DNA of 38,737 nucleotides, taken from positions 1 to 38,737 of the forward strand of contig NJBH01000036.1 in assembly GCA_005223125.1 (NCBI GenBank), in the 5' to 3' direction. Source of the stretch: Promethearchaeota archaeon Loki_b32 (GTDB taxonomy: Archaea; Asgardarchaeota; Lokiarchaeia; Sigyniarchaeales; SOKP01). The notes below the pieces were generated by a model, which was not told the origin of the DNA, made no database searches, and saw nothing but the letters and a program-made list of their open reading frames with translations. Within the stretch, counting starts at the first letter, position 1. Every line of letters begins with the position of its first letter. Shown here one piece after another: positions 1 to 38,737 of the stretch. The position numbers and the translations under genes were made by a program.

Positions 1-213
1 GAGGAATCAAATTTAGGTTCGAAACCCCGATGTTTTATTATAATCTTCTTCACCTGATATTTTTATTAAAGATTTTGAGTATATATCTATTCTTCATAAT
101 TTAATAGTTCTATATGAAAAAGTGAGATTATTTAATTTAAAACTATTTAATAAGCTTAAGATTAATAGCAATTTTTAGATATATTACTATAATATAAAAA
201 ATGTGACTGAAAA

Positions 214-768
214 ATGAAAAAAGTATCATTAAGTCCAAAAATCTCTACATTCCCCATGCCCACCGCAGTAATTTCGGTGGGTACGGGAGAAGAAGCAAAT
301 TTAATCACATTGGCCTACGTAGGAAAAGTATGTGCTGATCCTCCCATTGTTGTTGTTTCTATCCGACCCCCAAGACATTCATATCAATTGATTGAAAACC
401 ATAGTGAGTTTGTAATTAATTATCCAACAATAGATCAATTAAAAGAAACAGATTATTGTGGGACACGTTCTGGAAGGAATGTTAATAAATGGAAAGAGTT
501 AAACTTAACTAGAGAAGAAGCTTCAGTAGTAAAAGTCCCTATGATAAAGGAGTTTCCTTGGAACATGGAATGTACAGTGATAAATAGAATAGAATTAGGA
601 ACACATGTCTGCTATTTTGGTAAAGTTGTAGCAACACACTCAGATCCTAAGTATATCAAAACTGATTCTTTGGATCCAGAAAAATTTCATTTTCCAGCAT
701 ATATAGCAGGTAATTACCTCGAAATAAAAAGTGGTATTTTAGAAAAACATGGTTTTTCAATAGAATGA
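214..768 (+). CDS. flavin reductase-like (FMN-binding split-barrel) protein
   Basis: The 184-residue protein has the layout of the flavin reductase-like / flavoredoxin family, which binds FMN in a split beta barrel and reduces flavins or passes electrons. The N-terminal half carries family-like stretches: PMPTAVISVGT near residues 14-24, LITLAYVGKVCADPP near 31-45, and VVSIRPPRHSYQLI near 48-61, followed by 'EFVINYP'. There is no signal peptide or membrane segment, so it is a cytosolic protein. It stands alone, 49 nt upstream of the shikimate kinase gene on the same strand. The family is clear; the physiological electron donor and acceptor cannot be told from sequence. Confidence 0.85.
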   Translation: MKKVSLSPKISTFPMPTAVISVGTGEEANLITLAYVGKVCADPPIVVVSIRPPRHSYQLIENHSEFVINYPTIDQLKETDYCGTRSGRNVNKWKELNLTREEASVVKVPMIKEFPWNMECTVINRIELGTHVCYFGKVVATHSDPKYIKTDSLDPEKFHFPAYIAGNYLEIKSGILEKHGFSIE

Positions 769-817
769 TCTGGATATAAAGATTAATAGTACAACATGAT
801 AAAAAACGTTATTAAAA

Positions 818-1348
818 ATGCCTAAAGATTCCATTGCTCTCATTGGTTTTATGGCTACTGGAAAAACAACAATAGGAAAAGCTTTAGTAGAGTATCTTGG
901 TAATGATTACAGATTTATAGAAACAGATCAACTTATCATTCAAATAGCGGGTAAGCCAATTCCTAGAATTTTTTCTGAGGATGGAGAAGATAAATTTAGA
1001 GAATGTGAAATTTCTGTGTGCGAAAATCTTTCTAAACTACAGCGGGTAATCATTTCATGCGGAGGCGGAGTAGTTGTAAATTGGGTCAATATTGAAAATT
1101 TAAGGAAAAACTGTCATATAGTCTTACTAAATGCTACTCCAGAAGAAATTTTTAAAAGATTATTGAAAAATGGGAAAGAAACAAGACCCATTATTGATAA
1201 AAAGGATCCAAAAGGAGAAATTATGAAAATTTTAAATATTCGAAAGCCCTATTATGAAAAAGCAGCAGAACTTGTCATCGATACTACTGATAAAAAAATT
1301 CAAAATATTGTGAGGGAGATTGCTATAAAAACCTTCTTAAAAACCTAA
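818..1348 (+). CDS. aroK: shikimate kinase (bacterial AroK type)
   Basis: Phosphorylates shikimate with ATP in the aromatic amino-acid pathway. Visible motifs are the Walker A loop GFMATGKTT (residues 10-18), an acidic shikimate-site stretch IETDQ (about 39), the GGG shikimate-binding turn in SCGGGVV (about 80-86), and a lid arginine in KETRPII (about 124-130). The length of 176 aa is normal for the bacterial-type P-loop enzyme. Many archaea use the unrelated GHMP-type shikimate kinase instead, so the AroK type here suggests acquisition from bacteria (inference). The type I dehydroquinase gene lies about 5 kb away on the other strand. Confidence 0.9.
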   Translation: MPKDSIALIGFMATGKTTIGKALVEYLGNDYRFIETDQLIIQIAGKPIPRIFSEDGEDKFRECEISVCENLSKLQRVIISCGGGVVVNWVNIENLRKNCHIVLLNATPEEIFKRLLKNGKETRPIIDKKDPKGEIMKILNIRKPYYEKAAELVIDTTDKKIQNIVREIAIKTFLKT

Positions 1349-1407
1349 ATTTAAATTTATTAACTATACTTTATATTTAAAATATTTTATAAGAGATTAG
1401 AATCAAT

Positions 1408-1607
1408 ATGACAGAATTTAAAAGAGTAAAGTGTCCTCAATGTGGCAATGAAAATCCACGTAAGCTTCATGAGGAAAACGACAGGAATAATGTGCTTTAT
1501 TACAGTATAGGTAAAGCTAGTTCAGCCTACCGCTGAAGCAGGGCACTCCTGTTTATGCTAAGAATATGAAATGCGGCGGATGTGGCAATATTTTCAAAAA
1601 GAATTAA
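1408..1607 (+). CDS. small zinc-ribbon protein, gene split by a 29-nt intron
   Basis: The gene is readable only as two exons, 1408-1508 and 1538-1607. Exon 1 begins MTEFKRVKCPQCGNENP and runs to VLYYS; exon 2 gives QGTPVYAKN, then KCGGCGNIFKKN and TAA at 1605-1607. The two parts are in different frames. Removing 1509-1537 (29 nt, 2 modulo 3) joins them as YYS-M-QGTPVY, a 56-residue protein with two CxxC knuckles (CPQC, CGGC) that make one complete zinc ribbon. Without removal, exon 1 reads into TGA at 1534-1536. No homologue could be searched, so the function is unknown; a nucleic-acid or protein-binding zinc ribbon is the likely class. The intron is described separately. Confidence 0.75.
1509..1537 (+). 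other. 29-nt bulge-helix-bulge mRNA intron in the zinc-ribbon gene
   Basis: The segment can be folded as an archaeal splicing-endonuclease substrate. Exon nucleotides CAGT (1503-1506) pair with GCTG (1532-1535), one pair being T-G, as the 4-bp central helix. The 5' bulge is ATA (1507-1509, cut after the second base). The 3' bulge is AAG (1536-1538, cut after the second base). Inside, GGTA (1510-1513) pairs with TACC (1528-1531). An outer GTGC/GCAC pairing (1492-1495 with 1543-1546) is possible across an internal loop. Cutting at these bases gives an ATG codon at the joint and restores the frame. The geometry is seen in sequence; splicing itself is inferred. Confidence 0.72.
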
Positions 1608-1663
1608 TTTATAATTTTTATTCTTATTTTTTTAATTTTTATATCTTATAATATCATTTGCTA

Positions 1664-2215
1664 TTATTCTTGACCAAAGGCAGTTTTAATACTTTTAATG
1701 TCAAAAATCGTAGTGTCATATATAGTATAAGGTATATTTTCTAACTTTAAATCTGGTTCAACCTTTTCCAAGAATTTTCCTTTTAGATTTCTCTCATCCG
1801 GAACATAATCAGGGTCCAACTTATGAAAAAGGAAAATTATTTTTGCCTCCGGGCTGTATTTTCTAATTAAATTAAAAACAGCTTTAAAGTACATCACAGA
1901 TTGAATAAGTCGGTAATAATCCTGAATATCTACAACATAATAAAAAAACGAGATTGTGTAAAAATATTTTTTGGGATTCGATAAGTATTTATTACGAAAT
2001 GATTCTTGTCCACCAAAATCCCAAACCTTAGTTTCCTTCTCAAAAAATAAAATGGTACTTCTTTCTACACCCTTAGTTGGATTCATACTGGGTGGTTTAT
2101 TAGGTGTTACATTAATTTTGCCAGTGAGTACATCCATTATTGTAGTTTTTCCCGCATTTTCCATGCCCATAATTACAAGTTTTATCGGTTGTTCTTCATT
2201 TTCCGCATTATCCAT
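1664..2215 (-). CDS. Rag/Gtr- or Arf-like small GTPase
   Basis: A 183-residue Ras-superfamily GTPase. G1 is GMENAGKTT (17-25), G2 lies around the threonine in NPTKGVERS (45-53), G3 is WDFGGQES (65-72), G4 is FLFHKLD (128-134), and G5 may be in YDTTIFD (about 166-172). Histidine in place of asparagine in G4 (HKxD), with a TxIxD-like G5, resembles Rag/Gtr GTPases more than Ras or Rab. The DFGGQ motif is shared with Arf and Rag. No lipidation or membrane signal is visible. Expansion of such GTPases is characteristic of Asgard archaea. The partner and the process it serves are unknown. Confidence 0.85.
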   Translation of the reverse strand: MDNAENEEQPIKLVIMGMENAGKTTIMDVLTGKINVTPNKPPSMNPTKGVERSTILFFEKETKVWDFGGQESFRNKYLSNPKKYFYTISFFYYVVDIQDYYRLIQSVMYFKAVFNLIRKYSPEAKIIFLFHKLDPDYVPDERNLKGKFLEKVEPDLKLENIPYTIYDTTIFDIKSIKTAFGQE

Positions 2216-2370
2216 TATTTATTTCAACTCATCGTTTTTATTTATTCATAATTTTTCAAAAAAACATTGCATTGAAGTGAATGAATTTAAGAAAATATTT
2301 AAAGATTCGACAAAAAAGTAATTAAAAAAGTTAGTAAACAAAAGGAAAAACGAATTATAAAATAAGAATT

Positions 2371-3291
2371 TTACACAGAATTAGCTAAAATTAATGATGG
2401 TTTTGTAAAAATATCTGAAAATTTATTCCAAAACTCTTCTATATCCCATATCTCCTGCTTTTTATATATAGAAGATAATTCCAGAAAAACTTGTTTTATT
2501 ATTAAAGATTGAAAATATGTAATCTTAGGCGCAATAAGCGATAACATATAATCTTTACTTCCACCTCTAAAAGATTTGTCAAGATAAGAATCAAAAAATA
2601 CGTATGACATAATATTAAAGTTTTGTACATTTATCAAAAGACCTTCTGCACGTGTTATATAATCTTGACCATATATAGAAGAAATTACATCGTAGAGCTG
2701 ACTACCAATTTTATCGAGTGGAAAGTCTGATTCAATATCTTTAGGGAAATAATTTTCTAATTTTGGCCCTATTACATCATCCCAAACTACTTCCATTAAT
2801 ACTATTAGATCTTTTTGTTCCTTATAAATAATTTTTTTCTCACTTTCATATGAGGCATAAATCTCATTAATTTTTTTATTTATTAAGTCGGTATTTTTGC
2901 TACGTTTAATTTTACCAGCAATTGTAGCCAATAAATCATCTTCATTAATAGGTTTAGTGAGATAATCATCCGCTCCAAGCATCTTCCCTAACCGAATATC
3001 TTCGGGAGAATCAAGAGCAGACAAAAATATGAAGGGTACATGACAATAGGTTGGGTTATTAGAAACCGCATCAAAAAAGTCATACCCATTCATTTCTGGC
3101 ATCATAATATCACTAATAATGAGATCAGGGCAATCTTTTAGCTCCGAAAGAACTTTTAGCTCCGAAAGAACTTTTAGCCCCTCTTTTCCGTTGTTTGCTG
3201 TAATAACTTGGCACTCGTTAAATTCTAATGTAATTTTAAGATATTTTAAGATATTTGGATCATCCTCGACTATAAGTATTAAGGGTTTCAT
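2371..3291 (-). CDS. response regulator: REC domain plus longin-like C-terminal domain
   Basis: Residues 3-125 are a receiver domain with the acidic pocket VEDD (8-11), phospho-acceptor Asp61 in IISDIMMPEMNG, and Lys113 in YLTKPI. After a helical linker, residues about 160-300 form a second domain starting VVWDDVIGPKLENYFP. The 'DDxxGPK...YP' opening resembles longin/roadblock-like sensor domains in archaeal proteins (my inference, not verified). There is no DNA-binding domain. An 18-bp perfect tandem duplication adds LKVLSE a second time just before the phospho-acceptor strand. The gene is divergent from the histidine kinase at 3442, so the two are probably a cognate pair. Confidence 0.85.
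   Translation of the reverse strand: MKPLILIVEDDPNILKYLKITLEFNECQVITANNGKEGLKVLSELKVLSELKDCPDLIISDIMMPEMNGYDFFDAVSNNPTYCHVPFIFLSALDSPEDIRLGKMLGADDYLTKPINEDDLLATIAGKIKRSKNTDLINKKINEIYASYESEKKIIYKEQKDLIVLMEVVWDDVIGPKLENYFPKDIESDFPLDKIGSQLYDVISSIYGQDYITRAEGLLINVQNFNIMSYVFFDSYLDKSFRGGSKDYMLSLIAPKITYFQSLIIKQVFLELSSIYKKQEIWDIEEFWNKFSDIFTKPSLILANSV
3141..3176. repeat. 18-bp tandem duplication inside the receiver domain
   Basis: The unit AGCTCCGAAAGAACTTTT occurs twice in perfect succession on the plus strand. The following AGCCCC suggests the end of a third, diverged copy. In the protein it duplicates LKVLSE within the receiver domain, lengthening the loop before the strand that carries Asp61. Being a multiple of three, it keeps the frame. 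Identical copies imply a recent event or an unstable site. Confidence 0.9.
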
Positions 3292-3441
3292 TTCATCTCA
3301 CTCATGGATAAATAAAGAAGATTTAAATATTTGACAATAAAGTAATTAATATTTATGTTTTCTTAAATTTAAGGGTAATATTAATTTGAAATATTGAAAA
3401 AATTTAATTAAAACATTAACTTTCAACGAGAAGACGAAACT

Positions 3442-5127
3442 ATGCCCTGTGCAGGTGAAGAAATTGTAATGATTTGGGATCCCCTTGAACGATTTTTATG
3501 GGGAATTGCTATAACCATAACAATAATGTGCGGAATTTATTTTGTACATATAGGAAGAAAAAGAGAAGTCTTTAAGGAAAGAATTATTATGTTAGGACTG
3601 GCAAGCCTGCCCCTTGGTTTTGCATTCAGTTTACTTTTTACATATTTTCAAGGTTTTCAAGTATGGGGAACCTATCATGTTGATAGAAATATATTTTGTG
3701 GAGATTACGATGATATTGGATCGCTATATAACTTTTATGGGATATTAAGTTACATATCTTTTGGATTAGGAGGTTTATTCTTTGTATTAACCTTTGATAT
3801 AATAAAACGCACGAGATTTCTTCTTACAATCATTGCCACTGTTCCAATAGTATTAGTAATTTTTTTTTTCTCAATTGACGAAATGGAGACGGTGAAATCC
3901 ATTTTTAATGTTTATTTAATACTTGAATTGGTATTCTTTGTTCCACTTGTATTATTTCGTTATACAAAATGGTCCAGTTTTGAGTTTAAAGCCGTATCTT
4001 CATTTTTATTCTTCGGTTTTATATTATTCATGATTTCATTACTCTTTGCTAAGAGTCTTCATAGGAAGCTCGATGTATACCCATTATTTTTAGGCCCGCT
4101 CTTATTAATTGCAGGTTGCTGTATCATGATAATACCAATAATTATTGATCCTAACGTGGTTTCTCACCCCTTAACTTATTGGGTATTTTTTGCAATTTTA
4201 ACTATAACCTTTCTCATTGGAATAACAATTTTTGACATTATCTTATTATCTCACCCAAAGAACCCGTGGTCAGTAAAATGGATAATACTAATAGGTGATT
4301 ATTTGGTAGCCATTTTCTATTTTTCTATTTTATTGATTCTCATAATTAAAAACATACGTTCTGAAATAATCTCCATCAGTGAAGAAAAATTGAAAGAGGA
4401 TGAAGCTTATAAAGCCGATTTTTTAGCAATGTTCACGAGACCGCAACAAGTTAGTTTTTTAGCAAGTATGAGTCATGAATTCAAAACTCCATTAACTTCT
4501 ATAATAGGTTTTACAAGAACGATATTGAAGGGAAGGGTTGGAGAGATAAATGAAGAACAAGAAAACCAACTTAATATTATTCTAAATAGTGCAACTCATT
4601 TAGATGAATTGATTAATCGTGTATTAAACATGGCTAAAATTGAAACAAGTAAATTAACCATAAGAAAAGATAAGTTTAATCTCGTAGAAGAGTTAATAAA
4701 CTTGATAGAAACTTTTAGTGTTGCTGTTAAGGAAAAAGGACTTGACCTTTTTGTGGATGCTCCCGAAAACCTTATAATTTACAATGATAAACAACAGATT
4801 AATCAAATTTTAATAAATCTAATTGGAAATGCAATAAAATTCACTGACAGTGGGATGATTTCCATAAAAATTAAAAGAAAAAAAGAAAATATTGTAATTT
4901 CAGTTAAAGATAGTGGACCAGGAATACAAAAAGAAGATTTAAAAAAATTATTCAAACCGTTTAGTCAAATTCTTGAACCTGGGAAGTTTAAAGAGGGAAG
5001 TGGTCTAGGACTTTATCATTCTAAGAAATTAGCGAATCTACTCGGGGGAGATATAACAGTAAAAAGCAAATTTGGGAAAGGAAGCACTTTCAAATTAGTT
5101 TTAAAAACAGAAGAGGAGGATATATGA
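3442..5127 (+). CDS. membrane histidine kinase
   Basis: A 561-residue sensor kinase. The N-terminal 300 residues hold about eight to nine hydrophobic helices with short loops and no clear extracellular sensor domain, so the signal probably acts in or near the membrane. A HisKA domain follows, with the H box ASMSHEFKTPLTSIIGFT (phospho-acceptor His345). The HATPase domain has the N box LIGNAIKFTDSG, the G1 box KDSGPGI and the G2 box GSGLGLYHSKK. A second ATG at 3469 is an alternative start and would not remove any domain. It is divergent from the response regulator at 3291. Two-component systems in archaea are usually of bacterial origin. Confidence 0.9.
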   Translation: MPCAGEEIVMIWDPLERFLWGIAITITIMCGIYFVHIGRKREVFKERIIMLGLASLPLGFAFSLLFTYFQGFQVWGTYHVDRNIFCGDYDDIGSLYNFYGILSYISFGLGGLFFVLTFDIIKRTRFLLTIIATVPIVLVIFFFSIDEMETVKSIFNVYLILELVFFVPLVLFRYTKWSSFEFKAVSSFLFFGFILFMISLLFAKSLHRKLDVYPLFLGPLLLIAGCCIMIIPIIIDPNVVSHPLTYWVFFAILTITFLIGITIFDIILLSHPKNPWSVKWIILIGDYLVAIFYFSILLILIIKNIRSEIISISEEKLKEDEAYKADFLAMFTRPQQVSFLASMSHEFKTPLTSIIGFTRTILKGRVGEINEEQENQLNIILNSATHLDELINRVLNMAKIETSKLTIRKDKFNLVEELINLIETFSVAVKEKGLDLFVDAPENLIIYNDKQQINQILINLIGNAIKFTDSGMISIKIKRKKENIVISVKDSGPGIQKEDLKKLFKPFSQILEPGKFKEGSGLGLYHSKKLANLLGGDITVKSKFGKGSTFKLVLKTEEEDI

Positions 5128-5151
5128 TATTTAAAGTGTTGATTCGTTTTT

Positions 5152-6357
5152 TCAAATTAAAGATAAAACAATCTTATTTTGTGCTATTAGCATATCTCCC
5201 ATAATAAGCTCCATTGCATCTTTAATATCTGGATTACTCTCAGGAATACTGCGTTTTGCATTCACACTTGCCATTAAGACTTCATTTAATCCGCGTAAGA
5301 TCATATCAGGGCTATACCATGGGCGTTGTGAGGCCCACCATTGTTGACAGCTGTGAATTCCGCGATCTAACAAGTTTCTTGCATTATCAAATATTCTTTT
5401 CTTATCCTCATTCATACCATCCCGATATTTTGCTGCTAAATGAATTAAAGTAAGGGCATACATGAAAAATCGGTGTTGTTCAAGGTGAATTTCGTTGTTT
5501 GGATCAAGCCAAAGAGGAAATGGCACATCATGAGCAATATCATATGGCATTGTCGACCAACTGGAGTCTCGTGGTACTTGAGTGAAGCCTTTAGGGAATT
5601 TATCAACTATTTCCGAGACGGTACATAGTTTCACATCGTTCCTATGTGGTAGCGCATCAAACAAGGGTATCAAGAAATCTCTTATCGCATGCTTTACATG
5701 GTGTCCAAATGTTTCTCCATCAAGACCAAGAATCACATACATATCCTGTGAAGTATTCTTATATTTTAACCTACTGGTAAAAGCATCAATGTTGTTAATC
5801 TTATCAAAAGCACAATCAATTGAGGTATAATCATCTCTAAAAAGAACTCTTAATCCATTAGGATGCACGGATATATGGTTTGTAGGAAATTCTGGTAAAA
5901 TATTTGCAATTCCGCTCATAATCATCCAATCAAATCCCTCCTTTTTAACTGTTTTAAACACCTCTTCAGAAACAGCCATTTCTGGGGGAAAAAACCCACG
6001 AGGATTGTAAAGTTTCCCAAAAAAGTGTTCATTTGTTTCATTATTTAGTTGTATCTGACGTTTAATTTCAGGTTCTGGAATTAAAGGAAGTAATGGATGG
6101 AATTTCCCAGACCCTGTAAATTCAATTTGTCCTCTCGAAGCAAGTGTAGTAATAGCTCCTATCAAATCGTCATATCCATAATCATGTAATTGTTCGGTTA
6201 AAGTTCCATTGATGTTTAACGTAATCTTTGCCTCTGAATGATCTCTTAAAGCTTCAATTATAGGCTTGTATGATTCGTTTACGATTTGTTTTATTACAGA
6301 AGGGATTTGAACTGGTGGCTGGTAAATATGAAATAAAAAGGCAAAATAGACTACCAT
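5152..6357 (-). CDS. glycoside hydrolase family 57 enzyme
   Basis: A 401-residue cytosolic GH57 protein, the family of archaeal alpha-amylases, 4-alpha-glucanotransferases and branching enzymes. Conserved region 1 is FHIYQPP (9-15), where the family usually has HxHQP. The nucleophile glutamate is Glu126 in GFFPPEMAVS, and the general-acid aspartate is Asp213 in LGLDGETFGHH. There is no signal peptide, which suggests intracellular glycogen or glucan metabolism. Its length is close to the catalytic core alone, so large C-terminal beta domains are absent. The exact glucan activity cannot be assigned from motifs. Confidence 0.88.
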   Translation of the reverse strand: MVVYFAFLFHIYQPPVQIPSVIKQIVNESYKPIIEALRDHSEAKITLNINGTLTEQLHDYGYDDLIGAITTLASRGQIEFTGSGKFHPLLPLIPEPEIKRQIQLNNETNEHFFGKLYNPRGFFPPEMAVSEEVFKTVKKEGFDWMIMSGIANILPEFPTNHISVHPNGLRVLFRDDYTSIDCAFDKINNIDAFTSRLKYKNTSQDMYVILGLDGETFGHHVKHAIRDFLIPLFDALPHRNDVKLCTVSEIVDKFPKGFTQVPRDSSWSTMPYDIAHDVPFPLWLDPNNEIHLEQHRFFMYALTLIHLAAKYRDGMNEDKKRIFDNARNLLDRGIHSCQQWWASQRPWYSPDMILRGLNEVLMASVNAKRSIPESNPDIKDAMELIMGDMLIAQNKIVLSLI

Positions 6358-6417
6358 ATAATAAACTAAAAGTCCTACTTTTTTAATTTTTATAGTTCTA
6401 ATTTTAAGGGGATAAAT

Positions 6418-7170
6418 TTATTGATTATTTAGTATTAAATTGTACATTTCTTTCATTTTACTGACATTAATTTGCCCAGATGCTGTTTTTTCTTCTAAGG
6501 AAGCATAAGTGAAATATGAACCAGCAAGAATGCAAGTAATTCTAGAGAAGATACCTAATGGTCCCATACAGAATGAGATAACTTTTTGATTGGAATTAAA
6601 CATTTCTTTACACAGTTTTAATGGTACTAAATTATCTTCAAATTTTTGAGCTGTAAAAATGATTTTATAGATAATCTCTTCAAGTACATCTGAATCTAAA
6701 GATAAATCTTGAATTAATTTATTATTGAAATTTTGTATAAGTTTGATTGTATCATCAAAGCTTATTGTTTTTTCAAAATTATGATATGAAAATATTATTT
6801 TTACTTCATTTTGGGAAGCTAAATTGATGATTTCATTTATGATGTTTTGATCGGTATTCATTTCAAAGTCTACATAATCAGGTTTAGATTCTATAAACAT
6901 TTTCAGGATTTTAAAGCGGTCTTTTTGATTTATTTTGAGTTGACCACCTTCAGATGGGTCCCTTAAAGTGAAGATAACACCAGCATAAGGCTTAATACTT
7001 TTTACTATATCTCTTAAGAAATCCATTGAAAGAGTTTTAATGTTAGATATATAATCAAACCTTAATTCAATTAGTTTAGGATTTGATTTTAATACATCTG
7101 CAATTATAGGTTCAACTTCTTTAAAACTTGTATTTTTAATAGGTATCGAGACACAAATATTAAATTTCAT
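6418..7170 (-). CDS. aroD: type I 3-dehydroquinate dehydratase
   Basis: Converts 3-dehydroquinate to 3-dehydroshikimate through a Schiff base. Seen in sequence: the substrate strand IELRFDYI near residues 34-41, catalytic histidine in FSYHNFEKT, a probable Schiff-base lysine in VPLKLC, and the conserved CMGPLGIFSRI near the C-terminus. I chose the ATG at 7170 because MKFNICVSIPI begins the first strand as in the family. The longer frame from 7209 only adds a repeated hydrophobic stretch and overlaps the adenylate kinase gene. It lies downstream of adk on the same strand. With AroK at 818 it supports an aromatic amino-acid pathway. Confidence 0.9.
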   Translation of the reverse strand: MKFNICVSIPIKNTSFKEVEPIIADVLKSNPKLIELRFDYISNIKTLSMDFLRDIVKSIKPYAGVIFTLRDPSEGGQLKINQKDRFKILKMFIESKPDYVDFEMNTDQNIINEIINLASQNEVKIIFSYHNFEKTISFDDTIKLIQNFNNKLIQDLSLDSDVLEEIIYKIIFTAQKFEDNLVPLKLCKEMFNSNQKVISFCMGPLGIFSRITCILAGSYFTYASLEEKTASGQINVSKMKEMYNLILNNQ

Positions 7171-7198
7171 GATTTGGAATAAATAATAAAGAAAAATA

Positions 7199-7843
7199 TT
7201 AAATTTCAATAATCTGCTTTACGTCGTCCATAGTGAAACTCAAAGTATCTGTAGCATCTACTTTTTTCAGTTTTCCCCTTTTCTTATAATATTTAATGAG
7301 CGGTTTGGCATTTTTTTCGTAAGCATCTATTCTATTCTTCAAAGTTTCTTCATTATCATCGCTTCTTTGTTCAAATTTTATTTCAGCACCGCATTTATCA
7401 CAAATTCCTTCCACCTTTGGTGGAAGAGTGAATTTATTATATATCTCCCCACAATTATTACAACCATATCTGCCTAAAATTCTTTTAAATATAATATCTC
7501 GAGAAACTTGTAATAATAGAAGTAAATCTATTTCAGTTATATCTGTTAAGGCTTCTGCTTGAGGCAATGTTCGAGGAAATCCGTCAAGAATAAAACCCTC
7601 TCTTTTAACATCCTCTCTATTTAATCTATCTCTAACCATTGCTATAGTAACATCATCAGGTACTAATTCTCCCTTATCCATGTAGCTTTTTGCTTTTAAT
7701 CCTAAAGGAGTTTCGTTTTTCAAATTTTCCCGAAATATATCTCCTGTACTTATATGAATGATTTCAGGTGCTACTTTTTTTATCTGTCCTGAAAACGTGC
7801 CTTTTCCTGCTCCAGGTGGTCCAAATAAAATTAATTTTTTCAT
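7199..7843 (-). CDS. adk: adenylate kinase with zinc-binding lid
   Basis: Interconverts AMP, ADP and ATP. The P-loop GPPGAGKGT opens the protein, the AMP-site segment STGDIFR follows, and GFPRTLPQAE is the core motif. The lid has four cysteines in CNNCG and CDKCG, which form a structural zinc site. This is the long-lid bacterial/eukaryotic-type adenylate kinase of about 214 aa, not the trimeric archaeal form. An upstream TTG at 7852 is in frame, but ATG at 7843 places the P-loop at the usual distance. The aroD gene starts about 29 nt downstream, suggesting co-transcription. Confidence 0.93.
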   Translation of the reverse strand: MKKLILFGPPGAGKGTFSGQIKKVAPEIIHISTGDIFRENLKNETPLGLKAKSYMDKGELVPDDVTIAMVRDRLNREDVKREGFILDGFPRTLPQAEALTDITEIDLLLLLQVSRDIIFKRILGRYGCNNCGEIYNKFTLPPKVEGICDKCGAEIKFEQRSDDNEETLKNRIDAYEKNAKPLIKYYKKRGKLKKVDATDTLSFTMDDVKQIIEI

Positions 7844-7930
7844 CTTAATCAATTATTTTTATTTCTAATTTGTAGATAATTTAGTTGGACATAAATTAAA
7901 ATTATTTTGCCTAAATATTTTATAAAAATG

Positions 7931-8518
7931 CTATCCAGTAAAATAAGATTTTTCTAATTTTTTTACTAAATATTCTACTAATCTTTTTTCTCTTAAGCTA
8001 AATGTATTGGTAAAATCTGTTTTTATAGAAGAACCATAATAAGAATTTCCTAAAAAAGTATGTGATTTTTGTATTGAATCTAGCAGTAATTTTTTATTTC
8101 CTATATGAAGAAATATTGATATATCATTGATAATTAATATTGAAGTGGGATTTTCATTGAATAAATTTAATATTTTAAAAGTTATTTTATAATTTTTACA
8201 AGCATTCTCGTAAAGCTCTTTAATATTTCTTGCGTTCAGCCGGGGTGGGATTATTTCTCCTTCAAGGGAAAAGTTATTACATTTAATACCGTCTTTATAA
8301 AAGTCCTTAATTTTGCCGCCAATTTTGATATTTTTAATGATACATTGTGGCGGAGCAAAATCTAAGATACTAATTTCTTTTGGATCTATATGTTTTGATT
8401 CTATAAGGAATTGAATAAATATTGCTGTATAATAAGTCTTTTTGGTGTTAGTTTCCCCGTATAATAATGTATGATGATCGATTAAACTAGAGTAGTCAAT
8501 ATTGTTGTGTAAGTTCAT
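7931..8518 (-). CDS. P-loop NTPase-like protein of unknown function
   Basis: I do not recognise this 195-residue protein. A Walker A-like loop GETNTKKT lies near residues 21-28 after a hydrophobic strand. A Walker B-like strand SILIINDISIFL lies near residues 125-136. This suggests a small nucleotide-binding protein, perhaps of the RecA/KaiC-like group. The C-terminus is lysine-rich. It starts 14 nt downstream of the ThiW-like gene on the same strand, so the two are probably co-transcribed. A link to transport or thiamine is not shown by sequence. Confidence 0.65.
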   Translation of the reverse strand: MNLHNNIDYSSLIDHHTLLYGETNTKKTYYTAIFIQFLIESKHIDPKEISILDFAPPQCIIKNIKIGGKIKDFYKDGIKCNNFSLEGEIIPPRLNARNIKELYENACKNYKITFKILNLFNENPTSILIINDISIFLHIGNKKLLLDSIQKSHTFLGNSYYGSSIKTDFTNTFSLREKRLVEYLVKKLEKSYFTG

Positions 8519-8532
8519 AGGAAATTGAAAAA

Positions 8533-9294
8533 TTAATTTTTTAGGAAAAAATCTGCTCGTGAAATTCCTGCCTTTTTTAACGCGATTAATATTAAGTACC
8601 CGATAATAGCCCCAGGAATACTACTTAGAGCCCATGAGATCCAAAACCCCCATAGGAAAATAGGATCCCATGTTGTTGTAGCATATATAATTGGATTTAC
8701 TAAATAAGCAATTGTCCCCCCAATAAAAACTGTACCAAATGGTTCAACCAGGGCAGATAATTCTACATATTTTGATTTTTTTTTCCATAATATCAACGAG
8801 ACAAGACCTACAATAAATGCTCCTGATAAGTGTCCATGAAAAGCGTGAAAAGAACCAAATCCTAATGAAAATCTATAAATTGCAATTCCTAAACCAGTTA
8901 GTAGAGCGAAAGGAAGTCCTATTAATACGCCTGTTATTCCATTTATCAAATGTGCAAATGGATATATTTTTGCGCTTAAAATTTGAATATATATGAAAGG
9001 ATTAAAAGGACTTAAAAAAACGGCTCCAATTGCAATGAATATAGCTGCAATTGCAACTTTTTTAGTAATTGGGCTTTGAATTATTGTTCTTTCTTTTTCT
9101 TCATTGTTAGGTTTCTGTTCACTCAGTTTTCTCACATTGTCTAAAGCAAATTTTCTTATATTAGTAATTTTTTTTACTATAAATATTTTAAAATTAGAAA
9201 TTCTTTTAGGAAAATCTAAGAAATTAAAGAGTTTTAATCTATTAAAGTATTTAAAATCATATAAAATTTGTAAGAGTTTTTCTATTTTTTCCAA
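8533..9294 (-). CDS. ECF transporter S component, ThiW-like
   Basis: After a charged 75-residue N-terminal stretch, about five membrane helices follow. The segment NPFIYIQILSAKIYPFAHLI, then GITGVLIGLPFALL and FHGHLSGAFIVG, matches the pattern I associate with ThiW, a predicted thiazole/thiamine-precursor binding subunit of energy-coupling-factor transporters. No EcfT or EcfA genes are in the window, so the module would have to be shared or encoded elsewhere. The N-terminal extension is unusual. A GTG at 9135 would shorten it and leave more room for a promoter to the divergent FAH gene at 9311, so the start is uncertain. Confidence 0.7.
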   Translation of the reverse strand: MEKIEKLLQILYDFKYFNRLKLFNFLDFPKRISNFKIFIVKKITNIRKFALDNVRKLSEQKPNNEEKERTIIQSPITKKVAIAAIFIAIGAVFLSPFNPFIYIQILSAKIYPFAHLINGITGVLIGLPFALLTGLGIAIYRFSLGFGSFHAFHGHLSGAFIVGLVSLILWKKKSKYVELSALVEPFGTVFIGGTIAYLVNPIIYATTTWDPIFLWGFWISWALSSIPGAIIGYLILIALKKAGISRADFFLKN

Positions 9295-9310
9295 AAACGG
9301 TAATTATTTA

Positions 9311-9985
9311 ATGAAGATTGGGAATCAAACTATTAATCCAAGTAAGATTATCTGCATCGGTACAAATTACATGGATCATATCGAAGAGACAGGTTTAGAC
9401 GTTCCAAAAGAACCAGTTCTATTTCCAAAAACATTAAATTGTTTGATTTCAAATAATGACCCCATAATTTATCCCAAATTTTTATATAACCAACGTAAAT
9501 ATAATAGAGTAGATTATGAAGTAGAATTAGCATTTATTATAAAAGATAGATGTAAGTATGTTCCAAAAGAGGATGTATACAATCACATACTTGGATACAC
9601 GGTATTTAATGATGTAACAGCAAGAAAAATGCAAGCTAAAGATATTGTATCTAAATTACCATGGTTTCGATCAAAATCCTTCGATACATTTGGTCCAATT
9701 GGTCCGAGGATTGTTGATATTGATGAAATCAAAGATCCACATAATTTGAATATCAATTTAAAGTTAAATGGAGAAATTAAGCAATTATCTAATACAAAAC
9801 ATTTATTGTTTAAGATACCAGAACTTTTAGAATATATATCGACTATTTTAACTTTAGAACCCGGAGATATTATAGCTACTGGGACACCAAGTGGGATTGG
9901 ACCTATGCAACCAGGTGATCTTATTGAAGCAACAATAGAAAAAATTGGAACTCTTGTAAATAATGTAGTTATGGAAGGTGAATAA
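9311..9985 (+). CDS. fumarylacetoacetate hydrolase (FAH) family protein, copy 1
   Basis: A 224-residue single-domain FAH-family enzyme, the fold of hydrolases and isomerases acting on C-C bonds of acyl-pyruvates. Seen are CIGTNYMDHIEE (metal-site entry), VDYEVELAFII with the metal-binding glutamates, and the C-terminal GDIIATGTPSGIGP signature. I start it at ATG 9311 because MKIGNQTI aligns with the family N-terminus. The open frame extends upstream to 9104 only by chance over the divergent gene. The stop TAA (9983-9985) is followed in the same frame by a second copy of the gene. The substrate is unknown; relatives include acylpyruvases and oxaloacetate decarboxylases. Confidence 0.87.
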   Translation: MKIGNQTINPSKIICIGTNYMDHIEETGLDVPKEPVLFPKTLNCLISNNDPIIYPKFLYNQRKYNRVDYEVELAFIIKDRCKYVPKEDVYNHILGYTVFNDVTARKMQAKDIVSKLPWFRSKSFDTFGPIGPRIVDIDEIKDPHNLNINLKLNGEIKQLSNTKHLLFKIPELLEYISTILTLEPGDIIATGTPSGIGPMQPGDLIEATIEKIGTLVNNVVMEGE

Positions 9986-9988
9986 AAA

Positions 9989-10666
9989 ATAAATATTAAA
10001 ATTGGAGATAAAACTATTTATCCAACAAAAATAATTTGTTTAGGGCGAAATTATATAGATCATGCAAAGGAGATGAAAGCCCAGGTTCCCAAAAATCCAG
10101 TATTTTTCGTGAAAACTGTAAATACATTGGTGGCTGATGGGGATCCTATAATCTACCCGAAAATACTCTACAATAATCAAGATTATAATCAAGTAGATCA
10201 TGAAGTAGAATTAGCATTTATTATTTCTCAGAACTGTAAAAATATTCAAGCCGAACATGGTTATGAATATGTTGAAGGATATACTATTTTTCTTGATATT
10301 ACAGCAAGGAAAATGCAGATTAGCGATAGAAATATAAATTTGCCATGGTATAGGAGTAAAAATTTCGATTTTTTTGGTCCTATTGGTCCTAGAATTGTAA
10401 ATTTTAACGAGATTGAAGATCCTCATAATTTAAACATTCAATTAAAAATAAATGGGGAAATTCGTCAACAATCAAACACAAAACATATGATTTTTAAAAT
10501 TCCAGAAATCTTAGAGTATCTCTCCAAGTTTATCACATTAAGTCCTGGGGATATTGTTGCAACAGGTACACCTAGTGGTGTAGGGCCTATTCAACCAGAA
10601 GATATTATTGAAGCCTCTATAGAAAAAATAGGAACAATTACTCATAAGGTAATTTTAGAAGAATAG
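9989..10666 (+). CDS. FAH family protein, copy 2, without a standard start codon
   Basis: A tandem paralogue of the preceding gene. Homology starts at 9995 with IKIGDKTIYPTKIICLGRNY, aligned residue by residue with MKIGNQTINPSKIICIGTNY of copy 1. It then shares VDHEVELAFII and GDIVATGTPSGVGP. In this frame there is no ATG, GTG or TTG between the stop of copy 1 and ATG 10073, and using 10073 would delete the conserved LGRNYIDHAKE segment. Candidate starts are ATA 9989, 8 nt after a GGTG Shine-Dalgarno-like sequence, or ATT 9995. Alternatives are readthrough of the TAA of copy 1, a truncated start at 10073, or decay. The body of the frame is intact. Confidence 0.75.
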   Translation: MNIKIGDKTIYPTKIICLGRNYIDHAKEMKAQVPKNPVFFVKTVNTLVADGDPIIYPKILYNNQDYNQVDHEVELAFIISQNCKNIQAEHGYEYVEGYTIFLDITARKMQISDRNINLPWYRSKNFDFFGPIGPRIVNFNEIEDPHNLNIQLKINGEIRQQSNTKHMIFKIPEILEYLSKFITLSPGDIVATGTPSGVGPIQPEDIIEASIEKIGTITHKVILEE

Positions 10667-10720
10667 TACTACGAGTTAATAAATACGTTGATAATAATTA
10701 AAAAACTAATTTTAATTATC

Positions 10721-10734
10721 AGAATATATTTAAA
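10721..10734 (+). promoter_or_regulatory. probable archaeal TATA promoter of cheB
   Basis: The 14-mer AGAATATATTTAAA lies 42 nt upstream of the cheB ATG and is repeated exactly upstream of the L11 operon (12291-12304). It fits an A/T-rich archaeal TATA box with the start codon at a plausible distance. Transcription start sites are not known. Confidence 0.5.
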
Positions 10735-10776
10735 CAAGTAATTTCATTATTTTCAGTAGTAGATTACAAGATTAAA

Positions 10777-11919
10777 ATGCCAAGAAAAGTATTAATTGCT
10801 TCTGAATCAGCATATCGCAGAAGTTTTCTAGCTGAAATGCTTTCTTCACATAGTGAAATAATTTTAGCTGTTACGGCAAGAAATGGACAAGAAACAGTTA
10901 ATATCATAAAAGCTAAAGACCCTGATGTTTTAATTCTCGATATTGAGTATGAAAATCGAGAGTGGTTAGCACCTTTTAATCTTATAATAAAACAATTAAA
11001 TATACCTACTATTGTTTTAACTGATATAAATCCTAAAAATGTAGATTCACATGAAATTCCCTTCGTCTTACAATCTAATGATTATGTTGTCAAACCTATG
11101 GGTATATGGAAGGATGTACTTCCTACAATTAGAGATATTTTAATCTCTAAAGTGATTTTAGCCCATCTTCCAGAAAAGAGTAAAGTCAATATAAAAGCAG
11201 AGTTATTAAATAAACATATTTTTATACACCAAAGCCAAAAATTAAGAATCAAACCAGAAGTTCAATTTAATGAAACTAAAGAATCCTCAATAGCACGTAC
11301 ATCAGAAGATTATTTTTTAGATCTAACTCCAATCAGTATTACACGATTACCTACTAAGATTGTTGTTATTGGAGCAAGTGTCGGTGGGCCTAGAACCTTA
11401 AGAACAATCTTAAGTGATATTCCCCAAGATTTTCCGGCTCCAATTTTAGTTGTACAACATTTGAATCATCTTTTCATGCGTCAGTTTGTGATGTCTTTAA
11501 AAGATATATGTAAAGTCAATGTAAAAATAGGAATGAATTATGAAGAAATCAATCCTGGAATTATTTATCTCTCACCAGGAGATAAACATATGCAAGTTAC
11601 TGTAAAAAATAATAAACCTTGCATTCGAACGTTTGAAGGAGAACCTGTTAATTTTTGCAGACCCTCCGTTGATGTGTTATTTTATTCAACTGCACGTGTT
11701 TACAAGTATAAAACTCTTGGGATTTTACTGACGGGTATGGGATCTGATGGTGCTTCCGGGTTGATGGCAATCAGACAAGAAGGTGGTAAGACAATTGCTG
11801 AATCTGAGGAAACTAGTATCTTATACGGAATGCCTAAAGTCGCTGCTGAAACTGGTGCAGCGAATCTAATAATACCAAATTATAAAATTGTAGATGAAAT
11901 GATTAGATTTGTAAGTTAA
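10777..11919 (+). CDS. cheB: chemotaxis-type protein-glutamate methylesterase CheB
   Basis: A 380-residue protein with an N-terminal receiver-like domain (2-125) and a C-terminal methylesterase (about 192-378). The esterase triad is present: Ser201 in GASVGGPRT, His228 in VVQHLN, and Asp324 in TGMGSDGASG. In the receiver the phospho-acceptor Asp55 (LILDIEY) and Lys106 (VVKPMG) remain. The acidic pair after strand 1 is replaced by serine/glutamate (ASESAYRR), so magnesium binding may be weakened. CheB removes methyl groups from chemoreceptors, and no other che gene is in the window. A shared promoter-like 14-mer precedes it. Confidence 0.92.
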   Translation: MPRKVLIASESAYRRSFLAEMLSSHSEIILAVTARNGQETVNIIKAKDPDVLILDIEYENREWLAPFNLIIKQLNIPTIVLTDINPKNVDSHEIPFVLQSNDYVVKPMGIWKDVLPTIRDILISKVILAHLPEKSKVNIKAELLNKHIFIHQSQKLRIKPEVQFNETKESSIARTSEDYFLDLTPISITRLPTKIVVIGASVGGPRTLRTILSDIPQDFPAPILVVQHLNHLFMRQFVMSLKDICKVNVKIGMNYEEINPGIIYLSPGDKHMQVTVKNNKPCIRTFEGEPVNFCRPSVDVLFYSTARVYKYKTLGILLTGMGSDGASGLMAIRQEGGKTIAESEETSILYGMPKVAAETGAANLIIPNYKIVDEMIRFVS

Positions 11920-11951
11920 AATTTATTAATGAATACTAATATTTTAGCATA

Positions 11952-12134
11952 ATGACCGTAGAAGTTAGTGAAGAAGTTAAGAAAGAAATTTTTAAATTAA
12001 TAGCGACTCCCGGAATTGAAATTGAGGATATTGTTAAAAAAACAAAATTAGATTCCGAAACAATCTTAAACATATTATCTGAAGAATATTTGAGATGCAA
12101 TTTAGACCATGGAAAAAGTTTATGTTGTAGATAA
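11952..12134 (+). CDS. small helix-turn-helix-like protein
   Basis: A 60-residue protein following cheB by 32 nt. The middle, GIEIEDIVKKTKLDSETILNIL, has the helix-turn-helix spacing common in small archaeal winged-helix or Lrp-like N-terminal domains. The tail ends with SLCCR. I do not recognise the family, and it may simply be a small DNA-binding or adaptor protein. Coding character is supported by a complete frame with a plausible start and amphipathic helices only. Confidence 0.55.
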   Translation: MTVEVSEEVKKEIFKLIATPGIEIEDIVKKTKLDSETILNILSEEYLRCNLDHGKSLCCR

Positions 12135-12290
12135 AAAAATTTTTTAACCTTTATTCATTCACAAAAATACTAAGTAAAAAAAAAATTGTTCTAATAAACT
12201 TAGGACGCAAAATTAAGCGGTTTCAATATATTATAAATATTGGAATGAGTATAAATCATAAAAAACTTAAATTTCGTGTTCTTAACTTTT

Positions 12291-12304
12291 AGAATATATT
12301 TAAA
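12291..12304 (+). promoter_or_regulatory. probable TATA promoter of the L11-L1-L10-L12 operon
   Basis: The 14-mer AGAATATATTTAAA is identical to the one upstream of cheB. It ends 33 nt before the GTG start of the L11 gene, the distance expected for an archaeal TATA box with a short leader. Confidence 0.55.
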
Positions 12305-12337
12305 ACCAAGATTAATAAAATAAAACAGTGAGAACAT

Positions 12338-12860
12338 GTGAGTGAAAAAGGAAAAGTGGTCGTAAAAGCTCTTGTAACAGGGGGCAGTGCCAGTGGTGGA
12401 CCCCCGATTGGCCCTGCTGTTGGTCCTACAGGCATAAACGAAAATCGTCTCGATTTTTGATGCATACATTAAAGACGTAGTCGATGAGATCAACAAGCAG
12501 ACAACAGTTTTCAGAGGCCTAACAGTACCAGTCAGAATTGAATGTGATCCAGAAACAAAGCAATTCGAAATTTTTATTGAAACACCTTCTACAGCATCAT
12601 TACTATTAAAAGAAGTTGGAGTTGAAAAAGGGAGTTCAGTATGTTCAGATGAGAAAATTGGTAATTTAACACTTGACCAAGTTCAAAATGTAGTTGAAAC
12701 AAAACGAGAAAAATTCTTAGATAAAACATATAAAACTGCTTTAAAAACTGTTTTAGGAACAGCTCTATCCGTAGGTTTGACAGTTGAAGGAGAAGATCCA
12801 AGAGTAATTCAAGAAAGAATTAATAATGGAGATTATGATGAAAAAATAAGGGGTGACTAG
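12338..12860 (+). CDS. rpl11: ribosomal protein L11 (uL11), gene split by a 28-nt intron
   Basis: Exon 1 (12338-12437) starts with GTG and encodes MSEKGKVVVKALVTGG, then GPPIGPAVGPTGI. Exon 2 (12466-12860) gives KDVVDEINKQT, then FRGLTVPVRIECDPETKQFE. The exons are in different frames. Removing 12438-12465 joins them as GPTGIN-I-KDVVDEIN, exactly the spacing of archaeal L11 (GPLGVN-x-xxVVxEIN). The spliced product is 164 aa, normal for archaeal L11. L11 forms the base of the ribosomal stalk with L10 and L12, encoded just downstream. Without splicing the frame ends at TGA 12458-12460 after about 40 residues, which would lose an essential protein. Confidence 0.92.
12438..12465 (+). other. 28-nt bulge-helix-bulge intron in the L11 gene
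   Basis: Exon bases GCAT (12432-12435) pair with intron bases ATGC (12460-12463) as the 4-bp central helix. The 5' bulge is AAA (12436-12438) and the 3' bulge is ATA (12464-12466), each cut after its second base. Directly inside the 5' bulge is a 9-bp hairpin, CGAAAATCG with CGATTTTTG and a TCT loop, one pair being G-T. The predicted joint reads GGC ATA AAC ATT AAA, restoring the family sequence. The outer exon helix is weak. Geometry and frame restoration are independent and agree on the same two cut sites. Confidence 0.88.
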
Positions 12861-12866
12861 TATAAC

Positions 12867-13595
12867 TTGAAAGTGGATGATAAATTATTAAAGAAGTCGT
12901 TAAATGCTGCAATTAATTTTTCTGTTATTAAAAAAGAAGGTTTCAAGGACAAAGTAAGAAAATTCAATGAATCAATAGAGCTTATAATAAATATTAAAGA
13001 TGTCAATCTAAAAGATCCAAAAAATAGAATAGATAAAGAGATCATTTTATCGAATGACGTAATTGCAAATGATAAACCTAATATTTGTATAATTGCTTCA
13101 GATGAAATTTTGCTCGAAGCGAAAAAACTTGGTGTAGATACTCTTGATTCTAATGGTTTAGTCAATTTAAATAATGAAGAGAAAAAATTCAAGAAAAAAT
13201 TTGCTAAAAAATATGATTATTTTGTTGTAGAAGATAAAATGATGAGAGATGTTGCTCGCTACTTAGCAAGATTTCTTGGACCTGTTGGGAAAATGCCAAA
13301 ACCCTTTCCTACGGGATATGGAATTATTTCCAATCCAAATGATTTAAAAGTTGCTTATGAACGATATAAAAGGGTAATTCGAATTCAAATGAAAAAACAA
13401 CCTATCATATTTGTTAAAATTGGTAAAAAATCTATGGATCAAGAAAAATTATATGATAACATGAAAACGGTTATAAATTTTATCGCTGATCAGATGCCAC
13501 ATAAGTTTAATAATTTTAAATCTATGTATCTTAAATCAACTATGGGAAAACCCGTAAAAGTAACAGAGGAATTCCTAAAAAGTATTGAGGTGTAA
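12867..13595 (+). CDS. rpl1: ribosomal protein L1 (uL1)
   Basis: A 242-residue L1 protein of the ribosomal L1 stalk. The archaeal signature GPVGKMPKPFPTGYG is at about residues 139-153, and the N-terminal DVNLKDPKNRIDKEI segment is typical. The start is TTG at 12867, placed 10 nt after GGGGTGA (12850-12856), a good Shine-Dalgarno sequence that overlaps the end of the L11 gene. L1 in many organisms represses its own operon by binding its mRNA; no obvious L1-binding mimic was identified here. Confidence 0.95.
   Translation: MKVDDKLLKKSLNAAINFSVIKKEGFKDKVRKFNESIELIINIKDVNLKDPKNRIDKEIILSNDVIANDKPNICIIASDEILLEAKKLGVDTLDSNGLVNLNNEEKKFKKKFAKKYDYFVVEDKMMRDVARYLARFLGPVGKMPKPFPTGYGIISNPNDLKVAYERYKRVIRIQMKKQPIIFVKIGKKSMDQEKLYDNMKTVINFIADQMPHKFNNFKSMYLKSTMGKPVKVTEEFLKSIEV
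13587..13592 (+). promoter_or_regulatory. Shine-Dalgarno sequence deciding the L10 start
   Basis: GAGGTG, inside the last codons of the L1 gene, lies 7 nt before TTG 13600. It favours that TTG over the upstream in-frame TTG at 13585, which would lie before it and overlap L1. Confidence 0.7.
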
Positions 13596-13599
13596 AGAT

Positions 13600-14490
13600 T
13601 TGATTAAAAATAAACATATCCTACAATGGAAAATAGATGAAATTAATCATTTAGTTGATTTGTTTAGAAATTATAAGAATGTTGCTGTAATCGAGGTTGC
13701 TCATATAAATGATATGCAATTTCAGACTATGAGAAAGATTTTGAGAGAAGAAGCAGTATTTAGAATGTCTAAAAAATCACTTCAATTACGTGCAATAGAA
13801 CAATTTAAAAATGAATCTAAGAAGAAAAACCTAGATGAATTTGTGAAAAATATCCCAGGCCAATCTAGCCTTGTTTTTACAAATATTGATTTATTTAAAT
13901 TAAAAAATATTTTTCTTGAAAATGAATGGATGGTCCCTGCAAAACCAAATGAAATTACTCCAGTGGATATATTGGTTCCAGCTGGTGATACAGGTTTACC
14001 TACAGGACAAGTGATTAGTGAATTGAATATGACTTTACGATTACCAACGAGAATTATGAATGATACAATACATATTAGGGAGGATACAAGAACTCATAAA
14101 GCAGGGGATTTAGTCACTGTTAAACAAGCAGCAGTTTTAAAGAAATTGGGAATTACTCCTATAGAATCATTAATTAAGATTCATTTTGCCTGGAGTGATG
14201 GTGAAATCATACCTGAAGAAATCTTATATATGAAAATGGATCAATTTAAACAAGATATTGCTACTGCTTATAGACAAGCACTAGGAATTCTTTTTGAAAT
14301 GCCATTCTTCATGGAGGAAATGACAGATGAATATATTCGGAAAGCTGTATCTGAGGCTAATACACTAGACGCAATGATCTTTGGAGAGGGGATCGAAGTA
14401 TCGGCTGAGCCAGAACCTAAAGTTGAAGAAAAAGAAGCTGAGGATGAACCTGAGGAAGAAGAAGTTGGTATTGGAGGTCTTTTTGGCTGA
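13600..14490 (+). CDS. rpl10: ribosomal protein L10/P0 (uL10)
   Basis: The 296-residue stalk base protein of the archaeal/eukaryotic P0 type. The N-terminal domain (MIKNKHILQWK...) is followed by the extended insertion domain with TPVDILVPAGDTGLPTGQV. Then come a helical spine for L12 dimers and an acidic tail ending EEEEVGIGGLFG, the factor-binding peptide shared with L12. TTG 13600 is chosen as the start because of the upstream GAGGTG. Gene order L11-L1-L10-L12 is the archaeal standard. Confidence 0.95.
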   Translation: MIKNKHILQWKIDEINHLVDLFRNYKNVAVIEVAHINDMQFQTMRKILREEAVFRMSKKSLQLRAIEQFKNESKKKNLDEFVKNIPGQSSLVFTNIDLFKLKNIFLENEWMVPAKPNEITPVDILVPAGDTGLPTGQVISELNMTLRLPTRIMNDTIHIREDTRTHKAGDLVTVKQAAVLKKLGITPIESLIKIHFAWSDGEIIPEEILYMKMDQFKQDIATAYRQALGILFEMPFFMEEMTDEYIRKAVSEANTLDAMIFGEGIEVSAEPEPKVEEKEAEDEPEEEEVGIGGLFG

Positions 14491-14544
14491 ATTTAAAATA
14501 ATTTTATTATCAATAAATTGAATTAAAAATAAAAAATATTAATT

Positions 14545-14551
14545 AGGAGGT
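14545..14551 (+). promoter_or_regulatory. strong Shine-Dalgarno sequence for L12
   Basis: AGGAGGT is 8 nt before the ATG of the L12 gene. It is the strongest ribosome-binding site seen in the operon, consistent with the need for several L12 copies per ribosome. Confidence 0.75.
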
Positions 14552-14559
14552 TTAAAAAT

Positions 14560-14850
14560 ATGGAAAGCATCTATGCTGCATTATTGCTTCATAAAGTTGG
14601 TGGAAAGGTTACAGAAGCAAATGTAGAAAAAGTATTAACTGCTGCAGGTGTAAAAGCTGACAAAACAGAAATCGCCAACCTTATTGCTGGTTTAAAAGGA
14701 GCAGATATTGATGAAATTATAAAATCTGCTGGGTCTATACCGGTAATGGCAGCTCCTGCCGGAGGAAAAACTAAAGAAAAGAAGGAAAAAAAGAAGGAAA
14801 AAGAAGAAGAAGTCGAGGAAGAGCCTACGGGGATAGGATCACTTTTTTAA
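14560..14850 (+). CDS. rpl12: ribosomal protein L12/P1 (stalk)
   Basis: A 96-residue acidic stalk protein. The N-terminal dimerisation helices (MESIYAALLLHKVGGKVTEA) are followed by the GADIDEIIKSA helix, an alanine/proline/glycine hinge near 70, a highly charged lysine/glutamate linker, and the C-terminal peptide EEEPTGIGSLF that recruits translation factors. It is the last gene of the L11 operon. Confidence 0.95.
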   Translation: MESIYAALLLHKVGGKVTEANVEKVLTAAGVKADKTEIANLIAGLKGADIDEIIKSAGSIPVMAAPAGGKTKEKKEKKKEKEEEVEEEPTGIGSLF

Positions 14851-14858
14851 TTTACAAT

Positions 14859-14955
14859 GCAGCACAAACCGTAGCGGCGCGAGTTGCGCACAACCTGGTG
14901 ATGTATGATAAGCAAGCTTTACACAGAATAAAAACCAGAATCGATTGAGTGCTGT
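14859..14955 (+). ncRNA. candidate structured non-coding RNA
   Basis: An island of about 50% GC in very AT-rich intergenic DNA directly after rpl12. The ends pair as GCAGCAC (14859-14865) with GTGCTGT (14949-14955), 7 bp with one G-T pair. Inside are a GCGC/GCGC hairpin with loop GAGTT, and a second arm closed by CTGGT/ACCAG. There is no T-loop sequence, so it is not a tRNA, and no convincing C/D or ACA boxes were found. In AT-rich archaea such GC islands are often functional RNAs. The strand is assumed from the neighbouring operon and the function is unknown. Confidence 0.45.
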
Positions 14956-15292
14956 TATTCCTTGATGTGCTTAATTCATAATTTTTTTATTTGAAATGTT
15001 CTTAAAAAATATACGAAATGAAATAATTTGAATCAATTACTCATAGCTAGGAAATATGAAATAGTAATTATAAAGAAATAATTGTTAATTCTAAATTTAT
15101 CATTTCAATTCCTATTAATTTGTATATCATTCTTTATCTGTAAAATTTCTTTAAATAAATTAGGTCCGAATCGCAAACTTTTTTTTAAATTCATTTTTTT
15201 TTAATATTACATTTCAAATTTAAGAATTTGATATTGACAACTTGATAAAATTATCATAAATAAATTTAAAAAACTCACATTGCTGATGAAAA
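14956..15292. other. AT-rich intergenic region before secY
   Basis: No open frame, tRNA or repeat is visible here. The last part (about 15255-15275, ATAAATTTAAAAAACT) could hold a TATA element for secY. Otherwise I see nothing. Confidence 0.4.
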
Positions 15293-16771
15293 ATGGCTGG
15301 AAAGTTCCTTAAATTCTTCACACCTTTCGTAAAAGTAATGCCAGAAATCAAACAGCCACAGCGTGAGGTTACATTTAAAGAGAAATTTATTTGGACAGCA
15401 ATTGTACTTATTATCTATTTGATAATGAGCAATATTCGATTATACGGAATAAACCTAGAGGAATCCACAGACTATTTTTATTGGTTAAGAGTTATTCTTG
15501 CAAGTCAGAGGGGAACATTAACAGAATTAGGTATTGGCCCAATAGTCACATCGGGTCTAATTATGCAATTACTTCTAGGATCAAGAATAATCAATGTAAA
15601 TATGGCAGATCCATATGATAGAGCAATGTTTACTGGAGCTCAAAAAGTTCTATCTGTGTTTTTAACAATTTTTAATACAATAGCCTATATTATGGGAGGA
15701 GCTTTTGGTTCATTATCAGAAATAGGAATACAAGGAGCATTTTTTATTTTCCTTCAGCTATTATTTGCAGGGATAATAATTATTCTATTAGACGAAGTAC
15801 TTCAAAAAGAGTGGGGCCTTGGTAGCGGAATCTCCCTATTTATAGCAGCAGGGGTTTCTGGTCAGATCTTTTGGAATTGTTTTAGTTTTATTTCTGCTCC
15901 AGATAAGATACCAAGAGGAATTGTCATTGCTTTTTTCACGGTGTTATTTGACGGTAAGGCTGAGACACATTTAGGAACACTTTTGCTAAGAGGAAGTTTA
16001 CCATCAATTCTAGGGATTTTTACAACCGTTGGTATATTTCTTATAGTAATTTGGTTTGAATCTACTCGCGTTGAGATCCCACTTGCATATAGAGGCTATC
16101 GAGGTTTTAAAGGTAAATATCCAATGAAACTACTTTATGTTTCAAATATTCCGGTTATTTTGGTTAACGCATTATATGCTAATTTTCTATTTTTTGGACA
16201 ATTATTAGCGGGGCCCAGTTCAACAATTCGAGCAAGCAATGGCGGGGCAATACCTGATTTTTGGATAAATTTAATAGGCGTATTTAAAGTCCAAACAGCA
16301 ACAGGGGGCGCTACAGGAAATCAACTTATACCAAAATCTGGTTTGATATATTTATTTAGTCCACCAATGGGACTTGATGCGGTGGCAGCAGATCCATTTA
16401 GAGCAATCTTTTATTTATTTATATTTATTTTTCTTTGTATAATGCTCGGCCGTGTTTGGGTCGAAGTCAGTGGTTTAGCACCACGGGATATAGCTCAACA
16501 AATAATAGATTCAAAGATGCAAGTTCCTGGATTCCGAAGTTCAGCTAAAATAATAGAACGAATTTTAAAAAGATATATTCCCACACTCATCATTCTCAAC
16601 GGAATTATTATAGCAGTTTTAAGTTTCACTGCTGATACATTAAGGGCATTGACTTCAGGTACGGGGCTTTTAATAGCCATTGGGATCATCCATAATTATG
16701 CTGAAACTATTTCCAAAGAGCTCGCTGCAGCACAGTATCCTGGCATGCGTGCCATGCTTGGGCTGGATTAA
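15293..16771 (+). CDS. secY: preprotein translocase subunit SecY (Sec61 alpha)
   Basis: The 492-residue channel protein of the Sec translocon with ten predicted membrane helices. Typical segments are TELGIGPIVTSGLIMQLL in helix 2, the plug and pore-ring region, EWGLGSGISLFIAAGVSGQI around helix 5, and the cytosolic loop ESTRVEIPLAYRGYRGFKGK used for ribosome binding. The C-terminal half has the SGLAPRDIAQQI motif. It stands apart from the usual spc ribosomal cluster and is followed on the same strand by a DUF106 insertase, so the two form a membrane-insertion pair. Confidence 0.96.
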   Translation: MAGKFLKFFTPFVKVMPEIKQPQREVTFKEKFIWTAIVLIIYLIMSNIRLYGINLEESTDYFYWLRVILASQRGTLTELGIGPIVTSGLIMQLLLGSRIINVNMADPYDRAMFTGAQKVLSVFLTIFNTIAYIMGGAFGSLSEIGIQGAFFIFLQLLFAGIIIILLDEVLQKEWGLGSGISLFIAAGVSGQIFWNCFSFISAPDKIPRGIVIAFFTVLFDGKAETHLGTLLLRGSLPSILGIFTTVGIFLIVIWFESTRVEIPLAYRGYRGFKGKYPMKLLYVSNIPVILVNALYANFLFFGQLLAGPSSTIRASNGGAIPDFWINLIGVFKVQTATGGATGNQLIPKSGLIYLFSPPMGLDAVAADPFRAIFYLFIFIFLCIMLGRVWVEVSGLAPRDIAQQIIDSKMQVPGFRSSAKIIERILKRYIPTLIILNGIIIAVLSFTADTLRALTSGTGLLIAIGIIHNYAETISKELAAAQYPGMRAMLGLD

Positions 16772-16901
16772 GTTTTGTCAAAAGACATTATTATTTTAAA
16801 TTATATTAATTTACACAGATTACTAAATTCTTTAGACAGCCTATAAGAAAAGTATATCTTCTGAAAACTTTTTAATAATTTCAATATAATAAAATATAGA
16901 G

Positions 16902-17507
16902 ATGTTGTCTTTAATTTTTAAAAATGCTTTTTTAGATTTGATAGATTCACCCCCCGGTTCAATGATCTTTGTTTTATTACTATCTATTGCTACAGCATCA
17001 ATTAGTACAATTTTAACAAAGTGGTTAGTAGATACAGAAGAGATAAACCGTAAGCAGACTCAAATTAAAGGTCATGAAGAAGAAAAACAAAAAATAATTG
17101 ATTTAGCTGAGGTTGACCCTGAACGTTATAGAAAAGCTCGGAAAAGATGGGATCGTAAAGATGTAATGTTAAAGAAAACAAAGCAAAAAATGTCTCTTCA
17201 AAGGATGAAGCCTTCTTGCGTTACATTTCTTCCAATGATAATTATTTTTGGTGTTTTGAATACTGTTGTTTTTCGTGGAGCTCAAGTTGCACTTTCACCT
17301 ATGCATGCGAATGATGTTCCCCTTATAGGAAATTTTATAAGCGCTGGGCCAATTTGGATCAATTTTACGGCATGGTATTTTCTGTGCTCATTAGGTTTAA
17401 ATACACTTATTCAAAGATTGTTAAAAATACAATCTCAGGCTTCTGGAGGTATGGGAGGGATGTTCGCAGGTCAAAAGGCAAAAGCTTTAGAATTTCCAGA
17501 TGTTTAA
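16902..17507 (+). CDS. DUF106 / archaeal YidC-Oxa1-EMC3-like membrane insertase
   Basis: A 201-residue protein with three to four membrane helices. A helix at residues 18-42 is followed by a charged cytosolic coiled-coil hairpin (about 45-100, rich in K, E and R). The remaining helices include FLPMIIIFGVLNTVVFRG and INFTAWYFLCSLGLNTLIQR. This layout matches archaeal DUF106 (Ylp1), related to YidC/Oxa1, EMC3 and TMCO1, which insert membrane proteins. Position directly after secY fits. The tail is glycine/methionine-rich. Confidence 0.85.
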   Translation: MLSLIFKNAFLDLIDSPPGSMIFVLLLSIATASISTILTKWLVDTEEINRKQTQIKGHEEEKQKIIDLAEVDPERYRKARKRWDRKDVMLKKTKQKMSLQRMKPSCVTFLPMIIIFGVLNTVVFRGAQVALSPMHANDVPLIGNFISAGPIWINFTAWYFLCSLGLNTLIQRLLKIQSQASGGMGGMFAGQKAKALEFPDV

Positions 17508-17549
17508 AATATCAAGCTAATTGAAAGAGAAATACGCAACGGGAGGGAT

Positions 17550-17579
17550 TTATTCCTATAAGAAGAAGCTTCTTATAGC
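17550..17579 (-). other. 30-nt T-loop intron of tRNA-Ser
   Basis: Reading the minus strand, GTTC pairs with GAAT as the central 4-bp helix (one G-T). The bulges are GAG (5') and AAA (3'), and the T stem GGGG/TCCC forms the outer helix. The intron core is a perfect 10-bp hairpin, CTATAAGAAG with CTTCTTATAG and loop CTT. Excision gives T loop TTCGAAT, placing the intron between positions 58 and 59. Confidence 0.88.
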
Positions 17580-17610
17580 TCGAACCCCCGAGTGGATACC
17601 CACACCGGCT

Positions 17611-17627
17611 TTCTGGGAATATCTCCG
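17611..17627 (-). other. 17-nt canonical (37/38) intron of tRNA-Ser
   Basis: TTGG of the anticodon loop pairs with CCAG at the intron end (one T-G). The bulges are AGC and AAA, and a small GGA/TTC hairpin with a GATA loop forms the core. The anticodon stem follows the 3' bulge directly. This is a complete bulge-helix-bulge motif. Confidence 0.88.
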
Positions 17628-17715
17628 CTCCAAGCCGGCGCCGTACCGGGCTAGGCAACCGTTGCATTTAAAAAAAATAATTAATAAAATATTATTTTAG
17701 ATGTTTTTTTTGAAA

Positions 17716-17988
17716 TTATTTGATTGGGATGGATACAATTTCATTCATTTTCTTTTCTAATTTAGCTTTTTTAATTGCAGCTTCTACTTGCTCATGTGAT
17801 GCTCCTTTTTTAATTTCCAATACATCTGCTATCGGTTCGATGTGTTTGTAATTTACTCTTCTTCTTCGAATGTTTAAACCATCAATAAGTAAGTAATTTT
17901 TATCAATAATATCAACGATGACACAGTAATGTCCAGCGTCTCTTCCCATAGTTTTTACGCATAATCTTCCAATATCATATACGCTCAT
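17716..17988 (-). CDS. rpl14e: ribosomal protein L14e (eL14)
   Basis: A 90-residue ribosomal protein found in archaea and eukaryotes. MSVYDIGRLCVKTMGRDAGH followed by YCVIVDIID is the family N-terminus, so I take ATG 17988 over the upstream TTG at 18003. The KOW-like beta domain continues with LLIDGLNIRRRRVN. It is downstream of cmk and L34e on the same strand, an arrangement conserved in many archaea. Confidence 0.93.
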   Translation of the reverse strand: MSVYDIGRLCVKTMGRDAGHYCVIVDIIDKNYLLIDGLNIRRRRVNYKHIEPIADVLEIKKGASHEQVEAAIKKAKLEKKMNEIVSIPIK

Positions 17989-18133
17989 ATAATTTGTCAC
18001 CAAATTATTTCTAGCTAATTCATAATTACTGGCAATTTTAAATCACCAGTAAACATATAAAATTGTTAGTGATTTAAAAAATGCATATAGAAATAAAATT
18101 TTTACGATTTATAAAACTAAAATTTAACTTCAC

Positions 18134-18661
18134 TTATTCTAAAGTTGATAGAATTTTCTCTAGAACGTCTTCAATTGTGAGGTTTTCTGTATCTATTATT
18201 AGGTCATATAAGTCTTGAATTTCCTCTTGATCACTTAAATCGATATTATACAGATGTTTAAATCGTTCTAATTCTGATTTTTCTCTTATTTCTGTCTCTC
18301 TTAGCTTCAATTTATAATTTACATTGTCTCGTTCCGCCATTCGTTTAATTCTGATTTCTAAAGGGCAGATTAATAAAATTTTAAAATCTGCTATAGATTT
18401 TAGAATATATCCACTCAATTGACTATCAATAATTATATTTCCTTTTCGAGCAATTCCAATTATCTTAGAATCCAATTCTTTATCAATTTCAGGGTTTTTT
18501 TCTGCATACTCACTAAATTTTTCTAATGTCATATTCATTTCTTGAGCTAGATCTCTAAAAGCTTGTCCAGTACTATAATATTGGAGTCCTAATTTTTCAG
18601 TGATTAGTTTTGCTATTGTAGATTTACCTGTTCCATGGAGTCCTGAAATGGTTAAGATCAT
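18134..18661 (-). CDS. cmk: cytidylate kinase (archaeal type)
   Basis: A 175-residue CMP kinase. The P-loop is SGLHGTGKST (6-15), followed by YYSTGQAFRDLA. The aspartate strand IIIDSQLSGY and the lid region RDNVNYKLKLRETEIR match the short archaeal Cmk family. It phosphorylates CMP/dCMP for nucleotide recycling. It lies between L34e and L14e, the usual archaeal neighbourhood, with 126 nt to L34e and about 145 nt to L14e. Confidence 0.92.
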   Translation of the reverse strand: MILTISGLHGTGKSTIAKLITEKLGLQYYSTGQAFRDLAQEMNMTLEKFSEYAEKNPEIDKELDSKIIGIARKGNIIIDSQLSGYILKSIADFKILLICPLEIRIKRMAERDNVNYKLKLRETEIREKSELERFKHLYNIDLSDQEEIQDLYDLIIDTENLTIEDVLEKILSTLE

Positions 18662-18774
18662 TATTTTTAGTTATTTCAAATTAATAGATTAATTCAACTA
18701 AAAAGAATATAGTATTTGTCTTTTACTATTATAGGTCAATATTTTAGAAGAATTTAGAAGATCAGATATAAATC

Positions 18775-19044
18775 TTACTGGTTCCAAACTGTTTCTTTTA
18801 TTAATGTTTGAAGACATTTTGCACAGTATCTTCCACTTTCCATTCTATTTGCTCTTCTTGCGGTTTTTTGTGTTTTAACCATTTTAGCAGGTCGTAGTCT
18901 TGGAATTGATTGAAGTGGTCTTTTGCAAATAGCGCAGGATACTCTTTTAGGTTTTCTTCTCCAGTAATGAGTGACATTTTGATTACCAGGGGTACTAAGT
19001 TTTTTTCTTGCTTGAGCTTTAGATCGTAAGCCTGGACGTGGAAT
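18775..19044 (-). CDS. rpl34e: ribosomal protein L34e (eL34), start codon ATT
   Basis: The frame encodes PRPGLRSKAQARKKLSTPG at its start, then VSCAICKRPL and YCAKCLQ, a zinc-binding L34e of 89 aa. In this family the initiator Met is directly before PRPGLRS. Here that codon is ATT (19042-19044), preceded by two more ATT and GTA. No ATG, GTG or TTG exists in frame back to the upstream TAA. An AAGGT Shine-Dalgarno-like run lies 7 nt before the ATT. The frame was missed by standard start rules. Context (cmk and L14e downstream) supports the identity strongly; only the initiation codon is unusual. Confidence 0.88.
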   Translation of the reverse strand: MPRPGLRSKAQARKKLSTPGNQNVTHYWRRKPKRVSCAICKRPLQSIPRLRPAKMVKTQKTARRANRMESGRYCAKCLQTLIKETVWNQ

Positions 19045-19125
19045 AATAATTACCTTTTTTTTCTTTATGTTTGAGATGATGCTTGATTAATATTATTTAA
19101 AAAAATAGAAAAAATATTAATTTTA

Positions 19126-19755
19126 TTATTTTTGCTTAGATTTTAGATTTAATTTATTTTGAAATTCTTTAAACACCTGGTATAAATCATCAATAATTTT
19201 TTCCTTTAATTTTACATCAGACATAAGAGTATCAATATGATTTAGAGAGTTTTTATGAATTGATTTAACCTTATATAAAATGTCATCTAAACCAGGAAAA
19301 TTACCCAAATTATTATTTAATTCATCAAATAAGTTAAAGATAAGATCTTGTTTTGTTAAACCATCCAAATTTAAAGCATCCATAAGAGTTATAAAGGAGG
19401 TGGTTATTTCTGAAGTAATACCAGGTAACTCTAAAAATGTATGATGCTCTGGGCTTTTATTATTAGAGAGATCCAAAGAAGAAACACGATTTATAATATC
19501 TATAGCAGAGCGATATTCTTGAGATATTTCCATTTTATTTAGGAGATCTGGTAATTGAATACTAATTTCTTTTAAAGTAAAATTTAATTTAAGTAAATTA
19601 TTCATGGCATTTTTTAATGCCTTTCTAAAAAAATTATCATTGACTATCCCCTTTTGATATTTTTTATTTAGGTTTGTTATGAATTTAATTAAAGCAAATA
19701 GTTCAGATTCAATTTTTGATTCCATATCTGGATAAATATTATTATCTTCTACCAT
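19126..19755 (-). CDS. helical protein of unknown function
   Basis: I do not recognise this 209-residue protein. It is predicted to be almost entirely alpha-helical, rich in Leu, Asn, Lys and Asp, without membrane segments or cysteines. Heptad-like stretches occur at about residues 15-75 and 150-205. A proline-containing break near 103-113 (HTFLELPGI) separates two helical halves. It lies between the zinc-ribbon membrane protein and L34e on the same strand. Confidence 0.65.
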   Translation of the reverse strand: MVEDNNIYPDMESKIESELFALIKFITNLNKKYQKGIVNDNFFRKALKNAMNNLLKLNFTLKEISIQLPDLLNKMEISQEYRSAIDIINRVSSLDLSNNKSPEHHTFLELPGITSEITTSFITLMDALNLDGLTKQDLIFNLFDELNNNLGNFPGLDDILYKVKSIHKNSLNHIDTLMSDVKLKEKIIDDLYQVFKEFQNKLNLKSKQK

Positions 19756-19820
19756 ATTACACTGAATAAAATGAAAAAATCGAAATTTTTATATAAGGTT
19801 TGGATTGAGAGTAAATAAAT

Positions 19821-20744
19821 TTAACCAAATAATGTTGGACGCAAGAAATAGAATAAAATAGCAACGATAACACCAATGATAATTGTAGGGATAAGTACTC
19901 GCGTAGTAGAAGAATTGCTTAATTCTCTAATAGCAAGTGTCATTAAAATAGGTACCCAAGCTGCAATAGTGATTGCATCAATTATATCTAAAGTTGCCCA
20001 AGTTGGGGCACTAAATATTTGGTCAAATACCGCCTCATTAAACGTATCACCTGTGACATCTACAGTTGGAAAGCCAAAGAGAACAATTAAAATCTTGATT
20101 GCATTAATTAATAAAAACGGTGTGAACGCGCATAACATCATTTTAAATCTATATGCCCCTTCTAACTGTAACATAGTACCTCCTTTATAAATACTAAAAG
20201 GGCTTACATCTGAAGCTTTATATTTTTCTTTTTGTTCTTTTAATGTTCCAAAACGTTTTTCTAATCTGTCTGTGAACCCTACAGCATAATTAGCTCCCTT
20301 TGTAAATAAGTATATTAGAATTGCAAAATAAATTAATTGAAAACAGAATCCAAATACAAAAAATGCAATAAAAAAGGATAAATTAAACATGAAGAGTTCA
20401 AATGAAAAAGTTGAATATTCAGTAAAATTAAAATGTGAAAAGAATGCTAATCCCATTAATCCGTATAATAGTGAAGAAAATAATAAGATCACCCACCCAG
20501 GAGCTTTACTTCTTTTATGATTAATATCGTAAAAAGCTTTTGGGGCATTTACAAAAAGATAGAAAATCTTCATATACCAAGGAGATGGAGCTGTCCAATC
20601 TGCTTCATATCTTCTGAAAAATCTAATTGTTTCAATTCTTTCGATTTTTAACCTAAAACCACAGAAATTACATGCAAAACTTTCAGCACTATTCTCATTT
20701 CCGCATCTAGGACAACGCTGAAATGCGGCAACTGTCTGAGACAT
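19821..20744 (-). CDS. zinc-ribbon membrane protein, possibly Yip1-like
   Basis: A 307-residue protein. An N-terminal zinc ribbon (CPRCGN at 12-17 and CNFCGF at 26-31) is followed by a cytosolic linker with TAPSPWYMKIFYLFVNAPKAF. Five hydrophobic helices follow at about 85-105, 125-155, 205-225, 250-275 and 285-303. The arrangement resembles the Yip1 superfamily, which in eukaryotes works with Rab GTPases on membranes. This assignment is inference from layout and not from a motif I can prove. A simple zinc-ribbon membrane protein of unknown role is the alternative. Confidence 0.65.
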   Translation of the reverse strand: MSQTVAAFQRCPRCGNENSAESFACNFCGFRLKIERIETIRFFRRYEADWTAPSPWYMKIFYLFVNAPKAFYDINHKRSKAPGWVILLFSSLLYGLMGLAFFSHFNFTEYSTFSFELFMFNLSFFIAFFVFGFCFQLIYFAILIYLFTKGANYAVGFTDRLEKRFGTLKEQKEKYKASDVSPFSIYKGGTMLQLEGAYRFKMMLCAFTPFLLINAIKILIVLFGFPTVDVTGDTFNEAVFDQIFSAPTWATLDIIDAITIAAWVPILMTLAIRELSNSSTTRVLIPTIIIGVIVAILFYFLRPTLFG

Positions 20745-20866
20745 TCTTATTCGGAAGTTTTAATAATTTTTATAATAATCATATAATAAACTAATCTTAT
20801 AAAAATTTCTTCTAATTTTTTATCAAATGATAATTAGAATTTTCTTTAGATTGCATTTCTTATTTA

Positions 20867-21928
20867 TTATTGAAGTTCAATTATGAAATGGGTATTTTCT
20901 TTTTTGATAAGATAATTTCTATTTAAAAATAATTTAATTAATTCTAGATTAGTTTTAGTATGATTTGTTATTTTAAGAACTTTTATTCTTGATGGGTCTT
21001 TAACAAAACCCATGAAAGGAATTAACTGATCGCTTAAGTAATTGTCAATAGGTATGCCATTTTCTATATATTTAAGAAGTTCATTAGCAGCGAGTTCACC
21101 AAGTTTCTCCGAAGTAATATTTCGTTCACCTAATATTGTTCCAGAGGAAATAATAGCACCAGTATCTGAACTTGCCCATAAAGAAAGTCCTACTCCAGGA
21201 CTTAATGAATGTACGTAATTATAATCAATTTTAAAATTATAATCTAGATTTTTCTTTAAATGTTTTAAAACAGATGTTCTTATTCTTTCACCTACCTTGT
21301 TTTTTCTTAATTGGTTTGTAATTATTATTTCACCGCGAATTAAGTCAATTTTTCCAAGTTCTGTTAATGATATTGGCTTGAGTTTATCTTTAGGAGGATA
21401 TAAAGTACATTTAACAATTGCCCCTCCCTTTGGATAAAATCCGTGTTTTTGGATATTAATATCGATATCATATCCATGATTTCTGAAAATCTGATAAGTA
21501 ACTTCTTTAAGATAGTTAAGACTTGGAGCCCATTTGCCAAATGTCCCCCCACCATTAATTAAAATTTCTATTTTCTCTGGTTTGTTAAAGCCTAAGCATG
21601 CGATTTGAATTGGCTGAAGTAATAGCCCTATGTTCCCTGCAGTTCCAATTTTCACTTCAATTTTACTTTGTAGTGTTTGCTTAGGATATAATGTGATCTC
21701 TTTTGTTCCAACCTGACATTCCGATAAGGAGCTATTTGTTAAGTTAGCCAAAGCCTCTAATCCCTTTAAATGCTGGAGTCGTAATCCGGACTTTGGTCTA
21801 TTTGCTCTTATATTTTTTATTCGAATTGGGCGTTTTAATAATATTGAAAGTCCTGCACCTAATCTTAGTATTGAACCTCCACCTTCTCCAAAAGAACCGT
21901 CAATAACTATAAGTTCTGAGTCATTCAT
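20867..21928 (-). CDS. rtcA: RNA 3'-terminal phosphate cyclase
   Basis: A 353-residue RtcA that converts RNA 3'-phosphates to 2',3'-cyclic phosphates with ATP. DGSFGEGGGSILR is at residues 10-22, RIKNIRANRPKSGLRLQHL follows, and the family motif HGFYPKGGA is near 161-169. A conserved C-terminal His-containing segment is not obvious by eye, so the adenylation site should be checked against a family alignment. It overlaps the end of the Nudix-NMNAT gene by 8 nt, so the two are translationally coupled. Confidence 0.9.
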   Translation of the reverse strand: MNDSELIVIDGSFGEGGGSILRLGAGLSILLKRPIRIKNIRANRPKSGLRLQHLKGLEALANLTNSSLSECQVGTKEITLYPKQTLQSKIEVKIGTAGNIGLLLQPIQIACLGFNKPEKIEILINGGGTFGKWAPSLNYLKEVTYQIFRNHGYDIDINIQKHGFYPKGGAIVKCTLYPPKDKLKPISLTELGKIDLIRGEIIITNQLRKNKVGERIRTSVLKHLKKNLDYNFKIDYNYVHSLSPGVGLSLWASSDTGAIISSGTILGERNITSEKLGELAANELLKYIENGIPIDNYLSDQLIPFMGFVKDPSRIKVLKITNHTKTNLELIKLFLNRNYLIKKENTHFIIELQ

Positions 21929-23057
21929 AGGTTATTGTTTTTTCATATAAAGATTTTATTCGTTCAATTCCTTCAATTTCCTCAATTAATTCGACTACTT
22001 CTTTTGATACTAAAGTCTTCCACTTTTTATCATTTTTTATAATTAGTTTTCTGATATTACTTCCATTAAATTTTTTTTTGAAAATTGTGAATTTCTTCTC
22101 AACTTTAATTCCCTTATTAACAAACAATTCTCTTACCCATTCACTATTGGAATAAATTGAATTAACTTCACCTATAATAGAGATTACATGATCTACCCAT
22201 TTTTTAGCGTTAAATATGTCTGGGATAAAAAATATTTCATATCGTTTAGAGGAGATACCTCTTTTTTCTAAGGCACTTATAAGAAATTTCTTTCTTTCTT
22301 CGCTTGTAAATGGATCGTTTAAAGTATAGGATAATTGAGAACTTCCTATCCCTATTTTTACTTTTTTATTTGTCTTAAAAATATTTTTAAGAATATAAAT
22401 ATGCCCATGATGTAAAGGTTGAAATCTACCGATAAATAAAGCAATAGAATTTCTGTTCTCATCTATTTGTTCAATCTCTTTTTCAAAAAGAGATAATACA
22501 TCTATATTTAGTATTCTTTTCCATGTCTTCTTTGTATAATCGATATTCTTTTCATTCCCTAACAGACTTTCTAGTTCAGTTCTATTATAAAATTTGCTTA
22601 ATTCTACGTCCAATTCTTCAGGATTAGGTTTTAAAGGGACTTTAGAATCAACAATCCCAAAAAAAATATATGCGATTTCATTCCCTTCAGTATTTATATC
22701 ATAAAATAATACCTTTTGAATATCTTTCGGGGGTATTCCAAACTCTTCTTCAAGTTCTCTTATTGCATTCTTTTTGATTTTATTAAGGGTCAAATTTTTT
22801 GTCCAAATTACATGTCCAGAAGCGGAATCTGTAAAATATTCAGGGAATATTTTCTTAGTCTTACCACGTTTTTGGATTAAATATATTATATCTCCTTCGG
22901 GAGTTTCTGATACTATGAAAAATCTGGTAATTAAATGACTTATGTTTTTATTATGGGCTTCTGATCGTTCCATTGGAAAAACAAATTTAGATTGTTGGCC
23001 TGATTCCAAAAATTTCTTGTTTTTTTCATCAATACAAACCAAAATTTCTTTTTCCAT
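21921..23057 (-). CDS. Nudix - NMN adenylyltransferase fusion
   Basis: A 378-residue two-domain protein. Residues about 1-190 are a Nudix domain of the isopentenyl-diphosphate-isomerase-like group, with a Nudix box ending AIRELEEEFGI (98-108). The first glycine lies in SGHV and the usual early glutamate is missing. Residues about 205-375 are an archaeal NadM-type nicotinamide-nucleotide adenylyltransferase with FIGRFQPLHHGH (208-219), NDPFTSEERKKFL and the ISxTxIR-like FNGSNIRKLI. It would make NAD+ from NMN; the Nudix half may cleave ADP-ribose or NADH. Bacterial fusions I know have NMNAT first, so the order here is reversed. Confidence 0.87.
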   Translation of the reverse strand: MEKEILVCIDEKNKKFLESGQQSKFVFPMERSEAHNKNISHLITRFFIVSETPEGDIIYLIQKRGKTKKIFPEYFTDSASGHVIWTKNLTLNKIKKNAIRELEEEFGIPPKDIQKVLFYDINTEGNEIAYIFFGIVDSKVPLKPNPEELDVELSKFYNRTELESLLGNEKNIDYTKKTWKRILNIDVLSLFEKEIEQIDENRNSIALFIGRFQPLHHGHIYILKNIFKTNKKVKIGIGSSQLSYTLNDPFTSEERKKFLISALEKRGISSKRYEIFFIPDIFNAKKWVDHVISIIGEVNSIYSNSEWVRELFVNKGIKVEKKFTIFKKKFNGSNIRKLIIKNDKKWKTLVSKEVVELIEEIEGIERIKSLYEKTITYE

Positions 23058-23073
23058 AATTAAACATTCTCGT

Positions 23074-23904
23074 TTACAATTCTAGGGTTACAGCATCTCC
23101 TACAATAAACCCTAATTTTTTAGATGCATTTCCTTGATTAACTGATATTTCAAGAAACCCTGTTGAGCCAACAATAAATAATATTGATTTTAATTGTACT
23201 TTTTGGAAATATGAAGTAAATACTCCTTCATATGTATTTCCCTTAATAGTTATCCTAATTTTTATACCTTCACTTAATATCAATTTACTATTTTGTATTT
23301 TATTATTAACTATTGGAATGTTTGTTGTTCCATTCCCAAAAGAGTCGATATATTGAATTAAACATCTAATAGTCTTCTTTTTAATTTCTATATCATAATT
23401 AATAGGGGATTCTTTTAAATTATTAAGGTTAAAATTAGAACCAAATTTATTTAAGGGGATACCAGATAATAAATGTGCACCAATGGGGGCCATAATATCT
23501 CTTCCATGAAATGTTTTTGAAATCGGTTTATTAAAAAAGGTATCATTCTGAATTTCTATACACTCTTTTATATCATCAGTTAAATTAATAGAAAAGATTC
23601 CATTATTTGGTCCAATAAAATAATGATCAGAATATGTTTTTAATGCTAAAATTTCTCGAGAACTTCCAACTCCTGGATCAACTACAATTATAAAAACAGT
23701 TCCTTTAGGAAATAACTTATAAGTATTTTTTAGAATATAAGAAGCCTCAATTACAGAATATGGGGTAACCTGATTCGAAAGATCTATTATTCTTATATTA
23801 AAATTAATTTTTAATATAACAGCTTTCATACTTGCTACATAATGCTGACCCTTTAATCCAAAATCAGTTAGTATGCATATTAATTTTTGATTGAAATCTG
23901 CCAT
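23074..23904 (-). CDS. SAM hydrolase (DUF62 / SAM hydroxide adenosyltransferase)
   Basis: A 276-residue member of the DUF62 family, which hydrolyses S-adenosylmethionine to adenosine and methionine; relatives are fluorinase and chlorinase. Seen are ILTDFGLKGQHYVASMK (11-27) with the catalytic aspartate, VVDPGVGSSR near 74-83, GPNNGIFS near 98-105, and the FHGRDIMAPIGAHL motif. The C-terminal small beta domain is present. It precedes the Nudix-NMNAT gene by 16 nt on the same strand, hinting at a nucleotide/cofactor-salvage operon with rtcA downstream. Confidence 0.9.
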   Translation of the reverse strand: MADFNQKLICILTDFGLKGQHYVASMKAVILKINFNIRIIDLSNQVTPYSVIEASYILKNTYKLFPKGTVFIIVVDPGVGSSREILALKTYSDHYFIGPNNGIFSINLTDDIKECIEIQNDTFFNKPISKTFHGRDIMAPIGAHLLSGIPLNKFGSNFNLNNLKESPINYDIEIKKKTIRCLIQYIDSFGNGTTNIPIVNNKIQNSKLILSEGIKIRITIKGNTYEGVFTSYFQKVQLKSILFIVGSTGFLEISVNQGNASKKLGFIVGDAVTLEL

Positions 23905-23963
23905 ATCAAGGAAAAAACAGGGAATTTAGTAGATTGTATTTATAAAAATAAAGCAAGAGAAAT

Positions 23964-24869
23964 TTATTTAGTTTTTCTATATTTTTCATCTACTTTATAA
24001 AAATCTTCTAATGCTTTTGATTTTAATCTGTATTCCTCTTCTTTATCAAATTGTATAAGTTTTTTAGAAATTTCACTTGCTCTTCTGTAAGAGGTATAAG
24101 CCCTATGAAAATCTTCATTTCTAAGTGCATTCCGTGCTTCTTGCACAATTTTTTCTCTTTCTTTGGATAAATCAGGAATATGTTGAGAGAAACTCCCTTT
24201 TTCTCTGAGGGAAGTAGCAATATCCATTACATATAGATTTTCAGCCATCTCCGCTGCTTTATAGTAAAACTTACTAGCTTTCTCATAATCTAAAGATTTA
24301 ATCGCATTTTCCGCTATTTTGTAGTATTCTGAAATTTTCTTATGTTCTCCCCCTTCAATTTTTTCTACAAGTTCTTGAGCAATTTTTCTTTCTTTTTTCT
24401 CACCACTTAGCATCAACTTAGTGATGTTTATAATACTATCTTTCAATGCTTCAGGTTGAAGAATATCTATTAATGGTTCTAAATGCTCTAAATAAATATC
24501 CTTTAATATAATTTCAAATTCTTCTTGTGATTTATTTAGAATGTTGAGACTTGGAATTTCAAATGCTTCTGCTCCTGCTTTAAGGGACGAACTAAATTTT
24601 TCTGGTTCATCATTTTCATTTAAAAGCATCCCTATAATAAGCCCAGATGCTTTTCGAATCAATTTTCCTTTAAATTTGTAAAGATATGAGAAAATTTGAT
24701 GTTCTTTTAATTTTAATAAATTATACTCATTTTTTGAATGATCAAGATTTAATCTAAGAAACAAATCATTTGAAATTTCAAAATCTGATTTGTTCTCTTT
24801 AAAATAATATCCCATAATCTTATAATCAGCATCAATTGGAAGTAAAATAACAAAACAGCCCATTGGCAT
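23964..24869 (-). CDS. longin-like plus TPR-like helical protein
   Basis: A 301-residue protein with two parts. The N-terminus (about 1-105), opening MPMGCFVILLPIDADYKIMG, has alternating strands and helices like a longin or profilin-like fold. The C-terminal 130 residues carry repeated helix pairs (AENAIKSLDYEKASKFYYKA, ARNALRNEDFHRAYTSYRRA) of the TPR/MIT type. Helical hairpins of this spacing occur in MIT domains of ESCRT partners, but this is inference. There are no catalytic motifs. It is followed on the minus-strand map by two coiled-coil genes at 24941 and 25398, which would be transcribed first. Confidence 0.65.
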   Translation of the reverse strand: MPMGCFVILLPIDADYKIMGYYFKENKSDFEISNDLFLRLNLDHSKNEYNLLKLKEHQIFSYLYKFKGKLIRKASGLIIGMLLNENDEPEKFSSSLKAGAEAFEIPSLNILNKSQEEFEIILKDIYLEHLEPLIDILQPEALKDSIINITKLMLSGEKKERKIAQELVEKIEGGEHKKISEYYKIAENAIKSLDYEKASKFYYKAAEMAENLYVMDIATSLREKGSFSQHIPDLSKEREKIVQEARNALRNEDFHRAYTSYRRASEISKKLIQFDKEEEYRLKSKALEDFYKVDEKYRKTK

Positions 24870-24940
24870 TAGAAAAATTACACCATTTTTATATATTATT
24901 TTTAAATTAAATTAAGAATAAGTAGAAAAAAATTAAAAAT

Positions 24941-25363
24941 TTATTGTTGACTAGCACTAATTATCCTATTTGTTTCTTCTCTTATGGATTGAATTATATT
25001 TAATAATTGAGCAAAGTACAGATTATCGGTTACTGCTTTTGAAACTTGCTTAATAATTTCAATTGCTTTCTTTTCTTCTTCTGTAATTACTTCAATCGCC
25101 TTTTTATCCCAAAGTTCTTTTATTTTTTGATTAAAATCATCAGAAAGTTCCTGAAGATTTTTACTAGATTGAACTCTAAATTGTTTTAAGACTTCTACAA
25201 TTAATCTAATGTTTTCTGTCATGGCAACTGTTTGTTCAGAGAAACTTTGGCTCACAAGGGTAATTGCACTACTCATTTGGGTAATCTGAGCGATTGTTCC
25301 ATCCAAGGAACTCATAATTTGATTTATTTTTTGTATCATCTCATCTAATAGTTGTTCTGCCAA
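24941..25363 (-). CDS. coiled-coil protein A
   Basis: A 140-residue, entirely helical, coiled-coil-type protein with no cysteine and no membrane segment. It contains a stretch (ITQMSSAITLVSQSFSEQ) resembling the heptads of methyl-accepting proteins. It starts MAEQLLDEMIQKI, similar in opening to its neighbour starting MAEMLTDLLQNI, so the two may be distant paralogues that pair with each other. The genes are separated by 34 nt on the same strand. No known function. Confidence 0.65.
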   Translation of the reverse strand: MAEQLLDEMIQKINQIMSSLDGTIAQITQMSSAITLVSQSFSEQTVAMTENIRLIVEVLKQFRVQSSKNLQELSDDFNQKIKELWDKKAIEVITEEEKKAIEIIKQVSKAVTDNLYFAQLLNIIQSIREETNRIISASQQ

Positions 25364-25397
25364 TTTTTGTCACCTACTTTTATAAAAATTAATTTTT

Positions 25398-25811
25398 TTA
25401 TTCAACTACTTCTTCTTCTTTAATGGATTCTTTAAGAGTTTTAACTGAATCAATAGCTTCTGATAACAATAAGTTTACAGTATCTTGATTGAGAACCCCC
25501 TCAGACATCTTAGAAAAATCCTCAAGCTTTTTAATTAAATTTTTTATTGCATCCAAGCCTAGACCATCCTGAATAGTTTTCAATTCTTTAGTTGTTCCTA
25601 ATCCTATTTCCTTTATAGCATCAATATGTTTAGTTTGAGTAACATTAATTTCATTAGAAAATTCTTCTAACTTTTCAGTTAAATTTGAAATTTTTTGTTC
25701 AATATTTTGATTTAGTCCATCGAGAGAAGTCTTCAGCTCCTGTATTGCTTGCCCTAATTGAGCAATCCTTTTATAGATATTCTGAAGAAGATCGGTTAAC
25801 ATTTCAGCCAT
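25398..25811 (-). CDS. coiled-coil protein B
   Basis: A 137-residue helical protein with long heptad stretches (LNQNIEQKISNLTEKLEEF at about 33-51) and an acidic tail ending EEEVVE. It has no cysteine, membrane segment or catalytic motif. First gene of an apparent three-gene minus-strand unit with coiled-coil protein A and the longin/TPR-like protein. A structural or scaffolding role is possible; I do not recognise the family. Confidence 0.65.
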   Translation of the reverse strand: MAEMLTDLLQNIYKRIAQLGQAIQELKTSLDGLNQNIEQKISNLTEKLEEFSNEINVTQTKHIDAIKEIGLGTTKELKTIQDGLGLDAIKNLIKKLEDFSKMSEGVLNQDTVNLLLSEAIDSVKTLKESIKEEEVVE

Positions 25812-26005
25812 AGTATATCAACTTTTTCGTATTTTTTAAGTAATTTAAAAATATCTTTTTTTATCACTTCAATTATAAATATAACAGATTACACCAATAA
25901 AAAAATTTTTATCTTTTTGTGACTTTTGACAATATAAAGTATTTTGTTTCAATAGTTAAAAAAAAGTATCTGATTTAACAATCACGTAGGGCCATTTGCT
26001 TAGCT

Positions 26006-26056
26006 ATCGTCTTGAGGTTCTCTCGGTGACTGAAATGGTTAACAGGCTTACACGCT
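26006..26056 (+). other. about 51-nt D-loop insertion (probable intron) of tRNA-Ile
   Basis: The boundaries are set by completing the D arm. GCT occurs at both ends, so they are uncertain by 1-3 nt. None of the four possible registers gave a clean 4-bp central helix, so this may be a relaxed motif or the fold may differ from what I drew. Confidence 0.6.
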
Positions 26057-26080
26057 TGGTCAACAAGCGCAGGTCTTATA

Positions 26081-26134
26081 AATGACCTACGGACAGACAA
26101 TAAATATTTGAATAAATTGTCCGTATAAAGTAAA
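26081..26134 (+). other. 54-nt anticodon-loop (37/38) intron of tRNA-Ile
   Basis: The core is a 7-bp hairpin ACGGACA/TGTCCGT. Exon CTT (26075-26077) pairs with AAG (26128-26130), a relaxed central helix of 3 bp. The insertion site is the canonical archaeal one; the exact ends are uncertain by one base. Confidence 0.72.
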
Positions 26135-26170
26135 AGCCTGAGATCCGGGGTTCAAATCCCCGATGGCCCA

Positions 26171-26177
26171 TTTTTTT
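26171..26177 (+). terminator. T-run after tRNA-Ile
   Basis: Seven T residues follow the discriminator base directly, with more T-rich sequence after. This is the usual archaeal intrinsic stop signal. Confidence 0.5.
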
Positions 26178-26300
26178 ATTTCTTTAGATCGTGAAACATC
26201 CATTTTACGTCTTTTCAAATATACTAAAATAACACCTCAATATACATTGAAGTAATATTCTTAGATTTTTATCAATAAATAAATTTAGAACAATAAGTTT

Positions 26301-26981
26301 TTATTTATCTAGAAATGAACTGACCAAATCAAGGAGCCATTTCTTTATCTGAGTGATATTTTTCAGAATACCAGGAACAAGATTGTCAGGAAAAGTATGT
26401 TCTTGTTCTAATCTTTGAGCGGTTTCCATCCATTTATTTAAGGCTAATTGAACTAAGCTAGCACCTTCAGCTTCCATAAAGATTGGAACTACAGCAGCAG
26501 ATTCTCTTGCATCCCCTATAGCAAAATAAATTCGTCGATTTATCCCTTTTAACAATACTAAATTTGCACATTCATCGAGTTTTCTCTCAACTAAAATGCT
26601 TTTTAAAATCTGAGTTTTCATTTCTGAATCCTTTTTAGCAAAATTATCTTTTCTCCTTTTAAGTGCAGGTTGGACTTCCAATACAATTTTATCACCAGTA
26701 GTTCCTTCGCTAAAGTATTTAGTGATTGTTAAAGAACTATCTAAAGCTTCTATTGCTATGAATTTTTTGCTATTTGAATAGAAAACTGCTTTAGAACCAC
26801 CTTGATCTTCACTTGAAGATTGTTTTATAAAGATATTTCTCATAGTCACAGAATTAGATGTATGGTAAGCAATTTCAAACAATTCTCGAGGGCTTAAAGG
26901 ACTATATGACTCTTCTATTTGTTTGGAAAGCCACTGAGAAATAATCACATTATTAAATTGGTCTAATAGTCGGTTTTCCAT
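26301..26981 (-). CDS. protein of unknown function downstream of SepSecS
   Basis: A 226-residue soluble protein I do not recognise. The middle has mixed strands (SKAVFYSNSKKFIAIEAL, SLTITKYF, KIVLEVQPALKRRKD). The C-terminal 60 residues look helical, with WMETAQRLEQEHTFPDNLVPG and a terminal KKWLLDLVSSFLD helix. It contains one cysteine and no membrane segment. It follows the SepSecS gene on the same strand after 120 nt, so a link to selenocysteine is possible but unsupported. Confidence 0.6.
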   Translation of the reverse strand: MENRLLDQFNNVIISQWLSKQIEESYSPLSPRELFEIAYHTSNSVTMRNIFIKQSSSEDQGGSKAVFYSNSKKFIAIEALDSSLTITKYFSEGTTGDKIVLEVQPALKRRKDNFAKKDSEMKTQILKSILVERKLDECANLVLLKGINRRIYFAIGDARESAAVVPIFMEAEGASLVQLALNKWMETAQRLEQEHTFPDNLVPGILKNITQIKKWLLDLVSSFLDK

Positions 26982-27101
26982 TAAGATTCCCCATTAGTTG
27001 ATTTAGCATTGTTTAAATAATTTTTATTAAAATATAGAACTTCTAGTTTTTATTTATTTTTATTTCTATTTAACTAGAATATTAAAAGATCGGCAATAAT
27101 T

Positions 27102-28469
27102 TTATTTATGTGTTATTTGTTTATACGCTTTTTCAAATCTCTCGACAGCAGAAACAATGTCTTTTTTTGTTGATCCAATAGCGGCATTCATAACAATATA
27201 AGGGGTTAGATAATTACTACAACATGTCCCAAATAGTTTTTCTTTAGGGTTATATACGCGTGGTCCGGTAACTCGTAAATTATATAAAGCACCACCCAGA
27301 GCATACAATTGATCTTCTTTTAAATTTTTAAGTGATACTGCTACTGCTACTGGATTGAAAATGTTGAGCACTCTTTCATTTAATTTTTCTGCTACTTCTT
27401 TTAGTTTTATTTCAAGTATTTCACGATTCTGTTGTTGTTGTTCAATTAATTTTTGATAACCTGTAATTCCCATTGATAACATTGAAATTAAGAAATTTAC
27501 GATGGGGGTGGCTGAAGCTCGCCCCGGATATGTTTGACTGATTTTTGTTATATTCTCTTTGGTAGGTGAAGCTATTACTGCTCCCCCGATAGGAGTAAGA
27601 AAATTCTTATCAGTTGATTGAATAATTGCATCTACTCTACCTGCGTCAATTGCAGAGCGAATCATTTTCATCCACTCGGGGCTTTGTACGCCATATGCGT
27701 TTATAATAATATGAACTAGGTTGTTTTGTTGAGCAAATTTGCTAATTTCTTTAATATCGTCATGTTCGCGAGGGGGGAAAAAACTTGTCACTGAGATTAC
27801 TGCAAAACATTCATCATCTAAATTATTCCTTATATCATCAATGGGTATTCTAACAGCATCCCCAAAAATCTTTCCACTGATAATTTTTGTTTTAAATCCC
27901 AACAAATTAATCGATTTTAAAAGTGATTTATGATCAATTTGAGGAATCAATACTTTTCTTTTTAAATTTTGAGGGTCTTCATTCTGATCTGGTTTTAATG
28001 CACCTAAAACTAAGGATAGTGACATTCCTGTACATATTGGGACCACAATTGCAGCTTTTATGTTAGGTAATCCAAAATTTCTTAATACATTTCGAGCCAA
28101 GTAGTTAGAAAGATGATACATTATAGATCCTCCTGGTGCTTTAGGTTGAGCGGCTGTTAGAAAACCACTTCTCCCTACACCATGGCAAAATCCTGCTGAA
28201 GTTTTTAAATGAAGCTTTGAAGCTATCCTTGCCTCTCTTTCCCCAACTCTTGCTGCATTCTTATCTTTATCAGTATCCATATTTGATAGCGTTTGAAGTA
28301 GGAATTCAATTTGTTCATCAGTCCAAGGCTCTTTAGGTACAGATCTTTGTTCGAATAAGATTTTTATCGGATTCATGAACTCATTTAAAACAAGTTGACC
28401 TCTGTTAAGCATATTTTCAGGAATATTCAAATTTTCAAAAAAATCGATAATTTTATTAAAATCAACCAT
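27102..28469 (-). CDS. spcS: O-phosphoseryl-tRNA(Sec) selenium transferase (SepSecS)
   Basis: A 455-residue PLP enzyme that converts phosphoseryl-tRNA(Sec) to selenocysteinyl-tRNA(Sec). N-terminal arginine-rich substrate loops are present: ARVGEREARI near 73-82 and GVGRSGFLTAAQPKAPGGS near 97-115. The PLP lysine is Lys288 in IIQSTDKNFLTPIGG. The C-terminus has the family GTCCSNYLTPYIV stretch. It starts 33 nt after the tRNA-Sec gene on the same strand, so enzyme and substrate tRNA probably share a transcript. PSTK and selenophosphate synthetase are not in the window. Confidence 0.95.
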   Translation of the reverse strand: MVDFNKIIDFFENLNIPENMLNRGQLVLNEFMNPIKILFEQRSVPKEPWTDEQIEFLLQTLSNMDTDKDKNAARVGEREARIASKLHLKTSAGFCHGVGRSGFLTAAQPKAPGGSIMYHLSNYLARNVLRNFGLPNIKAAIVVPICTGMSLSLVLGALKPDQNEDPQNLKRKVLIPQIDHKSLLKSINLLGFKTKIISGKIFGDAVRIPIDDIRNNLDDECFAVISVTSFFPPREHDDIKEISKFAQQNNLVHIIINAYGVQSPEWMKMIRSAIDAGRVDAIIQSTDKNFLTPIGGAVIASPTKENITKISQTYPGRASATPIVNFLISMLSMGITGYQKLIEQQQQNREILEIKLKEVAEKLNERVLNIFNPVAVAVSLKNLKEDQLYALGGALYNLRVTGPRVYNPKEKLFGTCCSNYLTPYIVMNAAIGSTKKDIVSAVERFEKAYKQITHK

Positions 28470-28520
28470 TATAAACTCACGATATCAGTTTTAATAATAA
28501 ATTGGCGGCCCTCGAGGAGA

Positions 28521-28550
28521 TTTTCGAAGATCAGGTAATTCATAACCATT
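28521..28550 (-). other. 30-nt T-loop intron of tRNA-Sec
   Basis: On the minus strand TTCG pairs with CGAA as a 4-bp central helix. The bulges are ATA and AAT, with the T stem GGAG/CTCC as outer helix. Excision gives the canonical T loop TTCGATT (a shift of one base gives TTCGAAT). The inner helix is weak. Confidence 0.75.
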
Positions 28551-28606
28551 ATCGAACTCCTATCCCTCCGCAGGATAACTGGGTTTGAAGCCCAGCGTCA
28601 GAGACC

Positions 28607-28636
28607 ACTTATCGCCAAAGATCTGAGTGATCTTTA
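28607..28636 (-). other. about 30-nt D-loop insertion of tRNA-Sec (approximate ends)
   Basis: Between D-stem strands the loop is 36 nt (28603-28638) instead of about 4-6. It holds a perfect hairpin, AAAGATC with GATCTTT and loop ACTCA, next to ACT/AGT pairing. An intron is the simplest reading, but the exact cut sites could not be fixed. An enlarged D arm retained in the mature tRNA is the alternative. Confidence 0.6.
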
Positions 28637-28735
28637 GTTCCGACCGTCAAGGGCCATTTTAAATTCTATTTATTTAATAAGTTAAAGTATATTAATTTTA
28701 TTGAAGTTTTCGGTTTAATAATATTATTCTTTTGT

Positions 28736-29641
28736 TTAATTTTTTCTACAATTTAACCTAATCCTTTTCTTATAAAAGCTATTCTGGTAATTATCTAACA
28801 TTTCGTTAAATAATTTGGCTCCTAAATATAATTTATGATTACCTTTATATGAATAAATCTTATTTTTTATATTGAATTTTTCAGAAATTTGTAATAGAAA
28901 TTTTTTACTACCAGATGTAATTCTAGAAGTTCCTGTTGTGCCATCTCCATCAAAATATCCAAGAAGAAATGCTAAATATAATTCTCGACTTTTTAAAACA
29001 AGTAACTCAATATTTTTAGATTTTGTATTTCCAACAATAAATCTATTTTTTACCAACGTATCTCCTATTTTATCATTTGTAATTCTTATTCTAACAGTAT
29101 TTGATTTTTTGTATTATCTTTTATTCTTAGGATTGATACCTACGGCTACACAAAATTGATCTAAGATAATTTCATCATCTTTATTAATCTCTAAACCTAG
29201 CCTAAGGTTATTTCTTAATTGTGTAATATAACCATCAGCATATAAAAATCCAAGCCAATAAGCTTTTTCTTTATTATCTATATGTAAAAAGTAATCAAGT
29301 TTAATATTTGGATGAAATTTATAGATACGCTCATTTGTACTTCTAAGGCTATTTAAATTTTGATACTTTTCAATTAATTTAATTGCATTATCACATTTTT
29401 TAAGACATTTGCAGAATAAATTAGATTTGATTACCTCTAAATCTTCTAAACTTAATTGAAAATTAGGATTTCTTTTAGAGTTTTTATTAATACGATAAGC
29501 CAAATTAGGAGTATTATTTAAAATTTCACTTAGTTTCCTATAAGATAATACCTTATTACAATAATTATTAGGTGAAATTATTTTCTGTAATTCTAATTTT
29601 AACTCTTTTAAAAGCATTAAAGCTGTATAAGATTTATTCAT
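28736..29641 (-). pseudogene. LAGLIDADG homing endonuclease, interrupted by one stop codon
   Basis: One continuous frame contains two LAGLIDADG motifs, AYWLGFLYADGYI and AFLLGYFDGDGTT, the catalytic aspartates of a monomeric homing endonuclease. A single in-frame TAA (29114-29116) separates them. The remaining 300 codons are open, so decay is recent, or the stop is an error or suppressed. The N-terminal 110 residues are a basic helical region (YRKLSEILNN, NSKRNPNFQL) that could bind DNA. It lies 80 nt upstream of the intron-bearing tRNA-Sec on the same strand. It is not inside any intron I can recognise. Confidence 0.85.
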
Positions 29642-29824
29642 CGTCTTTTATTTCAGAAATAAATATTGTTTAAGAAAAGAAATCAATTGTTTATTTATAA
29701 ATAAATAGAGTTTATGGATTTATTTGCAATACAATTAATGGCAGTATACAATAATTAGATTTATATATCTTTTTAAAAAAAGTTTTTGGTTATAGATAAT
29801 GATGCTGTAAATATTCTAGGAAAA

Positions 29825-31042
29825 TTAATAAAAAAGTTCTGAAACATCTCTTCCTTCTTCAAAAATGCTATTGGTCTTCTCCATAATATCAGGGATATCA
29901 ATTTGTTGAGGGCATTTCTCAAGACACTCTCCACATTGAATACATAGACTTGCAGCTCCTTCTACTTCATCTCCTTGAGACAATCCTTTTTCTAAAGCTC
30001 CTTGTGTTTTTACCATCCTATCATAAAAAAATGAAATTCTAGCTTTACGCTCTTCACCCCAATATCCTAGTTCATTTAAAAGTCTAAAAACAAATGGAAT
30101 AGAAACGCCATTTGGACATGGTAAGCAATATCTACAACTAGTACAGGGCACCAGATCATATCTATCATAAGCATCCCGTAACTCAGAAATAGTTTTCAAT
30201 TCATCTTTAGTTAAACTGTTAATTGCCGAATTATTTGCGGATTCGATATTTTCTTTAACTTGTTGCATATTGCTCATTCCACTTAATACGACGCAAACTT
30301 CAGGATGGTTCCAGACGAATTGTAAAGCCCAATCAGCCAAAGTTCTTTTGGTTTTTGAGTTATCTAAGATTGTTCTAAGTTCTGGTTTTGTATCTAATTT
30401 ATCCTCTGTAATAGCCAACTTTCCACCTCGAATAGGTTCCATGATTATTAATGCTATATTTTTACTTCCTGCATATTCTACTCCTTTGGTACCCGCTTGA
30501 TATTCTACATCAAGATAATTATATTGAATCTGGCAACAATCCCAATTATAATAATCAATTATTTCTTTAAAGACTTCAAAATTATCATGAAATGAAAACC
30601 CTATATATTTAAATAAGCCTCTCTCCCTCGCATCTTCCATCTTTTTAATTAGATTTAATTTTTTGATTTTTTCTAGTCGATTTTTAGTTAAACCATGGAA
30701 TAAATATATATCAAGATTACTTTGCAATCTATCGATTTGTTCACTAAGAAATTTATCAAAATCTTCAGAATTTTTTACTGCCCACATAGGTAATTTTGTA
30801 GTAAGATATACTTTCTCACGATAACCTTCTTTGAGAGCTTTCCCAACTATTACCTCACTTTCCCCATTGTGATAAGGATAAGCAGTATCAATATAATTTA
30901 CACCGTTATCGATTGCATAACGAATCATTTTAATAGCTTCTTCTTCATTGACAGTAGTTTGATCAATCATAGGAAACCTCATAGCACCAAATCCAAGAAC
31001 AGAAACATCCCAGTTAAGGGATCCCATTTTTCGATATTTCAT
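29825..31042 (-). CDS. aldo/keto reductase with C-terminal 4Fe-4S ferredoxin-like domain
   Basis: A 405-residue oxidoreductase. The AKR barrel has the catalytic tetrad Asp52 and Tyr57 (NYIDTAYPYHNG), Lys83 (LTTKLP) and His116 (IYLFHGL). The C-terminal part (about 297-390) holds iron-sulfur cysteines in CTSCRYCLPCPNGV and CIQCGECLEKCPQQ. This fused type is common in anaerobic archaea and bacteria and probably links NAD(P)H to ferredoxin-like electron transfer. The substrate is unknown. It is a single-gene unit on the minus strand. Confidence 0.92.
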   Translation of the reverse strand: MKYRKMGSLNWDVSVLGFGAMRFPMIDQTTVNEEEAIKMIRYAIDNGVNYIDTAYPYHNGESEVIVGKALKEGYREKVYLTTKLPMWAVKNSEDFDKFLSEQIDRLQSNLDIYLFHGLTKNRLEKIKKLNLIKKMEDARERGLFKYIGFSFHDNFEVFKEIIDYYNWDCCQIQYNYLDVEYQAGTKGVEYAGSKNIALIIMEPIRGGKLAITEDKLDTKPELRTILDNSKTKRTLADWALQFVWNHPEVCVVLSGMSNMQQVKENIESANNSAINSLTKDELKTISELRDAYDRYDLVPCTSCRYCLPCPNGVSIPFVFRLLNELGYWGEERKARISFFYDRMVKTQGALEKGLSQGDEVEGAASLCIQCGECLEKCPQQIDIPDIMEKTNSIFEEGRDVSELFY

Positions 31043-31131
31043 AATTAAATCTATACCCTAAAATAAAATAAATGTAAAAAGTGTGCAGTACTAATTGAAT
31101 TTTATCCTTAAATTTCATGAAATAAAATAGT

Positions 31132-31157
31132 CTTCATTATCATACTTCATTATCATA
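31132..31157. repeat. 13-bp perfect tandem repeat, two copies
   Basis: CTTCATTATCATA occurs twice head-to-tail in the intergenic region upstream of the aldo/keto reductase. No symmetry or known operator pattern was recognised. Confidence 0.85.
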
Positions 31158-31320
31158 CTTAATATACCTATTGTGTAGATATTACAAGGGTTAATAATAC
31201 TTCCAATTCAAAATAAAAGTAATTTAAATTTCGAATTACTAAACTTGAACTGTATTTTTCTTTATATTTGTAAAATGGTTATTTTTTTTAAATCAAAACG
31301 AGAGAATAAGTGAAACAAAT

Positions 31321-31473
31321 ATGATTAGTGATGTTGAATCAACTATAAATATAAATTTAATTGAATGTCCCTTTTTAAGTTCATGTACACTCCCTAAAAT
31401 TCATTTTTTGTGTAAAATTCCTGAATGTAAAAATTGTCCAGACTATACATATAAATTAGAGAAAATTAAGTAA
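31321..31473 (+). CDS. small cysteine-rich protein
   Basis: ATG 31321 to TAA 31471-31473 encodes 50 residues with six cysteines: CPFLSSC, then FLCKIPECKNCPDY. The pattern suggests one or two metal-binding knuckles. No standard Shine-Dalgarno is seen just upstream. Too short for secure identification; supported by the cysteine spacing and an otherwise empty region between divergent neighbours. Confidence 0.5.
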   Translation: MISDVESTININLIECPFLSSCTLPKIHFLCKIPECKNCPDYTYKLEKIK

Positions 31474-31510
31474 CTAATTATCTAAACTATATAAAATTAA
31501 TTCCAATACG

Positions 31511-32221
31511 TTAAAATTTCTTGGTTATTTGGTTTCTATATTTAATGTATTCTTTCAAATGCTTAATCTTTTCAAGTTTAAAGCGTTCTAACCCTAATTC
31601 AGACATGTTAAATCCATAGACCTTTTCAATGAATATTGTTATTAAATAAGCCGTTGCTCCCCAAATAGTATATTTTTGTCCACTAGTATCATCAATATAA
31701 TTGAAGTAAAAAATGGGAAATTTTCTTTCTTCAATATCAACAGATTGTTCTCTAAAATTAATTTTGCTTGTGAAAAAATCTATTGGAATTTTTAAGATTC
31801 TTTGAACTTCTCTCTCATCTTTAATTAACACTTGATTTTTATCGATGAGCCCTAAAAAAGGTGTAATGATATATCGAGTCATAGTGGGAAAATCATCTAA
31901 ACACCCTAATATCTTAACTTTCTCACGAGGTACCCCAATTTCTTCTTCTGTTTCTCTTAAAGCAGTATCCTTTAAAGAAGAATCTAACAAATATTCAAAT
32001 TTTCCTCCCGGAAATGACATTTCTCCTCTATGCCTGCTACCTCTATTCGATCTATGAATTAATATTAATTCATATGGTTTATCTTCATAAGGAATTATTG
32101 AAAAAAGAACAGCAGAACTTGTAAAAAAATCATCTTTTATAGAAATTCGTTGAGGTGAATCACATGGAAATATTGCTTTTTTCAGTAGATTTTCATCGAA
32201 AACTAAGTTTATGTTATCCAT
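31511..32221 (-). CDS. Nudix hydrolase, CoA pyrophosphatase (NudL) type
   Basis: A 236-residue Nudix protein. The CoA-pyrophosphatase signature is visible as HRSNRGSRHRGEMSFPGG. The Nudix box follows: GGKFEYLLDSSLKDTALRET leading to EEEIGV. FPTMTRYIITPFLG is also typical of NudL/YeaB proteins, which cleave coenzyme A to phosphopantetheine and 3',5'-ADP. I take ATG 32221 over the upstream in-frame TTG at 32233. It is divergent from the small zinc protein at 32306. Confidence 0.87.
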   Translation of the reverse strand: MDNINLVFDENLLKKAIFPCDSPQRISIKDDFFTSSAVLFSIIPYEDKPYELILIHRSNRGSRHRGEMSFPGGKFEYLLDSSLKDTALRETEEEIGVPREKVKILGCLDDFPTMTRYIITPFLGLIDKNQVLIKDEREVQRILKIPIDFFTSKINFREQSVDIEERKFPIFYFNYIDDTSGQKYTIWGATAYLITIFIEKVYGFNMSELGLERFKLEKIKHLKEYIKYRNQITKKF

Positions 32222-32305
32222 TTGTTTTAGCAAAAATTTTAAGATATTAAATATTAAAGAAACATAATATTTTATTCTAAAAAAGTTTTTAGCAAGTGTT
32301 TAACC

Positions 32306-32605
32306 ATGAAACTTCCGAAGGAACTTAAAGATAAAAGCGATTTAGGCGGATCTGCTAAAAAGAGGGAATGTTCAATAATCGGTTGTGGTGAAGAAGCTAT
32401 TCGATCGCTTTCTGAAAATGCTTGGAAAAAATTTGTCGAAAAATCAGGCTTAAAATATAGTATGAATTCACGACATAAAATTTTTTTATGTAAAGCCCAT
32501 TATAATCAATCAAATAAGTATAGAAAATCCCAAGAAAAGATATTTCAGAAAAAGGGATTTCTAGATAATTCCACAGCTGTTAAAAAAGGAAAATGGGATT
32601 ATTAA
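32306..32605 (+). CDS. small putative zinc-binding protein
   Basis: A 99-residue basic protein with C-x5-C-like spacing (CSIIGC at 22-27) and a later Cys-x2-His (LCKAH at about 61-65). Together these could form one treble-clef-like zinc site. Rich in lysine, with FLCKAHYNQSNKYRKSQEK at the C-terminal half. I do not recognise the family. Its last codons overlap convergently with the small membrane protein gene at 32602-32727. Confidence 0.65.
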   Translation: MKLPKELKDKSDLGGSAKKRECSIIGCGEEAIRSLSENAWKKFVEKSGLKYSMNSRHKIFLCKAHYNQSNKYRKSQEKIFQKKGFLDNSTAVKKGKWDY

Positions 32606-32727
32606 GGAATTACAGCCATTTTATCATATAAAGAGTTTATTAAAAAATGTTGTCCTTGTATAATTCCAATCGTTAAAAGTGATAATCCAATAAGCAGAAT
32701 AAATATAGCAATTATTTTGTTTCTCAT
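32602..32727 (-). CDS. 41-residue single-helix membrane protein
   Basis: ATG at 32727 to TAA at 32602-32604. The sequence MRNKIIAIFILLIGLSLLTI continues GIIQGQHFLINSLYDKMAVIP. One hydrophobic helix after a positive N-terminus predicts a membrane anchor or microprotein. It is convergent with the previous gene and overlaps it by 4 nt. Small size limits confidence, but the helix and start context look real. Confidence 0.5.
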   Translation of the reverse strand: MRNKIIAIFILLIGLSLLTIGIIQGQHFLINSLYDKMAVIP

Positions 32728-32778
32728 AGTTATCTTATATTAAAATTTTTCTTAATAAAAATATTTTTACACTTCAGC

Positions 32779-33657
32779 CTATTTTGTCAATTTTTCTAAT
32801 GTTTTAATTTTGGTATTGATTTTTTTCAGTCTAAGGTCAAAATCCTTGTCGCTTTCCTTGAATTCTTCTTCCGTAATCTCTTTTGCGTGAAATCTACCTT
32901 TTGTAAGCTTTCTCTCTCCAGACATTTCTGCTTTTTCCAACTTTAAATCTTGAATCCATAATTTCATCCCTACTAGTAGATCATCTCTTTCTTCTTCTAG
33001 ACTTTGTTTTTCTTGCTTATATTTTTCTCTTAGTTTTTCAAAAGATTCTCTATCAACTTTATGTAATTTATGTTCTCTTGTTAGATTCTCAAGTTGAAAC
33101 ACCTTTGTTTCTATATCATTATTTATCCTCTGAACGATAAATGGTTCCTCTAAACTTTGCTTGACTACACTTTCTTTTTGCTTCAATTCATTAAATAAGG
33201 TTTTTACAGCCTCTAATTTTATATTTACTTCTTTTTTAAAATCAAGATCATATTCATACCTTGCATCCTTAGTGGATTTTGAAATTTCAGTTAATTTATC
33301 CGCAAGAATTTTTTTATTTAGTTGAAGATCATTATACTCAATATAATAAACCATTTGTTCTTTTACTTCTTCTGGGAGAGGTTTTACTTCTCTTTTTTCT
33401 TTGATTTTTCCAAATTTCTTTTTAGGTTCTTGTGTTATCTCGATATCCACATCTTCTTCCTTTTGTTCTTCTTTTGCTTCAAGTTCTTCCTGTTTCTTCT
33501 CAAATTTTTCTTTTTCTTTTTCTTTCTTAGTATCTTTGATTTCCGGTTTTTTTTCACGTTTTGGGATATCTGTAAGCATAGGTTTACCACAAACGATACA
33601 GAACTTATCATTTTCACGAATTGGTTGACCACAATAAGGACAAAATTTTGGGCTCAT
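32779..33657 (-). CDS. zinc-ribbon / coiled-coil protein
   Basis: A 292-residue protein. A zinc ribbon at the N-terminus (CPYCGQ at 6-11, CIVCGK at 20-25) is followed by a low-complexity lysine/glutamate linker (about 33-95). A long coiled coil then covers most of 100-292. There is a tryptophan motif MKLWIQDLKLEK near 231-242. No enzymatic motif is present. Such proteins may act as scaffolds or adaptors in archaea; I cannot name the family. It is divergent from the selB gene, with 164 nt between their starts. Confidence 0.7.
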   Translation of the reverse strand: MSPKFCPYCGQPIRENDKFCIVCGKPMLTDIPKREKKPEIKDTKKEKEKEKFEKKQEELEAKEEQKEEDVDIEITQEPKKKFGKIKEKREVKPLPEEVKEQMVYYIEYNDLQLNKKILADKLTEISKSTKDARYEYDLDFKKEVNIKLEAVKTLFNELKQKESVVKQSLEEPFIVQRINNDIETKVFQLENLTREHKLHKVDRESFEKLREKYKQEKQSLEEERDDLLVGMKLWIQDLKLEKAEMSGERKLTKGRFHAKEITEEEFKESDKDFDLRLKKINTKIKTLEKLTK

Positions 33658-33821
33658 TTCTTCACCATTAAAATATAGTTAATAAAGTATATGTTATCTT
33701 AAATTACAATTATAATTAAAATTAATTGAGTCCGATTTTTGAAATTTCATACAAAACTCTGAATTTTTAGATAAATTCAATAACAAGATATAAATTTTTT
33801 TTAATTTTTTAGTTATTAAAG

Positions 33822-35240
33822 ATGGAAAATGAAAAGAAAATCCCAATACACATTGGATTGTTTGGGCATATTGATTCTGGAAAAACTAAAATTGCTTCAG
33901 TACTCAGTGAAATAATTTCTACAGCTGGACTTGATGCTCATCCACAAAGCAAAGAACGAGGTATAACTATTGATTTAGGTTTTACCAGTTTTTTACTTGA
34001 CAAATATTTAATTACATTAGTAGATGGTCCAGGTCACGCTGATTTAATAAAGATTAGTGCTTCTTCTGCAGAAATTATTGATTGCGCTTTAGTTGTTATT
34101 GATATTAATAAAGGACCTCAAGTTCAAACTGGAGAACATCTCATTTTGATTGAATCACTTAAAATCAATAAAATAATTGTTGTTATTAATAAAATTGATA
34201 TATTTTCTGGAGATATTGATGAAGAGTTAAAAAAAATAAGAGAATTTTTCGGATCTACTAGTTTTGGTTACGAAGTACCAATTTTTGCTGTGTCTGCGAA
34301 AGAAAAAGCTGGATTTGAAGAACTAAAAAACGGTATATTAGAAACTATAAACTCTTTCCAAATAGAAAGAAATACAAAAGGAGATATAATAATTCCTATT
34401 GATCATCATTTCCCAATTAAAGGAATGGGAGCAATATTAACAGGTACAATTTTGAGTGGGATATTAAAAGTAAATCAAAATTTAGAAGTTATACCAGTAA
34501 AGACTTCTGGTAGAGTTAAAAGTATTCAAATATTCCATCAAAATGTTGATAGTGCTAATGCTGGTGATAGAGTTGGGATTAATATAAAAGGGTTAGATTT
34601 GAAAAAGATTTATCGTGGTTGTTATGCTACAAATAACCCTAATGCTTTTGATTATTGTAATGTATTTGAAGTAAAAGTAAACAATAATAAACTATTCAAA
34701 CCAAAAACAGGCTTTGGAACCCAAATCCACATTACTATTGGGATGGTAACTACTACTGGAAATGTTTATCCTTTTTATGATTTGGATGGAAAGTTGATTC
34801 AAACAACAGCTTCAAATAAAAATAGGGGTTTTAGGGCAATAATATTATTAAAGGAAAAAGTTTTAATTAGAAAAGAGAAACATATTATGCTTCTAAGCCG
34901 ATTAGATCTACCTCCCACTACTTTGAGAATACTAGGATCAGCAGAGTTGTTGAAAATATATGAAGAACCACCAGTATTTTATAAATATAAAACAAAAAAA
35001 GGAGTTATCAAAAATCCAGATCATCCTCAGGGAATTGTATGTTTAGGCTTGGCACAAAGCGCTACTGGCGCAAAAAAAATAGTAGGAAAATCATTAGAAC
35101 CTCCCTTCACTAAAATATTAGATACGTTTGGTACTAAAGGTGCTATTATCGTGGGTATTAGTGATAATGAAAAAAGGGTAAAGAAAGGAGATCCCGTTTT
35201 TCTAAAAGAATTAAGAAATTTTCGACTAAAAAACATTTAA
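33822..35240 (+). CDS. selB: selenocysteine-specific elongation factor SelB (EFSec)
   Basis: A 472-residue GTPase that delivers Sec-tRNA(Sec) to UGA codons with a SECIS element. G1 is GHIDSGKT (15-22). The switch region KERGITIDLGF follows, G3 is VDGPGHADL, and G4 is VINKIDIF. EF-Tu-like domains 2 and 3 follow (IPIDHHFPIKGMGAILTGT). The C-terminal domain 4 is short and lacks the winged helices of bacterial SelB, as in archaeal and eukaryotic EFSec. The Roadblock gene starts 31 nt downstream. With SepSecS and tRNA-Sec about 6 kb away it shows that the organism encodes selenocysteine. Confidence 0.94.
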   Translation: MENEKKIPIHIGLFGHIDSGKTKIASVLSEIISTAGLDAHPQSKERGITIDLGFTSFLLDKYLITLVDGPGHADLIKISASSAEIIDCALVVIDINKGPQVQTGEHLILIESLKINKIIVVINKIDIFSGDIDEELKKIREFFGSTSFGYEVPIFAVSAKEKAGFEELKNGILETINSFQIERNTKGDIIIPIDHHFPIKGMGAILTGTILSGILKVNQNLEVIPVKTSGRVKSIQIFHQNVDSANAGDRVGINIKGLDLKKIYRGCYATNNPNAFDYCNVFEVKVNNNKLFKPKTGFGTQIHITIGMVTTTGNVYPFYDLDGKLIQTTASNKNRGFRAIILLKEKVLIRKEKHIMLLSRLDLPPTTLRILGSAELLKIYEEPPVFYKYKTKKGVIKNPDHPQGIVCLGLAQSATGAKKIVGKSLEPPFTKILDTFGTKGAIIVGISDNEKRVKKGDPVFLKELRNFRLKNI

Positions 35241-35271
35241 ATGCTCATAAATTAATATTATCTTAATAGAG

Positions 35272-35715
35272 GTGTTAAAAATAGAACAAGCTAAAGATTC
35301 TGAAATTGATATCAGCCAAGAGATTCTTGATGAGTTAATGCGTAATTTAGAAAATTTAGAAGCTTCAACGGATTTAGAAGGATCTGCCGTGGTTTCAAAA
35401 ACAGGGCTAAGAATTGCGAGTTCTGAAACTGCGGATGTTGTTTGGGACATTTATAGTGCGAGCCCAGCAACCTTGATTTCATTAGGAGAAAAGATAAGTC
35501 AAGGATTACAGCAAGGAGAGTTGAGAGATATTGTGATTCGAGGAACTAAAGGATATACAATAATTTTAGTTGGATCAGCAGAAAATAATTTCATGTTATT
35601 TACAAATTGTAAAAAAGGATATAAATTGGGCTACTATTTCCATAAGATTCGAAAAGCTTTCAGAGAAATGGAACCTGTTTTACAGAAAATTGAAACAAAA
35701 GATATAACCTATTAG
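35272..35715 (+). CDS. roadblock/LC7 domain protein
   Basis: A 147-residue protein with the roadblock fold: a first helix (SQEILDELMRNLENLEAST), strand LEGSAVVSKTGLRIAS, the long helix ISLGEKISQGL, and strands IVIRGTKGYTIILVG and NNFMLFTNC. Such proteins regulate small GTPases in eukaryotes and bacteria. The listed start is GTG 35272, which is itself part of GAGGTG; if that run is the Shine-Dalgarno sequence, translation would begin slightly later, possibly at ATA 35281. It follows selB by 31 nt, probably co-transcribed. Confidence 0.85.
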   Translation: MLKIEQAKDSEIDISQEILDELMRNLENLEASTDLEGSAVVSKTGLRIASSETADVVWDIYSASPATLISLGEKISQGLQQGELRDIVIRGTKGYTIILVGSAENNFMLFTNCKKGYKLGYYFHKIRKAFREMEPVLQKIETKDITY

Positions 35716-35783
35716 AATATCCTAGTTTATTTCTAGTTTTAATATAAATTAAATATAAAAAATAAAGAAAAAGAATTTCATTT

Positions 35784-37562
35784 TTAGTTGGTAGTCCATA
35801 TGACAATATCACCATCTTCTAAATTGTATTTATTAGCTGATACTCCTGGAGATATATCATTAACAGAATAAAGCCAGCCTTTTTCAATGCCATTAACACT
35901 TTCTACAATAATTCCCCTTTCACCATAATCAGTGATTTCAACCTCACACCATTTAGATAATGCATCAAATGCCGTTGTATCGTAATCTGATAACGTAAAA
36001 TTTTCCCATGTCGCTATTGTTCCATTTCCGTAATCAACTATTAGAGTTATGTCACTAACTTCTCTTAAAGGTGTATTTACTTCACCGACTTCTATACTAG
36101 AAGTAAAAACGAAAAATGATGTAAAACTAGCTACAGCTATAACTGCAATTAATATGTATTTATTGAATTTCTTTAAATCTGTTTTGAATCTTGATGCTAT
36201 AAGAGAACCAGCAATTATCAGAATACTTATCGAAATAATAACTATATAAGGAAGAATTTTTAGGAAAAAATTTGGAGTTGGACTAATTTCTTCTCCCGTT
36301 GATTCCCATGGCACGTAATCATCTATTGTCATTTCAAGTAAATAATCCCCTATTGAGGTATAAGCCCAAAGTAATAGTCCTGTTCGTTTCTCGTAAATCA
36401 AACTTGTCTCTTGTTCTCCATCAGTTTGATCAAATGTGATTTTAATAATTAAGGGCGTTTCTTCGATTGTAACTAAGCCATTTGCGAAACCTGATGCTTC
36501 TTGGATTGCTAATATCTTTACTCTTGTTAAATTATCAATAATTTGTAGAAGTAAACCAGGTTGGAAGTAGTTGTACCCTAGTGTAAAAGCCCAACCCAAC
36601 TCACTATTAGATCTATTAGCTATTGTAAAATTTGTCGTTAAAATACCAGTTTTATTCTCTACTATTTCAATATCAAACCAAGGAATTGGATCATCTATTA
36701 CATTACCCCAATCATTTGGATCTTTATTATAATAGCCCGTTAAATTAGCAATTATCTGCCCTCCAGAATTGGTATTCCAATCTCCCTCAAATCCTCCTGT
36801 TAAATTATACCAACCTGTAGCTCCACTAAATTGGATGACATTATAAATAAAGCTATCCCCAAGGGTAAAATTTAATGATTTTATTTCAAGTAAATATCCC
36901 AAAACACTTGTTTTCGCCCAAACCAACAACCCCGTCCACTTATCATATATTAAGTAGGTTTTTTGTTCTACTCCGCCAATCTGCTCAAAACCAACATAAA
37001 AGAAATTGTAACTTTCTTCAACATTTACATCTCCTATACTATAAAATCCTCCAGGATCAGATTGGTTTAAAGCTAGCTCTTTTATATATGTTAGATTTTC
37101 ATTCGGTATTAAAAATCCCGGTTGGAAATTGTTATATCCGAGAGCAAGAGCTCTCGAAACTTCGCTATTGGATTTATTGCTTAATGTAAAATTTGTGTTG
37201 AGAACTCCCAGATTATTCTCTAATATTTCAATGTCAAACCAAGGGATTGGATCTTCGAAAATGTTTCCCCAATCACCTGACTCTTTATTGTAAAAATCCG
37301 TAAAGTTAATTACAATTTGACCATTAGTATTAGTCTTCCAATCTCCTTCATATGAATCAGGCCATGGAGAAAAATTGTACCATGCTGCAGTATCACCGAA
37401 TTGAAGTACTTCATATACATAGGTATCATTAAAATTGAGATTTTGGGAATATGATTCCGGAATAGTTGGAACAGCCTTTACTAAAGGGATAGAACCGGCA
37501 TAGAGTAATTGAATAAATATTAAAATCGAAATGAAGTATATTGCTTTTTTAGGATTTTTCAT
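35784..37562 (-). CDS. secreted/membrane protein with duplicated domain and C-terminal DUF4430
   Basis: A 592-residue protein. A signal peptide occupies residues 1-31. Two copies of an extracellular domain of about 190 residues follow: DPIPWFDIEILENN and DPIPWFDIEIVENK mark the same point, as do GLLVWAKTS and GLLLWAYTS. Two hydrophobic helices come near 425-450 and 465-485. The C-terminal 100 residues look like DUF4430, ending GWLYSVND, then NKYNLEDGDIVIWTTN, a transcobalamin-like ligand-binding fold. Many NxS/T sites suggest a glycosylated surface protein. The ligand is unknown. Confidence 0.8.
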   Translation of the reverse strand: MKNPKKAIYFISILIFIQLLYAGSIPLVKAVPTIPESYSQNLNFNDTYVYEVLQFGDTAAWYNFSPWPDSYEGDWKTNTNGQIVINFTDFYNKESGDWGNIFEDPIPWFDIEILENNLGVLNTNFTLSNKSNSEVSRALALGYNNFQPGFLIPNENLTYIKELALNQSDPGGFYSIGDVNVEESYNFFYVGFEQIGGVEQKTYLIYDKWTGLLVWAKTSVLGYLLEIKSLNFTLGDSFIYNVIQFSGATGWYNLTGGFEGDWNTNSGGQIIANLTGYYNKDPNDWGNVIDDPIPWFDIEIVENKTGILTTNFTIANRSNSELGWAFTLGYNYFQPGLLLQIIDNLTRVKILAIQEASGFANGLVTIEETPLIIKITFDQTDGEQETSLIYEKRTGLLLWAYTSIGDYLLEMTIDDYVPWESTGEEISPTPNFFLKILPYIVIISISILIIAGSLIASRFKTDLKKFNKYILIAVIAVASFTSFFVFTSSIEVGEVNTPLREVSDITLIVDYGNGTIATWENFTLSDYDTTAFDALSKWCEVEITDYGERGIIVESVNGIEKGWLYSVNDISPGVSANKYNLEDGDIVIWTTN

Positions 37563-37727
37563 TGATTTTATTCACGTTTTTCTAAAAATTTTTGTTAACT
37601 TAGATTTTATTTATAGGATAAGTTACCTAGGAAACTTAACCTAGATAAAAATAATATTATTTCTTTTTTTAATATTTCGATAATCCAAATAATGCTATTA
37701 AAATGAAGAGGTTTGAAAGAGAAGAAG

Positions 37728-38100
37728 TTCCACTCGACAGAAAAGAAAAAGCGTGATCGTCTTAGTCGTGAAAACCGACTTCAAAAAGCCGAAGGCGCGC
37801 TGACCAATTTGATCGGAAAGCTCAACCACCGGAAGCTCAAGACCGAAAAACAAATACTGGAGCGCGTCGATATTAGACCAATATAAGGTAGAATCCTTCT
37901 ATCACATCAACCTTTTGAAGTTAAAACAGTCATACTCCGTGCAAGCGGGAAAAGGGAGACCCGGAAAGCACACCCGATACGTTACTCGACATAAGACGAT
38001 CTACTCCTTGGCGTGGACGAGGAACGACAGAGCACTCAAGAACGAGCAACGATTGGACGGCGTATTTCCACTGGTTTGCCCGTCCACTGTGGAATTTTTG
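37728..38100 (+). mobile_element. degenerate IS transposase fragment (IS1634/IS4-like)
   Basis: A first frame (37728-37886) encodes KKKRDRLSRENRLQKAEGAL and LKTEKQILERVDI, then stops. The +1-shifted frame continues from about 37882 with YKVESFYHINLLK, KGRPGKHTRYVT, YSLAWTRND and LDGVFPLV. The GRPG-(K/P)xT-x-Y and 'LDGxFPL' elements are typical of IS1634-like DDE transposases. The N-terminal catalytic part and the C-terminal helix are missing and the frame is broken, so it is a dead remnant. GC content is clearly higher than in the preceding 37 kb. Confidence 0.75.
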
Positions 38101-38225
38101 TTTGAATGCGATATTGACAGGTTTGTTGTACAGCTGTTTTCTGAAATTCTGATAGGTGGTGCCTGGAGTACATACGACCATTTTACCGCCGGGCCAGGAT
38201 ACAGCCATTCGTCTCTCACCCTCGG
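38101..38225. other. unassigned sequence between IS remnant and FG-GAP fragment
   Basis: No gene I can support. A minus-strand frame contains MAVSWPGGKMVVCTPGTTYQ without a recognisable family. This segment probably contains the junction between the IS fragment and the next gene. Confidence 0.4.
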
Positions 38226-38504
38226 CTAACCACTTGCCGGACTGAAAATATTGTTCCCGATATTTTCGAAAAAGTAGAGACCATTCGACGGCTTGTCGCT
38301 GGTGGAGACCAGCAGGTCGGTATCCCCATCCTGGTCCCAGTCAACCGGGATAGGATTGGCCCAGAGACCTACACCCAGATCAACGATCAGGTCGGGATTG
38401 TTATATTTTAAACGAATGGTTTCCGGACTGTCAATATCTTTAAACCTACCGGTAGAGGTACTGGATACAAAAGCCGTTACTAGCAATAAATAGTACAAAT
38501 TCAT
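38226..38504 (-). pseudogene. FG-GAP/VCBS-type secreted protein, truncated
   Basis: The 92-residue frame starts with a signal peptide (MNLYYLLLVTAFVSSTSTG). It continues with an integrin-like repeat: PIPVDWDQDGDTDLLVSTSD, the calcium-binding DxDxDGxxD loop, and LYFFENIGNN. Proteins of this type are usually several hundred residues long. Here the frame stops at TAG soon after the first repeat, at the border with the IS remnant. It lies 12 nt after the stop of the preceding partial gene. Style and base composition suggest a bacterial (Bacteroidota/Planctomycete-like) source, which is inference. Confidence 0.65.
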
Positions 38505-38516
38505 TTTTGTGGTGCT

Positions 38517-38737
38517 TTATTCAATAAATCCGTGATGACATGCCATATAATATGGTAGAAGATATATGGTCCCTTCATGTTCGGAATAACCGCTTCCTTC
38601 TGTTGCATCAAGGGCGAATCCATCACGATCCAGCCTCACATGACAACGTTCATCAATGGGCAGGGCTTTCCCGTCAACATGCCAGCCTGTTTTTTGCAGG
38701 TGCTCATCTGCCTGTTCAAATGTGTTATCCGGACGTT
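38517..38737 (-). CDS. partial CDS at window edge, function unknown
   Basis: A frame open from the window edge to TAA at 38517-38519 gives the last 72 residues of a protein. It includes EQADEHLQKTGWHVDGKALP, then RCHVRLDRDGFALDATEGSG and YLLPYYMACHHGFIE. The N-terminus is outside the window. I do not recognise the family; a secreted or carbohydrate-active enzyme is possible. Codon choice (GGC, CTG, CGT) differs from the AT-rich genes before 37.6 kb. Confidence 0.55.
   Translation of the reverse strand, partial: RPDNTFEQADEHLQKTGWHVDGKALPIDERCHVRLDRDGFALDATEGSGYSEHEGTIYLLPYYMACHHGFIE

Follow-up and report, generated by a model that had tools for sequence, protein, structure and literature searches.

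Archaeal pre-tRNAs contain BHB introns of strict (hBHBh') and relaxed (hBH/HBh') form, and a BHB-like intron also lies inside the coding sequence of the cbf5 pre-mRNA of Sulfolobales and Desulfurococcales, where it splits a codon (Watanabe 2002; Yokobori 2009, PMC2738675). The cbf5 intron is cut by EndA and is conserved in position, with lineage-specific loss; its gain and loss were described alongside mention of other, unconfirmed predictions (Yokobori 2009, PMC2738675). A 2020 study of Haloferax added a BHB intron in the 5'-UTR of HVO_1309, an EndA-processed mRNA, and named cbf5 as the only additional BHB intron of archaeal mRNA reported before its own case (PMC7714728). In the open-access PMC literature, crenarchaeal cbf5 was the only confirmed coding precedent that we found. 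The same literature yielded no report of mRNA introns in Asgard archaea, and priority is thus not established.

The intron described here interrupts a small zinc-ribbon (ZnR) gene in a Lokiarchaeia genome of 4.13 Mb (G000). It was studied in a stretch of 38,737 nt, contig C57, which we call the window. As in cbf5, the intron lies inside a coding gene, splits a codon, and combines a conserved position with lineage-specific loss. With the pre-tRNA introns it shares a 4-bp central helix, a 3-nt bulge on the 5' side and a cut after base 2, but it is located in an mRNA, and its outer helix and 3' bulge are relaxed. Processing by EndA is proposed as for HVO_1309, although the ZnR intron sits inside the reading frame rather than in the 5'-UTR. 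In contrast to the crenarchaeal cbf5 intron, the introns of Lokiarchaeia occur in several unrelated genes, with up to three per gene and lengths of 28-37 nt; by location they fall outside the cbf5 family, since they sit in other genes. In mechanism the ZnR intron resembles that of cbf5, yet both the lineage and the genes are new, and it is one of several. The features of the locus are as follows.

1408 to 1508, plus strand: ZnR exon 1, MTEFKRVKCPQCGNENPRKLHEENDRNNVLYYS followed by AT, bases 1-2 of a split Met codon; divergence biased towards third positions.
1503 to 1506, plus strand: exon-side strand of the central helix, CAGT, with its partner at 1532-1535; 4 bp in 9/10 genomes, covarying.
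1507 to 1509, plus strand: 5' bulge ATA, with inferred cleavage after 1508; the comparative boundary agrees with the BHB rule.
1509 to 1537, plus strand: BHB-type intron of 29 nt, AGGTAAAGCTAGTTCAGCCTACCGCTGAA; same site in 10 genomes, absent in about 30, with covarying stems.
1510 to 1513, plus strand: 5' strand of the inner helix, GGTA, with its partner TACC at 1528-1531; double changes in relatives (GC to AU, UA to AU, others).
1532 to 1535, plus strand: intron-side strand of the central helix, GCTG, pairing with CAGT.
1536 to 1538, plus strand: 3' segment AAG, relaxed and able to pair in part with exon 1; proposed cut after 1537.
1538 to 1607, plus strand: ZnR exon 2, the G of the Met codon, QGTPVYAKNMKCGGCGNIFKKN and the stop codon TAA; coding-type divergence.

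The ZnR gene is located downstream of a flavin-reductase-like (FlavRed) and a shikimate-kinase-like gene, and the order FlavRed-shikimate kinase-ZnR was found at all ten intron-bearing loci and at many intronless loci. The nearest named records that carry it are MAGs of Lokiarchaeota/Lokiarchaeia, among them CP070831 bin108 and JAHQWK01 ABR05. Without splicing, translation stops after 42 aa in G000, and after 38-44 aa across the ten intron-bearing genomes. The first-pass annotation had claimed that this broken small gene becomes a complete zinc ribbon of 56 aa when the 29 nt at 1509-1537 are removed, and splicing in silico confirmed this. The product is a CxxC...CxxC zinc ribbon (MTEFKRVKCPQCGNENPRKLHEENDRNNVLYYSMQGTPVYAKNMKCGGCGNIFKKN) with the junction peptide ...NNVLYYSMQGTPVYAK; the unspliced reading carries the intron-encoded sequence SIGKASSAYR. 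No Pfam or NCBIfam model matched the 56-aa protein above cut-off. The protein resembles the C-terminal zinc ribbon of the Lokiarchaeota gelsolin 2DGel (PDB 7whg; E = 4e-6), with which it shares the pattern CPxC..HE..DKxN..VY.K..KCGxCG, but it is free-standing rather than the C-terminal part of a gelsolin.

Orthologues were gathered by a search with the spliced protein, and were of two kinds, intron-bearing and continuous. Ten genomes of one Lokiarchaeia genus (G000, G002, G004, G006, G007, G010, G012, G013, G015 and G018) share an insert of 29 nt at precisely the same site; these genomes are kin, so that such counts do not represent independent events. About 30 orthologues had no insert and were continuous through YYSMQG(TPVY) or variants. 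The prediction of full-length homologues that run uninterrupted through a YYSMQGTPVY-like segment thereby held in all intronless orthologues, none of which contained extra residues matching the unspliced frame. Intronless genes were present within the same genus in six genomes (G003, G005, G008, G014, G016 and G017), and G001, G009 and G011 yielded no recognisable orthologue. The intronless homologues set the boundary of the intron, which the DNA allows at one place only in nine of the ten genomes, and in all ten splicing of the AT|G codon rebuilds a conserved or invariant Met. On an RpoB tree the intron was already present in the ancestor of the genus core and was lost exactly in the ancestor of G003, G016, G014 and G008 (path support 98-100), which implies one gain and one precise loss. 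Within the G000 genome the intron matched only itself; hence, there was no sign of a mobile repeat. A search of the window against Rfam gave no match. In another genus, g2 (G019 and G060), the ZnR gene has an insert at a second site; this insert contains an in-frame stop, and its fold is not a canonical BHB.

L059, about 3039 to 3070, and the same site in L060 on the minus strand: second-site ZnR insert of 30 nt, hairpin-forming, supported by protein homology and the in-frame stop.

Positions 1503-1538 read CAGT AT^A GGTA AAGCTAGTTCAGCC TACC GCTG AA^G. The central helix CAGT/GCTG comprises 4 bp, three Watson-Crick pairs and one T-G pair, and was complete in nine of the ten genomes, with 3/4 pairs in G015 (C-A mismatch). 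The inner helix GGTA/TACC, also noted in the first-pass annotation, was recovered with 4 bp. On both sides the splice site follows the second base of a 3-nt segment, and this coincides with the homologue-defined boundary in 9/10 genomes. In the alignment of the ten sequences, 98.2% of the cells in 11 pairs were paired; pairing fell to 52% or less when the partner strand was slid by 1-3 bases. Double-sided changes occurred in five of the 11 pairs, compared to 1.9 in shuffles and at most 1 in slid controls, and in four of the seven pairs of the inner helix. For instance, G006 has GAAA/TTTC in place of GGTA/TACC. Substitutions in the central helix were from C-G to U-A and from U-G to U-A, and in G012 and G010 Watson-Crick pairing is restored at the last or first pair of this helix.

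The same annotation had placed both ends in 3-nt bulges flanking the CAGT/GCTG helix. The helix and the 5' ATA bulge held, while the 3' AAG segment turned out to be relaxed. A strict hBHBh' motif has a clean 3' bulge and an abutting outer exon-exon helix; here the contiguous outer helix has 0 bp, and in the predicted fold the A and the G of this segment are able to pair with the exon, leaving a 1x1 loop. Partial pairing of AAG with the exon recurred in many of the folds. The motif is therefore of the relaxed type rather than strict hBHBh'. According to these models, the intron is strict at its 5' site, with a clean ATA bulge, and relaxed at its 3' site. Folding stability was modest and unremarkable (z = -1.55), and for four of the ten intron-bearing genomes (G013, G007, G006 and G010) the dominant predicted fold was not the BHB. 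Hence, the case rests on covariation and boundaries rather than on energy.

Both exons diverged in the manner of coding sequence. Pairwise differences among the ten genomes numbered 464 at third codon positions versus 105 and 112 at the other two in exon 1, and 403 versus 66 and 75 in exon 2. This bias implies that translation of exon 2 follows the spliced frame, and that the gene is not decaying.

G000 encodes two EndA-family genes and one RtcB. The EndA alpha protein (C18:184510) retains the Tyr, His and Lys positions, and its best PDB match is chain 3p1z_B, the catalytic subunit of EndA from Aeropyrum pernix (2e-35); the 3ajv chain has Ala at that His. The second EndA-family protein, a beta-like subunit (C2:78506), lacks the His. 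From these sequences the host EndA is predicted to be of the (alpha beta)2 type, which has been described as accepting relaxed BHB motifs (review, PMC6379350).

Further introns were found in L11 and RpoB. L11 introns were mapped among 36 genomes with protein guidance and without use of RNA structure. They measured 28-37 nt and occupied four positions; G015 has three such introns, and G010, G018 and G033 have two apiece. The suggestion that L11 in the window has the same architecture was borne out, as removal of its 28-nt intron restores GPTGINIKDVVDEIN. At site B of L11 most introns had 3/4 central pairs, and were relaxed at best. Taken together, 25 of the 30 mapped ZnR and L11 introns had a 4-bp central helix exactly at the splice boundary versus 1.2 expected from offset placements, a comparison that carries no formal probability as the sequences are related. 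In RpoB, introns whose removal restores DPGGYFIING and VVPDIPGF lie at two positions, and they conform to this geometry as well.

12438 to 12465, plus strand, window: L11 BHB intron of 28 nt, GCAT[AA^A]...ATGC[AT^A]; same site in G002, G004, G015, G016 and G033.
L111, about 1239 to 1269: RpoB intron of 31 nt in G018; CCTG/CAGG with 3-nt bulges.
L133, about 929 to 960, and the same site in L132 on the minus strand: RpoB intron of 32 nt in G021 and G029; CCTG/CAGG with 3-nt bulges.

The ZnR intron is raised above chance by the ten same-site inserts, the roughly 30 precise absences, the covariation, and the geometry in 25 of 30 introns. We assign a probability of about 0.93 to the interpretation that 1509-1537 is an archaeal BHB-type intron that interrupts a functional protein-coding gene, with EndA as the cutting enzyme and RtcB as the ligase that joins the exons. 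In the pre-mRNA, CAGT at the end of exon 1 would pair with GCTG at the 3' end of the intron, which would bring both exon-intron borders into unpaired or weakly paired 3-nt segments. The predicted (alpha beta)2 EndA would then cut after the second base of each segment, and RtcB would ligate the exons into an mRNA of 56 codons. We infer that cleavage and ligation occur, and that splicing precedes productive translation.

An alternative is that an RNA element is excised or used in another way, by a different nuclease and ligase or by recoding to a fused product. The enzymes of the proposed pathway are predicted by homology only, and departures from the strict BHB are seen at the relaxed 3' site, at L11 site B and at the second ZnR site of G019 and G060. 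EndA of the (alpha beta)2 type, however, has been reported to act on relaxed BHB motifs (PMC6379350), and a +/-1 frameshift can neither remove 29 nt nor restore the homologous residues. We therefore consider this alternative very improbable.

Translational bypassing, in which ribosomes hop over a hairpin in uncut RNA, is known from phage T4 gene 60 and the mitochondrial byp elements. A short, hairpin-forming insert of 29 nt with patchy presence in an otherwise intact gene would resemble such cases. However, hopping by whole codons cannot rebuild a Met from the split AT|G codon, as required in all ten genomes, and the L11 sites split codons too. Matching take-off and landing codons were not seen at the ZnR site, and the boundaries of 25 of the 30 introns fit EndA geometry. 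Bypassing is likewise considered very improbable. The frame is indeed broken in the DNA of metagenome-assembled genomes, but gene decay or a frame-breaking indel from assembly or sequencing error is scarcely credible given the same insert with compensatory changes in ten separately assembled genomes, the coding-type divergence of both exons, and the same type of insertion in the essential L11 and RpoB.

The first-pass annotation also suggested a general mRNA-intron system. The introns at four sites of L11 and two sites of RpoB support this suggestion, and indicate that mRNA splicing looks recurrent in the lineage rather than a lone accident; its reach is limited by six other conserved genes and cbf5, in which no such intron was seen in 19 genomes. 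PAN, DP2, RadA, L1, L10 and SecY showed no split matches of this kind among the matches listed, and cbf5 was open and intronless in 19 genomes of the genus. Likewise, about 97 comparable coding blocks of G000 revealed only the two introns of the window. Hence, mRNA introns in Lokiarchaeia look recurrent but not ubiquitous.

These surveys used homology-based split detection in place of an ab initio BHB scan. An ab initio scan combining BHB with frame restoration recovered the L11 intron but not the ZnR gene, with its short exons, and produced too many chance hits where genes meet. The pattern GGTA-N12-TACC was uninformative, with 24 matches in the genome versus 52 in the reversed control. ARAGORN predicted tRNA introns without a clear strict BHB. 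Two irregular DP2 genes were noted as well: in G013 the gene contains an open insert of 1.4 kb that is probably an intein (G013:C87:4358-5760), and in G011 it is split over two overlapping frames, by a frameshift error or another intron (G011:C102:5253-8779).

The L11 introns were far patchier than the ZnR intron. G019 and G033 are 97-99% identical in RpoB and downstream L11, yet their L11 introns differ (B versus A+D). Between G033 (L101) and G019 (L085), the first 120 bases of the L11 coding sequence are only about 80% identical. This local drop suggests that the intron-bearing segment was replaced by recombination. We consider it likely that Lokiarchaeia possess lineage-wide mRNA introns with fast turnover, spliced by EndA and RtcB, several per gene and in essential genes such as L11 and RpoB, which would come and go and also pass from one close relative to another, in part through replacement of segments as in G019 and G033.

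Lokiarchaeia are relatives of eukaryotes, and recurrent introns in ordinary Asgard genes, several of them in one gene, bear on what splicing of pre-mRNA and tolerance of introns were like around the time eukaryotes arose, as well as on the coupling of transcription and translation in Asgard archaea. Differences in gain and loss between near-identical genomes make the origin of the introns testable. For annotation, genes split by such introns look like broken pseudogenes to automatic pipelines.

Elsewhere in the window, GC content rises from about 0.31 to 0.51 at 37800-38737, where an FG-GAP-like frame lies at the end of the contig, possibly a chimeric assembly. At 28736-29647 on the minus strand, a LAGLIDADG-like homing endonuclease frame with an in-frame stop near 29114 adjoins a SepSecS-like gene.

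Follow-up and report, generated by a model that had tools for sequence, protein, structure and literature searches.

The gene of the essential ribosomal protein L11 (rpl11) of Promethearchaeota archaeon Loki_b32 is interrupted by a 28-nt insert, which we read, with a probability of roughly 93%, as an archaeal tRNA-type bulge-helix-bulge (BHB) intron in the L11 pre-mRNA that would be cut and rejoined as proposed in the initial annotation. The gene lies in the window, i.e. the whole stretch of 38,737 nt that was analyzed (contig NJBH01000036.1), which stems from a genome of 4.13 Mb in 71 contigs (95.5% complete, 4.6% contamination). The insert is part of a set of rapidly changing, putative short mRNA introns in one Lokiarchaeal family, which occupy four positions in L11 and also a zinc-ribbon protein gene. 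The comparative evidence makes an L11 BHB mRNA intron close to certain at the level of sequence; that splicing of the L11 transcripts takes place, and which enzymes perform it, is what we infer from this evidence.

The L11 frame runs to GPTGIN (N codon 12437-12439), hits a TGA 20 nt inside the insert if left unspliced, and resumes as KDVVDEIN from 12468 in another frame, just as the initial annotation had described the break. The GCAT/ATGC helix, the 3-nt bulges on both sides and the 9-bp inner hairpin on which it had relied are all present, with one G-U pair among the 9 bp of the hairpin stem. Cutting behind the second base of each bulge was reproduced as well: it removes 28 nt, gives GIN-I-KDVV and joins, in the spelling of the window, GGCATAA to ACATTAAAGAC at the predicted junction (Table 1). 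The protein of 164 aa that results from this removal reaches 189.6 bits against the archaeal L11 model (cut-off 162), the comparison that had been suggested as a check. Its match to L11_N covers positions 1-58 with 70.7 bits, compared with 27.7 bits per half in the broken gene. The next gene, coding for ribosomal protein L1, scored 188 bits against the archaeal L1 model, which is under the cut-off of 203. A self-splicing intron was rejected: the catalytic core of group I and group II introns is far longer than the 28 nt of the insert, and no Rfam family reached its gathering score anywhere in the window.

Table 1. Features of the L11 locus and of the zinc-ribbon gene in the window; introns and cuts are predicted
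Feature	Position	Strand	Remarks
Zinc-ribbon protein gene (small), 5' exon	1408..1508	+	
Putative 29-nt BHB intron in the zinc-ribbon gene	1509..1537	+	second predicted intron of the window
Zinc-ribbon protein gene, 3' exon	1538..1607	+	
L11 (rpl11), 5' exon	12338..12437	+	GTG start; Pfam L11_N 1-26 matches 12362-12439
Central 4-bp helix, exonic 5' strand	12432..12435	+	GCAT
5' bulge	12436..12438	+	AA|A, predicted cut at the bar
Putative 28-nt BHB intron, L11 site D	12438..12465	+	between nucleotides 100 and 101 of the reading frame
Inner hairpin	12439..12459	+	9-bp stem 12439-12447/12451-12459, 3-nt loop
Central helix, intronic 3' strand	12460..12463	+	ATGC
3' bulge	12464..12466	+	AT|A, predicted cut at the bar
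L11, 3' exon	12466..12860	+	stop TAG; L11_N 27-58 at 12468-12566; Ribosomal_L11 at 12582-12785
Ribosomal protein L1, next gene	12867..13595	+	TTG start as listed; open frame

The initial annotation had further proposed to look for the same break in related genomes. The L11 N-domain was searched in 79 genomes of the order, and loci were taken for 27 relatives with a split, short or stop-containing match. The family of the window comprises 65 genomes, 56 of which have an L11_N match; 28 of these are uninterrupted and 28, including the window, are broken. In 27 of the 28 broken genomes inserts could be delimited, 36 in number and 28-37 nt long, at four L11 positions, which correspond to nucleotides 50 (site A, 12 genomes), 71 (site B, 7 genomes), 83 (site C, 2 genomes) and 100 (site D, that of the window, 15 genomes) of the reading frame. 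In G053 the contig begins within L11 near site B and the gene could not be judged. A single site is occupied as D alone in 9 genomes, A alone in 5, B alone in 3 and C alone in 2, and several sites together as A+D in 4 genomes, A+B in 2, B+D in 1 and A+B+D in 1 (G034), whose three inserts are the maximum in one L11 gene. Without splicing, all 36 inserts cause a frameshift or an in-frame stop.

At sites B and C the in-frame stop follows exactly 4 nt after the 5' cut in all inserts (7/7 and 2/2; loci L041, L042, L044-L048, L055 and L057), and these stops look as if they formed a barrier to reading of the unspliced mRNA. The hairpin stretch TTTCGATT is common to the site-A inserts of L042, L045 and L055 and the site-D inserts of L053 and L055.

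Nine of the 65 family genomes lack an L11_N match. Two of the nine, G045 and G058, contain part of the C-terminal domain, which in G058 lies at a contig end. When the search was extended to the phylum (227 genomes), 151 of the 162 genomes outside the family gave an L11 match, with best E-values of 5.4e-18 or better except for G149, G162 and G163, and no stops were found among the stronger matches listed there. Of the weaker ones, G162 and G163 showed open frames (171 and 176 aa) that include the C-terminal domain; a search for this domain in G149 gave no match.

A broken frame in an assembly of 71 contigs might also reflect a pseudogene or a sequencing or assembly error, a reading that the recurrence renders barely credible. 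The insert sits at the same position in 15 genomes, of which G038 is assembled as one contig (3,343,605 bases), so that the assembly error named in the initial annotation as a possible refutation found no support; moreover, the inserts are structured and covary. The downstream frame is conserved, the C-terminal exon being open and conserved in 27 of the 28 rows of the alignment and running off the contig in the 28th. A second intact L11, the other refutation that had been named, was sought and not found in the 95.5% complete genome, where the C-terminal domain gave one match and the N-terminal domain two half matches.

The geometry of the predicted BHB was then evaluated over all inserts. Since a first boundary script gave a bonus to the BHB, the placement was repeated with the protein score alone, and in every one of the 36 family inserts the protein-tied boundaries included that of the BHB. 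The central helix is complete (4/4) in 32 of the 36, compared with 4.2 expected from dinucleotide shuffles of the insert bodies. By site, observed and expected numbers were 12/12 and 1.7 for A, 3/7 and 0.1 for B, 2/2 and 0.2 for C, and 15/15 and 2.2 for D, with one site-D insert (G049) being uninformative in the shuffle test. The four inserts lacking a perfect central helix all belong to site B and have 3/4 pairs. The window insert has 4/4, but at this locus alone a 4-bp helix at a protein-allowed boundary arises in 22.5% of the shuffles, so that the motif of a single locus proves little and would not convince. The L11 insert of the window lacks the outer helix between the exons that marks the strict hBHBh' form, and has 1 outer pair; there are 0 outer pairs at site A, 2-6 at site B, 7 at site C and 0-2 at site D. 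Because it has almost no outer helix, the predicted motif of site D is a relaxed BHB.

In folding predictions with short flanks, the BHB core of the window is the exact optimum (-10.2 kcal/mol). The mean pair probability of its central helix is 0.98 with short flanks vs 0.21 with ±40 nt, a context in which the predicted fold of the transcript favors a competing structure, as does a 66-nt fold. A pair probability of at least 0.5 was obtained with short flanks and with ±40 nt, respectively, for 3 and 9 of the 12 inserts at site A, 2 and 5 of 7 at site B, 1 and 1 of 2 at site C, and 14 and 10 of 15 at site D; for the zinc-ribbon inserts the numbers are 6 and 6 of 12.

Covariation was analyzed at site A in 10 of the 12 inserts, two near duplicates being omitted, and at site D in the 9 of 15 inserts that are 28 nt long. 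At site A the first central pair is U-A in six and A-U in four inserts. The covariation score is 0.444 vs a shuffled mean of 0.172, with 12 both-side cells and 0 of 500 shuffles as high. On its 5' side this first pair uses the wobble base of a glycine codon (GGT or GGA), and a silent exon change is therefore matched by a change in the intron. The signal at site D is weaker, with 96.3% of cells paired, three both-side pairs and 34 of 500 shuffles as high. Exon bases of the predicted helix, which would pair with the insert, are likewise fixed in carriers, while most non-carriers differ there: GGCATAA is found in 14 of the 14 site-D carriers counted vs 6 of 40 non-carriers (Fisher 1e-8, kinship ignored), GGGAG in 12 of 12 site-A carriers vs 2 of 42 (Fisher 3e-10, kinship ignored) and CCGCC in 7 of 7 site-B carriers vs 10 of 47. 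As the sequences are related, both the shuffle counts and the Fisher values overstate independence. G053 and G022, the latter with a contig that ends within a possible site-A insert, are omitted from the exon-base counts and from the site counts on the tree described below.

These data also bear on translational bypassing, in which the ribosome would hop over the 28 nt and the RNA would stay uncut, as is reportedly the case for phage T4 gene 60 and for the 'byps' of yeast mitochondria. Short hairpin inserts that have to be skipped suit such a process, and in 26 of the 36 inserts the top-scoring boundaries include one that falls between codons. In bypassing, however, take-off and landing codons match, while here they are identical in 1 of 36 inserts and agree in their first two bases in 9 of 36 (AAC/TAC in the window). 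In addition, 10 of 36 inserts have no between-codon boundary at the best protein score, and bypassing predicts neither the BHB geometry with 3-nt bulges nor the covariation of silent exon positions with the insert. We regard it as very improbable and retain the BHB intron as the preferred reading.

As candidates for removal of the predicted intron, the genome has two EndA genes (alpha and beta) and one for RtcB. EndA alpha has kept the Tyr/His/Lys triad and in addition has the K-P-R of the crenarchaeal loop; its K60-P61-R62 aligns without gaps to K44-P45-R46 of 3p1z_B, the best PDB match, and the K-P-R residues are those named for the A. pernix EndA in the cited part of PMC12397907. EndA beta, aligned to 1a79, has Ser where His stands, as in a structural subunit. 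The crenarchaeal loop has been tied to broad specificity in (alpha-beta)2 EndA (cited passages of PMC6379350 and PMC12397907); the loop is the same here, while the host is an Asgard archaeon. Judged from these sequences, the genome would thus possess a two-subunit EndA of predicted broad specificity together with RtcB, which fits a BHB intron. According to the proposed mechanism, the insert and its exon flanks would fold as a BHB in the transcript, EndA alpha and beta, with their relaxed specificity, would cut both 3-nt bulges behind their second base, RtcB would join the L11 exons, and ribosomes would then translate a single continuous L11 frame. The interpretation of the initial annotation as a BHB mRNA intron is supported by the cut sites, the single copy, the covariation, the recurrence in the family and the presence of EndA and RtcB.

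Some of the BHB predictions are weak, which might speak for RNA-level excision by a nuclease and ligase other than EndA and RtcB, or for an L11 that stays unjoined and works as two pieces. The cut positions, however, fit the rules of EndA, and an EndA with the broad-specificity loop as well as RtcB are present. No plus-strand ORF of at least 60 aa with an ATG, GTG or TTG start is listed for the 3' exon, so that its first part is without a usual start codon. Both variants together appear highly unlikely, and cleavage by EndA with joining by RtcB is the reading that we follow.

When 25 Asgard genomes were searched, the loop lysine and the triad were present in 22 of the 22 alpha subunits found, 18 of which belong to genomes outside the family of the window; 3 genomes gave a weaker match only. 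K-P-K/R occurs in 19 of these 22 subunits (L226-L247), and the loop is general among those examined. The crenarchaeal-type loop was considered as the cause for the restriction to one family, and failed as such, as it is also found outside the family. Its presence across the Asgard alpha subunits would permit L11 introns and does not explain why they are restricted to one family.

The genome has 21 tRNA matches, of which 11 unusual ones were examined; according to ARAGORN, 6 of these carry an insert of 16-30 nt. Short inserts are seen in the tRNA loci L133, L137, L139, L141, L143, L144 and L145; by eye, several are off the canonical anticodon position, and L144 apparently has two.

Apart from L11, the window contains a second putative BHB intron in a gene for a small zinc-ribbon protein (Table 1). 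This insert is located between YYS and MQG and recurs at the same site in ten genomes, that of the window included. The protein score alone leaves a single boundary in 9 of the 10, which is the BHB boundary, and nine of the 10 have a complete (4/4) central helix. Covariation of the helices is strong over the 10 inserts: 98.2% of helix positions are paired, with five both-side pairs and 0 of 500 shuffles as high. Two further genomes have a 30-nt insert elsewhere in the zinc-ribbon gene. The ribosomal-protein cluster stretches of 20 genomes gave one case each in two more genes: uS8 of G023 has a 29-nt insert (L155, reverse strand, 5792-5820) between HAYI and GEFERYD, and a small membrane-protein gene in the cluster of G056 has a 31-nt insert (L162, reverse strand, 4597-4627). 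Both form a 4/4 BHB at a protein-allowed boundary. The uS8 gene in L154 (G024) is uninterrupted, and a relative's version of the small membrane protein gave no Pfam match.

A wider scan took in 21 family genomes with a sample of 1.62 Mb in total, in which 1,650 of 2,692 six-frame ORFs of at least 80 aa had a comparable homologue in another of the sampled genomes. No convincing gene was found in it beyond L11, the zinc-ribbon gene, uS8 and the small membrane-protein gene. The scan missed the window's own zinc-ribbon insert and the site-C insert of G024; it was therefore not fully sensitive, and the number of putative mRNA introns per genome is a lower bound. Several breaks were rejected as introns: that of uL24 in G035 is a run of N in the assembly, that of a 413-aa gene in G014 and G034 was taken to represent two adjacent proteins, and breaks supported by few queries were dismissed by eye (antisense frames, gene starts, poor alignments). 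In the 65 family genomes, the TruB_N part of cbf5 was in one open frame without a stop in 64 of 64 matching genomes, and L14 gave a stop-free single match in 61 of 61, one of which begins at a contig end.

The distribution of the L11 inserts was mapped on a tree of the L11 3' exon (60 sequences, four outgroups; 58 counted), which was obtained with long-branch warnings. On this tree site A needs 10 changes for 12 carriers, site B 6 for 7 and site D 10 for 14. Near relatives differ as well, since G055 has inserts at A and D, G056 at B and D, and G064 none. A single short gene does not suffice to distinguish repeated gain from repeated loss or from recombination between strains. As a tentative model, which we hold at somewhat below even odds, this one family might have active and fast-turning mRNA BHB introns of 28-37 nt that repeatedly enter or leave fixed L11 positions along with their locked exon flanks, through repeated insertion or strain recombination, and that possibly couple the output of ribosomal proteins to the tRNA-splicing capacity.

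Archaeal mRNA introns are known from few genes. In 2009 splicing had been confirmed for cbf5 alone among archaeal pre-mRNAs, with putative introns predicted elsewhere (PMC2738675, in the part cited), and in 2020 cbf5 was still given as the sole other example when a BHB in a 5' UTR was added (PMC7714728, in the part cited); cbf5 was also the example named in the initial annotation. The cbf5 introns occur in Desulfurococcales and Sulfolobales, with lengths of 33, 36 and 39 bp being named, and their BHB is mostly unconventional. Like the predicted L11 introns, they are short, cut between the second and third bulge base, and gained and lost across species. They differ in gene and phylum, and one cbf5 intron was followed in the cited text (PMC2738675), compared with four positions and up to three inserts per gene in L11. 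The BHB in the 5' UTR of Haloferax HVO_1309 is also located in an mRNA and was confirmed as an EndA substrate in vitro; unlike the L11 inserts it lies outside the reading frame and is one case (PMC7714728, same part). Among Asgard archaea, introns in 92-95% of tRNA genes were described for three genomes of Atabeyarchaeia and Freyarchaeia (PMC11291895). These introns are many and often at non-canonical positions, as are some at the tRNA loci of the present genome, but they are tRNA introns, and the cited part of that paper mentions none in protein-coding genes, whereas those of L11 would be in an mRNA. A 2026 review of non-canonical splicing lists tRNA introns only for archaea in the section cited (PMC13149111).

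The initial annotation knew of no intron in L11, and in the full-text literature searched no earlier report was found. The best full-text matches in a mostly open-access library contained none on L11 introns or, more generally, on introns of protein-coding genes in Asgard archaea. Introns of this kind are known; in the literature searched, the L11 gene and the phylum as hosts, the presence of several introns in one gene and their fast turnover are novel. If true, these would to our knowledge be the first archaeal protein-coding genes with multiple introns spliced by the tRNA machinery. Very few protein-coding genes of archaea are known to depend on splicing, and these would add greatly to their number. 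They would also provide, in the archaea closest to eukaryotes, a natural system in which protein-spliced introns can be followed as they are acquired and lost. On the practical side, gene callers and L11 marker sets can misread these genomes, in which L11 looks truncated or in two pieces.

Elsewhere in the window, positions 9104-10666 hold two adjacent, similar ORFs, both with FGPIGPRIV and ATGTPSG. They are probably tandem duplicates, and we take them to belong to a fumarylacetoacetate-hydrolase-like family.

Follow-up and report, generated by a model that had tools for sequence, protein, structure and literature searches.

The window analysed here is a stretch of 38,737 nt (contig NJBH01000036.1) from Promethearchaeota archaeon Loki_b32, and the coordinates given are positions in that window unless another locus or contig is named. 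It contains a tRNA-Sec gene that is interrupted by two introns and is neighbored by other genes for the use of selenocysteine (Sec) (Table 1). The next gene downstream, 33 nt away, encodes SepSecS, and a gene for a SelB-like elongation factor lies about 5 kb upstream. Between the tRNA-Sec gene and an aldo/keto reductase gene are a decayed LAGLIDADG endonuclease gene and a relic of the native tRNA-Sec promoter region; in the intronless relatives of the window's group the reductase directly precedes tRNA-Sec. The earlier note on this DNA had the limits of the tRNA-Sec gene right; the gene is read from the minus strand, and a plus-strand reading, in which the loop would carry UGA, was dropped. 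A gene for an RNA 3'-terminal phosphate cyclase is also found in the window (20867-21928, minus strand).

Table 1. Features of the tRNA-Sec locus (window positions) and loci of relatives with anticodon-loop introns
Feature	Position	Strand	Remarks
tRNA-Sec gene	28503-28655	minus	153 nt, two introns
Exon 1	28639-28655	minus	17 nt; 5' acceptor strand and D-stem nucleotides 1-6
D-intron central helix, exon strand	28641-28644	minus	GUCG, then bulge GA^A
D-arm intron	28609-28638	minus	30 nt; inner helix 9 bp, loop 5 nt
D-intron central helix, intron strand	28611-28614	minus	CGAU, then bulge AA^G
Exon 2	28551-28608	minus	58 nt; remaining D arm, anticodon arm, variable arm, 5' side of T arm
Anticodon	28586-28588	minus	UCA
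T-intron central helix, exon strand	28553-28556	minus	UUCG, then bulge AU^A
T-loop intron	28521-28550	minus	30 nt
T-intron central helix, intron strand	28523-28526	minus	CGAA, then bulge AA^U
Exon 3	28503-28520	minus	18 nt; 3' side of T arm, 3' acceptor strand, G73, encoded CCA
SepSecS (O-phosphoseryl-tRNA(Sec) selenium transferase)	27102-28469	minus	PF05889, 370 bits
Decayed LAGLIDADG endonuclease gene	28736-29641	minus	PF14528; directly upstream of tRNA-Sec
Relic of native tRNA-Sec promoter region	29752-29827	minus	71/76 identical to G001
Aldo/keto reductase with 4Fe-4S domain	29825-31042	minus	
SelB-like Sec elongation factor	33822-35240	plus	GTP_EFTU, aSelB_III
tRNA-Sec genes with anticodon-loop intron	L134, L136, L141, L142, L146, L148, L153, L191, L192, L197, L198		9 of 11 also with T intron

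Anatomy and splice motifs of the tRNA-Sec gene

The diagnostic features of tRNA-Sec that the earlier note had listed are all present: a 9-bp acceptor stem (GGCCCTTGA/TCGAGGGCC, including one G-U pair), a 4-bp T stem, the UCA anticodon, a long variable arm, G73 (28506), and an encoded CCA (28503-28505). The note's expectation that about 60 nt would have to be spliced out holds as well. Removal of the two 30-nt introns, 28609-28638 and 28521-28550, leaves a cloverleaf of 93 nt with a predicted folding energy of -46.6 kcal/mol, in which the acceptor has 9 bp, the D stem 7 bp with a 4-nt loop, the anticodon and variable stems 6 bp each, and the T stem 4 bp. The spliced RNA thus has the 9/4 body and, with UCA, G73, and the long variable arm, the further marks of an archaeal or eukaryotic tRNA-Sec, of which a 7-bp D stem and a 4-nt loop are expected (PMC5330540). 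Its layout is that of the intronless relatives, and 93 nt is also the length in 22 intronless genes (19 in the family and 3 in the outgroup). The CCA is encoded here and in all 61 complete genes of the family, and it is absent from outgroup genome G030; one review describes the CCA of archaeal tRNA-Sec as not encoded (PMC9499178), and we did not count its absence from the gene as a defining feature of the tRNA-Sec fold. The RNA is predicted to be charged with Sec and to decode UGA.

At its borders with the exons, each of the two introns has the bulge-helix-bulge arrangement, in which a helix of 4 bp lies between two bulges of 3 nt. The outer helix of the T intron is the T stem itself (GGAG/CUCC), while the outer helix of the D intron is poor, with 2 pairs. 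If every bulge is cut behind its second base, the product matches the intronless genes exactly in layout. The D stem is interrupted by the D intron between base pairs 6 and 7, and the T intron lies within the T loop, at a site that we take to be 59/60 in the usual tRNA numbering. The earlier note had therefore seen a real D insertion, but its extent is 28609-28638 rather than 28603-28638, it does not lie in the D loop, and its hairpin is of 9 bp with one G-U pair instead of a perfect 7 bp; the T insertion had been delimited exactly, its site shifting from the proposed 58/59 by the numbering just given. An alternative in which the D intron would pair with AGUGG of the exon was inconsistent across relatives and was discarded in favor of GUCG/CGAU.

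The cut site of the D intron is constant in the 30 genes that have one, except for a one-base shift in both copies in G004, and 28 of the 30 have all four central pairs (counting the shifted G004 form). The central pairs vary in a compensatory manner among relatives, as GUCG/CGAU, GUUG/CAAU, and GGUU/AACC. All four central pairs can form in 22 of 24 distinct D introns, 13 of 29 distinct T introns, and all 10 anticodon introns, where shuffled introns lead one to expect 0.7, 0.8, and 0.06, respectively. The remaining 16 distinct T introns have three of the four pairs, so that all 29 reach at least three, versus 6.1 expected; the T intron of the window has four. The bulge-helix-bulge pairing of the tRNA-Sec introns is not due to chance. 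We put at roughly 94% the probability that this archaeon's single detected tRNA-Sec gene, with bulge-helix-bulge introns in the D stem and the T loop, is spliced to a 93-nt tRNA-Sec.

Copy number and intron states among relatives

ARAGORN reported no tRNA in the window, and Rfam did not detect the tRNA-Sec there at its gathering score; with a lax threshold, Rfam gave a misaligned tRNA-Sec match of 23.9 bits at the gene. When the loci of seven relatives were searched, the two intronless ones of the same genus scored 61 to 62 bits, where the gathering score is 47. Since both ARAGORN and the curated Rfam score miss the gene, tRNA finders may overlook Sec decoding in such genomes. The earlier note had named a second, uninterrupted tRNA-Sec gene as the finding that would speak against its reading, and a search of the window genome allowing up to three mismatches found no second tRNA-Sec. 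The genome is a draft of 71 contigs (95.5% complete, 4.6% contamination), and a second copy could for that reason be missing from it. It also has 15 weak Rfam matches to tRNA-Sec, and the 8 that were examined as loci comprise the gene described here, five ordinary tRNAs, and two further non-Sec tRNAs into which about 30 nt are inserted. These last two, L001 (at 35.2 bits the best tRNA-Sec match in the genome) and L007, were rejected as a second tRNA-Sec; their anticodons read as Gly UCC and Lys UUU, respectively. The non-Sec tRNAs with insertions lie at 1500-1601 (minus strand) in L001 and at 1501-1604 (plus strand) and 182-283 (minus strand) in L007, and the inserted stretches, roughly 30 nt long or longer, are in the T arm, the variable region, and the anticodon region. 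Insertions of about 30 nt at odd sites are thus not peculiar to tRNA-Sec in this genome.

A tRNA-Sec gene was found in at least 62 of the 65 genomes of the window's family (f1); it was not found in G048, G071, or G073 among the matches listed. Introns are present in 42 of the 61 complete genes, in five combinations of three sites: D and T in 21 genes, D only in 9, anticodon and T in 9, anticodon only in 2, and T only in 1, with 19 genes having none. These counts leave out the partial genes of G044, G070, and G013 (two contig ends in the last). The anticodon introns are at 37/38, and none of 64 tRNA-Sec genes has both a D and an anticodon intron, for which shared descent may account. Mapped onto a tree of SepSecS, the states require at least 19 changes (D, 12; T, 13; anticodon, 3), counts that are approximate because the tree is of a single gene, with 64 rows and 10 weakly supported forks; it is without G031, G033, G035, and G048, and the rows for G013, G037, and G044 have no state. 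A genome usually has one tRNA-Sec gene, which makes this gene well suited to following the gain and loss of tRNA introns, and with six intron states in 61 complete genes and readable flanks, the gain of archaeal tRNA introns, by mobile elements or otherwise, becomes directly testable.

G004, which is a single contig, has two tRNA-Sec genes (L101 and L102), both with a D intron whose sequence has diverged, and the second adjoins a SepSecS fragment in which the first 89 residues are matched. The tRNA-Sec genes of G006 (L090/L091) and G013 (L097/L098) are at contig ends. The two ends in G013 overlap by about 54 nt and may represent a mixture of strains with and without the T intron; the end without it has the GGAG T stem that is otherwise seen only with a T intron.

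Traces of probable gene rebuilding upstream

The LAGLIDADG gene upstream of the window tRNA-Sec has one in-frame TAA and so does not have an intact frame; read through that stop, it matches its domain with an E value of 1.1e-10. Beyond it lies the promoter relic, whose first three bases are the stop codon of the reductase and whose counterpart in G001 directly precedes the intronless tRNA-Sec of that genome. About 1 kb containing the decayed nuclease gene thus parts the relic from the two-intron gene. G013 has the same arrangement, with a LAGLIDADG copy 81% identical to that of the window but more decayed, with stops present, and G007 has a LAGLIDADG remnant, so that nuclease remnants occur at three of the seven intron-bearing loci of the reductase group. 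The gap between reductase and tRNA-Sec is 11 to 98 nt in all nine intronless genomes of that group, compared to 114 to 1173 nt in six measured intron-bearing genomes and about 1180 nt in G013 (rank test, p 0.0005, a value that overstates the case because the species are related).

In G015 (L017, about 912-1310), the native promoter region is followed by a stranded 5' part of an intronless tRNA-Sec, a fragment of a protein family, and then a complete two-intron tRNA-Sec. The stranded piece is of 24 nt, with 23/23 bases matched plus one inserted base, and it ends in the D arm. A leftover of the old tRNA at the far border, as would be expected of a tRNA-targeting integrative element of the pNOB8 type, is present in G015 and was not seen in the window or in G013. 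Taken together, the promoter relic upstream of the decayed LAGLIDADG gene in the window and the stranded 5' half in G015 indicate that some of the intron-bearing alleles were probably brought in by elements that disrupted the tRNA-Sec gene and then restored it.

In some close pairs of genomes, the upstream flanks switch while the downstream flanks follow the species: upstream and downstream identities are 0.69 and 0.95 for G000/G001, 0.70 and 0.95 for G019/G059, and 0.49 and 0.80 for G001/G011, with a shuffled background for upstream flanks of 0.56 (standard deviation, 0.13). For G010/G015 they are 0.64 and 0.57. Among pairs with a SepSecS identity of 0.84 to 0.90, those that agree in D state (35 pairs) have a median upstream identity of 0.80, versus 0.62 for those that differ in it (12 pairs); at a SepSecS identity of 0.80 to 0.84 there is no such contrast between the D states (0.63, 16 pairs; 0.68, 65 pairs). 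G053 and its sister G060 have identical D introns and T introns that are 63% alike, and the T intron of G053 is 93% like that of G015, a member of another genus.

These observations suggest a tentative scenario in which the two-intron alleles of the Lokiarchaeota spread on small elements, some with a nuclease gene, that would disrupt the D arm of a resident intronless tRNA-Sec gene and swap its promoter and 5' part for intron-bearing ones. The intron would split the target, making the rebuilt gene immune, and Sec decoding by the host would come to depend on the spliced, element-borne gene; we regard this full sequence of events as quite possible, short of an even chance. An idea of Randau and Soll, that introns guard tRNA genes against integration, is cited in PMC3293823 and PMC4090602. 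For tRNA-Thr of Caldiarchaeum, a model of gene disruption has been proposed in which the intron comes with the element (Sugahara et al. 2012, PMC3293823), and the mechanism suggested by the window relic and the G015 fragment would closely match it, as well as the idea of Randau and Soll. Like the tRNA-Sec locus of G015, the Caldiarchaeum locus has a 5' fragment with fewer introns upstream, mobile DNA between, and a tRNA with one more intron. Its insert, of 1.8 kb, holds a recombinase gene, whereas the DNA inserted at the tRNA-Sec loci contains a decayed LAGLIDADG gene (window, G013, and G007) or the protein-family fragment (G015), and no integrase was found.

Alternatively, the introns may be ancestral in the family and have been cleanly lost many times, with the promoter differences reflecting ordinary drift. 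Exact loss of an intron leaves no trace, same-site D introns are similar across genera, and the sisters G022 and G049 have flanks and a D intron in common, their differences being confined to the T intron and one T-stem pair, all of which this account would explain. It does not fit as readily with a native promoter region surviving upstream of the 1-kb insert, with the 5' half of an intronless gene lying upstream of the two-intron gene in G015, or with the G015-like T intron of G053 beside a D intron identical to that of its sister, and we consider it unlikely as an overall explanation. Arrival on elements, the reading that we prefer for some alleles, would nevertheless not be the whole story of the intron states, given the G022/G049 pair, the limited number of loci with nuclease remnants, and the retention of most of the native promoter region in G004, where the D intron is present without the T intron. 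Nor are the two protein families generally found beside tRNAs, a notion that we rejected for both: among relatives of the LAGLIDADG gene, ARAGORN tRNAs are present at 1 of 20 loci and Rfam matches at 2 of 18 (L211 and L230 left out), and 10 loci of the G015 fragment family have no tRNA match. Finally, a Pfam search of the neighboring genes and the G015 fragment family found no integrase, which a pNOB8-type element would be expected to have next to the rebuilt tRNA.

The G015 fragment family (L232-L242) consists of proteins of about 550 residues, with several copies in some Lokiarchaeota, and has invariant His-His and Asn residues that may point to an HNH nuclease; its predicted fold (mean pLDDT, 66) was too poor for a structure search. 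On contig C21 of G000, some 230 bases separate another LAGLIDADG relative (146734-147615) from a weak tRNA-like match (146435-146505, 17 bits).

Processing of the transcript and relation to known tRNA introns

Further genes with a part in splicing and Sec synthesis lie elsewhere in the genome. RtcB is present (568.6 bits), as is a PSTK-like gene outside the window (137.9 bits versus a cut-off of 290.5), and there are two EndA-type loci (PF01974). The first EndA aligns to the catalytic subunit of Aeropyrum and keeps the His that is Ala in chain 3ajv_B, and the second has Asp opposite the catalytic His of 1a79. The two genes are as might be expected of one catalytic and one structural subunit and would together form a single (alpha-beta)2 enzyme, a type described as accepting displaced and relaxed bulge-helix-bulge introns as substrates (PMC6379350). 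In the splicing reading, then, the gene would be transcribed as a 153-nt precursor with two separate introns, EndA would cut after nucleotide 2 of each 3-nt bulge, and RtcB would join the three exons into the 93-nt tRNA-Sec, which would be charged by SerRS, PSTK, and SepSecS and carried by SelB. We infer this cutting and joining, and charging would wait for it.

The predicted fold of the unspliced RNA retains the 9-bp acceptor, six D-stem pairs, and the anticodon and variable stems, which is what one would want if the insertions were kept and the 153-nt RNA worked as a tRNA with extra hairpins. That possibility seems very remote in view of the canonical splice motifs with their compensatory changes, the match in layout between the spliced RNA and its intronless relatives, and the EndA and RtcB genes. 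A dead gene, for which the tRNA-Sec fragment in one relative might be taken as a precedent, is just as improbable for a sole detected copy that has all its stems intact, introns under pairing constraint, and an intact SepSecS gene adjoining it.

The earlier note had also proposed that splicing must come before Sec synthesis. This order is plausible because the T loop and the D stem are each interrupted by an intron. The acceptor and six D-stem pairs nevertheless persist in the predicted unspliced fold. A regulatory dependence of Sec decoding on intron removal is not specially indicated, given that 19 of the 61 complete family genes are intronless and that insertions of similar size also occur in other tRNA genes of the genome.

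A 31-nt T-arm intron in a tRNA-Sec of the Lokiarchaeota was reported by Mariotti et al. 2016, as cited in PMC5330540 and PMC9499178. That gene resembles the one in the window in lineage, intron-bearing arm, intron size, and the 7-bp D stem, but it is described with one intron, whereas the window gene has a second in the D arm and the relatives have anticodon-loop introns or none. Some tRNA-Sec genes of the Lokiarchaeia have been described as having "unusual insertions and deletions" (ISME Communications 2021, PMC9723677), and the authors may already have seen the D-arm insert; the word "intron" is absent from the main text of that paper, as it is from the main text of the 2024 report on the Asgard selenoproteome (PMC11227280). 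In the literature searched, we found no D-arm intron, double intron, or anticodon-loop intron in an archaeal tRNA-Sec, and neither the three-site mosaic nor the traces of adjacent gene rebuilding were met with in print there.

Multiple introns per tRNA are known from other Asgard archaea, the Atabeyarchaeia and Freyarchaeia (PMC11291895). These, like Caldiarchaeum (PMC3293823), share with the window gene introns at odd sites and several introns per gene; the double and displaced introns described in the two reports differ in that no such arrangement is described there for tRNA-Sec. The tRNA-Sec of Daphnia pulex has introns too, but it is eukaryotic and has them in the anticodon loop only (PMC5330540).
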